From NCBI RefSeq assembly GCF_028994805.1, contig NZ_JAJQQP010000009.1, positions 215,019 to 279,018 of the forward strand: a stretch of 64,000 bases of DNA, written 5' to 3'. This document shows positions 1 to 64,000 of the stretch, in pieces. The translations under genes and the position numbers were made by a program. The stretch comes from Promicromonospora iranensis (GTDB taxonomy: Bacteria > Actinomycetota > Actinomycetes > Actinomycetales > Cellulomonadaceae). The notes under the pieces were generated by a model. That model was given only the letters and a program-made list of their open reading frames with translations. It had not been told where the DNA came from and searched no databases. Within the stretch, counting starts at the first letter, position 1; each line of letters opens with the position of its first letter.

Positions 1-2
1 GT

Positions 3-728
3 GCCACCGCGGTGCCCGGGGCCCTCGAGTGCCTCGGTCGTCTGAAGCAGGCGGACGCCGTGTCGGTGATCGCCGAGGTGAAGCGCTCGAGCCCGAGCAA
101 GGGCTCGCTCGCGTCGATCGACGACCCTGCGGCGCTCGCCGTCGAGTACGAGACGGGCGGCGCGTCCGCGATCTCCGTGCTCACCGAGCAGCGCCGGTTC
201 AACGGCTCGCTCGCCGACCTGGACGCCGTGCGCGGCCGGGTGGACGTCCCGGTGCTCCGCAAGGACTTCATCGTGACGCCGTACCAGGTGTGGGAGGCGC
301 GAGCGCACGGGGCCGACCTGGTGCTGATCATCGTGGCCGCCCTGGAGCAGACGGTGCTCGAGTCGCTCGTCGAGCGGGTGCACTCGCTCGGCATGACGGC
401 CCTGGTCGAGGCGCACAACCTCGAGGAGGTCCGCCGGGCGGTCGACGCCGGGGCGCGGGTGGTGGGCGTCAACGCCCGCAACCTGAAGACCCTCGAGCTG
501 GACCGCGGCCTGTTCCGCAGCCTCGCCGAGTACATCCCGGACGACGTGATCAAGATCGCGGAGTCCGGCATCCGAGGTCCGCACGACGTGATGGAGATGG
601 CCCGCGCGGGCGCCGACGGCGTCCTGGTGGGCGAGGCCCTGGTGACCGACGGCGCGCCGCGCGCCTCGGTGGCCGACCTCGTCGCAGCGGGTTCGCACCC
701 GTCGCTGCGGTCCGTCCGTCCGGCTTGA
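3..728 (+). CDS. trpC: Indole-3-glycerol phosphate synthase, 5'-truncated by window edge
   Basis: Converts carboxyphenylaminodeoxyribulose phosphate to indole-3-glycerol phosphate in tryptophan synthesis. The open frame runs from base 3 with no start inside the window, so roughly the first 20-30 residues are missing; 241 residues are visible. The family motif [11 protein letters not shown] with the catalytic lysine is near the visible N-terminus, followed by the TIM-barrel segments [19 protein letters not shown] and IAESGI, and the phosphate-binding segment [12 protein letters not shown]. It is 11 bp upstream of trpB on the same strand, as expected for a trp operon. Identification is secure; only the 5' end is unknown. 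Confidence 0.96.
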
Positions 729-739
729 AGGGGTCCGAG

Positions 740-2014
740 GTGACCGACGTGAAGCTGTCCGACGTCTCCGGTCCGTACTTCGGCGAGTACGGCGGGCGCT
801 ACGTGCCCGAGGCGCTCATCGCCGCGCTCGACGAGCTGGACACCGAGTTCCGCAAGGCGGCCGACGACCCCGAGTTCGCGGCGGAGCTGCAGCGCCTGCA
901 CCGGGAGTACACGGGCCGGCCGAGCGCGCTGACCGAGGTGCAGCGGTTCGCCGCGCACACGGGTGAGGCGCGCGTGTTCCTCAAGCGTGAGGACCTGAAC
1001 CACACCGGCTCGCACAAGATCAACAACGTGCTGGGCCAGGCCCTGCTGGTCAAGCGCATGGGCAAGAAGCGCCTCATCGCCGAGACGGGGGCCGGCCAGC
1101 ACGGCGTCGCCACCGCCACCGCCGCAGCCCTGATGGACCTCGAGTGCGTGGTCTACATGGGCGAGGAGGACACCCGGCGCCAGGCGCTGAACGTGGCACG
1201 CATGCGCCTGCTCGGTGCCGAGGTGGTGCCGGTGAAGATCGGCTCGCGCACGCTCAAGGACGCGATCAACGAGGCGCTGCGGGACTGGGTGGCCAACGTC
1301 GAGACCACCCACTACCTCCTGGGCACCGTGACGGGCCCGCACCCCTTCCCCGAGATGGTGCGTCAGTTCCACCGCATCATCGGCGAGGAGGCGCGCGAGC
1401 AGATCCTGGAGCGCACCGGCCGCCTGCCCGACGTCGTCGCGGCGTGCGTGGGCGGCGGGTCCAACGCGCTCGGCATCTTCAACGCGTTCCTCGACGACAA
1501 GGGCGTCGAGCTGCGCGGCTTCGAGGCCGGCGGCGAGGGCATCGAGTCGGGGCGCCACGCGGCCCGGTTCAGCGGCGGCGCGCTGGGCGTGCTGCACGGT
1601 GCCCGCTCCTACCTGCTGCAGGACGACGACGGCCAGACCCTGCCCAGCCACTCCGTCTCGGCCGGTCTCGACTATCCGAGCGTCGGCCCGGCCCACGCCT
1701 GGCTGCACGACCTGGGCCGCGCGACCTACGAGCCGGTGACCGACGACGAGGCCATGGAGGCGTTCCGCCTGCTGTGCCGCACCGAGGGGATCATCCCGGC
1801 GATCGAGTCGGCGCACGCCCTCGCGGGCGCGATGCGCGTGGGCAAGGCCGCGGCGGCAGAAGGCCGCACCGGACCCGACGGCGAGCCGCTTCTGATCCTC
1901 GTGAACCTCTCCGGTCGCGGCGACAAGGACGTGGCGACGGCGGCCCGCTGGTTCGGGCTGCTCGACGAGGGTGTGGCGACGGAAGAGCTCGAGCGGCAGG
2001 AGGGCCGGGGATGA
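740..2014 (+). CDS. trpB: Tryptophan synthase beta chain
   Basis: PLP enzyme that condenses indole with serine to give tryptophan, working as an alpha2beta2 complex with TrpA. The GTG at 740 gives 424 aa, normal for the family; the frame stays open upstream through trpC, but those residues are only a shadow of trpC. The PLP lysine is K93 in HTGSHKINN. Other family motifs are [11 protein letters not shown] near the N-terminus, [10 protein letters not shown], the phosphate-binding CVGGGSNA, and [11 protein letters not shown]. It starts 11 bp after trpC and its stop overlaps the trpA start (ATGA), so the two subunits are probably translationally coupled. Confidence 0.97.
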
Positions 2015-2943
2015 GCACTGTGACAGAGCCGGCCACCGGGCCGCAGACGGGGTCGAGCACGAGCGACCTGATCGCCCGGCTGCGTGCGCAGGAGAACCGC
2101 CCCGCGCTGGTGGGCTACCTGCCGGTGGGCTACCCGACCGTGGACCGGTCGGTGGAGGCCCTCAAGACGCTGATCGACCACGGCACGGACGTCATCGAGC
2201 TCGGCGTGCCGTACACGGACCCCGTGCTGGACGGCCCGGTCATCCAGGCCGCCGCGCAGGGCGCGCTCGACGCCGGTGCCCGCGTGCGGGACGTCTTCCG
2301 TGTGGTGCGGGAGCTGACCGAGTACGCGCCGCACGTGCCCGTGCTGGTCATGACCTACTGGAACCCGGTGCTCAAGTACGGGGCGGACGCGTTCGCGCGC
2401 GACCTGGCCGCCGCGGGCGCCGCCGGTCTGATCACGCCCGACCTCATCCCCGACGAGGCCGGAGACTGGCTGGCCGCCAGCGAGACGCACGGGCTGGACC
2501 GCGTGTTCCTCGTGGCCCCGAGCTCGACGCCGGAACGGCTGCGGCTCACCGTCGCCGCCTCGCGCGGGTTCGTCTACGCGGCGTCGCTCATGGGTGTGAC
2601 GGGGGAGCGGAGCCAGGTGGGCTCGCGCGCCGAGCAGCTCGTGGCCGACACCCGCGCGGCCGGTGCCGTCAACGTCTGCGTGGGCCTCGGCGTCTCCACC
2701 GGTGCGCAGGCCGCCCAGGTGGGCCGCTTCGCCGACGGCGTCATCGTCGGCTCCGCGATGGTGCGTCCGCTGCTGTCGGACGGCCCGCTGACCGAGGACG
2801 AGTGGGCCGCCCGTCTCACGGATCTGGCCGAGGTGACGGAGGACCTCGCCGCCGGGGTACGGTCTGCCCGCGCTACCGCGCCCACTGACCCATCCGCTGC
2901 CGTCACGCCCGGCGGCGCGACGACACCCGGAGAGGCCCCGTGA
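2011..2943 (+). CDS. trpA: Tryptophan synthase alpha chain
   Basis: Cleaves indole-3-glycerol phosphate to indole and glyceraldehyde-3-phosphate and passes indole to TrpB. The ATG at 2011 overlaps the trpB stop and follows a good ribosome site (GGAGGG). The product is 310 aa, with a TIM barrel and the active-site stretch [14 protein letters not shown]. It also has [23 protein letters not shown] and the phosphate-binding [11 protein letters not shown]. The last ~40 residues are an Ala/Pro/Thr-rich tail beyond the usual ~265-270 aa. Its stop overlaps the lgt start (GTGA). Confidence 0.96.
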
Positions 2944-4040
2944 CGCTGCTGACCGCACTGCCGGCATCTCTGTCCGTCGAGCTGCCTGCGTTGCTGCCCG
3001 CTGCCGTGGTCGCCGAGATACCCAGCCCTACCGAGCACACCTGGTTCCTCGGGATCTTCCCGCTGCGCGCGTACGCGCTGGCCATCCTCGCGGGGATCGT
3101 CGTCGCCCTCTGGATGACCGCCAGGCGCTGGAAGGCGCGTGGCGGCCGCCCCGAGGACGTCCTGGACATCGCGTTCTGGGCGGTGCCGTTCGGCATCGTC
3201 GGGGGCCGGATCTATCACGTGCTCTCGTCGCCGGACCGGTACTTCGGTGAGAACTTCTCGGGCGGGGGCGAGCCGATCACGGCGCTCTACGTCTGGGAGG
3301 GCGGCCTCGGCATCTGGGGCGCGGTGGCGTTCGGCGCCGTCGGGGCCTGGCTGGGCTGCCGCCAGAAGGGCGTCCGGCTCTCGTCCTTCGCCGACGCCGT
3401 GGCCCCCGGGCTCCTGGTGGCGCAGGCCGTCGGCCGTCTCGGCAACTGGTTCAACCAGGAGCTGTACGGGCGGCCCACCGAGCTGCCCTGGGGCCTGCGG
3501 ATCGACGCCGAGTACCTGGTGTCGAACCCGGCGACGGGTGTGGCGTACCCGGAGGGAACGCTGTTCCACCCGACGTTCCTGTACGAGCTCCTGTGGTGCC
3601 TCGTCATGGCTGGGCTTCTGCTTTTTCTCGACCGTCGGTTCAAGTTGGGTCATGGACGGGTATTCTGGGCGTACGTCCTGCTCTACACTCTCGGACGGGT
3701 CTGGATCGAGATGCTCCGCATCGACGATGCGGAGCTGGTGCTGGGGCTACGCCTCAACGTCTGGACGTCGATCCTCCTGGGCCTCGTGGCCCTGGTGGTC
3801 TCGGTGGTGCTGGCTCGGAAGTTCCCCACCAGGGAAGAGTCGGTACGGCTGCGGCCTGCGGGGGATGATCCGTCGGCCGGACCTGGGGCCGATCCTGAGC
3901 CTGACCCAGCAGGCGAACGAGCAAGTGACCCAGCGAGTGAGCCAGCAAGTGAAGGGACCGGCGAGGCAGCTGCCTCGCCGGAGGAAGAGAAGACAGCAGC
4001 AGTGGAGGAGTCCGACGCGGACACCTCCGCGCGCACCTGA
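2940..4040 (+). CDS. lgt: Prolipoprotein diacylglyceryl transferase
   Basis: Integral membrane enzyme that transfers diacylglycerol from phosphatidylglycerol to the lipobox cysteine of prolipoproteins, the first step of lipoprotein maturation. The GTG at 2940 overlaps the trpA stop. The product is 366 aa with about seven hydrophobic segments. Family motifs are GGRIYH and the Lgt signature GRLGNWFNQELYG, plus HPTFLYE. The last ~75 residues are a hydrophilic tail rich in E, P, A and S, which is common in actinobacterial Lgt and dispensable for the fold. Its place after trpCBA is typical of actinobacteria. A likely client in this window is the lipoprotein at 19599. Confidence 0.95.
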   Translation: MTLLTALPASLSVELPALLPAAVVAEIPSPTEHTWFLGIFPLRAYALAILAGIVVALWMTARRWKARGGRPEDVLDIAFWAVPFGIVGGRIYHVLSSPDRYFGENFSGGGEPITALYVWEGGLGIWGAVAFGAVGAWLGCRQKGVRLSSFADAVAPGLLVAQAVGRLGNWFNQELYGRPTELPWGLRIDAEYLVSNPATGVAYPEGTLFHPTFLYELLWCLVMAGLLLFLDRRFKLGHGRVFWAYVLLYTLGRVWIEMLRIDDAELVLGLRLNVWTSILLGLVALVVSVVLARKFPTREESVRLRPAGDDPSAGPGADPEPDPAGERASDPASEPASEGTGEAAASPEEEKTAAVEESDADTSART

Positions 4041-4155
4041 GGGGCACGGCCGCCGGGACCACCGGACGACGAGCCCCCTGACCGACCGGGCCGCCGTCGT
4101 CCCGGACCATCGCAAGGAACTGCGCCCGGCTACGGCCGGGTGCCTGTGAGGACCC

Positions 4156-8719
<4,564 letters not shown>

Positions 8720-8727
<8 letters not shown>

Positions 8728-10198
8728 CCCCAGAGGATTCCTCAAGGTCACCGAGCGGGAGCTCCCGCCGAACCGGCCCGTCGAGGTCCGGCTGCGCGAC
8801 TGGAAGGACACCCACGCGCACCGCGAGGACGGGCAGCCGTTCCTCAAGGAGCAGGCCGGCCGCTGCATGGACTGCGGCGTGCCGTTCTGTCACCAGGGCT
8901 GCCCGCTGGGCAACCTGATCCCGGACTGGAACGACCTCGTGTGGCGCGGGCAGTGGGCCGACGCCATCGACCGCCTGCACGCGACCAACAACTTCCCGGA
9001 GTTCACGGGCCGCGTGTGCCCGGCGCCGTGCGAGTCGTCCTGCGTGCTGAGCATCAACCAGCCCGCGGTGACCATCAAGAACGTCGAGGTCTCGATCATC
9101 GACGAGGCGTTCGCCCGCGGTCTGGTCACGCCGCACGTCCCGGAGCGGCTCACGGGCTCCACGGTCGCCGTCGTGGGGTCCGGCCCCGCCGGCCTCGCCG
9201 CGGCGCAGCAGCTCACGCGCGCCGGCCACACGGTCGTCGTCTACGAGCGGGACGACGCCGTCGGTGGCCTCCTGCGCTACGGCATCCCGGACTTCAAGCT
9301 CGAGAAGCTGCACATCGACCGCCGACTGGCGCAGATGGAGGCCGAGGGCACCCGCTTCCGGACCGGCGTCGCGATCGGCACGGACATGAGCTGGGACGCC
9401 CTGCGGCGCCGGTTCGACGCGGTGGTGGTCGCCACCGGTGCCACCGTGCCGCGCGACCTGGCGCTGCCCGGGCGGGATCTGGCGGGCATCCACTTCGCCA
9501 TGGACTACCTGACCCCCGCCAACGAGGCGGTGCGCGCCGGCACGCCCGACGTCCTGCCGGAGGGTGCGCCGTCCGCTGCGGGCAAGCACGTGATCATCAT
9601 CGGCGGCGGCGACACCGGTTCGGACTGCCTCGGCACCGCGCTGCGCCAGGGCGCCGCGAGCGTCACCACCCTCGCGATCGGCAAGAAGCCGCCGCTCGAG
9701 CGCCCGGCGAACCAGCCGTGGCCGACCGACCCCATCCTGTTCGAGGTCTCGACCTCGCACGAGGAGGGCGGCGAGCGCACCTACCTCGCCTCGACGGTGG
9801 AGTTCGTGCCGGACGCCGAGGGCAACGTCCGCGCGCTCAAGGTCGCGGAGACCCAGTACCTGCCCGACGGCCGCCGCGCCGCCACCCCCGGCACCGAGCG
9901 CGAGATCCCCGCGGACCTCGTGCTCGTGGCCATGGGCTTCACGGGCCCCGAGACCGGCGTGCTCGAGGAGCAGACCGGCATCGAGATCACCGAGCGTGGT
10001 CTGGTGGCGCGCGGCGACGACTACGCTGCAAGCCTGCCCGGAGTTTTTGTCGCCGGCGACGCCGGTCGCGGGCAGTCCCTCATCGTGTGGGCCATCGCGG
10101 AGGGCCGCGCCGCGGCCGCCGCGGCTGATACCTACCTGCAGGGCAGCACCGAGCTGCCTGCCCCGGTGCGTCCGCGCACGCTCGCTCTGCGGTCGTGA
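8720..10198 (+). CDS. gltD: Glutamate synthase small subunit
   Basis: Flavoprotein that oxidises NADPH and passes electrons through Fe-S centres to GltB. The GTG at 8720, 8 bp inside gltB and preceded by GGAGG, gives 492 aa, the usual size; the open frame upstream is a shadow of gltB. The N-terminal Fe-S cysteines are C49, C52, C57 and C61 ([13 protein letters not shown]) with a second set in CPAPCESSC. The FAD dinucleotide fold is [12 protein letters not shown] and the NADPH fold is [12 protein letters not shown]. The C-terminal FAD motif is [18 protein letters not shown]. Overlap with gltB implies coupled 1:1 synthesis. Confidence 0.97.
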
Positions 10199-10256
10199 CC
10201 GGAGAACCCGCCCGGGAGTTGTTCACCCCCACAGGGCGCTGCGGCGCCCACCTGCC

Positions 10257-10262
10257 TAGGCT
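10257..10262 (+). promoter_or_regulatory. -10 element for leaderless pyk
   Basis: TAGGCT ends 6 bp before the pyk ATG, so transcription should begin at or next to the start codon; there is no Shine-Dalgarno sequence in between. No convincing -35 is visible. This is inferred from spacing and matches at least six other genes in the window. Confidence 0.55.
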
Positions 10263-10268
10263 GGAGAC

Positions 10269-11705
10269 ATGCGCAGAGCCAAGATCGTGTGCACCATCGG
10301 ACCCGCCACGGAGTCCCCGGAGATGCTCCGGGAACTCGTAGACGCCGGCATGAACGTGGCGCGGATCAACCGCAGCCACGGCGAGCAGGAAGCGCACGCG
10401 GCCGTCTACCGTCACGTGCGAGAGGCCGCGAAGGCGGCCGGAAAATCGGTCGCGGTACTCGTCGACCTGCAGGGCCCCAAGATCCGGCTCGGCCGGTTCG
10501 CGGGGGACGAAAAGCATTTCTTGAACAAGGGCGACACCTTCACCATCACGACCGAGGACGTCCTCGGTACCCAGGAGATCGTGTCGACCACCCACAAGGG
10601 TCTGCCGAACGACGCCCAGGTGGGCGACCCGCTGCTGATCGACGACGGCAAGGTGCGCGTGCGCGTCACCGCCGTCGAGGGGCCGCGTGTCATCACCGAG
10701 GTCGAGGTCCCGGGACCCGTCTCGAACAACAAGGGCATCAACCTGCCCGGTGTCGCGGTCTCCGTGCCGGCGCTGTCCGACAAGGACGAGTCGGACCTGC
10801 GCTGGGCCCTCAAGCTCGGTGCCGACTTCATCGCGCTGTCGTTCGTGCGGTCCGCCAAGGACTACGAGGACGTCCGCCGGGTGATGGAGGAGGAGGGCCG
10901 CACGGTCCCCGTCATCGCCAAGATCGAGAAGCCGCAGGCCGTGGACAACCTCGCCGAGGTCATCGCCGCGTTCGACGGTGTCATGGTGGCGCGCGGCGAC
11001 CTCGCGGTCGAGATGCCGCTGGAGCAGGTGCCGCTCGTGCAGAAGCGCATCGTCGAGATGGCGCGGCGCAACGCCAAGCCGGTCATCGTCGCCACGCAGG
11101 TGCTCGAGTCCATGACGACGTCGCCCACGCCGACGCGCGCCGAGGCGTCGGACTGCGCCAACGCGGTGCTCGACGGTGCCGACGCCGTGATGCTGTCGGG
11201 TGAGACGTCGGTGGGCGACTACCCGATCGTCACGGTCGAGACCATGGCCCGGATCATCGAGGCCACCGAGCAGGCGGGCCGGGAGCGCATCGCGCCGCTC
11301 GGCTCCACGCCGCACACGCGCGGTGGCGCCATCACGCGTGCCGCCGCCGAGATCGGCGAGACGCTCGGGGTCAAGTACCTCGTGACGTTCACGCAGTCGG
11401 GCGACTCCGCACGCCGGATGTCCCGCCTGCGCTCGTCGATCCCGCTGCTCGCCTTCACGCCGGAGCAGCACGTGGCCAACACGCTCGCCCTCACCTGGGG
11501 CACCACCGAGTACCTGGTGCCCAAGGTCGAGAACGTCGACGCGATGGTCGACCAGGTGGACCTGACCCTGCAGGACCAGGGCCTCGCCGAGAAGGGCGAC
11601 CTGGTCGTCGTGGTCTCGGGTGCGCCGGTCGGCGTGCCGGGTACCACCAACTCGATCCTGGTGCACCGCATCGGGTCGCACGTCGACGGCCGCAGCGTCG
11701 TCTGA
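10269..11705 (+). CDS. pyk: Pyruvate kinase
   Basis: Final step of glycolysis: phosphoenolpyruvate plus ADP to pyruvate plus ATP. At 478 aa it has normal bacterial length. It begins MRRAKIVCTIGPA with no extra N-terminal domain. The active-site barrel contains ARINRSHGE, LVDLQGPKIRLG and the catalytic-lysine strand VIAKIEKPQA. MVARGDLAVEMP provides metal ligands, and the signature continues through TPTRAEASDCANAVLDGADA and SGETS. The C-terminal allosteric-type domain is intact (ITRAAAEIGETLG to the end). A leaderless promoter precedes it, and a long palindrome made of the 16-bp unit starts 10 bp after the stop. Confidence 0.97.
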   Translation: MRRAKIVCTIGPATESPEMLRELVDAGMNVARINRSHGEQEAHAAVYRHVREAAKAAGKSVAVLVDLQGPKIRLGRFAGDEKHFLNKGDTFTITTEDVLGTQEIVSTTHKGLPNDAQVGDPLLIDDGKVRVRVTAVEGPRVITEVEVPGPVSNNKGINLPGVAVSVPALSDKDESDLRWALKLGADFIALSFVRSAKDYEDVRRVMEEEGRTVPVIAKIEKPQAVDNLAEVIAAFDGVMVARGDLAVEMPLEQVPLVQKRIVEMARRNAKPVIVATQVLESMTTSPTPTRAEASDCANAVLDGADAVMLSGETSVGDYPIVTVETMARIIEATEQAGRERIAPLGSTPHTRGGAITRAAAEIGETLGVKYLVTFTQSGDSARRMSRLRSSIPLLAFTPEQHVANTLALTWGTTEYLVPKVENVDAMVDQVDLTLQDQGLAEKGDLVVVVSGAPVGVPGTTNSILVHRIGSHVDGRSVV

Positions 11706-11714
11706 CCGGCCTGC

Positions 11715-11805
11715 GCCGAGGTAGACCCGTGGCGAGATAGAACTGGGGCCGGACGCCGATCAGCGTTCCGGCCCCAGTTCTGTCTCGCCACGGGTCTACC
11801 TCGGC
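11715..11805 (+). repeat. Long palindrome of 16-bp units (locus 1), 3' of pyk
   Basis: Two 39-bp arms (11715-11753 and 11767-11805) differ at one position and enclose a 13-nt loop. Each arm holds two tandem 16-bp units: on the plus strand CGAGGTAGACCCGTGG (11717-11732) and CGAGATAGAACTGGGG (11733-11748), mirrored on the minus strand. As RNA the single mismatch is a G-U pair, so the hairpin would be almost perfect. It could terminate pyk, but there is no U-tract and it ends 21 bp before the -10 of the next gene. Related units occur at 18518-18577 and 60229-60338. Confidence 0.85.
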
Positions 11806-11839
11806 GAACGCAGGGAAAGATGTCGCTATTGTTCCCGTC

Positions 11840-13564
11840 GTGACCCGTTCATTCCCCTGGACCCGCCTCGGCTTCGCCGCCCTCGTCGTGGTCTCCCTCG
11901 GGCTCGGGTGGTGGGGTCTCGCGCTCGACACCAGCCACCAGCCCGGCCGCACCTGGTGGGACGTCGTCTATCACGACCTCCAGCTCTTCGTGATGGGCGC
12001 CGACCCGGCCAGCAGCGGAGGGCAGCTCTCCTGGCAGCTCCAGGTCGCCCGGTTCCTCGCGCCGGCCACCGCCGTCTACGCGCTGTTCGAGGCGGCGCGC
12101 GCCCTGTTCACCGGGGAGATCCGCCGGTTCAGGGACCGTCGCGCCCGCGACCACGCGATAGTCGTCGGCGAGACCGACGCCGCAGACACGGTCGCCGCCG
12201 CCCTCGAGGCGGCGGGCCACCGGGTGCTGCGCACCCCGGACGCCTCCGGCCTGCACGACGTCGGCCTCACCGGCGCGACGGTCCTGTACGCGTGCGGCGA
12301 CGACTCGGACGAGGCGACGGCGAACGTGCTGACCGTGGCGGAGGCCGAGAACGCCGTCCGCGCCGCAGGCCGGGGCCCCGAGCGGCTGTACGCCCACGTC
12401 AGCGACCCCGACCTCGCTGTCGCCCTCCAGGCGCGGCACCTCAGCTGCGCCGAGCCGGGCGTCGACTTCTTCACGCTCGACGTCATCGCCGCGCAGGCGC
12501 TCGCCGTGCGCGAGGTGCGGCGGATGGTGGACGCTCCGGGCGGTCCGCCCCCGCTGACCCGGGTGCTCGTGGTCGGTTCCGGTGAGTTCGCCAAGGCCCT
12601 CGTGGTGGGCCTGGCGCGCGAGTGGGAGCTCGCCGGGGACGGGGTGCGGCTGGCCGTCGGCCTACTGGCGGACGACGCCGGGCAGGTCGTCGAGGCGCTG
12701 CGGGCACGTTGGTCGCCGGTGGCGGAGAAGATCGAGCTGCGGGTGGCGCCCGCGCTCGGCACGGGCAGCCTCGGGCCGCCCGACGTGGTCTACGTGTGCC
12801 ACTCCTCCGACGGCACGTCCCTGCGGGTGGCCCTCACGGCCACGAAGCTGTGGCACGGTGGCCCGGGGTCGCTCGTGCTCCTGCTGGACGGGCTGGCCGG
12901 GCTGACGGGCGCCTTCGGCACGGAGGCGTCGCGCGTGCTCGACAACCTGGACGGCCGCCTGCGCACGGTGACCATGCGGGACCTGCTCGCCGAGGTCGAG
13001 CGCGAGGAGGCGCGGGCGCACGCCGACATGTACGAGCGGATCGCGCGGTCCGTGCACCACGTGTACCTGCGCAACCAGCGCGAGCGGGGCGTGGGCTGGG
13101 GCTCGGTCCCCGCGATGGTGCGCTGGGAGGACCTGCCCGAGGACCTGCGGGCCTCCAACCGGGGCTGGGTCGTCGGGCTGCCCGAGCGGCTGGCCCGGAT
13201 GGGTGCGACCATCGCGCCGCGCGACGGCGCTCCCGAGGTCGTGTTCGAGGGTGCGGAGCTGGACAAGCTCGCCGAGGCCGAGCACGAGCTGTGGGAGTCG
13301 GTGCGGGTGGCGCAGGGCTGGCGCAGCGGGCCGGTGCGGGACGACGCCGCCAAGGTGCACCCGATGATCGGCGTGCCGTGGGCGGAGCTGCCCGAGGAGA
13401 ACCGGGAGAAGGATCGTGACGTCGTGCGGCTCCTGCCCGAGATCCTCGCGGAGTTCGGCCTGGAGGTCGTGCGGTACGCGGAGGGCTACGGCCACGGCGG
13501 CTACGACGGCGCGGCGGTGGAAGGTGCGGGGATCGCACCGGCCGGGCCGGGCGTCGTCAGGTAG
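11840..13564 (+). CDS. Membrane protein with Rossmann (TrkA/RCK-like) regions and C-terminal RyR domain
   Basis: 574 aa, function unknown. Residues ~9-29 and ~67-90 are hydrophobic and probably membrane-spanning; the loop between them has no TVGYG potassium filter. Two nucleotide-binding-like segments follow, HAIVVGETDAADTVAAAL (~105) and RVLVVGSGEFAKALVVGL (~243), resembling a tandem RCK/TrkA-N region. Residues ~473-541 match the RyR (ryanodine receptor repeat) family: WESVRVAQGWRSGPVRDD, KVHPMIGVPWAELPEE, KDRDVVRLLPEIL. The fold order suggests a ligand-sensing membrane protein, perhaps an ion-handling one (inference). The GTG start follows TATTGT (11827-11832) by 7 bp, a likely leaderless start. 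It stands alone, between the pyk palindrome and a tRNA gene. Confidence 0.8.
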   Translation: MTRSFPWTRLGFAALVVVSLGLGWWGLALDTSHQPGRTWWDVVYHDLQLFVMGADPASSGGQLSWQLQVARFLAPATAVYALFEAARALFTGEIRRFRDRRARDHAIVVGETDAADTVAAALEAAGHRVLRTPDASGLHDVGLTGATVLYACGDDSDEATANVLTVAEAENAVRAAGRGPERLYAHVSDPDLAVALQARHLSCAEPGVDFFTLDVIAAQALAVREVRRMVDAPGGPPPLTRVLVVGSGEFAKALVVGLAREWELAGDGVRLAVGLLADDAGQVVEALRARWSPVAEKIELRVAPALGTGSLGPPDVVYVCHSSDGTSLRVALTATKLWHGGPGSLVLLLDGLAGLTGAFGTEASRVLDNLDGRLRTVTMRDLLAEVEREEARAHADMYERIARSVHHVYLRNQRERGVGWGSVPAMVRWEDLPEDLRASNRGWVVGLPERLARMGATIAPRDGAPEVVFEGAELDKLAEAEHELWESVRVAQGWRSGPVRDDAAKVHPMIGVPWAELPEENREKDRDVVRLLPEILAEFGLEVVRYAEGYGHGGYDGAAVEGAGIAPAGPGVVR

Positions 13565-13652
13565 GCCGCGTCGTCAGGTGCGCCGGCAGAGGGCCGAGAG
13601 CGTTCGCCGTCCGCGTACAGCTCCGCGTACAGCGGTGCGCGACCGTCTCGTG

Positions 13653-13736
13653 TGCCGGGTGTGGGACTCGAACCCACACGCCCTCGCGGGCAGCGCTTTT
13701 TGAGAGCGCCGCGTCTGCCTGTTCCGCCAACCCGGC
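13653..13736 (-). tRNA. tRNA-Leu (anticodon CAA)
   Basis: On the minus strand the 7-bp acceptor stem GCCGGGT pairs with ACCCGGC. The anticodon stem is GCGCT/AGCGC around the loop CTCAAAA, giving anticodon CAA, which reads UUG. A long variable arm (GCCCGCGAGGGC) marks the class II shape of tRNA-Leu, and the T-arm GTGGGTTCGAGTCCCAC is canonical. The discriminator base is A and CCA is not encoded. It lies between two plus-strand genes; no integrase or att-like duplication is nearby. Confidence 0.95.
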
Positions 13737-13815
13737 CTGCGGGGACACGGAAGGTGTCCCGGCGGACATCGAACCACACCCCTGGTCCAGGCCCCAAGCC
13801 CGGGTATGCGGGACG

Positions 13816-13821
13816 TAGGAT
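13816..13821 (+). promoter_or_regulatory. -10 element for leaderless ANTAR regulator
   Basis: TAGGAT is followed after 7 bp by GTG (13829), so the transcript probably begins at this GTG. The in-frame ATG at 13820 overlaps the -10 itself and could not be in such a transcript, which argues for the GTG start. Confidence 0.55.
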
Positions 13822-13828
13822 GTACTCC

Positions 13829-14482
13829 GTGACCGACGAGAACACCGAGAAGCTTTCCCTGGATCTGCCCCCGATGATCGATGCCGAGCCGGAGGCTGCT
13901 CCCGCCAACCCCTCACGCCGCGCTGTCGTGGCGGAGGACGAGGCACTGATCCGCATGGACGTCGTGGAGACCCTGCGCGAGGCCGGGTTCGACGTGGTGG
14001 GTGAGGCCGGCGACGGCGAGACCGCAGTGAACCTGGCGATCGAGCTGAAGCCCGACGTCGTGGTGATGGACGTGAAGATGCCCGAGCTGGACGGCATCTC
14101 CGCCGCCGAGCGCATCGGCAAGGCTCACGCCGCCCCTGTGGTGTTGCTCACGGCGTTCTCGCAGACCGAGCTCGTCGAGCGCGCCCGCGACGCCGGTGCG
14201 ATGGCGTACGTGGTGAAGCCCTTCACCCCGGCCGACCTGCTGCCCGCCGTCGAGATCGCGATCTCGCGCTACTCGCAGATCGGTGCGCTCGAGGCCGAGG
14301 TCGCTGACCTCACCGAACGCTTCGAGACCCGGAAGCGCGTGGACCGTGCCAAGGGCCTCCTGATGACCAAGATGGGCCTGTCGGAGCCCGAGTCGTTCCG
14401 CTGGATCCAGAAGACGTCGATGGACCGTCGCCTCACCATGCGCGAGGTCGCGGACGCCGTCATCGAGCAGGTCGGCGCCTGA
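13829..14482 (+). CDS. ANTAR-domain response regulator (PdtaR-like)
   Basis: 217 aa. A receiver domain (~residues 31-150) has acidic residues at EDE, phosphoacceptor D81 in VVVMDVKMPELDG, then LLTAF and the conserved lysine in YVVKPF. It is followed by an ANTAR RNA-binding domain (~155-215: RKRVDRAKGLLMTKMGLSE ... MREVADAVI). ANTAR regulators act by binding two-hairpin RNAs and preventing transcription termination. The closest known relative in architecture is mycobacterial PdtaR. Its partner histidine kinase is not in the window. The start is chosen from the -10 spacing; the alternative ATG at 13820 adds three residues. Confidence 0.9.
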   Translation: MTDENTEKLSLDLPPMIDAEPEAAPANPSRRAVVAEDEALIRMDVVETLREAGFDVVGEAGDGETAVNLAIELKPDVVVMDVKMPELDGISAAERIGKAHAAPVVLLTAFSQTELVERARDAGAMAYVVKPFTPADLLPAVEIAISRYSQIGALEAEVADLTERFETRKRVDRAKGLLMTKMGLSEPESFRWIQKTSMDRRLTMREVADAVIEQVGA

Positions 14483-14606
14483 CACGCACCATGCCCTGAG
14501 CGGGTGAAATTTGGGTTGGTGTATTTCCTGCCGGCCGGGCGAGGACTAGTCTCTCCGCTCAGCCGGGCCTGAAGTTCGGAACCCCAGATCCCGGAAGGAG
14601 ACGAGT

Positions 14607-15254
14607 GTGCTCGAGATACGCCCTGCCCGCGAGGACGACCTGCCGGCCGTTGCCGCACTGGCCGTCGAGGCGCGCGACGACTCACCGACCGGAGCCCAGC
14701 TAGGAGCTCAGGAGACCGGGCGGCTGCTGGAGCACCTCAGCGTGCTGCTCGCGGCCGGCGGGCACGTGCTCGTCGCGGAGCAGAACGGGCAGGTCGTCGG
14801 CGTCGTCCTCGGTCGCGTCGTCGACGCCTACCTCTTCGCGTACCGCGCGAGCCTGTACCTCGACATGCTGTTCGTCGCGCCGCGAGCGCGCCGGCACGGC
14901 GTCGGGCACGCGCTGCTCCGCGCGGCCACCGATCTCGCCGCCGAGCACGCGTGCGCCGACATCTACTCCGCGCCGGTACCCGGCAACCGCGGGGTGCAGC
15001 GCTTCCTGGCGCGGCTCGGGTTCGCCCCGGCGGCCGGCCACCGCGTGGCCCCGGTGGCGGCGCTCCAGCGCCGCCTCGCCGCCGACGTCGCGGCGCGCGA
15101 CGCCCACGCCGGGCGCCGTGGCGCCCGCATCGGTCTCGAGGACCTCATCGCGCGCCGTCGCCGCGCCCGGTCCGTCCTGGAGTCAGGGCCCATCGACCTG
15201 CGCCCGGTGGGCGGTGGCGCGCCGTCCCGCCGCCACCCCGCGAAGACCGGCTGA
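14607..15254 (+). CDS. GNAT-family N-acetyltransferase
   Basis: 215 aa with the GNAT fold in the first ~150 residues: N-terminal LEIRPAREDDLPAVAALA, the strand YLDMLFVAPRARRHGVGHAL carrying the acetyl-CoA pyrophosphate loop (R/Q-x-x-G-x-G/A type), and NRGVQRFLARLGF. The last ~60 residues are basic and probably disordered. The GTG at 14607 is supported by GGAAGGAG 7 bp upstream. The substrate cannot be told from sequence. The 124-bp leader contains a possible -10 TAGTCT near 14548; nothing else stands out. Confidence 0.82.
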   Translation: MLEIRPAREDDLPAVAALAVEARDDSPTGAQLGAQETGRLLEHLSVLLAAGGHVLVAEQNGQVVGVVLGRVVDAYLFAYRASLYLDMLFVAPRARRHGVGHALLRAATDLAAEHACADIYSAPVPGNRGVQRFLARLGFAPAAGHRVAPVAALQRRLAADVAARDAHAGRRGARIGLEDLIARRRRARSVLESGPIDLRPVGGGAPSRRHPAKTG

Positions 15255-15329
15255 CCCGGGCCCGCTCCGGGCCCGTCGCGGCCCGGGTCGGGCTGCCGCT
15301 CGGCCGAGACCGGTCAGCCGCCGGGCGGT

Positions 15330-15770
15330 TCAGCCCAGGATCATGCAGGTCAGGCGCGCGGTGCACACCCGCTTGCCCGCGTCGTCGGTGATGGCGATCT
15401 CGTACGACGCCGTCGTGCGCCCCAGGTGAACCGCGGTCGCGGTGCCCGTGACGTAACCCTCACGGGCGCCGCGATGGTGGGTGGCGCTGACCTCGATGCC
15501 CACCGTCTGCTTGCCGGGGCCGGCGTGCGCCTGCGCCGCGAGCGAGCCGAGCGTCTCGGCGAGCACCACCGACGCACCGCCGTGCAGCAGGCCGGCCGGC
15601 TGGGTGTTGCCCTTGACGGGGATGCGTCCGACCGCGCGGTCCGGCGCGAGCTCCAGCACCTCCATCTCCATCCGCTCGAAGAGCGTGCCGGTCGTGTCGG
15701 CGCCGGCGTACAGGGCTTTCCAGTCGGCTGCGGCCTCGGAGGGCGTCGCGGAAGCGCTCGTGTCAGTCAT
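15330..15770 (-). CDS. PaaI-family hotdog thioesterase
   Basis: 146 aa single hotdog domain acting on acyl-CoA thioesters. The core motif is GLLHGGASVVLAETLGSLAA, where the HGG and the acidic residue of the following helix are the usual catalytic features. Also present are GRIPVKGNTQPAG and a terminal strand VCTARLTCMIL. The ATG at 15770 is chosen because a longer open frame upstream runs across the polA promoter. It is divergent from polA with only 19 bp between the two start codons. Substrate unknown; PaaI-type enzymes often act on aromatic-acid CoA esters. Confidence 0.85.
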   Translation of the reverse strand: MTDTSASATPSEAAADWKALYAGADTTGTLFERMEMEVLELAPDRAVGRIPVKGNTQPAGLLHGGASVVLAETLGSLAAQAHAGPGKQTVGIEVSATHHRGAREGYVTGTATAVHLGRTTASYEIAITDDAGKRVCTARLTCMILG

Positions 15771-15776
15771 GCGGGC

Positions 15777-15782
15777 TATGTT
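15777..15782 (+). promoter_or_regulatory. -10 element for leaderless polA
   Basis: TATGTT is followed after 7 bp by the polA GTG. The -10 lies in the 19-bp gap between polA and the divergent thioesterase, so its -35 must sit inside the thioesterase coding region. Confidence 0.5.
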
Positions 15783-15789
15783 GTCAGGC

Positions 15790-18507
15790 GTGACCTCCAC
15801 CGTGCCAAGCCGTACTCCGGGCAAGCCTGCGTCAGGCCGCCCCCGTCTCCTGCTGATCGATGGCCACTCCATGGCCTATCGGGCGTTCTACGCGCTGCCC
15901 GACACCCTCGCGACCAGCTCAGGACAGATCACCAACGCCGTCTACGGCTTCACGTCGATGCTGACGAACCTGCTGCGGGACGAGCAGCCCACGCACCTCG
16001 CCGTGGCGTTCGACGCGGGCCGTGTCACCTTCCGCACCGAGCGGTTCCCCGCGTACAAGGGGACACGGGACGCCACGCCGGACGCGTTCAAGGGACAGGT
16101 CCCGCTCATCAAGGAGGTGCTCGACGCCCTCCACGTCTCCTCGATCGAGCTCGCCGGCATCGAGGCCGACGACATCCTGGCGACCCTGGCCCTGCAGGCC
16201 AAGGCCGCGGGCATGGAGGTGCTGGTCTGCTCGGGTGACCGCGACACCCTCCAGCTGGTGAACGGCGACGTCACGGTCCTGTACCCCAAGAAGGGCGTGT
16301 CCGAGCTGGCCCGCATGGACCCCGCGGCGGTCGAGGCCAAGTACGGCGTGCCCCCGGAGCGCTACCCCGACCTCGCGGCGCTCGTGGGTGAGACCAGCGA
16401 CAACCTGCCGGGCGTGCCCGGCGTCGGGCCCAAGACCGCCGCCAAGTGGATCACCGCGCACGGCGGCCTCGCCGCCCTGCTCGACGCGGCCGACGAGATC
16501 AAGGGCAAGGCGGGCGAGAACCTGCGCGAGCACCTGGACCAGGTCCGGGTCAACCGGGAACTGAACGCCCTGCTGACCGACGTCGAGCTGCCGCTCGGTG
16601 TGGCCGATCTCGCCCTGGAGGGCTTCGACCGGGAGGCCGTGCACCTCGTCTCGGACACGCTGCAGTTCGGCCAGCTGCGCGACCGCCTCCTCGCCGTCGA
16701 CCCCTCGGGCGCCGCCGCGGACGAGACCCCCGTGACCGCCGGAGTCGAGCTCGACCTGGCCGACGTCGCCCCCGGCGCCCTCGGTGCCTGGCTCGCCGCC
16801 CGCTCGGAGCACGTGGGCGTCGCCGTGGCCGGCAAGACGGTGGCGGGCGGCGGGGACGCCTGGGCGGTGGCCGTGGCGGAGCCCGGCGGCGAGTCCGCCT
16901 ATCTCGACCTCACCCAGCTCGGCGCCGACGACGAGAAGGCGCTCGCGGCATGGTTGGCCGACCCGGCGGCGCCCAAGATCCTGCACGGCGCGAAGGCGGC
17001 GGCCCACATGCTCGCCGCACGGAGCATGGACCTCGAGGGCGTCACGTTCGACACGGAGCTCGCCGCCTATCTGTGCTACCCCGACCAGCGTGGCTACGAC
17101 CTGGGCGACCTCGCGGTGCGCCACCTCGGCCGGGAGCTGAAGGTCGCGGAACCCGACGGTGCGCAGGGCGCCCTGGACCTCTCGCTCGAGGGCGAGACGG
17201 AGGGGCAGGCGGAGGCGGTGCGCGCCCACGGCGTGGCCGAGCTGGCCACGGCCCTGGCGGGTGAGCTCGCCGACCGTGGCGCCACCCACCTGCTGGACGA
17301 CGTCGAGCTCCCGCTGTCCGGCGTGCTGGCGCGGATGGAGCGCATCGGCATCGCCGCGGACACGGAGTACCTGACCGGCCTGGAGCGGCAGTTCGCCCAG
17401 GGTGTCGCGGACGCCGCCGCAGCGGCGTACGACGTGATCGGCCGGGAGGTGAACCTCGGCAGCCCCAAGCAGCTGCAGGAGGTGTTGTTCGACCAGCTGG
17501 GCATGCCCAAGACCAAGAAGATCAAGACCGGCTACACGACCGACGCGGCGAGCCTGCAGGACCTGTTCGTCAAGACGGAGCACCCGTTCCTCGCCCACCT
17601 GCTCACGCACCGCGACGTGGCGCGCCTGCGGGTCACGGTGGAAGGGCTGCTCAAGTCCGTCGCGCCCGACGGCCGCATCCACACGACGTTCCAGCAGACC
17701 ATCGCAGCGACCGGGCGCCTGAGCTCGACCGACCCGAACCTGCAGAACATCCCGATCCGCACGGAGGCGGGCCGGCAGATCCGGCGCGCGTTCCAGGTCG
17801 GCGACGGCTACGAGTCGCTGCTGACCGCCGACTACAGCCAGATCGAGATGCGGATCATGGCGCACCTCTCGGGCGACGAGGGCCTGATCGCCGCGTTCAA
17901 CTCGGGGGAGGACCTGCACCGGTACGTGGGCTCGCGCGTGTTCGAGGTGGCGCCCGCCGACGTGACGCCGGAGATGCGGTCCAAGATCAAGGCGATGTCG
18001 TACGGGCTGGCCTACGGGCTGAGCGCGTTCGGCCTCTCGCAGCAGCTGGGCATCGCGACGGGCGAGGCGCAGACGCTCATGGACGACTACTTCGAGCGGT
18101 TCGGCGGCGTGCGCGACTACCTCTCGGGCGTGGTCGAGGAAGCGCGCGCGACCGGGTACACCGCGACCATCCTCGGACGGCGCCGTTACCTGCCCGACCT
18201 CACGAGCGACAACCGGCAGCGCCGTCAGATGGCTGAGCGCATGGCGCTCAACGCACCCATCCAGGGCAGCGCCGCCGACATCATCAAGCTCGCCATGCTC
18301 AAGGTGCAGCACGAGCTCGACGCGCGCGGGCTCAGCTCGCGCCTGCTGCTGCAGGTGCACGACGAGCTCGTGCTCGAGGTAGCGCCGGGGGAGCGGGCCG
18401 CCGCCGAGGAGGTGCTGCGCAGCCAGATGGGTGCGGCATTCGTGCTGAACGTACCGCTCGACGTCTCGGTCGGCACGGGTGCCACCTGGCACGAGGCCGG
18501 CCACTGA
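15790..18507 (+). CDS. polA: DNA polymerase I
   Basis: 905 aa; fills gaps in excision repair and removes RNA primers. The N-terminal 5'-nuclease domain (~residues 18-290) begins LLLIDGHSMAYRAFYALPD and has EADDILATLA, SGDRDTLQLV and the helix-hairpin-helix GVPGVGPKTA. The middle 3'-5' exonuclease-like domain (~318-494) lacks its catalytic acids: the DxE strand is replaced by VGVAVAGKTVAGGG and the second motif by HGAKAAAHML. It is therefore probably not proofreading, as known for mycobacterial PolA. The polymerase domain has motif A LLTADYSQIEMRI (~678), motif B RSKIKAMSYGLAYG and motif C QVHDELVLEV (~854). GTG at 15790 is preferred over an upstream frame that would cover the divergent gene. 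Confidence 0.97.
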   Translation: MTSTVPSRTPGKPASGRPRLLLIDGHSMAYRAFYALPDTLATSSGQITNAVYGFTSMLTNLLRDEQPTHLAVAFDAGRVTFRTERFPAYKGTRDATPDAFKGQVPLIKEVLDALHVSSIELAGIEADDILATLALQAKAAGMEVLVCSGDRDTLQLVNGDVTVLYPKKGVSELARMDPAAVEAKYGVPPERYPDLAALVGETSDNLPGVPGVGPKTAAKWITAHGGLAALLDAADEIKGKAGENLREHLDQVRVNRELNALLTDVELPLGVADLALEGFDREAVHLVSDTLQFGQLRDRLLAVDPSGAAADETPVTAGVELDLADVAPGALGAWLAARSEHVGVAVAGKTVAGGGDAWAVAVAEPGGESAYLDLTQLGADDEKALAAWLADPAAPKILHGAKAAAHMLAARSMDLEGVTFDTELAAYLCYPDQRGYDLGDLAVRHLGRELKVAEPDGAQGALDLSLEGETEGQAEAVRAHGVAELATALAGELADRGATHLLDDVELPLSGVLARMERIGIAADTEYLTGLERQFAQGVADAAAAAYDVIGREVNLGSPKQLQEVLFDQLGMPKTKKIKTGYTTDAASLQDLFVKTEHPFLAHLLTHRDVARLRVTVEGLLKSVAPDGRIHTTFQQTIAATGRLSSTDPNLQNIPIRTEAGRQIRRAFQVGDGYESLLTADYSQIEMRIMAHLSGDEGLIAAFNSGEDLHRYVGSRVFEVAPADVTPEMRSKIKAMSYGLAYGLSAFGLSQQLGIATGEAQTLMDDYFERFGGVRDYLSGVVEEARATGYTATILGRRRYLPDLTSDNRQRRQMAERMALNAPIQGSAADIIKLAMLKVQHELDARGLSSRLLLQVHDELVLEVAPGERAAAEEVLRSQMGAAFVLNVPLDVSVGTGATWHEAGH

Positions 18508-18517
18508 CCCACCCCCT

Positions 18518-18577
18518 CCGAAGTAGTCACCTGGCGCCTGCTCGCCTGACGACTACCTCGCCAGGCGACTACCTCGG
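18518..18577 (+). repeat. 16-bp-unit palindrome (locus 2), between polA and methyltransferase
   Basis: Arms 18518-18536 and 18559-18577 (19 bp) match at 17 positions. The plus-strand unit is CGAAGTAGTCACCTGG (18519-18534). On the minus strand two tandem units occur, CGAGGTAGTCGCCTGG (18576 down to 18561) and CGAGGTAGTCGTCAGG (18560 down to 18545), in exact 16-bp register. It lies between convergent genes, and the TAG stop of the methyltransferase is part of one unit. Confidence 0.8.
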
Positions 18578-19372
18578 CAGTTCGGTGACGAAGACTGCGG
18601 TGCCCGGGAGGTAGCGGCCGCGTTCCGGGCCCCAGCCGCCCCAGACCTGGTCGTTCCACTCCGGCCACTCGGGTTCGACCAGGTCCACCAGGCGCAGCCC
18701 GGCTCCGACGACGTCCCGCACGTGGTCGCCGACGGTGCGGTGGTACTCCGCGTAGAGCACCCGCCCGTCCGCGGCGGCCTCGACGTAGGGACGGCGGTCG
18801 AAGTACGAGCGGGACGCCGTCAGGCCACGCTGCGTCGGGTCGTCGGGGAACGCCCACCGCAGCGGGTGGGTCACGGAGAACACCCAGCGCCCGCCCGGAC
18901 GCAGCACCCGGGCGGCCTCGCGGTGCACGGTGCCGGCGTCGGGCACGAAGGGCAGTGCGCCGAAGGACGTGAACACGACGTCGAACGACCCGTCCGCGAA
19001 CGGCAGCGCCCGGGCGTCCGCCTGGACCCGCGGCACGACGACACCCGTGGCGGCGTCGAGCCGCCCCGCACCGGCCAGCATGCTCGCCGAGTAGTCGGTC
19101 GCGACGACCCGTGCCCCGCGGGAGGCGAGCCAGCGCGAGCAGTGCGCGGCACCGGCACCCACCTCCAGCACGTCCCGCCCGCCGACGTCGCCCAGGAGGC
19201 CGGCCTCCGCCTCGGACAGGCCCTCCGGGCCCCAGCGGAAACCGGCGTCGCCGAGGAAGTCGCGGTGCTCTTCGAGGTACTCGTCGGCGTTGGCGTCCCA
19301 CCAGCTGCGGGCGGCGCGGCCGTCGTCGGGCACGTCGCGATAACCGAAGGACACCGGCTGGTCATGGCTCAC
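18569..19372 (-). CDS. Class I SAM-dependent methyltransferase
   Basis: 267 aa. The SAM-binding motif I is DVLEVGAGAAHCSRWLA (~residue 67), with the acidic end of strand 2 at VVATDYSASML, motif II at SFDVVFTSFGALPF and motif III at RVLRPGGRWVFSVTHPL. The N-terminal ARSWWDANADEYLEEH resembles the UbiE/Methyltransf_11 group. The substrate is not predictable. The start is a GTG at 19372. The stop codon lies inside the 16-bp-unit palindrome shared with polA's 3' end. Confidence 0.85.
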   Translation of the reverse strand: MSHDQPVSFGYRDVPDDGRAARSWWDANADEYLEEHRDFLGDAGFRWGPEGLSEAEAGLLGDVGGRDVLEVGAGAAHCSRWLASRGARVVATDYSASMLAGAGRLDAATGVVVPRVQADARALPFADGSFDVVFTSFGALPFVPDAGTVHREAARVLRPGGRWVFSVTHPLRWAFPDDPTQRGLTASRSYFDRRPYVEAAADGRVLYAEYHRTVGDHVRDVVGAGLRLVDLVEPEWPEWNDQVWGGWGPERGRYLPGTAVFVTELPR

Positions 19373-19598
19373 GAGGTAATCATCGCGCCTGTCTGCTTCC
19401 TATGGCTCCGTGCGACGGCGTCTATGAGTCGGTCGCGGATACCACAGCAGCACCCATAACAAAAGGGTCACGATTGGATCCCGGTCAGGCAAGCGAAATA
19501 CGCAGGCAACGAGAACGCTCCTAAGGTCAGGCGCAAACGTCTGCGTGTCGTCGTGCCCGAACCCGGGTCCGCCGATGCGCTCGAGGAAGGAGAGTGCC
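19373..19598. other. Intergenic region between divergent methyltransferase and peptide importer
   Basis: 226 bp with a locally lower GC stretch around 19455-19480 (CATAACAAAAGGGTCACGAT) that probably carries the importer promoter, though no clean -35/-10 pair can be fixed. GGAAGGAGA (19585-19593) is the ribosome site for the lipoprotein gene. A stretch GAGGTAATCATCGCG just upstream of the methyltransferase start resembles one isolated, degenerate 16-bp unit. Confidence 0.4.
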
Positions 19599-21254
19599 AT
19601 GCGTCGACGCGCTACGCGCCTTGCGGGCGGCGTCACCCTGGTGACTGCGCTTGCAGTGGCTCTGAGTGGTTGTGTGGCCAGCGAGCGGGACCCCGAGAGC
19701 GGCGAGGGCGGGGGCGGCAGCGACGGCACGTTCGTGTTTGCCGGTTCGGCCGAGCCGAGCTCGCTCGACCCCGCGTTCGCCAGTGACGGCGAGACGTTCC
19801 GGGTCGCCCGCCAGATCTTCGAGGGTCTTGTCGGCGTCGAGCCGGGCACCGCGGACCCCGCTCCGCTGCTCGCCGAGAGCTGGGACATCAGCGAGGACGG
19901 TCTGGAGTACACGTTCCACCTCAAGGAGGACGTGAAGTTCCACGACGACACGGACTTCAACGCCGAGGCCGTGTGCTTCAACTTCGACCGCTGGCACGGC
20001 TGGACCGGTCTGGCCGCGCACGAGAACCTCTCGTACTACTACAAGGCCGTCTTCGGCGGTACGGGCGAGGACAGCCTGTACGAGTCCTGCGCGGCGTCCG
20101 ACGACGCGACCGCCGTCGTCACGCTCAAGGAGCCGATCCCGGAGCTCGTCCCGGCGCTGTCGCTGCCGTCGTTCTCCATGCAGTCACCCACGGCGCTCGA
20201 TGAGTTCGGGGCGGACGAGGTGCAGGGCACCGCTGACGCTCCCCAGCTCACCGAGTACGGCAAGGAGCACCCGGTCGGTACCGGGCCGTACGCCTTCAAG
20301 GAGTGGAAGAGCGGCGAGAGCGTGACCCTCGCCGCGAACGACAGCTACTGGGGCGAGATCGCCGACGTCAAGACCATCGTGTTCACGGTGATCTCCGACG
20401 GCACCGCACGTCGCCAGGCGCTCGAGGCCGGTGACATCGACGGCTACGACCTGGTCGCGCCCGCCGACGTCGACGCGCTCAAGGAGGCCGGCTACACGAT
20501 CCTCGACCGCGACGCGTTCAACATCCTGTACCTGGGCATGAACCAGGCGCAGAAGCCGCTGGACGACATCCGGGTCCGCCAGGCGATCGCGCACGCGATC
20601 GACAAGGAGGGCCTGGTCCAGGCAGCGCTGCCCGAGGGCACGACGCCGGCCACGCAGTTCGTGCCGGAGATCGTCACCGGGTACAGCGACGACGTCACGA
20701 CCTACGAGCACGACCCCGAGAAGGCCAAGGAGCTCCTGAAGGAGGCCGGCCACGAGAACCTCGAGATCGAGTTCAACTACCCGACCGACGTCTCGCGGCC
20801 GTACATGCCGGACGCCGCCGCGATCTTCGAGGCGATCTCCGCCGACCTCGAGGAGGTCGGTATCACGAGCAAGGCGACGCCCGAGCCGTGGAGCCCGACC
20901 TACATCGACACCATTCAGGGTGGCGAGAACCACGGCCTGCACCTGCTGGGCTGGACGGGCGACTACAACGACACCTACAACTTCATCGGCACCTTCTTCG
21001 GCGCGAAGTCCCTGGAGTGGGGCTTCGACGACCCGGAGGTGTTCGACGCGATCAAGGAGGCCCGCAACGCTCCCCTTGAGGAGCAGGAGGCGGCCTACAT
21101 GAACGCGAACGAGGTGATCATGGACGCCCTGCCCGGCGTTCCGCTGGCCAGCCCCGTGCCGTCGCTCGTCGTGGCGCCCGGGGTCGAGGGTTACCCGATC
21201 TCCCCGGTGCAGGACGAGGTGTACAACGGCATCACGCTCGGTGGGGGCGAGTAA
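19599..21254 (+). CDS. Oligopeptide/dipeptide ABC importer, substrate-binding lipoprotein
   Basis: 551 aa SBP_bac_5 family (DppA/OppA-like). The signal peptide ends in the lipobox ALSGC with C25 as the lipidation site, followed by a Gly/Ser-rich linker and the mature domain with SSLDPAF, FEGLVGVEPGT, YTFHLKEDVKFHDDT and GTGPYAFKEWKSG. The start is set by GGAAGGAG and the signal peptide; the longer open frame upstream is unlikely. It should sit on the outer face of the membrane after Lgt processing. First gene of a five-component importer; the ligand is probably peptides but is not proven by sequence. Confidence 0.93.
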   Translation: MRRRATRLAGGVTLVTALAVALSGCVASERDPESGEGGGGSDGTFVFAGSAEPSSLDPAFASDGETFRVARQIFEGLVGVEPGTADPAPLLAESWDISEDGLEYTFHLKEDVKFHDDTDFNAEAVCFNFDRWHGWTGLAAHENLSYYYKAVFGGTGEDSLYESCAASDDATAVVTLKEPIPELVPALSLPSFSMQSPTALDEFGADEVQGTADAPQLTEYGKEHPVGTGPYAFKEWKSGESVTLAANDSYWGEIADVKTIVFTVISDGTARRQALEAGDIDGYDLVAPADVDALKEAGYTILDRDAFNILYLGMNQAQKPLDDIRVRQAIAHAIDKEGLVQAALPEGTTPATQFVPEIVTGYSDDVTTYEHDPEKAKELLKEAGHENLEIEFNYPTDVSRPYMPDAAAIFEAISADLEEVGITSKATPEPWSPTYIDTIQGGENHGLHLLGWTGDYNDTYNFIGTFFGAKSLEWGFDDPEVFDAIKEARNAPLEEQEAAYMNANEVIMDALPGVPLASPVPSLVVAPGVEGYPISPVQDEVYNGITLGGGE

Positions 21255-21307
21255 GGTTCCCTTCCGAACCGCCTAGGGTGTCCTACGCCCTCGGGTGAAA
21301 TACCTCA

Positions 21308-21339
21308 GGTCGGGGCGCGGCAGCCGCCGCGCCCCGACC
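21308..21339 (+). terminator. Stem-loop between lipoprotein and permease genes (probable attenuator)
   Basis: Perfect 13-bp stem GGTCGGGGCGCGG / CCGCGCCCCGACC with a 6-nt loop in the 163-bp gap. There is no U-run. The position suggests partial termination or mRNA 3'-end protection, keeping the binding protein more abundant than the permeases, as is common in such operons. Confidence 0.65.
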
Positions 21340-21417
21340 GCTGTCCGGAGTCCCCTGGCGGGCGGGCCATGAGCCCTGCCGCCGAGCGACGATGAATCGC
21401 ATGTCTGTCGAGGAACG

Positions 21418-22425
21418 ATGCTCAGACTGATAGTGCAGCGCCTTCTGCTGCTGATACCCCTCTTGCTGGGGCTCTCGATATTGCTGTTCGGCTGGGTGCG
21501 CGCCCTGCCCGGCGGGCCGGTGCAGGCCATGCTGGGCGAGCGGTACACCCCCGAGGCCGCGGCGGAGATCGAGGCCGAGATGGGTCTGGACCAGCCGTTG
21601 CCGGTCCAGTACGGCAAGTACCTGCTCCGGCTCATCCAGGGGGACTTCGGCACCTCGCTGCAGAGTGGTCGCCCGGTCCTGGACGAGTTCATCACCCGGT
21701 TCCCCGCCACCATCGAGCTCACCATCGTGGCCCTGGTGTTCGCCATCGGCATCGGCATCCCGCTCGGCTACGTCGCCGCGCGGCGGTCCGGGTCGATCAT
21801 CGACCACTCCGCCGTCGTGGTCTCGCTGATCGGCGTCACCGTGCCAGTGTTCTTCCTGGCGTTCATCCTGAAGTACATCTTCGCCGTGGAGCTGGGCTGG
21901 TTCCCGACGACGGGCCGGCAGAGCGCGACGATGATCGCCACGCACCCCACCAACTTCTACGTCCTGGACGGTCTGCTCACCGCAGAGTGGGACGCGGCAT
22001 GGGACGCGCTCATGCACCTGATCCTGCCCGGCATCGCGCTGGGCACCATCCCGCTGGCGATCGTCGCCCGCATGACCCGCGCCGCCGTGTCCGAGGTGCA
22101 GAACGCGGACTATGTGCGCACCGCGCGGGCCAAGGGCATCAAGCCGGCCCGGCTGCGCAGCGAGCACATCCTGAAGAACGCCATGCTGCCGGTGGTCACC
22201 ACCATCGGACTACAGGTGGGCCTGCTGCTCAGCGGCGCGGTGCTCACCGAGACCGTGTTCGCGTTCAGCGGCATCGGCAGCTTCCTGGCTAACTCGGTGT
22301 TCCGCGCCGACTACCCCGTGATGCAGGGCTTCATCCTGCTGATCGCCGTGGTGTATGCCCTCGTGAACCTGATCGTCGATGTGTCGTACGGGCTGATCGA
22401 CCCGCGGCTGAGGAGGCAGCAGTGA
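21418..22425 (+). CDS. Oligopeptide/dipeptide ABC importer, permease 1 (DppB-like)
   Basis: 335 aa, about six membrane segments. It starts with the family's N-terminal helix LRLIVQRLLLLIPLLLGLSI. The ATPase-docking EAA loop is in DYVRTARAKGIKPARLRSEH. GDFGTSLQSGRPV and FSGIGSFLANSVFRADYPV are also typical of DppB. GAGGAAC precedes the ATG. The gene ends in a GTGA overlap with the next permease gene. Confidence 0.93.
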   Translation: MLRLIVQRLLLLIPLLLGLSILLFGWVRALPGGPVQAMLGERYTPEAAAEIEAEMGLDQPLPVQYGKYLLRLIQGDFGTSLQSGRPVLDEFITRFPATIELTIVALVFAIGIGIPLGYVAARRSGSIIDHSAVVVSLIGVTVPVFFLAFILKYIFAVELGWFPTTGRQSATMIATHPTNFYVLDGLLTAEWDAAWDALMHLILPGIALGTIPLAIVARMTRAAVSEVQNADYVRTARAKGIKPARLRSEHILKNAMLPVVTTIGLQVGLLLSGAVLTETVFAFSGIGSFLANSVFRADYPVMQGFILLIAVVYALVNLIVDVSYGLIDPRLRRQQ

Positions 22426-23384
22426 GCGCCAACGAGCTTCCGGTGACCGGCGGCCCCGCCGCCGAGCCGCTCCACCCGAGCATCCACGGGGACGGCCCGG
22501 GCGGCCAGGATCACGGCGGGGAGGGCGTCTGGGCACGTGCCTGGCGCACCCTGCGCAAGAACCCCGTCGCCATCATCGGGGCGGTGATCGTCGCGGTGTT
22601 CGTGCTCGTGGCGGTGCTGGCGCCGGTGCTGGCACCCTACGGCGGCAGCGAGCTGCCGGGACGGGCCGAGGTCCGGCCCACGATGATCCCCGGCCCGTCG
22701 GCCGAGTACCCGCTCGGCCTGGACCGCTACGGCGGTGACGTGCTGAGCAAGCTGATCTGGGGTGCCCAGGCCTCGCTGCTGATCGGCGTCCTGTCCACGC
22801 TGTTCGGGCTCACGGGCGGTCTGCTGCTCGGTCTGCTCGCCGGCTGGTTCGGCAAGAGCGTCGACTTCGCGATCATGCGCCTGGTGGACCTCATGCTGTC
22901 GGTCCCGTCGCTGCTGCTCGCCGTGTCGATCGCAGCGATCGCCGGCCAGTCGTCCATGGCCGTGATCGTCGCCATCGGTGTGGTGCAGATCCCGATCTTC
23001 GCCCGGCTGCTGCGCGGTTCGATGCTGGCGCAGAAGGGCCAGGACTACGTCCTCGCCGCGTCGGCGCTCGGTCTGACGCGCCGGTCGGTGACCATGAGCC
23101 ACGTGCTCCCCAACAGCGTGGGCCCGGTCATCGTGCAGGCGACGCTGAGCCTGGCCACCGCGGTGATCGAGGCTGCCGCGCTGTCCTTCCTCGGCCTGGG
23201 TGGCGGCGAGCCGTCCACGGCCGAGTGGGGCCGCATGCTGACGGCCGCGCAGCAGGAGCTGGCGGTCGCACCGCGGCTGGCGATCCTGCCCGGCATCTGT
23301 ATCGCCGTGACGGCCCTCGGCTTCACCCTCGTGGGCGAGAGCCTGCGCGAGGCCCTCGACCCCCGGAACAGGACCCGACGATGA
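22422..23384 (+). CDS. Oligopeptide/dipeptide ABC importer, permease 2 (DppC-like)
   Basis: 320 aa. After a ~40-residue hydrophilic N-terminus comes the first helix AIIGAVIVAVFVLVAVLAPV, then HPLG-like YPLGLDRYGGDVLSKLIWGA. The EAA loop is DYVLAASALGLTRRSV, and the conserved C-terminal segment is SFLGLGGGEPSTAEWGRML. It overlaps the upstream permease by 4 bp and the downstream ATPase by 4 bp, so the three membrane/ATPase genes are translated as a coupled unit. Confidence 0.93.
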   Translation: MSANELPVTGGPAAEPLHPSIHGDGPGGQDHGGEGVWARAWRTLRKNPVAIIGAVIVAVFVLVAVLAPVLAPYGGSELPGRAEVRPTMIPGPSAEYPLGLDRYGGDVLSKLIWGAQASLLIGVLSTLFGLTGGLLLGLLAGWFGKSVDFAIMRLVDLMLSVPSLLLAVSIAAIAGQSSMAVIVAIGVVQIPIFARLLRGSMLAQKGQDYVLAASALGLTRRSVTMSHVLPNSVGPVIVQATLSLATAVIEAAALSFLGLGGGEPSTAEWGRMLTAAQQELAVAPRLAILPGICIAVTALGFTLVGESLREALDPRNRTRR

Positions 23385-25150
23385 GCGACAACCCTGAGAA
23401 GAAGACGGCGAAGAAGACCACGGAGCCCACCACCGCGGCGCCCGTCGCGAGCTCCAAGGCGGACTCCGCCGAGAACGTGGTGCTGCGCGTCGAGGGCCTC
23501 TGCGTCGACTTCCGTACGGAGAACGGCGCCGCACGCGCCGTGTCCAACGCGAACCTCACCGTCGAGCGGGGCCAGACCGTGGCGATCGTCGGCGAGTCCG
23601 GGTCGGGCAAGACGACCCTGGCGATGGCGGTGCTGGGCCTGCTGGCGAGCAACGGCTCGGTGGCGGAGGGCCACATCTGGTTCAAGGAGGAGGACCTCGG
23701 CGCGGTGTCACCGCAGCGTATGGCGCAGCTGCGCGGCACCGAGCTGGGTCTCGTGCCGCAGGACCCGATGACCAACCTCGACCCGATCATGCAGATCGGC
23801 CGGCAGATCGACGCGGGCCTGATCGACAACGGGCTGCGCACCCGTCGGGACGCCCGCACCCGCACCGTCGAGCTGCTCGAGGAGGTGGGCCTGCCCGACG
23901 CCCGGGCGCGCGCCGCGCAGTACCCGCACGAGTTCTCCGGCGGCATGCGCCAGCGGGCGCTCATCGCGATGGGCCTGTCGGGTCGTCCCGCGCTGCTGGT
24001 CGCGGACGAGCCGACGTCGGCCCTGGACGTGACGGTGCAGCGCGGGATCCTGGACCAGCTCTCCGGCCTGACCGAGGAGCTCGGCACCGCTGTGCTGCTC
24101 ATCACGCACGACCTCGGCCTCGCCGCCGAGCGCGCGGACACCGTGGTGGTCATGTACCGCGGTGACATCGTCGAGCAGGGCCCCGCCCGCCAGGTGCTCA
24201 CGGCGCCGCAGCACGAGTACACCAAGCGGCTCATGGCGGCCGCCCCGTCGCTCGCCTCGCGCCGCATCGAGATCGCGCGCGAGCGGGGCCTCGACGAGGT
24301 GCTGGACGGCGCGCTGCTGGCCCACGGCGAGGAGACGGCGGCCGAGACCGACGTCCTGGTGTCGGTCAAGGACGTCAGCAAGGTCTTCTCCATCCGCGGC
24401 AAGGGACTGTTCTCCCGCAGCACCGGCTTCACCGCCGTCGACGGTGTGAGCCTCGACATCCCGCGCGGCTCCACGGTGGCCGTGGTGGGGGAGTCGGGGT
24501 CGGGCAAGTCGACGCTGGCCCGGATGATTCTCGACATCGAGAAGCCCACGACCGGCTCGATCACGTTCGACGGCGGCGTCGTGGGCGCCGGCAACCACCG
24601 GGACCAGATCGCCTACCGGCGCCGGGTGCAGCCCGTGTTCCAGGACCCCTACTCGTCGCTCGACCCGCTCTACTCGGTGTTCCGGGCGATCGAGGAGCCG
24701 CTGCGCGCGCACGACTACGGCGACGCGGCGGCCCGCCGGGCCCGGGTGGAGGAGCTCGCCGACCAGGTGGCGCTCAGCAAGAGCCAGCTGCGGCGGTTCC
24801 CCTCGGAGCTCTCCGGTGGCCAGCGGCAGCGCGTGGCGATCGCCCGTGCTCTGGCGCTCTCGCCGGAGCTCGTGGTCTGCGACGAGGCCGTCTCGGCGCT
24901 CGACGTCGTGGTGCAGGCGCAGATCCTCCAGCTGCTCGCCGGGCTGCAGGAGGAGCTGGGCCTCACCTACCTCTTCATCACGCACGACCTCGCCGTGGTG
25001 CGCCAGATCGCCGACCGCGTGCTGGTGATGCAGGAGGGGCGCGTGGTCGAGGAGGGGACCGTCGACTCGGTCTTCGACTCGCCGGCCACCGCGTACACGC
25101 GGGCGCTGCTGGACGCGATCCCCGGCAAGGACCTGGAGCTCGCGCTCTGA
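23381..25150 (+). CDS. Fused double ATP-binding protein of peptide ABC importer (DppD-DppF)
   Basis: 589 aa with two complete ABC domains in one chain. Domain 1 (~residues 35-300) has Walker A GESGSGKTT, Q-loop LVPQDPMTNLDP, signature FSGGMRQR, Walker B LLVADEP and the H-loop ITHDLG. Domain 2 (~335-589) has GESGSGKST, PVFQDPYSSLDP, LSGGQRQR, LVVCDEA and FITHDLAV. Each is followed by the oligopeptide-ABC C-terminal segment (EYTKRLMAAAPS; AYTRALLDAIPG). The ATG at 23381 overlaps the permease stop; the first ~30 residues are Lys/Thr/Ala-rich. In other bacteria the two halves are separate genes. Confidence 0.94.
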   Translation: MSDNPEKKTAKKTTEPTTAAPVASSKADSAENVVLRVEGLCVDFRTENGAARAVSNANLTVERGQTVAIVGESGSGKTTLAMAVLGLLASNGSVAEGHIWFKEEDLGAVSPQRMAQLRGTELGLVPQDPMTNLDPIMQIGRQIDAGLIDNGLRTRRDARTRTVELLEEVGLPDARARAAQYPHEFSGGMRQRALIAMGLSGRPALLVADEPTSALDVTVQRGILDQLSGLTEELGTAVLLITHDLGLAAERADTVVVMYRGDIVEQGPARQVLTAPQHEYTKRLMAAAPSLASRRIEIARERGLDEVLDGALLAHGEETAAETDVLVSVKDVSKVFSIRGKGLFSRSTGFTAVDGVSLDIPRGSTVAVVGESGSGKSTLARMILDIEKPTTGSITFDGGVVGAGNHRDQIAYRRRVQPVFQDPYSSLDPLYSVFRAIEEPLRAHDYGDAAARRARVEELADQVALSKSQLRRFPSELSGGQRQRVAIARALALSPELVVCDEAVSALDVVVQAQILQLLAGLQEELGLTYLFITHDLAVVRQIADRVLVMQEGRVVEEGTVDSVFDSPATAYTRALLDAIPGKDLELAL

Positions 25151-25240
25151 ACCATCAGGCCTGGCCGGGGTCGCCCGGCAGAACGTCAGCAGCCCCCGGT
25201 ATCCTGGGCTTCGCACCACCCTGGCTCGTGTCGGCTCACG

Positions 25241-25270
25241 TTGACCGGGGCGCTGCGACGCCACTAGGAT
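25241..25270 (+). promoter_or_regulatory. Promoter of rpsA
   Basis: TTGACC (25241-25246) and TAGGAT (25265-25270) are 18 bp apart, a near-consensus housekeeping promoter. Transcription would start near 25277, leaving a ~100-nt leader before the ATG at 25377. The leader has no evident Shine-Dalgarno sequence. Confidence 0.7.
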
Positions 25271-25376
25271 GACTGGCGGTGCCGTGCGCCTTGTGGCGAC
25301 CTTCGGTACCGCACTAGCAGAGCCACAACAGACCCTGTCCTTACTACGCCATGTCCGCATCGGAGCATCGAACTCA

Positions 25377-26855
25377 ATGACCATCTCCACCCCTGCGAAG
25401 TCCGCACCCCAGGTTGCCGTCAACGACATCGGCACCGAGGAGGACTTCCTTGCTGCCATCGACGCCACCATCAAGTACTTCAACGATGGTGACATCGTCG
25501 AAGGCACGATCGTCAAGGTGGACCGCGACGAGGTCCTTCTCGACATCGGCTACAAGACCGAGGGTGTGATCCCGTCCCGGGAGCTCTCGATCAAGCACGA
25601 CGTCGACCCTGGCGAGGTTGTCGCCGTCGGTGACGCCGTCGAGGCCCTGGTCCTCCAGAAGGAGGACAAGGAAGGCCGGCTGATCCTGTCCAAGAAGCGC
25701 GCACAGTACGAGCGCGCCTGGGGCACGATCGAGAAGATCAAGGAAGAGGACGGCGTCGTCACCGGCACCGTCATCGAGGTCGTCAAGGGCGGCCTCATCC
25801 TCGACATCGGCCTGCGCGGCTTCCTCCCCGCCTCCCTCGTGGAGATGCGTCGCGTCCGCGACCTCCAGCCGTACGTCGGCAAGGAGATCGAGGCCAAGAT
25901 CATCGAGCTCGACAAGAACCGGAACAACGTCGTGCTCTCGCGCCGTGCCTGGCTCGAGCAGACGCAGTCCGAGGTTCGCTCCACCTTCCTGCAGACCCTG
26001 CAGAAGGGCCAGGTGCGCCCGGGTGTCGTCTCCTCGATCGTCAACTTCGGTGCGTTCGTGGACCTCGGCGGCGTCGACGGTCTGGTGCACGTCTCGGAGC
26101 TGTCCTGGAAGCACATCGACCACCCGTCCGAGGTCGTCGAGGTCGGCCAGGAGGTCACCGTCGAGGTGCTCGACGTCGACTTCGACCGCGAGCGTGTCTC
26201 CCTGTCGCTGAAGGCGACGCAGGAGGACCCGTGGCAGACCTTCGCCCGTACGCACGCCATCGGTCAGGTCGTGCCGGGTAAGGTCACCAAGCTCGTCCCG
26301 TTCGGTGCGTTCGTCCGCGTCGAGGACGGCATCGAGGGCCTGGTCCACATCTCGGAGCTGGCCGTGCGCCACGTCGAGCTGCCGGAGCAGGTCGTCACCG
26401 TCGGTGCCGAGGTCTTCGTCAAGGTCATCGACATCGACCTGGAGCGTCGCCGCATCTCGCTGTCGCTCAAGCAGGCCAACGAGGGCGTGGACCCGGAGTC
26501 CGAGGACTTCGACCCCGCGCTGTACGGCATGGCCGCCGAGTACGACGACGCCGGGAACTACAAGTACCCGGACGGCTTCGACCCGGAGACCAACGAGTGG
26601 CTCGAGGGCTTCGAGGCGCAGCGCGAGGCGTGGGAGGCGGAGTACGCCAAGGCGCACGAGCGCTGGACCGCGCACCGCAAGCAGGTCGCCGAGGCGATCG
26701 CCGCGGACACCGAGGCACCGGCCGACGCCCCGGCCGCGGCTCCGGCGGGTGGCGGCAGCACCACCTACTCCTCGGCTCCGGTCGAGGAGGTCGGCGGCAC
26801 GCTGGCTTCGGACGAGGCGCTCGCCGCGCTCCGTGAGAAGCTCACGGGTAACTGA
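25377..26855 (+). CDS. rpsA: 30S ribosomal protein S1
   Basis: 492 aa with four S1 (OB-fold) domains instead of the six of E. coli, as usual in actinobacteria. They start at about GDIVEGTIVKVDRDEVLLDIG, GVVTGTVIEVVKGGLILDIG, GQVRPGVVSSIVNFGAFVDLG and GQVVPGKVTKLVPFGAFV. The last ~120 residues are acidic then Ala/Pro-rich. The ATG at 25377 is chosen because the protein begins MTISTPAKSAPQVAVNDIGT, as in relatives; the ~36 upstream in-frame codons fall in the leader. S1 binds mRNA on the small subunit and helps initiation. A strong terminator follows. Confidence 0.96.
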   Translation: MTISTPAKSAPQVAVNDIGTEEDFLAAIDATIKYFNDGDIVEGTIVKVDRDEVLLDIGYKTEGVIPSRELSIKHDVDPGEVVAVGDAVEALVLQKEDKEGRLILSKKRAQYERAWGTIEKIKEEDGVVTGTVIEVVKGGLILDIGLRGFLPASLVEMRRVRDLQPYVGKEIEAKIIELDKNRNNVVLSRRAWLEQTQSEVRSTFLQTLQKGQVRPGVVSSIVNFGAFVDLGGVDGLVHVSELSWKHIDHPSEVVEVGQEVTVEVLDVDFDRERVSLSLKATQEDPWQTFARTHAIGQVVPGKVTKLVPFGAFVRVEDGIEGLVHISELAVRHVELPEQVVTVGAEVFVKVIDIDLERRRISLSLKQANEGVDPESEDFDPALYGMAAEYDDAGNYKYPDGFDPETNEWLEGFEAQREAWEAEYAKAHERWTAHRKQVAEAIAADTEAPADAPAAAPAGGGSTTYSSAPVEEVGGTLASDEALAALREKLTGN

Positions 26856-26867
26856 CCCGAGCTGATC

Positions 26868-26911
26868 GACGGCCCGTCGCCCCTTTTCGGGGCGGCGGGC
26901 CGTCGTCGTTT
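26868..26911 (+). terminator. Intrinsic terminator of rpsA
   Basis: 16-bp stem GACGGCCCGTCGCCCC / GGGGCGGCGGGCCGTC (one G-U pair) with a 5-nt loop TTTTC, followed by GTCGTTTTC. This is the clearest classical terminator in the window. Confidence 0.85.
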
Positions 26912-27046
26912 TCAGGATGTGGTGCGGTGGGTGCTCCCACGGCCTGCAATAGGCCTCTGACCTGCGGCAACACCGTTCTGTCGGGCTCTCGGACGTATCA
27001 CAGGCACGCTGGCCAGGACGGTCGGCGTGCTGTTGGATGACTCCCC

Positions 27047-29788
27047 ATGAGCCGACCCGGACCCGACGAGATGCGGGGCACGAGCCCAGCCGCACTCCTC
27101 GCGCCCGAGCGCGGCATCGTGCCGTTCATGGGTCGTGGGCGCGAGCTGGCGGAGCTGCGGTTCTGGGTCCGGTCCCGGGAGCCGGTGGCGCTGCGCCTGC
27201 TGTGCGGGCTCGGCGGTGTGGGTAAGACACGCCTGGCGCTCGAGCTCGGCAGGCGGCTGCGTCGTGCCGGATGGGCCGTGGTCCACGTGCCACCCGGTGC
27301 GGAGGTGACAGCGGTGTCCGCCGTCGCCGGCGCGCGCCGGGTCCTGCTCGTGGTCGACGACGCCGCGTCCCGGCCAGGTCTCCCGGCGATGCTCGACGCG
27401 ATCGGGACCACCCGGCCGCGGGGCCGGCTGCGCGTCCTGTGCACGGCACGCACCGGCGGGGAGTGGTGGCGCCGGGAGCGGTGGACCAGCCGGCTCTGGG
27501 CCGGCTGGACGCCGTCGGTCAGCGAGATGGCGCTGGAGCCGGCGCTCGACCGGACGCTCGACGTCGCCTTCGACCCGGCGCTGGGCCTGGAGGTCGAGCG
27601 CCCGGACGACTACCGCGCACTCCTGGAGGCGGCTACGACGCGCTTTGCGCGGGCCCTGCACCGGCCCGTCCCGCGAACGCGGTTCCAGCCGGAGCCGGAC
27701 CAGCAGCTGCGCGCGCTGGACCTGCACGCCACGGCGCTGGCCATGGCGCTCGGCGTCGGCAAGGACGTCGCCGACCCGGCCGACGCTCTCGACCTCGTGC
27801 TCGACCACGAGCGCTCCCGCTGGGCAATCTCCGCTGCCGGCGCGGGACTCGTGCCGGGAGCGGCCGAGGCCGCACTGGCCACGGCGACGCTGCTGGGGGA
27901 CACGACGGACGACGGCATATGCGCCGCGCTGCGCCGGGCCGGCGCGGAACCCGCGGCAGGCCGGACGGCGGACGCCGTGACCTGGGTGCGCGGGCACCTG
28001 CCCGTCGTCCCGCGCATGGCGGAGCTGCTCGTCTCGCGCGCCCTGGCGGCGTCGGAGGAGCTCACCGCCGCCTGTACGCGCGACCTGGAGCCGGAGCAGG
28101 CGTTCGCGGTGCTGGTGTTCGCGACCGAGATGGGCCTCGACCGGCCCACCGCGGAGCGCGACGTCACCGGCCAGCTCATCGAGGCGGCGGCGTCGGCCCT
28201 GCCGGCCGAGCGGGCCGAGGACCTGCCGGCTCTCACGCGGGTGACACGCAGGCTGCCGCGGTCGTCAGGCCCTCTGGCCGTGCCGGTGCTCGACCGCCTC
28301 ACGCACCGGGTGGCGGACCTCGCCCGGGTGGCCGGCGACGATGCGGCACGGGGTGAGGCGCTGGCCGACCTCGGCGTCGTGCTGATCGCCGAGGGGGAGC
28401 CCGATGTGGCGGTCGGCGTGCTGCAGGAGGCGGTGGGCCTGTGGCGCGGCCTTGCCTGGGGCGACGAGAACCGGCACCGCCCCGCGCTGTGCAGCGCCCT
28501 GAACAACCTCGGGACGGGGTACTGGGCGGTGGGCCGGCACGGCGACGCCCTCGCGGTCCAGGAGGAGGTGGTCGCCCTCTGCCGCCGGTTCCCTCCGGGC
28601 GACCGGCCGTGGGCCGACGCCGAGCACGCGCGCGCCCTGCAGAACGCCGGGGTGTCCTACACCGAGCTCGGCCGGGTCGGCGAGATCGAGGTGGCGCAGC
28701 GCGCGGCGCTCGACCTCTACCGACGCCTGGCGGAGGGCGACCCCGTCCAGTACGAGCCGCGGGTCGCCGCCGTGCTGGGCAACTTCGAGGCCCTCACCGA
28801 GAGCGGGCGGCCGGAGGACGCGCTGCCCGCCAACGCCGAGGCGGTGGCGATCCGCCGCAGGCTCGCCGCCGCTCGCCCCGAGCACCTCGGGGAGCTGGCA
28901 TGGTCGCTCGGCCAGCTGGGCACCACGCTGGAGGCCCTCGGGCGGTACGAGGAGGCGGGTGTGGTGCTGGTCGAGGCGCTGGAGATCCAGCGCCGGCTCG
29001 CCAAGGAGAACGAGCGCGGCACCCGCGCCGACCTCGCCGGCGCGCTCTCCGCGCTCGGTGCCCTGTACTCGACCACCGGCCGCGCCGACGAGTCGCTCCG
29101 CCTGGAGCGGGAGGCGCTGGAGATCCGGCGCGAACTCGCCGGGGAGCATCCCGACCGGTACCTGCACTACCTCGCGCACTCGCTGTCCAACCTCGGTGTC
29201 ACCCTGGCCCGGCGCGGCAGGTACGACGAGGCGGTCCTGCTCGAGGAGGAGGCGGTGGCGATCCGCAGGGGCCTCGCGAGCAGCAACGCCCGGTCCCTGA
29301 AGTACCTCGCGCAGTCCTTGTCCAACCTGGGCGTGCGGTACGCGGACCTGGGCAGGTTCGACGAGGCGCTCCGGCCCACGCAGGAGGCGGTCGACATGCT
29401 GCGCCGGCTCGTCCGCGAGCAGCCGGAGAAGTACCGCACGGGTCTCGCGGAGGCGCTGGCGAACCTCGGCGCCACCCTGCTGGACCTCGACCGGGCGCAG
29501 GAGGCGCTGGAGCCCATGCGGGAGGCGGTGGTGATGCGACGGCAGCTCGTCCTCCAGAACCCCGACAAGCACCGGCCCGACCTGGCGCTCGCACTCTCGA
29601 ACCTGGCCAGCGCGCTGAGCGCCGTCGGCGACAACGTCACGGCGCTGGGGCACGCGCAGGAGGCGGTGGACATGCGCCGCCGGCTCGCGGCCGACCTGCC
29701 GGAGCGGTACCGGCCCGAGCTCGAGCGGTCACGCGCGGTGCTCGCGCGGATCGACGCGGCGATCCGGAACCCGACGTCGGCGCGGTAG
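27047..29788 (+). CDS. STAND-type P-loop ATPase with C-terminal TPR array (paralogue 1)
   Basis: 913 aa. After a short N-terminus comes VPFMGRGRELAELRFW, the usual entry to STAND/AAA-like NTPases. Walker A is GLGGVGKTRL (K60) and Walker B VLLVVDDAA (D104, D105). Residues ~430-900 are TPR-like units of about 45 aa, each around a motif of the type LA..LSNLGV....GR..EA and E.VAIRR.LA. There is no recognisable N-terminal effector domain. STAND proteins act as switches that oligomerise on ligand binding; the TPRs would be the sensor. It shares domain order and repeated motifs with the protein at 41184. Function unknown; roles in regulation or conflict are inference only. Confidence 0.8.
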   Translation: MSRPGPDEMRGTSPAALLAPERGIVPFMGRGRELAELRFWVRSREPVALRLLCGLGGVGKTRLALELGRRLRRAGWAVVHVPPGAEVTAVSAVAGARRVLLVVDDAASRPGLPAMLDAIGTTRPRGRLRVLCTARTGGEWWRRERWTSRLWAGWTPSVSEMALEPALDRTLDVAFDPALGLEVERPDDYRALLEAATTRFARALHRPVPRTRFQPEPDQQLRALDLHATALAMALGVGKDVADPADALDLVLDHERSRWAISAAGAGLVPGAAEAALATATLLGDTTDDGICAALRRAGAEPAAGRTADAVTWVRGHLPVVPRMAELLVSRALAASEELTAACTRDLEPEQAFAVLVFATEMGLDRPTAERDVTGQLIEAAASALPAERAEDLPALTRVTRRLPRSSGPLAVPVLDRLTHRVADLARVAGDDAARGEALADLGVVLIAEGEPDVAVGVLQEAVGLWRGLAWGDENRHRPALCSALNNLGTGYWAVGRHGDALAVQEEVVALCRRFPPGDRPWADAEHARALQNAGVSYTELGRVGEIEVAQRAALDLYRRLAEGDPVQYEPRVAAVLGNFEALTESGRPEDALPANAEAVAIRRRLAAARPEHLGELAWSLGQLGTTLEALGRYEEAGVVLVEALEIQRRLAKENERGTRADLAGALSALGALYSTTGRADESLRLEREALEIRRELAGEHPDRYLHYLAHSLSNLGVTLARRGRYDEAVLLEEEAVAIRRGLASSNARSLKYLAQSLSNLGVRYADLGRFDEALRPTQEAVDMLRRLVREQPEKYRTGLAEALANLGATLLDLDRAQEALEPMREAVVMRRQLVLQNPDKHRPDLALALSNLASALSAVGDNVTALGHAQEAVDMRRRLAADLPERYRPELERSRAVLARIDAAIRNPTSAR

Positions 29789-29836
29789 CCCGCAGGTCCC
29801 GCACGGGACAACCTCCCGGCCCGGGCGGGAGTGCGC

Positions 29837-31726
29837 TCAGGAGGTCGCCGCGAACTGGGTCCGGTACAGGTCGGCGTACAGGCCTCCTGCGGCGATCAGC
29901 TCGGCATGCGTGCCCGACTGGGCGATCCGCCCGTCGGCGAGCACCACGATGCGGTCCGCCGCCCGGACCGTGGACAGCCGGTGCGCGATGACCAGCGACG
30001 TCCGCCCGGCGAGCGCCTGGTCGAGCGCGACCTGCACGGCGGCCTCGGACTCCGAGTCGAGGTGCGCGGTCGCCTCGTCGAGCACCACGACGTCGGGCGC
30101 CTTGAGCAGCAGCCGGGCGATCGCGAGGCGCTGCCGCTCACCGCCGGACAGCCGGTAGCCGCGGTCGCCCACCACCGTCTCCAGGCCCTCGGGCAGCCGG
30201 TCGACCAGGTCCCAGATGCGCGCCTGGCGCAGCACCCGCTCCAGGTCGGCGTCCGTCGCCTCCGGGCGGACGAACCGGAGGTTCGCCGCCATCGTGTCGT
30301 GGAACAGGTGCGCGTCCTGGGAGACGACGCCGACGGTGGCCCGCAGCGACGCGAACGTCACGTCGCGCAGGTCGGCCCCGGCGATGCGGACGGTGCCCGA
30401 CGTCGGGTCGTACATGCGGCTGACCAGCTGGGACACGGTCGTCTTGCCCGCCCCGGACGGGCCGACGAGCGCCACCATCGACCCCGCGGGAACCTCGAAC
30501 GAGACGTCGACCAGCGTGTCCGTCGTCGGGTCCTTGCGCTGGCCCGCCACCGACTCCAGGGACGCGAGGGACACCTCCTCGGCCCGTGGGTACCGGAACG
30601 TCACGTCCGTCAGGGAGACGGACGCGCCCCGGCGCGCGACAGCCGCCCGCAGGTCGACGGCGTCCGGCTTCTCGGCCACCGACGGCTCCAGGTCGAGGAC
30701 CTCCAGCACGCGCTCGAACGACACGAGCGCGGTCATGACGTCGACCTGGACGTTCGCCATCGCCGTCAAGGGGCCGTACAGGCGCGTGAGATAGGTGGCG
30801 AGCGCCACGACGGTGCCGACGGTGAGCTCACCCGCGATGGCCTGCAGACCGCCCAGCCCGTACACGCCCGCCACGGCCAGCGACGCGATGGTCGACAGCC
30901 CCACCCGGAACCACGTGCCGAGCAGGGCGGTGCGGACGCCGAGGTCACGGCGCTCGCGGGCGGGCTCGGCGAAGCGCTCGGACTCGGTCGCCGGATCACC
31001 GAAGACCTTCACGAGGTGTGCGCCGGAGACGTTGAACCGTTCGTTCATGACCTGGCCCAGGTCGGCGTCCACCTCCATGCCGCGCCGGGTCAGGGTCGCG
31101 AGCCGGCGGCCGAACCAGCGCGCGGGGAACACGAACAGCGGGACCAGCGCGAGCGCCCCGAGCGTGAGCTCCCACGACATGGTGAGCATCGCCGCGAGCG
31201 TGAACGCGATGGTCAGGGTGTTGGAGACCACCGTCTGCAGGGTCGACGTGAAGGCCCGCTGCGCCCCGAGCACGTCGCCGTTGAGCCGCTGCACCAGCGC
31301 ACCCGTGCGGGCGCGCGAGAAGAAGGCGAGCGGCATGCGCTGCACATGGTCGAACACGGCGACGCGCAGGTCGAGGATGAGTCCTTCGCCCACCTGGGAC
31401 GAGACGAACCGGTCCGCCACGGACAGGCCGGCGGCGAGGATCGCGAGCACCGCCGCGGCGCCGGCCAGGAGGACCACCAGGCGCTTGTCGCCGTCGACGA
31501 TGCCGTGGTCGATGATGCGCTGGAACAACAGCGGGGTGGCGGCACCCGCAGCGGCCTCCAGGGCCAGGATCACCACGAACAGGATCAGCCGGCCCCGGTA
31601 GGGGCGGGCGAAGCTGGCTATGCGCCGCAGCGTGGCCCAGCCGAGACGCTGGTGGGCGACCGAGCCGTCCTGCGTGAACGACCGCATCGCGCGGCCTCCG
31701 CCCATACTCCCGCCGCCACCGTGCAT
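29837..31726 (-). CDS. ABC exporter half-transporter (multidrug/lipid type)
   Basis: 629 aa with an N-terminal six-helix ABC transmembrane domain (~residues 40-330) and a C-terminal ATPase with Walker A GPSGAGKTTV, Q-loop VVSQDAHLFHD, signature LSGGERQRLA, Walker B VVVLDEATAHLD and H-loop VIAHRLSTV. It is an MsbA/LmrA-like half-transporter, so it works as a homodimer, or with a partner not seen here. The start is uncertain: ATGs at 31726, 31705 and 31687 are all in frame, and GGAGG 7 bp before 31687 favours the shortest. The N-terminus between them is Gly-rich. Substrate unknown. Confidence 0.9.
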   Translation of the reverse strand: MHGGGGSMGGGRAMRSFTQDGSVAHQRLGWATLRRIASFARPYRGRLILFVVILALEAAAGAATPLLFQRIIDHGIVDGDKRLVVLLAGAAAVLAILAAGLSVADRFVSSQVGEGLILDLRVAVFDHVQRMPLAFFSRARTGALVQRLNGDVLGAQRAFTSTLQTVVSNTLTIAFTLAAMLTMSWELTLGALALVPLFVFPARWFGRRLATLTRRGMEVDADLGQVMNERFNVSGAHLVKVFGDPATESERFAEPARERRDLGVRTALLGTWFRVGLSTIASLAVAGVYGLGGLQAIAGELTVGTVVALATYLTRLYGPLTAMANVQVDVMTALVSFERVLEVLDLEPSVAEKPDAVDLRAAVARRGASVSLTDVTFRYPRAEEVSLASLESVAGQRKDPTTDTLVDVSFEVPAGSMVALVGPSGAGKTTVSQLVSRMYDPTSGTVRIAGADLRDVTFASLRATVGVVSQDAHLFHDTMAANLRFVRPEATDADLERVLRQARIWDLVDRLPEGLETVVGDRGYRLSGGERQRLAIARLLLKAPDVVVLDEATAHLDSESEAAVQVALDQALAGRTSLVIAHRLSTVRAADRIVVLADGRIAQSGTHAELIAAGGLYADLYRTQFAATS

Positions 31727-31956
31727 GCTCACCGGTGCATGGTCCCACGCGACCCGGCCCCGGGGGGTATCGGCGCCACCCCGTGCTGCCGGTGAGCACA
31801 GGTGACCCGAACGTAGCGGGTGGATCGAGGGTGATCTGGACCACGCGGGTGTTACGTGTTCTCCGCAGCCCGTGATAGAAACCCACGATCGGGCGTCTAC
31901 GCAGGTCGCCCCATACTTCGATGGATGATTCGATGAATATCGACGGGTGGAGGGCC

Positions 31957-33189
31957 ATGTCTGACCTGGAGCCGCAGCGAAGCGGAGGTCGCGTGGCGCT
32001 GGTAGATCTGACCGGCGCGGAGGACATGACTGCAGCACTGCGGAAGCTGCAGGACCAGTGGGGCCCCGTAGCCCCCGTGGACCTGGAGCCGGGAGTGCCG
32101 GGCTGGCTCGTGCTGGGGCACGCCGAGGTCATGGAGGTCATGCGCACGGAGAGTGTCTTCGCGCGCGACCCGCGGCACTGGAAGGAGCGGCTGCCACTGG
32201 ACTCGACCCTGCACGCGATCCTGTCCCCGGCCGGACGGCGCGCGCTGTACTACGCGGACGGCGCGGACCACCGGCGGCTGCGGCTGCCCGTGGACGAGGC
32301 GTTCGCGAGCATGGACGAGGCGCAGACTGCCGCGATGGTGCGCGGCGTGTGCAGCCGGCTCATCGACTCCTTCGCCGCCCAGGGCCACGCCGACCTGATC
32401 GGCGGGTACGCGGCGGCGGTGTCCTTCCTGTCGGTGTCGGGGATGTTCGGGTTCGACGAGCGGCAGGGCATCGCCCTGCTGCGGTGCGCGCACGGCGTCT
32501 TCGGGCACGGGGGCGACTCCGTGACGGCGCTGGCCACCATGGACCAGATAGTGCTCGACCACGTCCTCGCGACGCGGGAGGACCCCGGGAACAACCTCAC
32601 CGCGCGCTTCGTGGAGCACCCGAGCTTCGAGAACGACACGGAGATCGTGCACTCGATGGTCGTGGCGATCTGCGCGGCCAACGAGATGCTCGTGACCTGG
32701 ATAGCGGCCACCCTGCGCCGGATGCTCACCGACCCGCGCTACACCGGTCGGGTCACCGGGGTGCGCAGGGGCCTCGACGACGCGCTGGACGAGACGCTGT
32801 GGAGCGAGCCGCCGGTGGCGAACCTGCCCGCCCGGTACGCGGTCACGGACTGCACGCTCGGCGAGGTGCGGATCCGGGCCGGGGACGCGATCGTCATGGG
32901 CCTGGCCGCCGCGAACAACGACCCGCGGGTACGCACCACGGAGGACCTGTTCGAGGCGAACAACCGGTCGCACCTGTCGTTCGGCGTCGGGCCGCACGCG
33001 TGCCCCGCCCGGCGCCCGGGTCGGCTGGTGGTGAAGATCGCGGTGGAGAGCCTCATGGAGCGTCTCGACCTGCGCCTCACCGACCCCGACGTGACCTGGG
33101 CACCCTCGCCGTGGTCGCGGTACCCGGCGGTGCTGCCCGTGGCGTTCACGCCCGAGCGGCAGGCCGCTCGCACGCCTGCCCGGGTGTGA
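31957..33189 (+). CDS. Cytochrome P450, CYP157-like, lacking the ExxR arginine
   Basis: 410 aa. The heme-ligand region is HLSFGVGPHACPARRPGRL with C349 as the thiolate ligand. The K-helix, normally ExxR, reads E279-T-L-W282 (DETLWSEPPV), so the arginine is absent. The I-helix also lacks the usual A-G-x-D/E-T and reads CAANEMLVT. The CYP157 family of streptomycetes is known for the same loss, with an E-x-x-L-W type sequence. CYP157 genes usually sit in GTPase conservons next to CYP154, but none of those partners is here, and no ferredoxin is adjacent. GGTGGAGG lies 3 bp before the ATG at 31957; an in-frame ATG at 31921 would add 12 residues. Confidence 0.85.
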   Translation: MSDLEPQRSGGRVALVDLTGAEDMTAALRKLQDQWGPVAPVDLEPGVPGWLVLGHAEVMEVMRTESVFARDPRHWKERLPLDSTLHAILSPAGRRALYYADGADHRRLRLPVDEAFASMDEAQTAAMVRGVCSRLIDSFAAQGHADLIGGYAAAVSFLSVSGMFGFDERQGIALLRCAHGVFGHGGDSVTALATMDQIVLDHVLATREDPGNNLTARFVEHPSFENDTEIVHSMVVAICAANEMLVTWIAATLRRMLTDPRYTGRVTGVRRGLDDALDETLWSEPPVANLPARYAVTDCTLGEVRIRAGDAIVMGLAAANNDPRVRTTEDLFEANNRSHLSFGVGPHACPARRPGRLVVKIAVESLMERLDLRLTDPDVTWAPSPWSRYPAVLPVAFTPERQAARTPARV

Positions 33190-33253
33190 CGCCGGCCCGC
33201 TCCGGTCCGGCTTCGTCTGACAGAGCCGGGCCGGAGGGGGCAGGATGGAGCCC

Positions 33254-33883
33254 ATGTTTCGCATCGGACTGACCGGAGGGATCGCGGCCGGCAAGTCGGT
33301 CGCGACAGCGCGACTGGCCGAGCTCGGCGCCGTCGTCATCGACCACGACCTGCTGGCCCGAGAGGCGGTAGCGCCCGGGACGGTCGGCCTGGCCGCGATC
33401 GTCGAGGCGTTCGGCGACGTCGTCCTGCTGCCGGACGGCAGCCTCGACCGGCCAGGGCTCGGCGCCCTGGTCTTCGCCGACGACGCCGCCCGCAGCCGGC
33501 TGAACGACATCGTGCATCCGGAGGTGCGGCGGCTGTCCGCCGAGCGGGAGGCGATGGCGGCGGCCGCGGACCCGACCGCCGTCGTGGTGCACGACATCCC
33601 GCTGCTCGTGGAGACCGGCCTGGCCGAGCGCTTCCACCTGCTCGTGGTGGTGCACACGCCCGCCGAGCAGCGGGTACGCCGTCTCGTCGAGGGGCGCGGG
33701 CTGAGCGAGGAGGCGGCGCGCTCCCGCCTCGACGCGCAGGCCACGGACGACGAACGGCTCGCCGCCGCAGACTTCACCCTGGACGGTTCGGGGAGCGAGG
33801 ACGACCTGCGCGCCCAGGTGGATACCCTGTGGCAGCGCGTGGCCGGAGAGGTCGCGCAGGAGACGGAGGCGGACTCCGCGTGA
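33254..33883 (+). CDS. coaE: Dephospho-CoA kinase
   Basis: Last step of coenzyme A synthesis, phosphorylating the ribose 3'-OH of dephospho-CoA. 209 aa, beginning MFRIGLTGGIAAGKS with P-loop K14; then VVIDHDLLARE, PGLGALVFADD, RLNDIVHP and HDIPLLVETGL, all family landmarks. The last ~15 residues are a short acidic tail. The ATG at 33254 is preferred over one at 33245 because the protein then begins directly with the first strand; CAGGAT 7 bp upstream may be a leaderless -10. It is next to rpsA in many actinobacteria; here three genes are interposed. Confidence 0.95.
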   Translation: MFRIGLTGGIAAGKSVATARLAELGAVVIDHDLLAREAVAPGTVGLAAIVEAFGDVVLLPDGSLDRPGLGALVFADDAARSRLNDIVHPEVRRLSAEREAMAAAADPTAVVVHDIPLLVETGLAERFHLLVVVHTPAEQRVRRLVEGRGLSEEAARSRLDAQATDDERLAAADFTLDGSGSEDDLRAQVDTLWQRVAGEVAQETEADSA

Positions 33884-33927
33884 TCCGGCCGGCGTGACCC
33901 GCACGGCCCGGGTGAGGAGCGTGCGTG

Positions 33928-34614
33928 ATGAAGGTGCTGGTCACAGGTTTCGAGCCGTTCGGCGGTGACGCCACCAACGCGTCGGCGGACGCGGTCGCGG
34001 CGCTCGCGGCGCGCTGGGCAGGTCCGGACGAGCTCGTCACGGCGGTCCTCCCGGTGGAGTTCGGCCAGGTCCGCGCAGCCGACGGCCCGCTGCTGCGGCT
34101 GCTGGACGCGCACCGGCCCGACGTCGTCCTCGCTGTTGGGCTGGCCGCCGGGGCCACCCAGGTGCGGGTCGAGCAGGTCGCCATCAACCTGATGGACGCC
34201 CGGATCCCCGACAACGGCGGCGCCCAGCCGGCCGACGCCCCGGTGGCCGACGGCGGCCCCGACGCCCGGTTCACCACGCTGCCGGCCAAGGCAGCCGTGG
34301 CCGCGGTCCGTGCGGCGGGCATCCCCGCCGGCGTCACGTACAGCGCGGGGACGTACGTCTGCAACGCCACCTTCTACGCGCTGCAGCACGCCCTGGCCGA
34401 GCGGCCCGGCGTGCTGTCCGGCTTCGTCCACGTACCGCGCACCACCGAAGAGGTCGGGGGAGAGGCATCCGCCTCCGCACTGTCCGACGGCGGCGAGCCG
34501 CACCTCCCGCTCGAGGCGCTCGCTCGCGCGCTGGAGATCGTGGTGCGCACGGCGCTCGCCGCGGCCCGCGGCGAGGCGGTGGAGGTCGCCGCGGCCGCCG
34601 GGGCGCTGCACTGA
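33928..34614 (+). CDS. pcp: Pyroglutamyl-peptidase I
   Basis: Cysteine peptidase (family C15) that removes N-terminal pyroglutamate from peptides in the cytoplasm. 228 aa, beginning MKVLVTGFEPFGGD. The catalytic triad is E82 (VRVEQVAINL), C145 (AGTYVCNATFY) and H168 (GFVHVP), and ARIPDN is conserved. An adjacent GTG at 33925 is an alternative start; GAGGAG upstream serves either. It follows coaE by 44 bp and may be read through from it. The last ~30 residues are Ala-rich. Confidence 0.94.
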   Translation: MKVLVTGFEPFGGDATNASADAVAALAARWAGPDELVTAVLPVEFGQVRAADGPLLRLLDAHRPDVVLAVGLAAGATQVRVEQVAINLMDARIPDNGGAQPADAPVADGGPDARFTTLPAKAAVAAVRAAGIPAGVTYSAGTYVCNATFYALQHALAERPGVLSGFVHVPRTTEEVGGEASASALSDGGEPHLPLEALARALEIVVRTALAAARGEAVEVAAAAGALH

Positions 34615-34756
34615 CGGCTCGCCGGCGTCACGGGCGCCGTCGGGCCTTGCCCAGCGGTCAGCGCTGGTCGAGAATCGGACTGAACGGACATTGTGGTCCG
34701 GCGAGCGTCGGAACGACGGTCGTCGGTCGGGGATCGGTCGGGGAAGGTGGTGCGGC

Positions 34757-36145
34757 GTGGGTGACGGGCAGGCGGACGGAGCCGGGCAGGGCGTCGGCGA
34801 CGGCAGGGGGCACGCGGTCGTCGTCGGGGGGAGCATCGCCGGCCTGCTCGCGGCGGCAGCGCTCGCGGAGCACGCGGGACGGGTGACCGTCGTCGAGCGC
34901 GACAGGTACCCGGACCGGCCCGGGCCGCGCAAGGGAGTGCCGCAGAGCAAGCACACCCACCTCCTCCTGGAGAGCGGCCTGCTGGCCACCGAGCGGTTCC
35001 TGCCCGGCCTCGAGGCGGAGCTGGTCGCGGCAGGGGCGCTGCAGGTCCGGTCGCCCAGCGAGTACCTCCAGAACATGCGCGGCCGCTGGTTCGGCAGGGG
35101 GCCCGCGACGTCCACGACGCTGTGCCTCACCCGGCCCCTGCTGGAGCACGGGGTGCGGACCCGGGTCCTCGCGCACCCGAGGGTCACGGCCGTGCAGGGG
35201 ACCGACGCCGTCGGGCTGACCGGGACCGCGGAGCGGGTCACCGGCGTACTGCTGCGCGAACGCGGTGGGGAGCGCGCCGACGCCGAGCCGACGGTGCTCG
35301 CCGCCGACCTGGTCGTCGACGCCTCCGGGCGATCCTCGCGCACGCCCGAGTGGCTGGAGCGGCTCGGTGTCGCCCGGCCCGCCGAGGACCGTGTCGAGGC
35401 CGGCCTGGGCTACGCCACCCGCGTCTACCGTGACGGCTCGGACGGCGCGCTGACCGACGCCCGCCTCGTGTACCTGGTGGGGGACACGATGGGCGCCGTG
35501 ATCGTCCCGGTGGAGCCCGAGGGCACCCACATGATCACCTTCGCCACGCCGCGGGGCGAGCCGCTGCCCACCGATCCCGGCGCGTTCGAGGCGCTGGCCG
35601 ACCGTCAGCCGCACCCCCTCGTGCGCCAGTGGCTGGACAGGGCCGAGCCGCTCTCACCGGTGTTCGGGTACCTCCGGACGGAGAACGTGCGCAGGGCGTA
35701 CGACCGCCTGGTGCCCGACGGGCTGCTCGTCACCGGTGACGCGCTGTGCGCGCTGAACCCCGTGTTCGGCCAGGGCATGTCGACGGCGGCGCTCGCCGCC
35801 GTCGCGCTCGACGAGAGCCTCGCCGCGGGGCACGCGAACCGCCGGACGCAGGCGGCACTGCTCGCGGCGTCGGCCCAGGCCTGGACCATCTCCACGGGCG
35901 CGGACAAGGCACGGCCGGGAGTCACCGGCAACGCCGCGAGGCGGACCCTCCGCGACAAGCTCACCGGCTGGTACCTCGCGAGGGTCCAGGAGCGGTGCGG
36001 GGTCAACCCGGAGGTCCAGGCCAGCTTCCGCAGGGTGCTGGCGCTCCTGGCCCCGCCCACCGAGCTGTTCCGGCCGGCGGTCGTCCGGTCGGTGCTCTTC
36101 GAGAAGGGCGCCCCCGCCGACGCGCCCGCTCCGCTCCGGCTGTGA
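34757..36145 (+). CDS. FAD-dependent monooxygenase/oxidoreductase (PHBH-like fold)
   Basis: 462 aa. The FAD-binding N-terminus is AVVVGGSIAGLLAAAALAEH, then VTVVERD; the middle has ADLVVDASGRSSRTPEWLERLG, and the second FAD motif is GLLVTGDALCALNPVFGQGM. This pattern fits the flavin hydroxylase/geranylgeranyl-reductase-like superfamily. GTG at 34757 is preceded by GGGGAAGG; the open frame upstream covers pcp and is a shadow. The 142-bp gap before it shows no clear promoter. No ring-cleavage or polyketide genes are adjacent, so the substrate cannot be guessed. Confidence 0.85.
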   Translation: MGDGQADGAGQGVGDGRGHAVVVGGSIAGLLAAAALAEHAGRVTVVERDRYPDRPGPRKGVPQSKHTHLLLESGLLATERFLPGLEAELVAAGALQVRSPSEYLQNMRGRWFGRGPATSTTLCLTRPLLEHGVRTRVLAHPRVTAVQGTDAVGLTGTAERVTGVLLRERGGERADAEPTVLAADLVVDASGRSSRTPEWLERLGVARPAEDRVEAGLGYATRVYRDGSDGALTDARLVYLVGDTMGAVIVPVEPEGTHMITFATPRGEPLPTDPGAFEALADRQPHPLVRQWLDRAEPLSPVFGYLRTENVRRAYDRLVPDGLLVTGDALCALNPVFGQGMSTAALAAVALDESLAAGHANRRTQAALLAASAQAWTISTGADKARPGVTGNAARRTLRDKLTGWYLARVQERCGVNPEVQASFRRVLALLAPPTELFRPAVVRSVLFEKGAPADAPAPLRL

Positions 36146-36162
36146 GGTGGCTCGCGGGGGAC

Positions 36163-36184
36163 TGTCAGTGGTGGGTCGTACCGT
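36163..36184 (+). promoter_or_regulatory. RecA-NDp/PafBC-type DNA-damage promoter of uvrB
   Basis: TGTCAGTG (36163-36170), 8-bp spacer, TACCGT (36179-36184), then 6 bp to the ATG. This matches the mycobacterial RecA-independent damage promoter (TTGTCRGTG-N8-TAnnnT) activated by PafBC. Identical TGTCAGTG with the same spacing is found before uvrA and uvrC. Confidence 0.85.
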
Positions 36185-36190
36185 AGTCAC

Positions 36191-38305
36191 ATGCGACCCG
36201 TGACCGATCTGCAGCGCACGGTGGCCCCGTTCGAGGTCATCTCCGAATACGAGCCGGCCGGCGACCAGCCGACGGCGATCGCCGAGCTGACCAAGCGCGT
36301 CCAGGCCGGCGAGAAGGATGTGGTGCTGCTGGGCGCCACGGGTACCGGCAAGTCGGCGACGACGGCCTGGCTCGTCGAGCAGCTGCAGCGCCCGACCCTC
36401 GTCATGGCGCCGAACAAGACGCTCGCCGCGCAGCTCGCCACGGAGTTCCGGGAGCTGCTGCCGAACAACGCGGTCGAGTACTTCGTGTCGTACTACGACT
36501 ACTACCAGCCCGAGGCGTACATCGCGCAGTCGGACACCTACATCGAGAAGGACTCGTCGATCAACGACGAGGTGGAGCGGCTGCGCCACTCGGCGACCTC
36601 GTCGCTGCTGACCCGGCGCGACGTCATCGTCGTCGCCTCGGTCTCGTGCATCTACGGCCTGGGCACGCCGCAGGAGTACGTCGACCGCATGGTCCGGCTC
36701 GACGTGGGTGACGTCGTGGAGCGCGACAAGCTGCTGCGCCAGTTCGTGACCATGCAGTACACGCGCAACGACATGTCGTTCACGCGCGGCACGTTCCGGG
36801 TGCGCGGCGACACCGTGGAGATCATCCCGGTGTACGAGGAGCTCGCCATCCGGATCGAGATGTTCGGTGACGAGATCGAGTCGATCCAGACCCTGCACCC
36901 GCTCACCGGGGACGTCGTCCGCAACGAGCAGTCCGTCTACGTGTTCCCGGCCACGCACTACGTGGCAGGCCCGGAGCGCATGGAGCGCGCCATCGGCGGC
37001 ATCGAGAAGGAGCTCGAGGACCGCCTGGCCGAGCTGGAGAAGCAGGGCAAGCTGCTCGAGGCACAGCGGCTGCGCATGCGCACCACCTACGACATCGAGA
37101 TGATGCGCTCGATCGGCACCTGCAGCGGCATCGAGAACTACTCGATGCACATCGACGGCCGTGAGCCGGGTACCGCGCCCAACACGCTGCTCGACTACTT
37201 CCCGGAGGACTTCCTCCTCGTCATCGACGAGTCGCACCAGACCGTGCCCCAGATCGGCGCGATGTACGAGGGCGACGCCTCCCGCAAGCGCGCCCTCGTG
37301 GACCACGGCTTCCGCCTGCCCAGCGCGATGGACAACCGCCCGCTGAAGTGGGAGGAGTTCACCGAGCGCATCGGACAGACGGTCTACCTGTCGGCCACCC
37401 CGGGCGACTACGAGCGCTCTCTGTCCGACGGCGTGGTGGAACAGGTCATCCGTCCGACCGGCCTGGTGGACCCCGAGGTCATCGTGAAGCCCACGACCGG
37501 GCAGATCGACGACCTGCTGGGCGAGATCCGGGACCGTGTCGACCGCAACGAGCGCGTGCTGGTGACGACCCTGACCAAGAAGATGGCCGAGGACCTCACG
37601 GACTACTTCCTGGAGCGCAACGTGCGGGTGCGGTACCTGCACTCGGACGTCGACACGCTGCGCCGCGTCGAGCTGCTGCGCGAGCTGCGGCTCGGCGAGT
37701 ACGACGTGCTGGTGGGCATCAACCTCCTGCGGGAGGGCCTGGACCTGCCGGAGGTGTCGCTCGTGGCCATCCTCGACGCCGACAAGGAGGGCTTCCTACG
37801 GTCTGGTCGGTCCCTCATCCAGACCATCGGTCGCGCGGCCCGTAACGTCTCCGGCCAGGTCCACATGTACGCGGACAAGATCACGCCGGCGATGCGCATG
37901 GCGATCGACGAGACCACCCGGCGTCGTGAGAAGCAGGTGGCCTACAACACGGAGCGAGGTCTGGACCCCCAGCCGCTGCGCAAGAAGATCGCGGACGTCA
38001 CGGACATGCTCGCCCGCGAGGACCTGGACACCCAGGAGCTCCTGGCCGGCGGGTACCGGAACAACCGCAAGGCGAAGGGCGAGGGCAGGGGCGCCCGCGT
38101 CCCGGGTGCGCCGAAGGAGGCCGCGACGTCGGGCAACCGGCTGTCCGGAGCCGCGGCGAGCGAGCTGGCCGAGCTCATCCAGGAGCTCACCGACCAGATG
38201 CACGCGGCGGCCGCCGAGCTGCAGTTCGAGGTGGCGGCCCGGTTGCGTGACGAGATCTCGGGCCTCAAGAAGGAGCTGCGGCAGATGCAGGCGGCAACGG
38301 CCTAG
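36191..38305 (+). CDS. uvrB: Excinuclease ABC subunit B
   Basis: Damage-verifying helicase-like subunit of nucleotide excision repair, loaded by UvrA and joined by UvrC. 704 aa, slightly longer than usual. It has Walker [12 protein letters not shown] and the damage-probing beta-hairpin [18 protein letters not shown]-like motif II is LVIDESHQT, and late helicase motifs are [16 protein letters not shown] and [12 protein letters not shown]-terminal UVR domain ([23 protein letters not shown]) contacts UvrC. The ATG at 36191 lies 6 bp after the -10, so it is probably leaderless. Confidence 0.97.
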
Positions 38306-38390
38306 GGGCCGGTCAGGGGGCGAGTGCCCGGAGAACCCTGCAACCTGGGTACGTGCGAGGCGCTGTGGGGATCACGTATGCTTCGCGGGG

Positions 38391-38503
38391 TCGGAGGGGA
38401 GTAGTCCTTCGCCATGGGGCCGTCATCACGGTCGGTGTCGATGCCGGTCCGGTCACATGGGTCCACCCCCGCTCAGGCGGGTGTGGGCGGGCGAGACTTT
38501 CGG
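38391..38503 (+). promoter_or_regulatory. yybP-ykoY manganese riboswitch upstream of terC
   Basis: The conserved halves of the aptamer are visible: GGAGGGGAGTAG (38393-38404) on the 5' side, a central CGTCATCACGG, and GGCGAGACTTTCGG (38490-38503) on the 3' side. The closing P1 stem pairs TCGGAGG (38391-38397) with CTTTCGG (38497-38503), including G-U pairs. A GC-rich hairpin (CCCCGCTCAGGCGGG) fills the middle. The motif binds Mn2+ and in other bacteria controls TerC and Mn exporters. The terC ribosome site GGAGG begins 19 bp after P1, so translational control is plausible. Confidence 0.88.
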
Positions 38504-38531
38504 TGCCTCGTGCTGCGTACCGGAGGTTTAT

Positions 38532-39533
38532 ATGAATGTGCCCTTCTGGGTCTGGGCTGCCACTGTCGCCGCGATCGTCGCGATGCTGGTGTTCGACTAC
38601 GTCGGCCATGTGCGCACACCGCACGCGCCCACGCTGCGTGAGTCGACCCGCTGGTCGATCGGCTATGTCGCCATCGCACTCGCCTTCGGCGGCCTCGTGT
38701 GGGCGGTGTGGGGACCGGTCTACGGTGGTGAGTACTTCGCGGGGTACATCACCGAGAAGAGTCTCTCGGTCGACAACCTGTTCGTGTTCGTGCTCATCAT
38801 GGCTAGCTTCCGGGTGCCGAGGGCGTTCCAGCAGAAGGTCCTGCTGGTGGGCATCACCGTCGCGCTCGTGCTGCGCACCGTCTTCATCCTGGTGGGCGCC
38901 GCCCTCATCGAGAACTTCAGCTGGGTCTTCTACCTCTTCGGGCTGTTCCTGGTCTGGACGGCGATCAGCCAGATGCGAGCGGGTACCTCGCACGAGGACG
39001 AGTTCCACGAGAACGCCGTGCTACGGATGGCCCGCCGTGTGCTCCCCACGTCGGACTCGTACGTGGGTGACCGGCTCACGACCCGCGTCGACGGCAAGCG
39101 GCTCATCACGCCGATGCTCTTCGTCATGCTCGCCATCGGCAGCGCCGACATCCTCTTCGCGGTGGACTCGATCCCGGCGATCTTCGGCCTCACGCAGGAG
39201 ACCTACCTGGTCTTCACCGCCAACGCCTTCTCGCTCCTGGGTCTGCGACAGCTCTTCTTCCTGATCGACGGTCTCCTGGACCGCCTCGTGTACCTCAACT
39301 ACGGGCTCGGGGTCATCCTGGCGTTCATAGGTGCCAAGCTCGTGATCCACGCGCTGCACACCAACGAGGTGCCGTTCATCAACGGCGGCGAGCACGTCAC
39401 CTTCGTCCCGGAGATCGGCACGCCGCTGTCGCTCGGCGTCATCGTGGTGACGCTGACGATCACCACCGTGGCGAGCCTCCTGCGCGACCGCGCCGTGCGG
39501 CGTGCCGAGAAGAAGGTCGACGAGCGCGTGTGA
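38532..39533 (+). CDS. terC: TerC-family integral membrane metal-ion protein
   Basis: 333 aa with about nine hydrophobic segments. TerC hallmarks are EKSLSVDNLFVFVLIM and the later acidic membrane motif ADILFAVDSIPAIFGLTQ; RQLFFLIDGLLDRLVYL is also typical. Members act in manganese efflux or metal loading of exported enzymes, and the upstream manganese riboswitch supports that role here over tellurite resistance. GGAGG precedes the ATG at 38532 by 5 bp; the long upstream open frame covers uvrB and the riboswitch and is not coding in this frame. Confidence 0.93.
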   Translation: MNVPFWVWAATVAAIVAMLVFDYVGHVRTPHAPTLRESTRWSIGYVAIALAFGGLVWAVWGPVYGGEYFAGYITEKSLSVDNLFVFVLIMASFRVPRAFQQKVLLVGITVALVLRTVFILVGAALIENFSWVFYLFGLFLVWTAISQMRAGTSHEDEFHENAVLRMARRVLPTSDSYVGDRLTTRVDGKRLITPMLFVMLAIGSADILFAVDSIPAIFGLTQETYLVFTANAFSLLGLRQLFFLIDGLLDRLVYLNYGLGVILAFIGAKLVIHALHTNEVPFINGGEHVTFVPEIGTPLSLGVIVVTLTITTVASLLRDRAVRRAEKKVDERV

Positions 39534-39596
39534 TCCACGGGCCGTCCGATGTGGTCGGGCCTCGCCCGCCACGCTCCGGTCGGCGCACCCGTACCT

Positions 39597-39639
39597 GCAC
39601 CTGGGCCCGGTCGGCAGACTGCCGACCGGGCCCAGGTGC
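39597..39639. terminator. Perfect 20-bp hairpin 3' of terC
   Basis: Arms 39597-39616 and 39620-39639 are exact reverse complements (20 bp, GCACCTGGGC... type) around a 3-nt loop GAC. It lies between the convergent terC and double-hotdog genes, where it could end transcription from both sides. There is no U-tract. Confidence 0.7.
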
Positions 39640-39660
39640 GGACGCACGACGTTGCCGGAT

Positions 39661-39717
39661 CACCATCCAGGTGGACTGCACCGTGGTCACACGTCGGTGT
39701 AGTCCACCTGGATGGTG
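39661..39717. terminator. Hairpin built from the last codons of the double-hotdog gene
   Basis: Arms 39661-39683 and 39695-39717 (23 bp, one mismatch) enclose an 11-nt loop. One arm is the coding sequence for the last seven or eight residues of the minus-strand gene; its stop codon lies in the loop and the other arm is 3'-untranslated. Probably a terminator for that gene. Confidence 0.7.
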
Positions 39718-40553
39718 AAGACGTCCCGATCGCCGGACCGGAGCGTCCCGGTGAACCCCTTGTCGTGCGCCTCGGGCTCGGCGGGGGCGGACGGCTCGAC
39801 GTCGACCGCGCAGGTCTGGCCGGCCGAGGCCAGGTGGTCGGCCTCCAGCCGGTACCGGCCGGCCTGCCACCGGGCGTCGGGACCCATCGCCGCCTCCAGG
39901 ACGTGGTCGAAGAGCGCGAACGTCGCGTAACCCGCGACCGACACGGGCAGCGCCGGGTGGCCGGCAAAATGCCCCTGGCACGTCGCGGCCTCCACGGAGA
40001 GCTTGGCCGTGGCGCCGCGGGCATCGACGGCGACGTCGGTGAGCGGGGCCGGCGCGCTGTAAGGACTCGCCGGCTCCGTCGCGTCGGGTGCCGTGGCCGG
40101 GCCCATCAGACGCCGGAACACGGGCACCGACAGGACCAGGTACTCGAGGTCGAGCCGCGCCACGAGATTGTCGTCGGCGTCGCGCAGCTCGGTCTCGGCG
40201 AAGGCCCGGTTGCGCCCGGACATCCGGGCGGTCGCGGTACCGCGGAGCGTGGTCAGTGTCTTGGCAGGCGGGTACATCCTGCCGACACCACGGTGGGCGA
40301 GGTAGTAGTGCTGCCCCGCCCTCGGGTTCGTGGAGGCCGCGGCGCACAGGCCGAGGATGGCGAGGTGGCGTCCACCCTCCGCCAGGTTGATGTGGGTCAT
40401 CTGACGTCCCGTCGGCGTCTGGACCGGGACCGTGGCGCGGGCCAGCCCAGGAGCGGGGCTGGTCAGATCACCGAGTGCGTAGTACGGCGGCGTCACGCAG
40501 ATCCGCGGGCCGATCTCCTCGTACGTCACCGTCGTACTCTCGACAGAGGTCAT
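39687..40553 (-). CDS. Double-hotdog-fold protein with FabZ-like motif
   Basis: 288 aa of uncertain function. The C-terminal half has TCQGHFAGHPALPVSVAGYA, close to the HFxxxPxxPG motif of FabA/FabZ hydroxyacyl dehydratases, followed by a helix ALFDHVLEAAMG. The N-terminal half (residues ~30-130, MTHINLAEGGRHLAILGLCA) looks like a second, divergent hotdog. A dehydratase or thioesterase acting on acyl-ACP or acyl-CoA is possible; catalytic residues are not certain. GGGGAGG lies 6 bp before the ATG, with a TACGTT -10 candidate just upstream, so unlike many neighbours it has a leader. No fatty-acid or polyketide genes are adjacent. Confidence 0.65.
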   Translation of the reverse strand: MTSVESTTVTYEEIGPRICVTPPYYALGDLTSPAPGLARATVPVQTPTGRQMTHINLAEGGRHLAILGLCAAASTNPRAGQHYYLAHRGVGRMYPPAKTLTTLRGTATARMSGRNRAFAETELRDADDNLVARLDLEYLVLSVPVFRRLMGPATAPDATEPASPYSAPAPLTDVAVDARGATAKLSVEAATCQGHFAGHPALPVSVAGYATFALFDHVLEAAMGPDARWQAGRYRLEADHLASAGQTCAVDVEPSAPAEPEAHDKGFTGTLRSGDRDVFTIQVDYTDV

Positions 40554-40714
40554 GCAGTGCCTCCCCGAACGTAGTCAGCAGTGCCGGAACAGGCATCATG
40601 GGCACCACGGAGCTCGCCACGCTATGCCTCGAACGTGACTATTGCGTAAAACTCTCCGTATGGCCCGGGTATGACACGGGTATGACCTGGTTGGGGGTGA
40701 ATCTGGTGGGGGAC
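40554..40714. other. Intergenic region between two minus-strand genes
   Basis: 161 bp. It includes a less GC-rich stretch (40628-40660) and repeated TATGAC motifs. It holds the promoter/ribosome site of the double-hotdog gene at its left end; otherwise I see nothing specific. Confidence 0.3.
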
Positions 40715-40996
40715 CTACTCGGCGAGCCCGCCGATCACCACGTCCCACTGGCGCACGCTGCGCTCGGCGATGACGCCCCGGACCTCGAACGGGTCGGCGT
40801 CCAGGATCCGCAGGGCGTCGTCCGCGGACTCGGCCTCGACGACGACCAGGGCTCCCACTCCGCCGTCGACCGGACCCGAGGCGCGGACGATGCCCTCCGC
40901 GTTGAGCCCGCGCAGGAAGTCACGGTGGCTGGGACGGACCTCGTCCCGGGTCGCCACGTCGTCGGAGTAGGTGTAGCTCACGGCGTAGATGCTCAT
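40715..40996 (-). CDS. YciI-family protein
   Basis: 93 aa single ferredoxin-like YciI domain: MSIYAVSYTYSDD, the conserved histidine in RPSHRDFLRGL, ASGPVDGGVGALVVVEAESA, and DPFEVRGVIAERSVRQW. YciI proteins are small dimers whose general biochemical role is poorly known; some are degradative enzymes. CAGGCT ends 7 bp upstream of the ATG on the minus strand, a possible leaderless -10. It diverges from the STAND gene at 41184 across a 187-bp gap with no recognisable feature besides promoter candidates. Confidence 0.85.
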   Translation of the reverse strand: MSIYAVSYTYSDDVATRDEVRPSHRDFLRGLNAEGIVRASGPVDGGVGALVVVEAESADDALRILDADPFEVRGVIAERSVRQWDVVIGGLAE

Positions 40997-41183
40997 GGGC
41001 GCCAGCCTGCCATCACGGCCCCGACGCCCGTTAATCGTTGACGGAGTTCCTCGCGTCGCCGTCGTCGAGGCTCGGACCGCGGCTTCGTGACGGCGTTCAC
41101 GAGCGTCTGAGCAGGTGCTGCGCGATGTTCGTCCGTGTACGGAGGTGTTCACCGGGTGAATCAGTCTGCCCGTTCCTCTTGCA

Positions 41184-44009
41184 GTGTTGGACGTTCGTCC
41201 GGTTGACTTGCTCATCGTGGTGGTCTCGGAGGTGTCGACCCGGTTGGCCGCCGCGGTCCGGGCCGCCCGCACGATGGTCCGCCGCGGCCCGCTGACGGCT
41301 GCTACGGACGAGCCGCTCGACGCCATCCGGTGGCCCACCGCGCTGCTCGACCCGGCCCGGGCGGTGGTCCCGTTCATGGGTCGTGAGCAGGATCTCGACG
41401 AGCTCCGTACCTGGGCCGAGAGCGCAGTGCCGGTCAGCCTGCGGCTCGTCATCGCTCCCGCCGGCTTCGGCAAGACCCGCCTCGCGTACGAGTTCGGCAG
41501 CCGCATGAGCGAGTCCGGCTGGACGGTGCTCCCCGTGCCACGCGGCCGCGAGGCCGCAGCGGTCCGCCAGCGACCCCAGGGCGACGTGCTCTTCGTCGTG
41601 GACAACGCGGCGACCCGGCTCGGCCTGGGCGCGATGCTCGACGCGCTGGCTCGCCCCGCCCGTGGCCGGACCCGCATCCTCCTGCTCGCCCGGGTCGCGG
41701 GGGAGTGGCTGCGCCGGCTGCGCTGGGGCTCGACCCTGTGGCCGCAGCTCGAGCGCGACGACGCCACACAGGTCGCGCTGGACCTCGCACTGGCTCCGGG
41801 CCTGACGGACGACGCGGTGCTGGAGGCCGCGACCGCCGCGTTCGCGGAGCGTCTCGGTGTCCGGAACCCAGGGGCCGCGGCTGTGCGCACGCCGGAACCG
41901 CCGGGTGCGATCCGCGTGGTCGACCTGCACGCGGCGGCGGCGCTCGCCGCCCTCGAGGCAGCGGGGGCGCCCGTCCCGGTGGCCGAGCCCCACCCGGTGC
42001 GCGCGCTCCTGGAGGTGGCCGCGAGCTCGTGGGCCTGGTCGGCGCGCGAGGCCGGGTTGGAGCTGACGATCGACGAGGTCCAGGACGTCGTCGCCGCGGC
42101 GTGCCTGCTGGGCGCCGACGACGCCGCGAGCGCTCGGGACGTGCTGCGCCGGGTCGTTCCGGGGCTGCCCGGGCGCGCGGGTGCGCAGTGGCTGCTCGGG
42201 CTGCAGCGCTCGACGGTGGGGCTCGGGACGAGCGCCGCCGGGCACGACCGGCTCGGTGACCTCCTGATCGTGGACCGGCTCGGCCGGTCACGGGCGCTGG
42301 TCGGCTCGTGCACGTGGGGCGTGTCCCGGAAGGTCGCGCTGCGGGTGGTCCGGGTCGCCCGCCGGATCGAGGTGGAGCTGGGCGATGTGCCCGGGGTGGC
42401 GTCGCTCGTGAGCGAGCTCCTGCGCCGGGCCACCGACGCCGGTGGCGACGACCCGCGCGCGCTGCGCACGATGTTCATGCTCAAGCCCCGGAGCCTGCTC
42501 GATGCCAACCCCGACGACGTCGAGCGCGGCGAGCTGGCCGTCGCGGCAGCACGTGACGCCGTGAGCCGGGCCGAGGCGCTCGTCGACCTGGGCACGGCGC
42601 TGAACGAGACCGGACGCCTGGCGGAGTCGCTGGACGCGCTCGACGGTGCGGTCGCCGCATGGCGCCGGCTGGCGGCCGGGGACCCGGACCGGTATCGGAC
42701 CGCGCTGGTCGGCGCGATGAACGCCCTGGCGTCCAGCCACTGGCGGGCAGGGCTGACCCAGGAGGTCGTGACGCTCGCGCGCGAGGCGGTCGACCTGTGC
42801 CGGGCGGCTCCCGAGCGGGACAGGACGTGGGTCCAGGCGGAGCTCGCGCGTGCGCTGATCACCCTGACGATCGCCCTCGACGAGACCGGCCGTCGGCAGG
42901 AGCACGAGGCGGGCGTCGCGGAGGTGATCCCGATCCTGCGGACCCTCGTCGCACGCGACCCGCGGCAGTGGGGCGTCTCCCTGGCGCAGACCCTGTCCAA
43001 CCGGGCGGTGACGCTCACCGAGAGCCGGCCGGCAGAGGCCCTGCCGGTCGCGCTGGAGGCGCTGGACCTCAGCCGCAGGCTCGTGGTGCAGGCCCCCGAG
43101 CGGCACCGGCCCCAGCTCGGGTTCGCGCTGACGAACGCGGGCAACGCGTACGCGGCGCTCGGTCGCGACCGCGAGGCGATAGCACCGCTCGACGAGGCCG
43201 TCACCCTGCGGCGCCAGCTCGCCCGCGAGAGCCCCGCGGCGCACAACTGGACGCTCGCCTACACGCTCGCGTCGCTGGGCGCGGTCCGCTCCCGGCTCGG
43301 CGACCTGGACGAGGCGATCGCTCTCGAGCGCGAGGCGGTGCTGCTGCGCCGCAGGCTCGCCCGGGAGAACCCTGCCCGGTTCCGCAGGATGCTGGCCGCC
43401 TCGCTGTCGAACCTCGCGGTCACGCACTCGCGGGCCGGGGAGCCCGAGGAGGCACTGCCCCTGGAGCAGGAGGCGGTGGCGATCCGGCGCGGGCTGGCCG
43501 AGGAGGGGCACCCGGGCGAGGAGTACCTGGCGCGGTCGCTGTCCAACCTGGGGGTGCTCTTCTCGGAGCTGGGCCGGGCCGACGACGCCGTCGCGCCGTC
43601 GAAGGAGGCGGTCGCCCAGCTGCGGCTGCTCGCCGTGGGCGACCCCGAACGCTTCGAGCCCGACCTCGCCGACGCGCTGCTGAACCTGGGGGCCGCGCTC
43701 ATCGACGCGGGGCGTCCGGACGAGGGCGTCGAACCGACGGCGGAGGCCGTGCGGGTGCGCCGGGACCTCGCGCGCCGGAGCCCGGGGCTCCACCTGCCCG
43801 GACTGGCCTCCGCGCTGTCGAACATGGTCTCGGTCCACCTCGACCTGAAGATGCTCGACTCCGCGGCGGAGTATGCGCAGGAGGTCGTGGACGTCCGGCG
43901 CCGGCTCGTCGACGGGTCCTACGCCCACGAGCAGGACCTCCTGCGCGCACTGGACCTGCAGGCGCGCGTGCGCCGGTCGGGCATGGCCGGTGGTCGCGCC
44001 GTCCGCTGA
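41184..44009 (+). CDS. STAND-type P-loop protein with TPR array, degraded nucleotide site (paralogue 2)
   Basis: 941 aa from the GTG at 41184. The start is uncertain; an ATG at 41274 (M31) gives an N-terminus as short as in paralogue 1. VVPFMGREQDLDELRTW leads into Walker A APAGFGKTRL (K97), where the first glycine of GxxGxGKT is alanine. Walker B is VLFVVDNAA (D140, N141), with asparagine in place of the second acid. Residues ~460-930 are TPR-like units with the same motifs as the 27047 protein (E.VAIRRGLA; SLSNLGV). It ends 82 bp before uvrA. Nucleotide may be bound without turnover (inference). Function unknown. Confidence 0.78.
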   Translation: MLDVRPVDLLIVVVSEVSTRLAAAVRAARTMVRRGPLTAATDEPLDAIRWPTALLDPARAVVPFMGREQDLDELRTWAESAVPVSLRLVIAPAGFGKTRLAYEFGSRMSESGWTVLPVPRGREAAAVRQRPQGDVLFVVDNAATRLGLGAMLDALARPARGRTRILLLARVAGEWLRRLRWGSTLWPQLERDDATQVALDLALAPGLTDDAVLEAATAAFAERLGVRNPGAAAVRTPEPPGAIRVVDLHAAAALAALEAAGAPVPVAEPHPVRALLEVAASSWAWSAREAGLELTIDEVQDVVAAACLLGADDAASARDVLRRVVPGLPGRAGAQWLLGLQRSTVGLGTSAAGHDRLGDLLIVDRLGRSRALVGSCTWGVSRKVALRVVRVARRIEVELGDVPGVASLVSELLRRATDAGGDDPRALRTMFMLKPRSLLDANPDDVERGELAVAAARDAVSRAEALVDLGTALNETGRLAESLDALDGAVAAWRRLAAGDPDRYRTALVGAMNALASSHWRAGLTQEVVTLAREAVDLCRAAPERDRTWVQAELARALITLTIALDETGRRQEHEAGVAEVIPILRTLVARDPRQWGVSLAQTLSNRAVTLTESRPAEALPVALEALDLSRRLVVQAPERHRPQLGFALTNAGNAYAALGRDREAIAPLDEAVTLRRQLARESPAAHNWTLAYTLASLGAVRSRLGDLDEAIALEREAVLLRRRLARENPARFRRMLAASLSNLAVTHSRAGEPEEALPLEQEAVAIRRGLAEEGHPGEEYLARSLSNLGVLFSELGRADDAVAPSKEAVAQLRLLAVGDPERFEPDLADALLNLGAALIDAGRPDEGVEPTAEAVRVRRDLARRSPGLHLPGLASALSNMVSVHLDLKMLDSAAEYAQEVVDVRRRLVDGSYAHEQDLLRALDLQARVRRSGMAGGRAVR

Positions 44010-44046
44010 CCCGGCGCGGGTGTGATGAGTCTGTCAGCCTGATTGC

Positions 44047-44062
44047 TAGAACAGGCGTGCGA
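44047..44062 (+). promoter_or_regulatory. LexA (SOS) box-like site upstream of uvrA
   Basis: TAGAACAGGCGTGCGA agrees with the actinobacterial LexA consensus TCGAACRNNYGTTCGA at 12 of 14 defined positions. It ends 1 bp before the TGTCAGTG element of the uvrA promoter, so LexA bound here could block that promoter. No equivalent box is seen before uvrB or uvrC. Confidence 0.55.
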
Positions 44063-44063
44063 A

Positions 44064-44085
44064 TGTCAGTGGGCCGCCCTAGGAT
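44064..44085 (+). promoter_or_regulatory. RecA-NDp/PafBC-type DNA-damage promoter of uvrA
   Basis: TGTCAGTG (44064-44071), 8-bp spacer GGCCGCCC, TAGGAT (44080-44085), then 6 bp to the GTG start. It has the same element and spacing as uvrB and uvrC. Confidence 0.85.
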
Positions 44086-44091
44086 GCCACT

Positions 44092-47037
<2,946 letters not shown>

Positions 47038-47038
47038 G

Positions 47039-47077
47039 CCGGTCAGCCGATCGGACATCCACCGATCGGCTGACCGG
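47039..47077. terminator. Perfect 16-bp hairpin after uvrA
   Basis: CCGGTCAGCCGATCGG (47039-47054) and its exact reverse complement (47062-47077) flank the 7-nt loop ACATCCA, starting 2 bp after the uvrA stop. The segment TCCACCGATCGG is repeated again at 47081-47092, giving an alternative pairing. Probable terminator without a U-tract. Confidence 0.65.
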
Positions 47078-47142
47078 ATGTCCACCGATCGGTGTCCTGC
47101 CGGCTGATTCGCGCGGGCCTGCCGCGGACGACGCTGGACGCC

Positions 47143-48249
47143 ATGAGCACACCGGCCCCGTCGCGCCTGGCCTTCGTCGACAACTTCCGTCTCTGGCTGA
47201 CCGTCCTCGTGGTGCTGCACCACGCGGCAGTCATCTACAGCCCGCTCCCGGCGTGGCCGTTCCACGAACCCGGTCGTGGCCCGACGTCCGACCTCCTCCT
47301 GCTGTTCCTCGTCCTGAACCAGCTGTGGTTCATGAGCGCGTTCTTCGCGGTCTCGGGCCTGTTCGCACCGGGATCGCTGGACCGCAAGGGCGCCAGGGCG
47401 TTCGCCGCGGACCGGCTGCGCCGGCTCGGGATCCCGCTGCTGGCGTTCCTGGTCGTGCTGAACCCCCTGATGAACCTGCACACCTTCCCGGCGGCCGGCG
47501 CCGAGACGTCGCCGTTGCGCTGGCTGGTCACCACCGCGGCCCCGCGGTACATGTGGTTCGTCGAGACCCTCCTGGTCATGTCGCTGGTCTACGCCGGGTG
47601 GCGGTACCTGCGTCGTGGCCGGCCGGCGGCGCCCGTCGTCGGGCGCGGCGTGCCGGGACCGGCGACGGTTCTCACCTTCGTGACGGGTCTGACGGCGGCG
47701 GTGTGGCTGTGGCGCACCGTGGTGCCGTCGGAGACGTACTGGCCGGTGGTGGGCCTGCCCACACCCGACCACCTGCCCCTGTACGTGGCCTTCTTCTGGC
47801 TCGGCACGCTGGCGCTGCGCCGGGGCTGGCTGGACGCGCTCACCGTGCGGGCCGGCTGGACGGGGGCGGGCGCTGCCCTCGCCGGTGCGGTGGTCTACCT
47901 GGCTGTGGTGGTCGCCTTCCCGGACACGTTCGCCGGCCGTGGGTCGTGGCAGTCGCTGGTGGCCGCCGGCGCGACCGTCACGGCAGCGCTCGGGCTCACC
48001 ACCGCCGTCCTCGTCCTGTTTCGCACCGGGTTCGCCACGCAGGGGCCGCGGCTCCGCTTCCTGGCCGACAACGCCTACGCGGTGTACTTCGTCCACGGAC
48101 CGGTGCTGGTCCTGCTCGGCCGGGTGCTGGCCCCGGTCGAGGCGCCCGCCGTCGCGAAGTTCGCCCTGCTGGCCGCCGTCGCCCTCCCGGTGTGCTGGGC
48201 CGTCGCGCGAGGGACACGCGCCATCCCGGGTGCCCGGAGGATCCTCTGA
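47143..48249 (+). CDS. Acyltransferase 3 family membrane protein
   Basis: 368 aa with about ten membrane segments. The N-terminal FVDNFRLWLTVLVVLHHAAV carries the family's R-x10-H catalytic-type pattern, and LWFMSAFFAVSGLF and YAVYFVHGPVLVLLG are further family segments. Such enzymes move acyl groups onto cell-surface glycans, antibiotics or peptidoglycan; it is also close to OpgC-type glucan succinyltransferases. The ATG at 47143 is chosen over the open frame reaching back into the uvrA terminator. Substrate unknown. Confidence 0.85.
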   Translation: MSTPAPSRLAFVDNFRLWLTVLVVLHHAAVIYSPLPAWPFHEPGRGPTSDLLLLFLVLNQLWFMSAFFAVSGLFAPGSLDRKGARAFAADRLRRLGIPLLAFLVVLNPLMNLHTFPAAGAETSPLRWLVTTAAPRYMWFVETLLVMSLVYAGWRYLRRGRPAAPVVGRGVPGPATVLTFVTGLTAAVWLWRTVVPSETYWPVVGLPTPDHLPLYVAFFWLGTLALRRGWLDALTVRAGWTGAGAALAGAVVYLAVVVAFPDTFAGRGSWQSLVAAGATVTAALGLTTAVLVLFRTGFATQGPRLRFLADNAYAVYFVHGPVLVLLGRVLAPVEAPAVAKFALLAAVALPVCWAVARGTRAIPGARRIL

Positions 48250-48321
48250 GCCCGTCGCCTGTCTCCTCGCCGGGCACGTCGCCTGTCACGATGGACCACG
48301 ACGAGAAGGAGCTGGTTCCCG

Positions 48322-49653
48322 GTGGACGACATCACCACGTCCCGACGGTGGTCCGTGCGCCAGTGGCGCGCCGACCTGGGCGGGCCGGACATCTGGCTGC
48401 GGTTCGAGGCGTTCCTGGTGGCCGTGCCCTGGGCTCTCCTGGCCGTGCCCGTGCTGCTCAGCCTCATGATGCCGGAACCCGGGGCCTACAGCCCGGCCGA
48501 CCGGACGCGTCAGCTCGTGCTGGTCGTGCTCGCCGCGGGGTGGATCTTCGCGGGGCACACCCGGCACGATCCGCTGGTCCGTAGCCGCGCGGTGACCGCC
48601 GTCTACCTGGCTGGTCTGCTGGTCGTCGCCGCGGTGCTCGCCGTCCGTGACGACTACTTCGTCATCCTCGTGATCGCGGGGTTCTTCCACGCCTACCACC
48701 TGGTGCGCCACGGCCGCTCATGGGCGGCGGTCACCGCGGGGGTGCTCGCCACGTCCCTGGTCATCAACCTCGTGACGACCAGCCAGGTGCCCACGCTGCG
48801 CTCCGTCGGGATGCTCGCCCTGATCGTCGCCGTGCAGACCCTCGCGATCTCGGGAGGTTACGTCCTCTCGGTCAGGGGCATGGAGCAGCAGCAGGAGCAG
48901 CAGCGCGCGGTCACCCGCCTGGAGGCGGCCCTCGCCGAGAACAAGGAGCTGCACACCCGGCTCGTGGAACAGGCACGCGAGGCGGGCGTCGCGGGCGAGC
49001 GACGTCGCCTGGCCGGCGAGATCCACGACACGCTGGCGCAGGGACTGACCGGGATCGTCACCCAGGTGCAGGCCGCGCAGCGGGTGTGGCACGACCCGGA
49101 CCGGTCGCGTCCGCACGTCGACCGGGCGCTCGACCTCGCACGGGACTCGCTGGCCGAGGCGCGTCGCTCCGTGCGGTCGATGCACCCGGGTGAGCTGGTG
49201 GGATCCCGGCTCCCCGAAGCGCTGTCCGACCTCACCCGCCGCTGGGCGGCGGACCACGGCGTGACCTGCACGTGCCAGGTCACGGGTGATGCCGTCCCGC
49301 TACCGCCCGCGGCCGAGGTCGCGCTGTTCCGCGCGGCGCAGGAGTCGCTCACCAACGTCGCGCGGCACGCGTCCGCGCGCCGGGTGGGCGTGACGCTCAG
49401 CTACCTGGACGACACGGTCCTGCTGGACGTCCGGGACGACGGCTCGGGCTTCTCGCCGGACGCCACCGCACCGGCCTTCGGGCTGATCACCATGCGGGAC
49501 CGGCTCGAGGGCGTCGGCGGGCGCCTCGTCGTCGAGAGCTCGCCCGGCGAGGGGACGGCGATCAGCGCGAGCGTCCAGCCCGGCAGTGCCGTCCCGGTGG
49601 GCGCCGCGGGCTCCGCCGGTGCTGCGTGCTTGGTCGGACCGGGGCCGGCATGA
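48322..49653 (+). CDS. NarL-type sensor histidine kinase
   Basis: 443 aa. About five or six hydrophobic segments occur in the first ~190 residues with no large extracellular loop, then a coiled coil (MEQQQEQQRAVTRLEAAL). The HisKA_3 box AGEIHDTLAQGLTGIV has H235, and a HATPase domain has the N-box QESLTNVARHASA, G1 DVRDDGSGF and G2 LITMRDRLEGVGG. The signal may be membrane-derived stress (inference). The GTG at 48322 follows GAAGGAG-like bases. It overlaps the response-regulator gene by 4 bp, so the two are certainly a pair. Confidence 0.92.
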   Translation: MDDITTSRRWSVRQWRADLGGPDIWLRFEAFLVAVPWALLAVPVLLSLMMPEPGAYSPADRTRQLVLVVLAAGWIFAGHTRHDPLVRSRAVTAVYLAGLLVVAAVLAVRDDYFVILVIAGFFHAYHLVRHGRSWAAVTAGVLATSLVINLVTTSQVPTLRSVGMLALIVAVQTLAISGGYVLSVRGMEQQQEQQRAVTRLEAALAENKELHTRLVEQAREAGVAGERRRLAGEIHDTLAQGLTGIVTQVQAAQRVWHDPDRSRPHVDRALDLARDSLAEARRSVRSMHPGELVGSRLPEALSDLTRRWAADHGVTCTCQVTGDAVPLPPAAEVALFRAAQESLTNVARHASARRVGVTLSYLDDTVLLDVRDDGSGFSPDATAPAFGLITMRDRLEGVGGRLVVESSPGEGTAISASVQPGSAVPVGAAGSAGAACLVGPGPA

Positions 49654-50315
49654 GCGCGGGCGACTCCTCCGCCGTCGAGCACCCGATCCGGCTCCTGATC
49701 GCCGACGACCACCCGGTGGTGCGCAACGGGTTGCGCGGCGCGTTCGCCGACGAACCCGGCATCGCGGTGGTCGGCGAGGTGCCCGACGGGCGGCAGGCGG
49801 TCGACCGGGCGGCGCGTGGCGGAGTCGACGTGGTGCTCATGGACCTCCGGATGCCCGTGCTGGACGGGGTCGAGGCGACGGCGGAGCTGCGCGAGCGCGC
49901 GCCGGGGGTGCGGATCCTGGTCCTGACCACGTTCGACGGCGAGGCGGACGTGCTGGCCGCCGTCGCGGCGGGTGCCACGGGCTACCTCCTCAAGGACGTC
50001 GGTACGGACGAGCTCGCCGCCGCCGTCCGCGCGGCGCACCGCGGCGAGGCGGTCCTCGCCCCGACGGCGGCGGAACATCTCATGGGCCAGGTACGCCGTC
50101 CGGCACCCGCGGTCCTGACCGCACGCGAGCTCGAGGTGCTCGCCCTGGTGGCCGGTGGGGCGTCCAACCGTGAGGCCGCCCGTCGCCTGTTCATCAGCGA
50201 GGCCAGCATCAAGACGCACCTCCTGCACGCCTACGGCAAGCTCGGGGTGCGCGACCGTGCGGCAGCCGTCGGCGAGGCGTACCGGCGTGGGCTCCTCCCG
50301 GCGACACCCGCCTGA
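49650..50315 (+). CDS. NarL/FixJ-type response regulator
   Basis: 221 aa. The receiver domain has acidic ADDH, phosphoacceptor D65 in VVLMDLRMPVLDG, LVLTTFD and the lysine in GYLLKDV. The LuxR-type HTH is LTARELEVLALVAGGASNRE and IKTHLLHAYGKLGV. The ATG at 49650 overlaps the kinase stop (ATGA); an upstream in-frame ATG at 49626 lies inside the kinase gene. Targets are unknown; the adjacent OsmC gene, 41 bp downstream, has its own -10 but is a candidate. Confidence 0.93.
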   Translation: MSAGDSSAVEHPIRLLIADDHPVVRNGLRGAFADEPGIAVVGEVPDGRQAVDRAARGGVDVVLMDLRMPVLDGVEATAELRERAPGVRILVLTTFDGEADVLAAVAAGATGYLLKDVGTDELAAAVRAAHRGEAVLAPTAAEHLMGQVRRPAPAVLTARELEVLALVAGGASNREAARRLFISEASIKTHLLHAYGKLGVRDRAAAVGEAYRRGLLPATPA

Positions 50316-50344
50316 ACGGCGGTGTGATCCGGACCACCAGCCGC

Positions 50345-50350
50345 TACGCT
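50345..50350 (+). promoter_or_regulatory. -10 element for leaderless osmC-family gene
   Basis: TACGCT is followed after 6 bp by the ATG at 50357. This spacing favours that ATG over the ATG at 50324. Confidence 0.5.
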
Positions 50351-50356
50351 GGCTTC

Positions 50357-50842
50357 ATGAGCGGAGCCACGCATGACTACGCCGTGACGGTGCGGTGGAC
50401 GGGCGCTGGGGACACGGGGACTTCGTCCTACACCTCGTACTCGCGCGACCACGAGATCGACCTGCCGCACAAGCCGCCCCTGCCCGGGTCGGCCGACCCG
50501 GCCTTCCGGGGTGACCCGGCCAGGAACAGCCCCGAAGAGCTGTTCGTCGCGAGCCTGAGCCAGTGCCACATGCTGTGGTTCCTGCACCTCGCCGCGGAGT
50601 CGGGCCTGGTCGTGCGCGAGTACAAGGACTCGGCGACGGGCACCATGCGGGTCGAGGCGCGTGGCGAGGGCGCGTTCACCGACGTGACGCTGCACCCGAA
50701 GATCGTGGTGGACCCGGGCGAGCTCGCGACGGACGAGCACGTGGCAGCGCTGCACCACAAGGCGCACGCCATGTGCTTCATCTCGCGGTCCGTGAACTTC
50801 CCGGTGCACTGCACGCCGGCGCCGCTGGCTGTCCTGGCCTGA
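50357..50842 (+). CDS. OsmC/Ohr-family peroxiredoxin-like protein
   Basis: 161 aa. OsmC-family proteins reduce organic hydroperoxides with two cysteines; here C70 (SLSQCHMLWFL) and C140 (HAMCFISRSVNFPV) are both present. The conserved NSPEELFVASLSQC helix is clear. N-terminal HDYAVTVRWTGAGDTGT is like the YjbQ/OsmC branch more than Ohr. Start chosen from the -10 spacing. It lies between the two-component pair and uvrC, consistent with an oxidative-stress role (inference). Confidence 0.88.
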   Translation: MSGATHDYAVTVRWTGAGDTGTSSYTSYSRDHEIDLPHKPPLPGSADPAFRGDPARNSPEELFVASLSQCHMLWFLHLAAESGLVVREYKDSATGTMRVEARGEGAFTDVTLHPKIVVDPGELATDEHVAALHHKAHAMCFISRSVNFPVHCTPAPLAVLA

Positions 50843-50858
50843 CACGTCCCGCCCCTGG

Positions 50859-50880
50859 TGTCAGTGGCACCGCATAGGTT
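50859..50880 (+). promoter_or_regulatory. RecA-NDp/PafBC-type DNA-damage promoter of uvrC
   Basis: TGTCAGTG (50859-50866), spacer GCACCGCA, TAGGTT (50875-50880), then 6 bp to the ATG. This is the third copy of the element shared with uvrA and uvrB. Confidence 0.85.
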
Positions 50881-50886
50881 GAGGGC

Positions 50887-52833
50887 ATGGCGGATCCAGC
50901 TACCTATCGACCCAAGGCGGGAGAGATCCCGACGTCGCCCGGTGTCTACCGGTTCCGCGACGAGCACGGTCGGGTCATCTACGTGGGCAAGGCGAAGAAC
51001 CTTCGGCAGCGTCTGGCGAACTACTTCCAGGACGTCGCCAACCTGCACGAGCGCACCCGGCGGATGGTGGCGACGGCGGCGTCGGTCGAGTGGACGGTGG
51101 TCGGCACCGAGGTCGAGGCGCTCGCCCTCGAGTTCACCTGGATCCAGCAGTACGACCCACGGTTCAACGTGAAGTACCGGGACGACAAGTCGTACCCGTA
51201 CCTCGCCGTGACCCTGGGCGAGGAGGTGCCGCGCGCCCAGGTCATGCGCGGCGCGAAGCGCAAGGGCACCCGCTACTTCGGCCCGTACGGGCACGCCTGG
51301 GCCATCCGGGAGACCCTCGACCTGCTGTTGCGGGTCTTCCCGATCCGGACGTGCTCGGCCGGCGTCTACAAGCGCGCGGGGCAGTCGGGCCGGCCGTGCC
51401 TGCTCGGGTACATCGACAAGTGCTCGGCGCCGTGCGTGGGCCGCATCAGCGTCGACGACCACCGGGCGCTCGTCCTGGACTTCTGCGACTTCATGGCGGG
51501 TGACACCGCGAAGTTCGAGCGCCGGCTGACCAAGCGCATGCAGGAGGCCGCCGCCGAGATGGAGTACGAGCAGGCGGCCCGGCTGCGCGACGACATCGAG
51601 GCCCTGCGGCGGGCCACGGAGAAGAACGCGGTGGTCCTCGGCGACGCCACGGACGCAGACGTCTTCGCCCTCGTGGGCGACGAGCTCGAGGCCGCCGTCC
51701 AGGTGTTCCACGTCCGCGGGGGGCGCATCCGCGGCCAGCGCGGCTGGGTGGTCGAGAAGGTCGAGGACATCACCGACGGCGAGCTCGTGGAGCACCTGCT
51801 GCAGCAGGTGTACGGAGCTGCCGAGGAGGTGGACGGACCGGAGGCCAGGGACGCGGTGCCGCGCGAGGTCCTCGTGCCGGTGCTGCCGCCGGACCTGGAG
51901 CAGGTCGGCGCCTGGCTCACGGGCCTGCGTGGCGCGCGGGTGGACGTGCGCGTGCCGCAGCGCGGCGACAAGAAGGAGCTCGCGGCCACCGTCCGCAAGA
52001 ACGCCGAGCACGCGCTCATGGTGCACCGCACGCGCCGCGCGGGCGACCTCACCACGCGCAGCCAGGCCCTGGCGGAGATCCAGGAGGCGCTCGACCTCGA
52101 GTCGGCGCCGCTGCGGATCGAGTGCTACGACATCTCGCACACGCAGGGCACCTACCAGTCGGCGTCGATGGTGGTCTTCGAGGACGGCCTCCCGCGCAAG
52201 AGCGAGTACCGCTCGTTCAGCATCCGGGGGTCGGACGGCGACGGCGCCCGCGACGACACGGAGGCCATGCACGAGGTCATCACGCGCCGCTTCAAGCGCT
52301 ACCTGGCCGACCGGCTCAAGTCCAACGACGTCGAGATGGCCGCCGAGCTGTCCGGTGGCGAGGTCGACGCCGACGCGCCGGAGGAGAAGGCGCGGTTCGC
52401 CTATCCGCCGAGCCTCGTCGTGGTCGACGGCGGGCCGCCCCAGGTCGCCGCCGCGAAGAAGGCGATGGACGAGCTCGGCATCACCGACGTCGCGCTCTGC
52501 GGCCTGGCCAAGCGCCTGGAAGAGGTATGGGTGCCGGGCGACGACTACCCGGTGATCCTGCAGCGCTCCAGCGAGGGCCTGTACCTGCTGCAGCGGGTCC
52601 GCGACGAGGCGCACCGGTTCGCGATCACGCAGCACCGTAGGCGGCGCAGCAAGGGCATGACCGCTTCCGTGCTCGACGACGTCCCAGGGCTCGGGCCGGC
52701 GCGCAAGAAGATGCTGCTGACGCACTTCGGCTCGGTCAAGCGGCTCAAGGCCGCCAGCGTCGAGGAGATCGCCAGCGTGCGTGGCATGGGGGACAAGACG
52801 GCGGAGGCGGTGGTGGCGGCTCTCAAGGGCTGA
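50887..52833 (+). CDS. uvrC: Excinuclease ABC subunit C
   Basis: Dual-incision nuclease of excision repair. 648 aa. The N-terminal GIY-YIG domain ([20 protein letters not shown]) makes the 3' cut. A UVR motif ([20 protein letters not shown]) binds UvrB. The RNase H-like C-terminal nuclease has [11 protein letters not shown] and [10 protein letters not shown] for the 5' cut. A tandem helix-hairpin-helix ([36 protein letters not shown]) ends the protein. Its position before rapZ-yvcK-whiA is the standard actinobacterial order. Confidence 0.97.
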
Positions 52834-52852
52834 CGCTGGCATGCTTGGCTCC

Positions 52853-53791
52853 ATGAGCAACACCGAGCCGTCACCCACCACCGCTCCCGACGGGATCGCC
52901 GAGGTCGAGGCCGCCACGCACAGCCCCGAGCGCAGCGAACCACAGGTCCTGGTGATCACCGGAATGTCGGGCGCCGGCCGGTCCCGGGCCGCTGCCGTGC
53001 TCGAGGACCTCGACTGGTACGTCGTCGACAACCTGCCGCCCATGATGCTCATCCCGCTGGTCGACCTCATGGCCAAGGGCTCCAGCATCGAGCGCGTCGC
53101 GGTCGTCGTGGACGTGCGCGGCCGACAGTTCTTCTCGGAGCTGGACAAGGTGCTCGTGCACATGACGGAGGCCGGGGTGGCCTACCGGATCCTGTTCCTG
53201 GACGCGAGCGACGAGGTGCTCGTGCGCCGGTTCGAGCAGGTTCGGCGGCCGCACCCGCTGCAGGGCGAGGGCCGCATCCTCGACGGCATAGCGGAGGAGC
53301 GGTCCGTCGTCGCGACCCTGGCCGCACGGGCCGACCTGCGGATCGACACGTCGGACCTGTCGGTGCACGACCTCGCCCGGGAGATCCGCGGGTGGCTCGC
53401 GCACGACATCAACGAGGTGCTGCGGGTGAACGTCATCTCCTTCGGGTTCAAGTACGGCATCCCCCTGGACGCGGACCACGTGGTGGACGTACGGTTCCTG
53501 GCCAACCCGTACTGGATCACCGAGCTCCGGCACCTCACGGGTCGGGACCAGCCGGTGCGCGACTACGTGCTCGCCCGTCCGGGCGCCGTCGAGTTCATCG
53601 ACCGCTACGTCGACGCGCTGGCTCCGGTGCTCGCCGGCTACCTCAACGAGGAGAAGCGCTACGTGACCATCGCCGTGGGATGCACGGGAGGCAAGCACCG
53701 CTCCGTCGCCATCTCCGAAGCCATCGCCGAACGGCTCCGTGCCCGAGGCCAGCTCGTCACCGTCTCGGCACGTGATCTGGGCCGCGAATGA
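52853..53791 (+). CDS. rapZ: RapZ/YvcJ-family nucleotide-binding protein
   Basis: 312 aa. RapZ in E. coli controls GlmS mRNA decay; the actinobacterial role is less clear. The P-loop reads GMSGAGRSRAAA, with arginine replacing the Walker A lysine, as also seen in actinobacterial homologues. WYVVDNLPP, FLDASDEVLVRRFEQVRRPHP and the C-terminal AVGCTGGKHRSVAISEA are diagnostic. The ATG at 52853 is 19 bp after uvrC; CATGCT 7 bp upstream may be a leaderless -10. The stop overlaps yvcK (ATGA). Confidence 0.93.
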   Translation: MSNTEPSPTTAPDGIAEVEAATHSPERSEPQVLVITGMSGAGRSRAAAVLEDLDWYVVDNLPPMMLIPLVDLMAKGSSIERVAVVVDVRGRQFFSELDKVLVHMTEAGVAYRILFLDASDEVLVRRFEQVRRPHPLQGEGRILDGIAEERSVVATLAARADLRIDTSDLSVHDLAREIRGWLAHDINEVLRVNVISFGFKYGIPLDADHVVDVRFLANPYWITELRHLTGRDQPVRDYVLARPGAVEFIDRYVDALAPVLAGYLNEEKRYVTIAVGCTGGKHRSVAISEAIAERLRARGQLVTVSARDLGRE

Positions 53792-54798
53792 TCCCGCACG
53801 CGCCGGGGGTGCCGGACGTCCCAGCACCGGAGTGGAGCAAGAACCCGTCGGTCGTCGCCCTGGGCGGCGGCCACGGCCTGTCCGCCAGCCTGTCCGCGCT
53901 GCGGCTCATGTCCGACCGCCTCACGGCGGTCGTGACGGTGGCCGACGACGGCGGCTCCTCCGGGCGTCTGCGCGACGAGCTCGACGTGCTGCCCCCCGGC
54001 GACCTGCGGATGGCGCTCGCGGCGCTGTGCGACGACTCCGAGTGGGGCCGCACCTGGAGCGCGATGCTGCAGCACCGCTTCTCGTCGAAGGGGGAGCTCG
54101 ACAACCACGCCATGGGCAACCTGCTCATCGTGGCGCTGTGGGAGCTGCTCGGCGACGAGGTGGAGGGCCTGGACTGGGTGGGCCGCCTCCTCGGTGCCCG
54201 TGGCCGGGTGCTGCCGATGGCGTCCGTGCCGCTCGTGGTCGAGGCGGACGTTCGGCACGCCGCCGCGCCGGGGGAGCCGGAGCCCTCGCTGGAGACCGTG
54301 GTCGGGCAGAGCCGCGTCGCCGTCACCGAGGGCCGGATCGAGCAGCTGAGGCTGCTCCCGGCGGACCCGCCGGCCTCGCCCGAGGCGGTACAGGCCGTGC
54401 TCGACGCCGACTGGGTCGTCCTCGGGCCCGGGTCCTGGTACTCGTCGGTGCTGGTGCACCTGCTGGTGCCCGCCCTCGCCGAGGCCCTGCACACCACGAA
54501 GGCGCGACGGTGCGTCACCCTGAACCTCTCGGCGGAGAACGGTGAGACGGAGGGCCTCACCGCCGTCGACCATCTGGAGGCCCTGCACAAGCACGCGCCC
54601 GGCCTGCGGATCGACGCGGTGCTCGCCGACCCGTCGGCGGTGGAGGACGTCACTGCCCTGGAGGCCGCCGCCGCGTCGATGGGCGCCCGCGTGATCATGC
54701 GACAGGTCCGGCGCGGCGACGACACGGCCAAGCACGACGGGCTGCGCCTGGCCGCTGCCTACCGCGACGTGTTCGAGGGCGTCTACGGCGACGTCTGA
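53788..54798 (+). CDS. yvcK: YvcK/CofD-like gluconeogenesis factor
   Basis: 336 aa. Shares the CofD fold; in Bacillus and mycobacteria YvcK (CuvA) is needed on gluconeogenic carbon and for cell-wall shape, binding UDP-sugars. Motifs are VALGGGHGLSASLSALR, VVTVADDGGSSGRLRDE, NHAMGNLLIVALWEL and the late LGPGSWYSSVLVHLLVP. It overlaps rapZ by 4 bp and precedes whiA by 80 bp, the standard rapZ-yvcK-whiA trio. Confidence 0.94.
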   Translation: MIPHAPGVPDVPAPEWSKNPSVVALGGGHGLSASLSALRLMSDRLTAVVTVADDGGSSGRLRDELDVLPPGDLRMALAALCDDSEWGRTWSAMLQHRFSSKGELDNHAMGNLLIVALWELLGDEVEGLDWVGRLLGARGRVLPMASVPLVVEADVRHAAAPGEPEPSLETVVGQSRVAVTEGRIEQLRLLPADPPASPEAVQAVLDADWVVLGPGSWYSSVLVHLLVPALAEALHTTKARRCVTLNLSAENGETEGLTAVDHLEALHKHAPGLRIDAVLADPSAVEDVTALEAAAASMGARVIMRQVRRGDDTAKHDGLRLAAAYRDVFEGVYGDV

Positions 54799-54878
54799 GG
54801 CGACACGCCGGGACAATTCGCCCGAGTATCCGCGATTCCACCGGCTTACCTTGCGCGTGACCATGGCAGTATGACGCC

Positions 54879-55859
54879 ATGGCGCTCACGGGACAGGTCA
54901 AGGAGGAGCTCGCGCGGGTGCGGGTGGCGAAGACATCCTGCCGTAAGGCAGAGGTCTCCGCGACGCTGCGGTTCTCCGGCGGTCTCCACATCATCTCCGG
55001 TCGGGTGGTGATCGAGGCGGAGCTCGACACCGAGCTCGCCGCGACCCGGCTGCGACATGCCATCCACGACCTGTACGGCCACACGAGCGAGCTCATCGTG
55101 GTCCAGGCGGGCGGCCTGCGGAAGAGCTCGCGGTTCGTGGTGCGCGTCGTGCGCGAGGGGGAGTCGCTCGCCCGCCAGACGGGGCTCCTCGACGCCCGCG
55201 GCCGCCCCGTGCGCGGGCTGGCGCCGGAGGTCGTGTCGGCAGGCGTGCAGGAGGCGGAGGCCGTGTGGCGCGGCGCGTTCCTGGCGCACGGCTCGCTGAC
55301 GGAGCCCGGCCGGTCCATGGCCCTCGAGGTGACCAGTCCCGGGCCGGAGGCGGCGCTCGCGCTCGTCGGGGCCGCACGCCGGCTGGGCGTGGCGGCCAAG
55401 TCCCGCGAGGTGCGCGGCATCGACCGCGTGGTGATCCGCGACGGCGACTCCATCGGGCGCATGCTCGAGCGCATCGGCGCACCGGAGACGCTCAAGGTCT
55501 GGGAGGAGCGCCGGGAGCGTCGCGAGGTGCGTGGCACGGCCAACCGCCTGGCCAACTTCGACGACGCGAACCTGCGCCGCTCCGCCCGAGCCGCCGTGGC
55601 CGCGGGCGCGCGGGTCCAGCGGGCCTTCGAGATCCTCGGTGACGAGCTGCCCGACCACCTGCGCCAGGCCGGTGAGCTGCGGCTCGCGCACAAGCAGGCG
55701 TCGCTCGAGGAGCTGGGCCGGCTGGCCGAGCCGCAGCTGTCCAAGGACGCCGTCGCGGGCCGCATCCGCCGCCTGCTGTCGACGGCGGACAAGCGGGCTC
55801 TCGAGCTGGGCATCCCCGACACCGAGGCCGGCCTGCCCGCGGACCTGCTCGACCTCTGA
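54879..55859 (+). CDS. whiA: WhiA sporulation/cell-division regulator
   Basis: 326 aa DNA-binding protein related to LAGLIDADG homing endonucleases but without nuclease function. The N-terminal half is [14 protein letters not shown] and [35 protein letters not shown] is the LAGLIDADG-like motif. The C-terminal half holds the HTH ([20 protein letters not shown], then [15 protein letters not shown]). In streptomycetes it controls sporulation septation and division genes with WhiB. CAGTAT 6 bp before the ATG is a candidate leaderless -10. Conserved position before gap. Confidence 0.95.
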
Positions 55860-57148
<1,289 letters not shown>

Positions 57149-57173
57149 CGGCTTCTCTCCCAGCGTGAACCCT

Positions 57174-57215
57174 GACGTCCGCGTGCGCATCGGCCAGCCG
57201 GCGCGCGCGGACGTC
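57174..57215 (+). terminator. Stem-loop between gap and pgk
   Basis: 15-bp stem GACGTCCGCGTGCGC / GCGCGCGCGGACGTC with one G-U-type mismatch and a 12-nt loop. It may partly terminate gap transcripts or stabilise a processed gap mRNA; pgk starts 45 bp later. Confidence 0.6.
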
Positions 57216-57260
57216 GTCATGTGACGGAACCCCGGCTGCTGGACTCTCTTTGGAGCGCTC

Positions 57261-58460
57261 ATGAAGACCATCGACTCCCTCGGCGACCTGCGCGGCAAGC
57301 GCGTCCTGGTCCGCTCAGACTTCAACGTCCCGCTCGACGGGACCACCATCACCGACGACGGCCGCATCCGCGCGGCCCTGCCGACGCTGAAGCGGCTGAC
57401 CGACGCCGGCGCGCGCGTCGTCGTGATGGCCCACCTCGGCCGCCCCAAGGGCACGCCGGACCCCCAGTACTCCCTCGCGCCCGTCGCCGCCCGCCTGGGC
57501 GAGCTGCTGGAGCAGGACGTGACGCTCGCCGAGGACCTCGTCGGTCCGTCGGCGAAGGTGACGGTGGACGCCCTGGCTGACGGCCAGGTCGCCCTCCTCG
57601 AGAACGTCCGCTTCGACCCCCGCGAGACCTCGAAGGTCGACGCGGAGCGCGCCGAGCTCGCCGGCGAGCTGGCGCAGCTCGCGGACGCGTTCGTGTCGGA
57701 CGGCTTCGGTGTCGTGCACCGCAAGCAGGCGTCGGTGTACGACGTCGCGCAGGTGCTGCCCGCCGCCGCCGGCGGCCTGGTGCGATCCGAGGTCGAGTCG
57801 CTGTCCAAGGCGACCGGTGACCCCGAGCGCCCCTACGCCGTCGTGCTCGGCGGTTCGAAGGTGTCCGACAAGCTGGGCGTCATCGCGAACCTGCTGACCA
57901 AGGCGGACCGCCTGCTCATCGGCGGCGGCATGGTCTTCACGTTCCTGGCGGCCAAGGGACAGTCGGTGGGCAACAGCCTGCTGGAGGAGGACCAGATCGA
58001 GGCCGTCAAGGGCTACCTCGACTCCGCGGAGAAGAACGGCGTCGAGATCGTGCTGCCCGTGGACGTCGTCGCGGCCGACTCGTTCGCCGCCGACGCGCCC
58101 CACCAGGTAGTCGCCGCGGACTCGATCCCGGACGGCACCATGGGCCTCGACATCGGTCCGGAGTCCGGCAAGCTGTTCGCCGAGAAGCTGGCCGACGCGA
58201 AGACCATCGCGTGGAACGGCCCCATGGGCGTCTTCGAGTTCGAGGCGTTCGCCGCGGGCACCAAGGCCGTGGCACAGGGCATCGTCGACGCGACGGCCGA
58301 CGGCGCGTTCTCCATCGTGGGCGGTGGCGACTCGGCCGCGGCGGTACGCGCGCTCGGCTTCGACGAGGCAGGGTTCAGCCACATCTCGACCGGTGGCGGC
58401 GCGAGCCTGGAACTGCTGGAGGGCAAGGAGCTCCCCGGGCTCACCGTCCTCGCCGACTGA
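57261..58460 (+). CDS. pgk: Phosphoglycerate kinase
   Basis: Transfers phosphate from 1,3-bisphosphoglycerate to ADP. 399 aa. N-terminal [14 protein letters not shown] and MAHLGRPKG (substrate side), [11 protein letters not shown], then [14 protein letters not shown] and the nucleotide-side GGDSAAAV and [18 protein letters not shown]. The ATG at 57261 is preceded by TTTGGAGCGCTC with a GGAG site. The 46-bp gap to tpiA has no terminator. Confidence 0.97.
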
Positions 58461-58506
58461 CGCACCCCGCTGACCTGACGTACCTCTCAACGAAGGAAGA
58501 AAACAC

Positions 58507-59301
58507 GTGGCTACCACCCGCACGCCGCTGATGGCGGGCAACTGGAAGATGAACCTGGACCACCAGCAGGCGATCAGCACGGTCCAGAAGCTGTCCTGGT
58601 CCCTGAAGGACGCCAAGCACGACTACAACGCGGTCGAGGTGGCGGTGCTGCCGCCGTTCACCGACCTGCGATCGGTGCAGACGCTCGTGGACGGCGACAA
58701 GCTGGAGCTCGTCTACGGCGCCCAGGACATCTCCAAGCACGAGTCGGGCGCGTACACCGGTGAGATCTCCGGCGCGATGCTCGCGAAGCTGGGCTGCACC
58801 TACGTCGCGATCGGGCACTCCGAGCGTCGCGAGCACCACGGCGAGTCGGACGAGCTGATCAACGCCAAGGTGCGCGCTGCCTTCGCGCACGGCCTCACGC
58901 CGATCCTGTGCGTCGGCGAGGGCCTGGAGGTGCGCAAGGCGGGCAACCAGGTCTCGCACACGCTGGCGCAGGTCGAGGCCGCGCTGGCCGACGTGCCGGC
59001 CGAGCAGATCGCCACGATCGTCATCGCCTACGAGCCCGTCTGGGCCATCGGCACCGGCGAGGTGGCCACCCCGGAGGACGCACAGGAGGTCTGTGGCGCG
59101 ATCCGCCGGGTGCTCGGCGAGCTGTGCGACCAGAGCGTCGCCGACGGCGTGCGCGTCCTGTACGGCGGCTCCGTGAAGTCGGGCAACGTCGCGCAGATCA
59201 TGGCGCAGCCCGACGTCGACGGCGCGCTCGTGGGCGGGGCCAGCCTCGACCCCGAGGAGTTCGCCAAGATCGCCCGCTACCAGTCCCACGTCACCGCCTG
59301 A
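58507..59301 (+). CDS. tpiA: Triosephosphate isomerase
   Basis: Interconverts dihydroxyacetone phosphate and glyceraldehyde-3-phosphate. 264 aa. Active-site residues are K14 (MAGNWKMN), H104 (AIGHSERR) and E176 ([11 protein letters not shown]); the C-terminal phosphate loop is [10 protein letters not shown] and [12 protein letters not shown] start preceded by GAAGGAAG. A long hairpin begins 4 bp after the stop. Confidence 0.97.
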
Positions 59302-59305
59302 TTGA

Positions 59306-59365
59306 GTTGTGGGCGTGATCGTTGCGCCTGAAACGGCACGTCATAGCAACGATCACGCGCACAAC
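59306..59365. terminator. 20-bp hairpin 3' of tpiA
   Basis: Arms GTTGTGGGCGTGATCGTTGC (59306-59325) and 59346-59365 match at 19 of 20 positions around a 20-nt loop. Probable terminator of gap-pgk-tpiA. It does not contain the 16-bp unit of the other palindromes. Confidence 0.65.
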
Positions 59366-59436
59366 CCATGCTGTGTCCGAGACACTCCTGCAACCTCGCT
59401 GAGGTACTCTCGCTCGGGCGTGACGTTCCGGTGTGA

Positions 59437-59472
59437 CCCCTGCTCAGGGCTCTAGGGCCTCCTGAACAGGGG
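59437..59472. other. Second hairpin in the tpiA-secG gap
   Basis: CCCCTGCTCAGG and CCTGAACAGGGG form a 12-bp stem (one mismatch) whose 12-nt loop can itself fold (GGC-TCTA-GGCC). It lies about 27 bp upstream of a TACTCT (59499-59504) that could be the secG -10, so it may be a terminator or an operator. Nothing else is recognisable in this 259-bp gap. Confidence 0.4.
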
Positions 59473-59560
59473 GTTCGCACTGTGAGGTGCGTCTCGCTTA
59501 CTCTTGACCGATCCGCCGCCGGGTGACGCCCGGCACACCTACAACCGAGGACGTGAACCC

Positions 59561-59803
59561 GTGGACGCGCTCCGCATCATCCTGGAAGTACTGCTGGTCC
59601 TCACCAGTGGCTTCCTCACCATGCTCATCCTGCTCCACAAGGGCAAGGGTGGCGGACTGTCCGACATGTTCGGTGGCGGAATCTCGATGGGCGCCGGTTC
59701 CTCCGGTGTTGCCGAGCGGAACCTCAATCGCATCACTATCTCCTTCGCCCTCGTGTGGGCTGTGGTGATCGTCCTGCTCGGGCTCATCCAGAAGGTCAGC
59801 TGA
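59561..59803 (+). CDS. secG: Preprotein translocase subunit SecG
   Basis: 80 aa, two membrane helices (LRIILEVLLVLTSGFLTMLI and ITISFALVWAVVIVLLGLIQ) around the conserved cytoplasmic loop LLHKGKGGGLSDMFGGG. Accessory subunit of the SecYEG channel. GTG 59561 is chosen because the protein then begins at the first helix; CGAGG lies 10 bp upstream. Linkage to tpiA is conserved in many actinobacteria. Confidence 0.95.
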   Translation: MDALRIILEVLLVLTSGFLTMLILLHKGKGGGLSDMFGGGISMGAGSSGVAERNLNRITISFALVWAVVIVLLGLIQKVS

Positions 59804-59857
59804 CCCGGTCGCCAAGCGCCTAGCAGCTGACGGCCACACACAGAGGGGACGACAGAC

Positions 59858-60220
59858 GTGGCATCAGGCGGTCATGCGATTCGGGGGAGCCGGGTAGGCG
59901 CCGGCCCTCTCGGGGAGACAGAGCGCGGCGATACTGCCCCGCGCATCCGAGTTTCTTACTGGTGTGCCAACGGGCACGAGACAGCACCGACCTTCTCGGT
60001 CGGCGAGGACGTGGAAGCCCCCACGCAGTGGGACTGCCCGCGTTGTGGCTTCCCCGCGGGGATGGATCCGGTCAATCCGCCGGCTCCGGTGCGGAACGAG
60101 CCGTACAAGACGCACCTCGCCTACGTGAAGGAACGCCGGTCCGACGAGGACGGCGCAGCCCTCCTGGAGGAGGCGCTGGAGGCACTGCGGACCCGCCGCG
60201 GCGGTCGAGTGGTGCGCTAA
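59858..60220 (+). CDS. rbpA: RNA polymerase-binding protein RbpA
   Basis: Actinobacterial activator that binds group 1/2 sigma factors and stabilises the open complex. 120 aa. The basic N-terminal tail (GGHAIRGSRVGAGPLGE) is followed by the zinc-binding core SYWCANGHETAPTF ... WDCPRCGFPAG, then the sigma-interacting domain (PYKTHLAYVKERRSDEDGAA). GTG start with GAGGGGACG upstream. Only 8 bp separate its stop from a 110-bp palindrome. Confidence 0.96.
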   Translation: MASGGHAIRGSRVGAGPLGETERGDTAPRIRVSYWCANGHETAPTFSVGEDVEAPTQWDCPRCGFPAGMDPVNPPAPVRNEPYKTHLAYVKERRSDEDGAALLEEALEALRTRRGGRVVR

Positions 60221-60228
60221 GAGTTTTC

Positions 60229-60338
60229 CCGCCGAGGTAGTCATCTGGCGAAGTAGTCATGCAGCGAGGTAGTCACCCAGCGCGAACCGGGTGACTACCT
60301 CGCTGCATGACTACTTCGCCAAGCGACTACCTCGGCGG
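60229..60338 (+). repeat. 110-bp palindrome of 16-bp units (locus 3), between rbpA and pgl
   Basis: 50-bp arms (60229-60278, 60289-60338) with three mismatches and a 10-nt loop. Left arm: three tandem units at exact 16-bp spacing, CGAGGTAGTCATCTGG (60233), CGAAGTAGTCATGCAG (60249), CGAGGTAGTCACCCAG (60265). Right arm, minus strand: CGAGGTAGTCGCTTGG, CGAAGTAGTCATGCAG, CGAGGTAGTCACCCGG. It overlaps the last four codons and the TAG stop of pgl and lies between convergent genes. Probably terminates both, but its repeated sequence goes beyond what a terminator needs. Confidence 0.88.
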
Positions 60339-61172
60339 GGTGGTGGCGGCCGCCTGGGCGTCCAGGAGCCACAGTGTGCGGGCCTGGCCGACGGCGCCCG
60401 CTGCCGGGACCTCCGTCACCGAGCCGTCGGCCAGTGCGGCGGCCACCTGTTCCGCCTTCTCGGCGCCCGCCGCGACGACCCACACCTCGCGGGCGGACCG
60501 GATCGCGTCGAACGTGAGCGAGACGCGCTCGGGCGGCGGCTTGGGCGAACCGTGCACGCCCGTCGTCGTCCCCCGCGCGGCAAGGCCGTCGTGGCCGGGG
60601 AACAGGGATGCGACGTGCCCGTCGGGACCCATACCGAGCAGCAGGACGTCGAACGCCGGGACCGGGACGGCCTCCTCGCTCTGCTCGCCCGTCTGCTCAC
60701 CCGAGTACTCACCCGAGTACTCACCCGAGTACTCACGGAGGAGATCGGCGTAGGCCGCCGCGCCCTCCTCGGGCGTCGCCACCGACGTCGGCCCCGGCAT
60801 GGGGTGGACGTTGGCCGCGGGGAGCCCGTGCTCGGCGACCAGGCCGTCGAGCAGCGCCTCCCGCGCCTGGGTCTCGTTGCGGTCCGGGTCGCCGTCCGGC
60901 AGGAACCGCTCGTCGCCCCACCAGAGGTGGACGCCCGACCAGTCGACGGCCGGCACGAGCGGGCTCGCGGCCACCGCCGCGAGCGTCGCGATGCCCACCG
61001 AACCACCGGTGAGCACGACGTGCACGGGGGAGCGGACCGACTGCACGTCGAGCACGCGCGTGAGCAGCCGCGCGGCCGCGGCCTGCGCGAGCACCTCCTT
61101 GTCAGGGTGCACGACGACGAGCCGCACCCCCGGCGTCTGCCTGGACGCCGCCCCGGACGTCGACCCGGACAT
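60327..61172 (-). CDS. pgl: 6-phosphogluconolactonase
   Basis: Hydrolyses 6-phosphogluconolactone in the oxidative pentose-phosphate pathway. 281 aa. Family motifs are VVLTGGSVGIATL, WSGVHLWWGDERFLPDGDPDRN and the active-site LLLGMGPDGHVASLFPGH. Compared with the family it carries an in-frame insert (~residues 143-165) with a repeated S-G-E-Y unit, coded by a 12-bp tandem repeat. The ATG overlaps the opcA stop (ATGA). The stop codon TAG lies in the 16-bp-unit palindrome. Confidence 0.95.
   Translation of the reverse strand: MSGSTSGAASRQTPGVRLVVVHPDKEVLAQAAAARLLTRVLDVQSVRSPVHVVLTGGSVGIATLAAVAASPLVPAVDWSGVHLWWGDERFLPDGDPDRNETQAREALLDGLVAEHGLPAANVHPMPGPTSVATPEEGAAAYADLLREYSGEYSGEYSGEQTGEQSEEAVPVPAFDVLLLGMGPDGHVASLFPGHDGLAARGTTTGVHGSPKPPPERVSLTFDAIRSAREVWVVAAGAEKAEQVAAALADGSVTEVPAAGAVGQARTLWLLDAQAAATTPPR
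60696..60736 (-). repeat. 12-bp tandem repeat inside pgl
   Basis: CTCACCCGAGTA is repeated three times without change, followed by a partial fourth copy (CTCAC) and preceded by a diverged copy (CTCGCCCGTCTG). The unit is a multiple of three, so copy-number change keeps the frame; it encodes a repeated S-G-E-Y in the protein. Confidence 0.85.
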
Positions 61173-62101
61173 CAGGCCGCCGTCCGCGTGGTGACCTGCT
61201 TGAGCCCGCGCATGAGCGTCTCCTCGAAGACCTCGTCCGGGTCGAGCCGGCGCAGCTCCTCGATCAGGGCCTCGTTGAGCGCCCGGATCGGCAGGGCGAT
61301 CCGCCGGGCGGGCTTGCCCGGCTGCGTGATCGTGACGGTGCGCCCGTCGGGCCGGTCGAGCACGATCGGCCCGCTCTTGCGCTCCAGGGTCACCCGGGTG
61401 ATCGCATCGTCGCTGTCGGTGCGCACGACCTCGGCCGGGCAGTTCAGCCGGGCACTGAGCCAGCCGGCGAGCAGGTCGAGCGACGTGTGCCGCTTCTGTC
61501 CCTCGACGGTCACGGAGACCACCGGCTCGAACGGAGGCTGCTCCACCGCCGCCGCGATGAGCGCCCGCCACAGGGTGACGCGTGCCCATGCGAGGTCGGT
61601 GTCACCGGGCGCGTACGACCCGCTGAGGGTCTCGAGCATCTCCACCGGGTTCTTGGCGGTGGTGCTGTCGATGATCCGGCGGGTCGCCATGGCGCCCACC
61701 GGGTCCTGCGACGGCACCGCGGGCGACTCCCGGGGCCACCAGGCCACGATCGGCGCGTCGGGCAGCAGGAGCGGCATCACCAGGGTGTCGGTCCGCTCCA
61801 GGAGCGGACCGAAGGCGCGCAGCACCACCACCTCGGAGGCGCCGGCGTCACCGCCCACCCGGATCTGGGCGTCGAGCCGGGCGTCGGAACCGCGCTTCGC
61901 CGGGGCGACGACGATGACCCGGCACGGGTGCTCACGGCTCGCGTCGTTCGCGGCCTCCACCGCCTCCTCGACGTCCTGCTCGTCGGCCAGCACCACGAGG
62001 GTGAGCACGCGGCCCAGGGCCACGGCTCCGCCCTCGTCACGCAGGCGGACCAGACGCTTGTTGACCTGGTTGGTCGTGGTGTCCGGCATGTCGATGATCA
62101 T
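61172..62101 (-). CDS. opcA: OpcA, glucose-6-phosphate dehydrogenase assembly protein
   Basis: 309 aa accessory subunit of Zwf found in actinobacteria and cyanobacteria; it has no recognised catalytic residues. It begins MIIDMPDTTTNQVNKRLVRL, with LLPDAPIVAWWPRESPAVPS and IDSTTAKNP as family segments, and a C-terminal ALPIRALNEALIEELRRLDPDEVFEE. GGAGAGGTGAGGA precedes the ATG. It lies 46 bp after zwf and overlaps pgl, so the three are one operon. Confidence 0.95.
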   Translation of the reverse strand: MIIDMPDTTTNQVNKRLVRLRDEGGAVALGRVLTLVVLADEQDVEEAVEAANDASREHPCRVIVVAPAKRGSDARLDAQIRVGGDAGASEVVVLRAFGPLLERTDTLVMPLLLPDAPIVAWWPRESPAVPSQDPVGAMATRRIIDSTTAKNPVEMLETLSGSYAPGDTDLAWARVTLWRALIAAAVEQPPFEPVVSVTVEGQKRHTSLDLLAGWLSARLNCPAEVVRTDSDDAITRVTLERKSGPIVLDRPDGRTVTITQPGKPARRIALPIRALNEALIEELRRLDPDEVFEETLMRGLKQVTTRTAA

Positions 62102-62147
62102 GCGGCAGTCCTCACCTCTCCGGGGGGCGTGTCGGCTGGCGGTGTCA

Positions 62148-63710
62148 TCATGGTCGCCTCCAGCTCCGGCCGTCGCGCTCCATCATGGCGTCGGCCGACG
62201 GCGGCCCCCAGGTTCCCGACGCGTACGGCTCGGGCTTGCCCTTGCGCGCCCAGTACGACGTGATCGGGTCGAGGATCTTCCACGAGAGCTCGACCTCCTC
62301 GCGCGTCGGGAACAGCGGCGGGTCGCCGAGCAGCACGTCGAGGATGAGCCGCTCGTACGCCTCGGGGGAGGACTCGGTGAACGAGTGCCCGTAACCGAAG
62401 TCCATCGTCACGTCGCGCACCTGCATCGCGGTGCCCGGCACCTTGGCGCCGAACCGCATGGTGACGCCCTCGTCGGGCTGCACGCGGATGACCAGGGCGT
62501 TGTTGCCGAGCTCGGACGTCAGGGACGACTCGAACGGCAGGTGCGGTGCCTTCTTGAACACCACCGCCACCTCGGTGACCCGCCGGCCCAGGCGCTTGCC
62601 GTGGCGCAGGTAGAACGGGACGCCCGCCCAGCGGCGGTTGTCGACGTCGACCCGGACCGCGGCGAAGGTCTCCGTGGTGGAGTCCTTCGCGATGCCGTCC
62701 TCGTCGAGGAAGCCCGGCACCTGGTCGCCACCCTGCCAGCCGGCCTCGTACTGGCCGCGGGCGGTGTGCTTGCCGAGGTCAGAGGGCAGGCGGACGGAGG
62801 AGAGCACCTTGATCTTCTCGGCACGCAGCTCGGCGGCGTCGAAGTTGACGGGCTCCTCCATGGCCACCAGCGCCAGGAGCTGGATCAGGTGGTTCTGGAT
62901 GACGTCGCGTGCGGCGCCGATCCCGTCGTAGTACCCGGCGCGGCCCCCGATGCCGATGTCCTCGGCCATGGTGATCTGCACGTGGTCCACGTAGTTCGAG
63001 TTCCAGATGGGCTCGAACATCGTGTTCGCGAAGCGCAGCGCCAGCATGTTCTGGACGGTTTCCTTGCCCAGGTAGTGGTCGATGCGGAACACCGAGTCCT
63101 GGTCGAAGACCTTCGACACCACCGCGTCGAGCTCCTTGGCGCTCGCCAGGTCGTGCCCGAACGGCTTCTCGATGACCACGCGCCGCCAGGCGTCGACGCC
63201 GTCGCCGTCCTCGTCGTTGTCGGGGCGCGAGAGCCCGTGCTTCGAGAGCTGCTCGCACACGACGGGGAACGCGGACGGCGGGACCGACAGGTAGAACGCG
63301 TGGTTGCCGCCGGTACCGCGCTCCTTGTCCAGGGTCTCGACGGTCTGCCGAAGACGGTCGAACGCGTCGTCGTCGTCGAACGAGCCCTGCACGAACCGGA
63401 TGCCCTCGGCGAGCTGACGCCACGTCGCCTCGCGGAAGGGGGTGCGCGCGTACTCCTTGACGGCGTCGTGCACCACCTGTGCGAAGTCCTGGTCCTCCCA
63501 CTCGCGCCGGGCGAAGCCCGTCAGGGCAAAGCCCGGCGGCAGGAGGCCACGGTTGGCGAGGTCGTAGACGGCAGGCATGAGCTTCTTGCGCGACAGGTCG
63601 CCCGTCACGCCGAAGATGACCAGGCCGCTCGGCCCCGCGATGCGCGGCAGCCGCAGGTCGAGGGGGTCGCGCAGGGGATTGACCCCCTGCGCGATCTTCG
63701 CGGGCCTCAC
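62148..63710 (-). CDS. zwf: Glucose-6-phosphate 1-dehydrogenase
   Basis: First NADPH-producing step of the pentose-phosphate pathway. 520 aa. The NADP fold is LVIFGVTGDLSRKKLMPA, EKPFGHD follows, and the substrate signature is FRIDHYLGKETVQN with the catalytic histidine region. GTG start at 63710 overlaps the tal stop by 4 bp. The C-terminus (YASGTWGPPSADAMM) is typical. Confidence 0.97.
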   Translation of the reverse strand: MRPAKIAQGVNPLRDPLDLRLPRIAGPSGLVIFGVTGDLSRKKLMPAVYDLANRGLLPPGFALTGFARREWEDQDFAQVVHDAVKEYARTPFREATWRQLAEGIRFVQGSFDDDDAFDRLRQTVETLDKERGTGGNHAFYLSVPPSAFPVVCEQLSKHGLSRPDNDEDGDGVDAWRRVVIEKPFGHDLASAKELDAVVSKVFDQDSVFRIDHYLGKETVQNMLALRFANTMFEPIWNSNYVDHVQITMAEDIGIGGRAGYYDGIGAARDVIQNHLIQLLALVAMEEPVNFDAAELRAEKIKVLSSVRLPSDLGKHTARGQYEAGWQGGDQVPGFLDEDGIAKDSTTETFAAVRVDVDNRRWAGVPFYLRHGKRLGRRVTEVAVVFKKAPHLPFESSLTSELGNNALVIRVQPDEGVTMRFGAKVPGTAMQVRDVTMDFGYGHSFTESSPEAYERLILDVLLGDPPLFPTREEVELSWKILDPITSYWARKGKPEPYASGTWGPPSADAMMERDGRSWRRP

Positions 63711-64000
63711 CGGTTCCCGGTCCCCGCGCCGGCGGTGTCGAGACCGGTCTTGGTGGTGGCCAGCAGCTCGTCCCAGCTGACCTCGAACTTGGTCACGCCC
63801 TCGTCCTCCAGCTGTGCGGTGACCTCGTCCATGGAGATGCCCTGCGCCTCGATGGCGGCGATGACCGCCGATGCCTGCTCGGCCGAACCGGTGACGGTGT
63901 CGGCAAGCACGATGCCGTGGTCGGCGAACGCGTCGAGCGTCTTCTCCGGCATGGTGTTGACCACGCCGGCCACCACGAGCTCGTCCACGTACATCGTGTC
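63707..64000 (-). CDS. tal: Transaldolase, C-terminal part (5' end outside window)
   Basis: 98 codons are visible and the frame is open to the window end; the true N-terminus lies beyond 64000. DTMYVDELVVAGVVNTMPE is the conserved C-terminal phosphate-site region of transaldolase, and DEVTAQLEDEGVTKFEVSWDELL is the typical actinobacterial C-terminus. It moves a dihydroxyacetone unit between sugar phosphates. The gene order tal-zwf-opcA-pgl supports the call. Confidence 0.9.
   Translation of the reverse strand, partial: DTMYVDELVVAGVVNTMPEKTLDAFADHGIVLADTVTGSAEQASAVIAAIEAQGISMDEVTAQLEDEGVTKFEVSWDELLATTKTGLDTAGAGTGNR

Follow-up and report, generated by a model that had tools for sequence, protein, structure and literature searches.

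REP repeats are usually explained by the activity of RAYT transposases, and have been described mainly in Proteobacteria. In Neisseria, inverted DNA-uptake sequences double as terminators. In E. coli, ribosome stalling is reported for REPs that lie no more than 15 nt from a stop codon (available text of PMC12306157). We have analyzed a 64,000-nt stretch of the Promicromonospora iranensis genome (the window, C31:215019-279018 in a 31-contig genome of 5.84 Mb and 72% GC, termed G000) in which three gene ends carry palindromes built from a repeated unit. We call these family A. No description of the family was found in the mostly open-access journal literature searched, although one may exist in print.

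An earlier reading of the window from its letters alone (the sequence-only reading) had counted 13 units in exact 16-bp register at the three loci, and both inspection of the sequence and a count of CGARRTAGN7G bear this out. The pattern has 15 matches in the window where 0.88 are expected, and 100 dinucleotide shuffles gave a maximum of five. Twelve of the 15 fall inside the loci 60229-60338, 11715-11805 and 18518-18577; the thirteenth unit, read from the sequence, is the variant CGAGACAG at 11772-11787 on the minus strand. Octamer variants CGAGATAG and CGAGACAG both occur. The two longest inverted repeats of the window are 60228-60339 (51-nt arms, 94%) and 11706-11814 (48-nt arms, 92%). Predicted folding energies of the three loci are −104.9, −103.8 and −32.1 kcal/mol. 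The locus at 18518 pairs far more weakly than the others, whose fold z is −17.5 and −17.3 compared with −5.5 here. The second half of CGAGGTAG, placed at the foot of the hairpin core, is GTAG, and it base-pairs with CTAC in the predicted folds at 60228 and 11706. The features are collected in Table 1. An Rfam search of the window at the gathering score gave no match on the palindromes and one tRNA only (13653-13736, minus strand). The gene 3' of that for pyruvate kinase (11840-13564) has a RyR (ryanodine receptor) domain, which is unusual in bacteria.

Table 1. Family-A elements of the window and the genes that flank them (window coordinates)
Feature	Position	Strand	Basis
Family-A palindrome, convergent gap between rbpA and the 6-phosphogluconolactonase gene: two arrays of three 16-bp units, the second inverted, around a 10-nt loop	60228..60339	.	
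Left-arm units CGAGGTAGTCATCTGG, CGAAGTAGTCATGCAG, CGAGGTAGTCACCCAG	60233..60280	+	
Right-arm units CGAGGTAGTCACCCGG, CGAAGTAGTCATGCAG, CGAGGTAGTCGCTTGG	60287..60334	-	
TAG of outermost octamer, stop codon of 6-phosphogluconolactonase gene	60327..60329	-	
Family-A palindrome 3' of pyruvate kinase gene: two units, GGGGCCGGAC core, two inverted units	11706..11814	.	
Left-arm units CGAGGTAGACCCGTGG, CGAGATAGAACTGGGG	11717..11748	+	
Right-arm units CGAGACAGAACTGGGG (variant octamer), CGAGGTAGACCCGTGG	11772..11803	-	
Smaller unequal element, convergent gap between polA and methyltransferase gene: one + unit, two - units	18519..18576	.	
TAG of octamer, stop codon of methyltransferase gene	18569-18571	-	gene calls
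Pyruvate kinase gene (pyk), upstream neighbor	10269..11705	+	Pfam PK, PK_C
DNA polymerase I gene (polA), upstream neighbor	15622..18507	+	Pfam DNA_pol_A; start from home-made gene caller
Methyltransferase gene, convergent neighbor	18569..19372	-	Pfam Methyltransf_11
rbpA, upstream neighbor	59858..60220	+	Pfam RbpA
6-phosphogluconolactonase gene, convergent neighbor	60327..61127	-	Pfam Glucosamine_iso

Nested palindromes of this type occur at 86 places in G000, and at none for the reversed control pattern; GTAG on both sides is built into this search pattern. A 1.07-Mb sample of the genome (contigs C1 and C31 whole, and C3 1-200000) contains 19 family-A elements, which extrapolates to about 100 in G000. 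Adjacent same-strand octamers no more than 64 bp apart in this sample are spaced by 16 or 32 bp in 38 of 40 cases. With 49 elements from named Promicromonospora loci these make a set of 68, where the 49 had been retrieved with a tandem-unit pattern and the 19 without one. Each element has a central hairpin, on either side of which stand one to six units in tandem; every unit begins with CGARGTAG, and the two arms are inverted relative to each other. The unit is completed by an eight-base spacer near TCAYNNRG. The arms are unequal in 45 of the 68 (6/19 in G000 and 39/49 elsewhere), and at C1:230082 the right arm has two units in G000 and three in the sister genome G002. It appears that units are locally gained and lost, so that arms are often unequal. 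If the three loci were more than unrelated terminators, further copies in tandem and inverted order were expected; these are found at gene ends across the genome and in relatives.

The arms of an element resemble each other, which the sequence-only reading had seen as preserved pairing, reflecting selection or recent inverted duplication. Across the 68 elements, the spacers of opposite arms match exactly in 16 of 89 pairs in register and in 18 of 170 pairs shifted out of register (Fisher p = 0.12); within an arm, 35 of 207 pairs match exactly. In-register pairs are more alike than pairs from different elements (16 identical compared with 4.6 expected, 0/2000 shuffles). Identical spacers make up 9/66 pairs within elements and 34/880 between elements in G000; the corresponding values for P. 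citrea are 58/376 and 1401/16829, and the spacer repertoires of the two species differ (0/5000 permutations). Since in-register spacers do not significantly exceed shifted or same-arm ones in similarity, the likeness of the arms looks largely like local duplication rather than pair-by-pair selection, and we have rejected register-specific compensatory pairing. Preserved arm pairing thus describes the loci at 60228 and 11706 but does not extend to the family, and selection on pairing is unsupported in the outer units. The innermost core is somewhat better matched than chance (5.65/8 compared with 5.07, with a maximum of 5.45 in 1000 shuffles).

The elements lie after stop codons. With gene coordinates taken from a home-made gene caller, the 19 elements in G000 comprise 12 in convergent gaps, seven in co-directional gaps (6 and 1) and none in divergent gaps, where all gaps of at least 40 nt in the sample number 80, 364 and 140 respectively. 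Of the 40 elements from elsewhere with both neighbors known, 29 are convergent and 11 co-directional; nine more lie at locus ends, leaving their context undecided. Divergent gaps therefore hold 0/59 of the elements that have two known neighbors. In 65 of 100 flanking gene ends the stop lies 0-30 nt ahead of the first octamer, and many gene ends are no more than 15 nt from it. In a further 24 the TAG of an octamer is itself the stop codon (the first octamer in 20, the second in three and the third in one), nine stop at 31-150 nt, and two overlap in other ways.

Family A is one of several. Clustering of 236 hairpins found between genes in G000 and in a portion of G002 gave 12 clusters of three or more; ten are treated as dispersed families A to J, and two look like orthologous ordinary terminators. 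Hairpins with a stem score of at least 11 in the 1.07 Mb are distributed as 53 convergent, 83 co-directional, 14 divergent and 32 intragenic, and at a lower cut-off a hairpin is present in 55/137 convergent compared with 7/122 divergent gaps shorter than 400 nt. Family D is a second modular family, with GGTSRTCGGCA at a 19-bp repeat in C1 loci of G000 including L038/L039, and is kept in 7/8 slots of G002. In the window, a family E palindrome (GTTGTGGGCGTGATCGTTGC) occupies the gap 59303-59368, where the G002 slot holds family H. Two strong palindromes adjoin in one convergent gap (39597-39639 and 39660-39718) and are not repeats among the clustered hairpins, and a perfect palindrome with 16-bp arms, CCGGTCAGCCGATCGG, lies directly 3' of a gene at 47039-47077.

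Comparison of 352 orthologous gaps between G000 and G002 reveals that one palindrome family is replaced by another at the same gene end. A dispersed family is present in 45 of these gaps in G000, and the G002 counterparts hold the same family in 29, another family in nine, some other hairpin in four and none in three, families being called by score thresholds under which 'none' was assigned to at least one slot with a family-A unit in it (C1:343512). The nine family-A slots contain family A in two cases in G002, family H in four, family I in one and another hairpin in two, and none is empty. An unrelated palindrome is thus found in 7/9 while the flanks are 91-97% identical, and some palindrome in 9/9. 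For the other dispersed families, the family is unchanged in 27/36 slots, from which family A differs (Fisher p = 0.006). A hairpin or element is shared by G002 in 64 of the 74 slots that have one in G000 and missing from the other ten, compared with its presence in 12 of 278 slots that are empty in G000.

Three gene ends were followed by eye through the genus. The pyk end has a hairpin in 13/13 genomes, of at least four kinds: family A in G000 and G004, one other hairpin common to G002, G005, G006, G008 and G012, a third type in G003, G009, G010 and G011, and others in G001 and G007. Set against the genus tree this points to replacement of the resident hairpin on the line leading to G000. Of the 11 genomes in which the polA end was recovered, three have family A or the AAC form of it, two family G and one family H; two have long insertions and three a short hairpin-free gap. 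One insertion, of 666 nt, replaces the small gap in G012 (L152, L176) and by eye resembles a two-gene toxin-antitoxin-type cassette; the other, of 1229 nt, takes the place of the small gap in G006 (L154). A hairpin is present at the rbpA end in 13/13 genomes, with CGARGTAG units in seven. Several unit arrays there surround a GGAGCGGGAC core, and G002 has the same core without units, so hairpin cores and unit feet appear to change separately. Overall, it seems that spreading repeats refill the gene ends.

A two-unit pattern scanned over 84,980 named species genomes, from which records close to our own genome are possibly absent, found 77 stretches in Promicromonospora only, mostly in P. citrea and also in P. 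iranensis, P. panici and P. soli. The pattern CGAGGTAGN{4,34}CTACCTCG occurs in 11 of 13 genomes of the genus and 78 of 221 of the family, 53 of the latter with at least five copies; the reversed control matched four genomes, once each. The octamer core is present at five or more copies in 12 genera. In a sample of the order the palindrome pattern matches 29 of 396 genomes, and outside our own family more than one copy is found only in G361 (29), G248 (7), G427 (6), G305 (2) and G475 (2). The G361 copies are closely similar 67-bp elements, and five other sampled congeners have none. The phylum sample gave matches in 20 of 396 genomes, 19 of these at one or two places each; as the reversed control also matches scattered genomes, we regard them as background. 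In 20 stretches from other genera the elements are mostly at gene ends, with steps of 19, 20 or 21 bp, the last in G122 and G123. One octamer-bearing element was called divergent (G180, L253:8936), and three intragenic matches look like chance.

We consider it somewhat probable that family A is a REP-like family lacking a RAYT that holds the terminator position, with copies spreading as non-autonomous repeats and acting as two-way barriers at gene ends. Spread would occur by recombination between copies or through some transposase. Once settled, an element would combine a translation stop with a very stable hairpin that would halt or trim convergent transcripts, and with this barrier in place an older terminator could be lost. 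The REP-like palindrome proposed in the sequence-only reading accords with the position, dispersal and turnover, but not with the absence of a RAYT. Termination at family A is plausible from position and predicted fold stability; a stable predicted hairpin directly after the stop codon is a feature shared with intrinsic terminators. Yet the T fraction after the stem is 0.167 (29 directions), compared with 0.247 for ordinary hairpins (154), 0.136 for other dispersed palindromes and 0.142 for the genome. There is thus no U-tract and no T enrichment over these 29 directions, which makes canonical intrinsic termination doubtful. In ordinary hairpins G-U outnumbers A-C on the transcript strand (27 compared with 13), whereas in co-directional dispersed palindromes the excess is not significant (22 compared with 16); the G000 and G002 orthologues in this comparison are not independent. 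RNA-level selection on the dispersed families is unsupported by this test, and the suggestion of a structured 3'-end RNA is left unproven. Against the barrier reading, a gene end can do without a hairpin, as in the three hairpin-free polA gaps and the ten G002 slots that have none.

The most serious alternative is that these are purely selfish non-autonomous repeats of MITE or REP type, spread by an enzyme and merely tolerated 3' of stop codons. The dispersed copies, patchy distribution and fast family turnover are what such repeats would give, as are the close similarity of the G361 copies and the lack of both a U-tract and a detectable bias at the RNA level. Tolerance alone does not explain why the sister species has a palindrome of some type at every one of the nine family-A slots, nor why hairpin presence per slot is conserved far above background; together these make the slot look functional. 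The ten proteins flanking six of the G361 elements include no transposase, being ordinary enzymes and transporters. Only two pairs of elements among the 68 lie within 4.5 kb of each other in a REPtron-like arrangement, and the genes between them are, by eye, not transposases. Two family-H insertions read by eye have no clear target duplication, and these searches found no mobiliser and no clean target-site duplication. We regard the purely selfish reading as possible but rather unlikely.

A different idea is that the element is a two-way insulator closing all reading frames at a gene end, selected and spread by displacing resident terminators. As 16 mod 3 = 1 and each canonical unit has a TAG, three successive units close all three frames; the inverted arm would close them for the gene on the other strand, the stem would block or trim both transcripts, and stop arrays would be selected because intergenic stops are scarce at 72% GC. 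All three frames are closed in 109/136 element strands, compared with 9.6% in intergenic controls matched for length and 22% in shuffles, in a set where 49 of the 68 elements were selected by the tandem pattern; in the 19 elements chosen otherwise the value is 18/38 strands, and 0/12 for one-unit elements. If these units were set 15 or 18 bp apart, all frames would be closed in 4% or 7%. Against it, other dispersed families such as H are almost devoid of stops, and the steps in G122 and G123 are 21 bp. We find this doubtful.

That these are ordinary terminators, whose likeness came from convergence or from common descent site by site, would account for their placement behind stop codons and in convergent gaps, and for the strong predicted folds. 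It leaves unexplained a common octamer and 16-bp register over unrelated sites, the recurrence of that octamer core in 12 genera, the missing T-tract, and the occupation of the same slot by unrelated families. We think this very unlikely. A binding array for a protein reading the octamer in fixed steps along the DNA is, if anything, a shade more improbable. It would fit the conserved octamer with variable spacers, and an exact 16-bp step in the genus that pairing does not explain; but array length runs from one to six, positions track stop codons, and the 19-, 20- or 21-bp steps of related elements in other genera do not favor the protein reading 16-bp steps that had been proposed. Classical GTAG REPs mobilized by a RAYT are scarcely credible: despite GTAG in every canonical octamer at the hairpin foot, and 'double foot' REPs ending in GTAG and CTAC described in the available part of PMC6006769, Y1_Tnp (PF01797) is absent from G000 in a profile search at E ≤ 1 and present in only 2/220 family genomes (E ≤ 0.001; control genomes matched), one with 18 octamer palindromes (G139) and one with none (G086), and the head-to-tail tandems seen in family A are rare or missing among known GTAG REPs (as far as PMC3733652 was available). 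RAYT mobilization was accordingly rejected.

As a probable RAYT-less REP-like family occupying the terminator position, family A bears on the long-standing question of terminator origin. Turnover at conserved gene ends is unusually visible in it, with unrelated palindromes refilling the terminator position between close species, so that the origin and turnover of terminators become directly testable, and several palindrome families in one genome are available for comparison. A modular family of this type in Micrococcales suggests that gene-end palindromes can multiply by means other than a RAYT.

Neisseria uptake sequences offer one parallel, a short word inverted at gene ends. The family-A octamer differs in that outside the elements it is mostly a Tyr-Leu codon pair: it occurs 103 times inside genes, compared with 67 after codon shuffling (maximum 86), and 91 of the 103 are in that frame. 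With the excess lying there, and no strong single-copy excess, we rejected a role as DNA uptake sequence. The E. coli REPs that stall ribosomes (PMC12306157, in the text available) share the position near the stop codon but are unrelated in sequence; by analogy, stalling is a further possible effect of family A. Bidirectional or U-tract-poor intrinsic terminators and hairpin clusters of GC-rich bacteria, as presented in the accessible part of PMC8355165, likewise place a stable hairpin after the stop codon and between convergent genes, but family A is repeated, with a common octamer and no U-tract, and can be swapped with unrelated palindromes between sister species. The nearest system is that of the REP repeats, of which family A is a transposase-orphan variant among gene-end palindromic repeats. 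With GTAG REPs and BIMEs, as far as these are set out in the available text of PMC3733652 and PMC6006769 (whose main texts gave no mention of Actinobacteria in a term search), it shares extragenic palindromes in many copies, a patchy taxonomic spread, a location chiefly 3' of genes and in convergent gaps, and GTAG at the hairpin foot. It departs from the RAYT/TnpA-REP systems covered there in having no Y1 transposase, and from GTAG REPs in its elements, which can exceed 100 bp and have same-arm units set head-to-tail at fixed steps. In RAYT-associated GTAG REPs the tag is unpaired and at one end only, whereas in family A the GTAG is paired and present on both sides.
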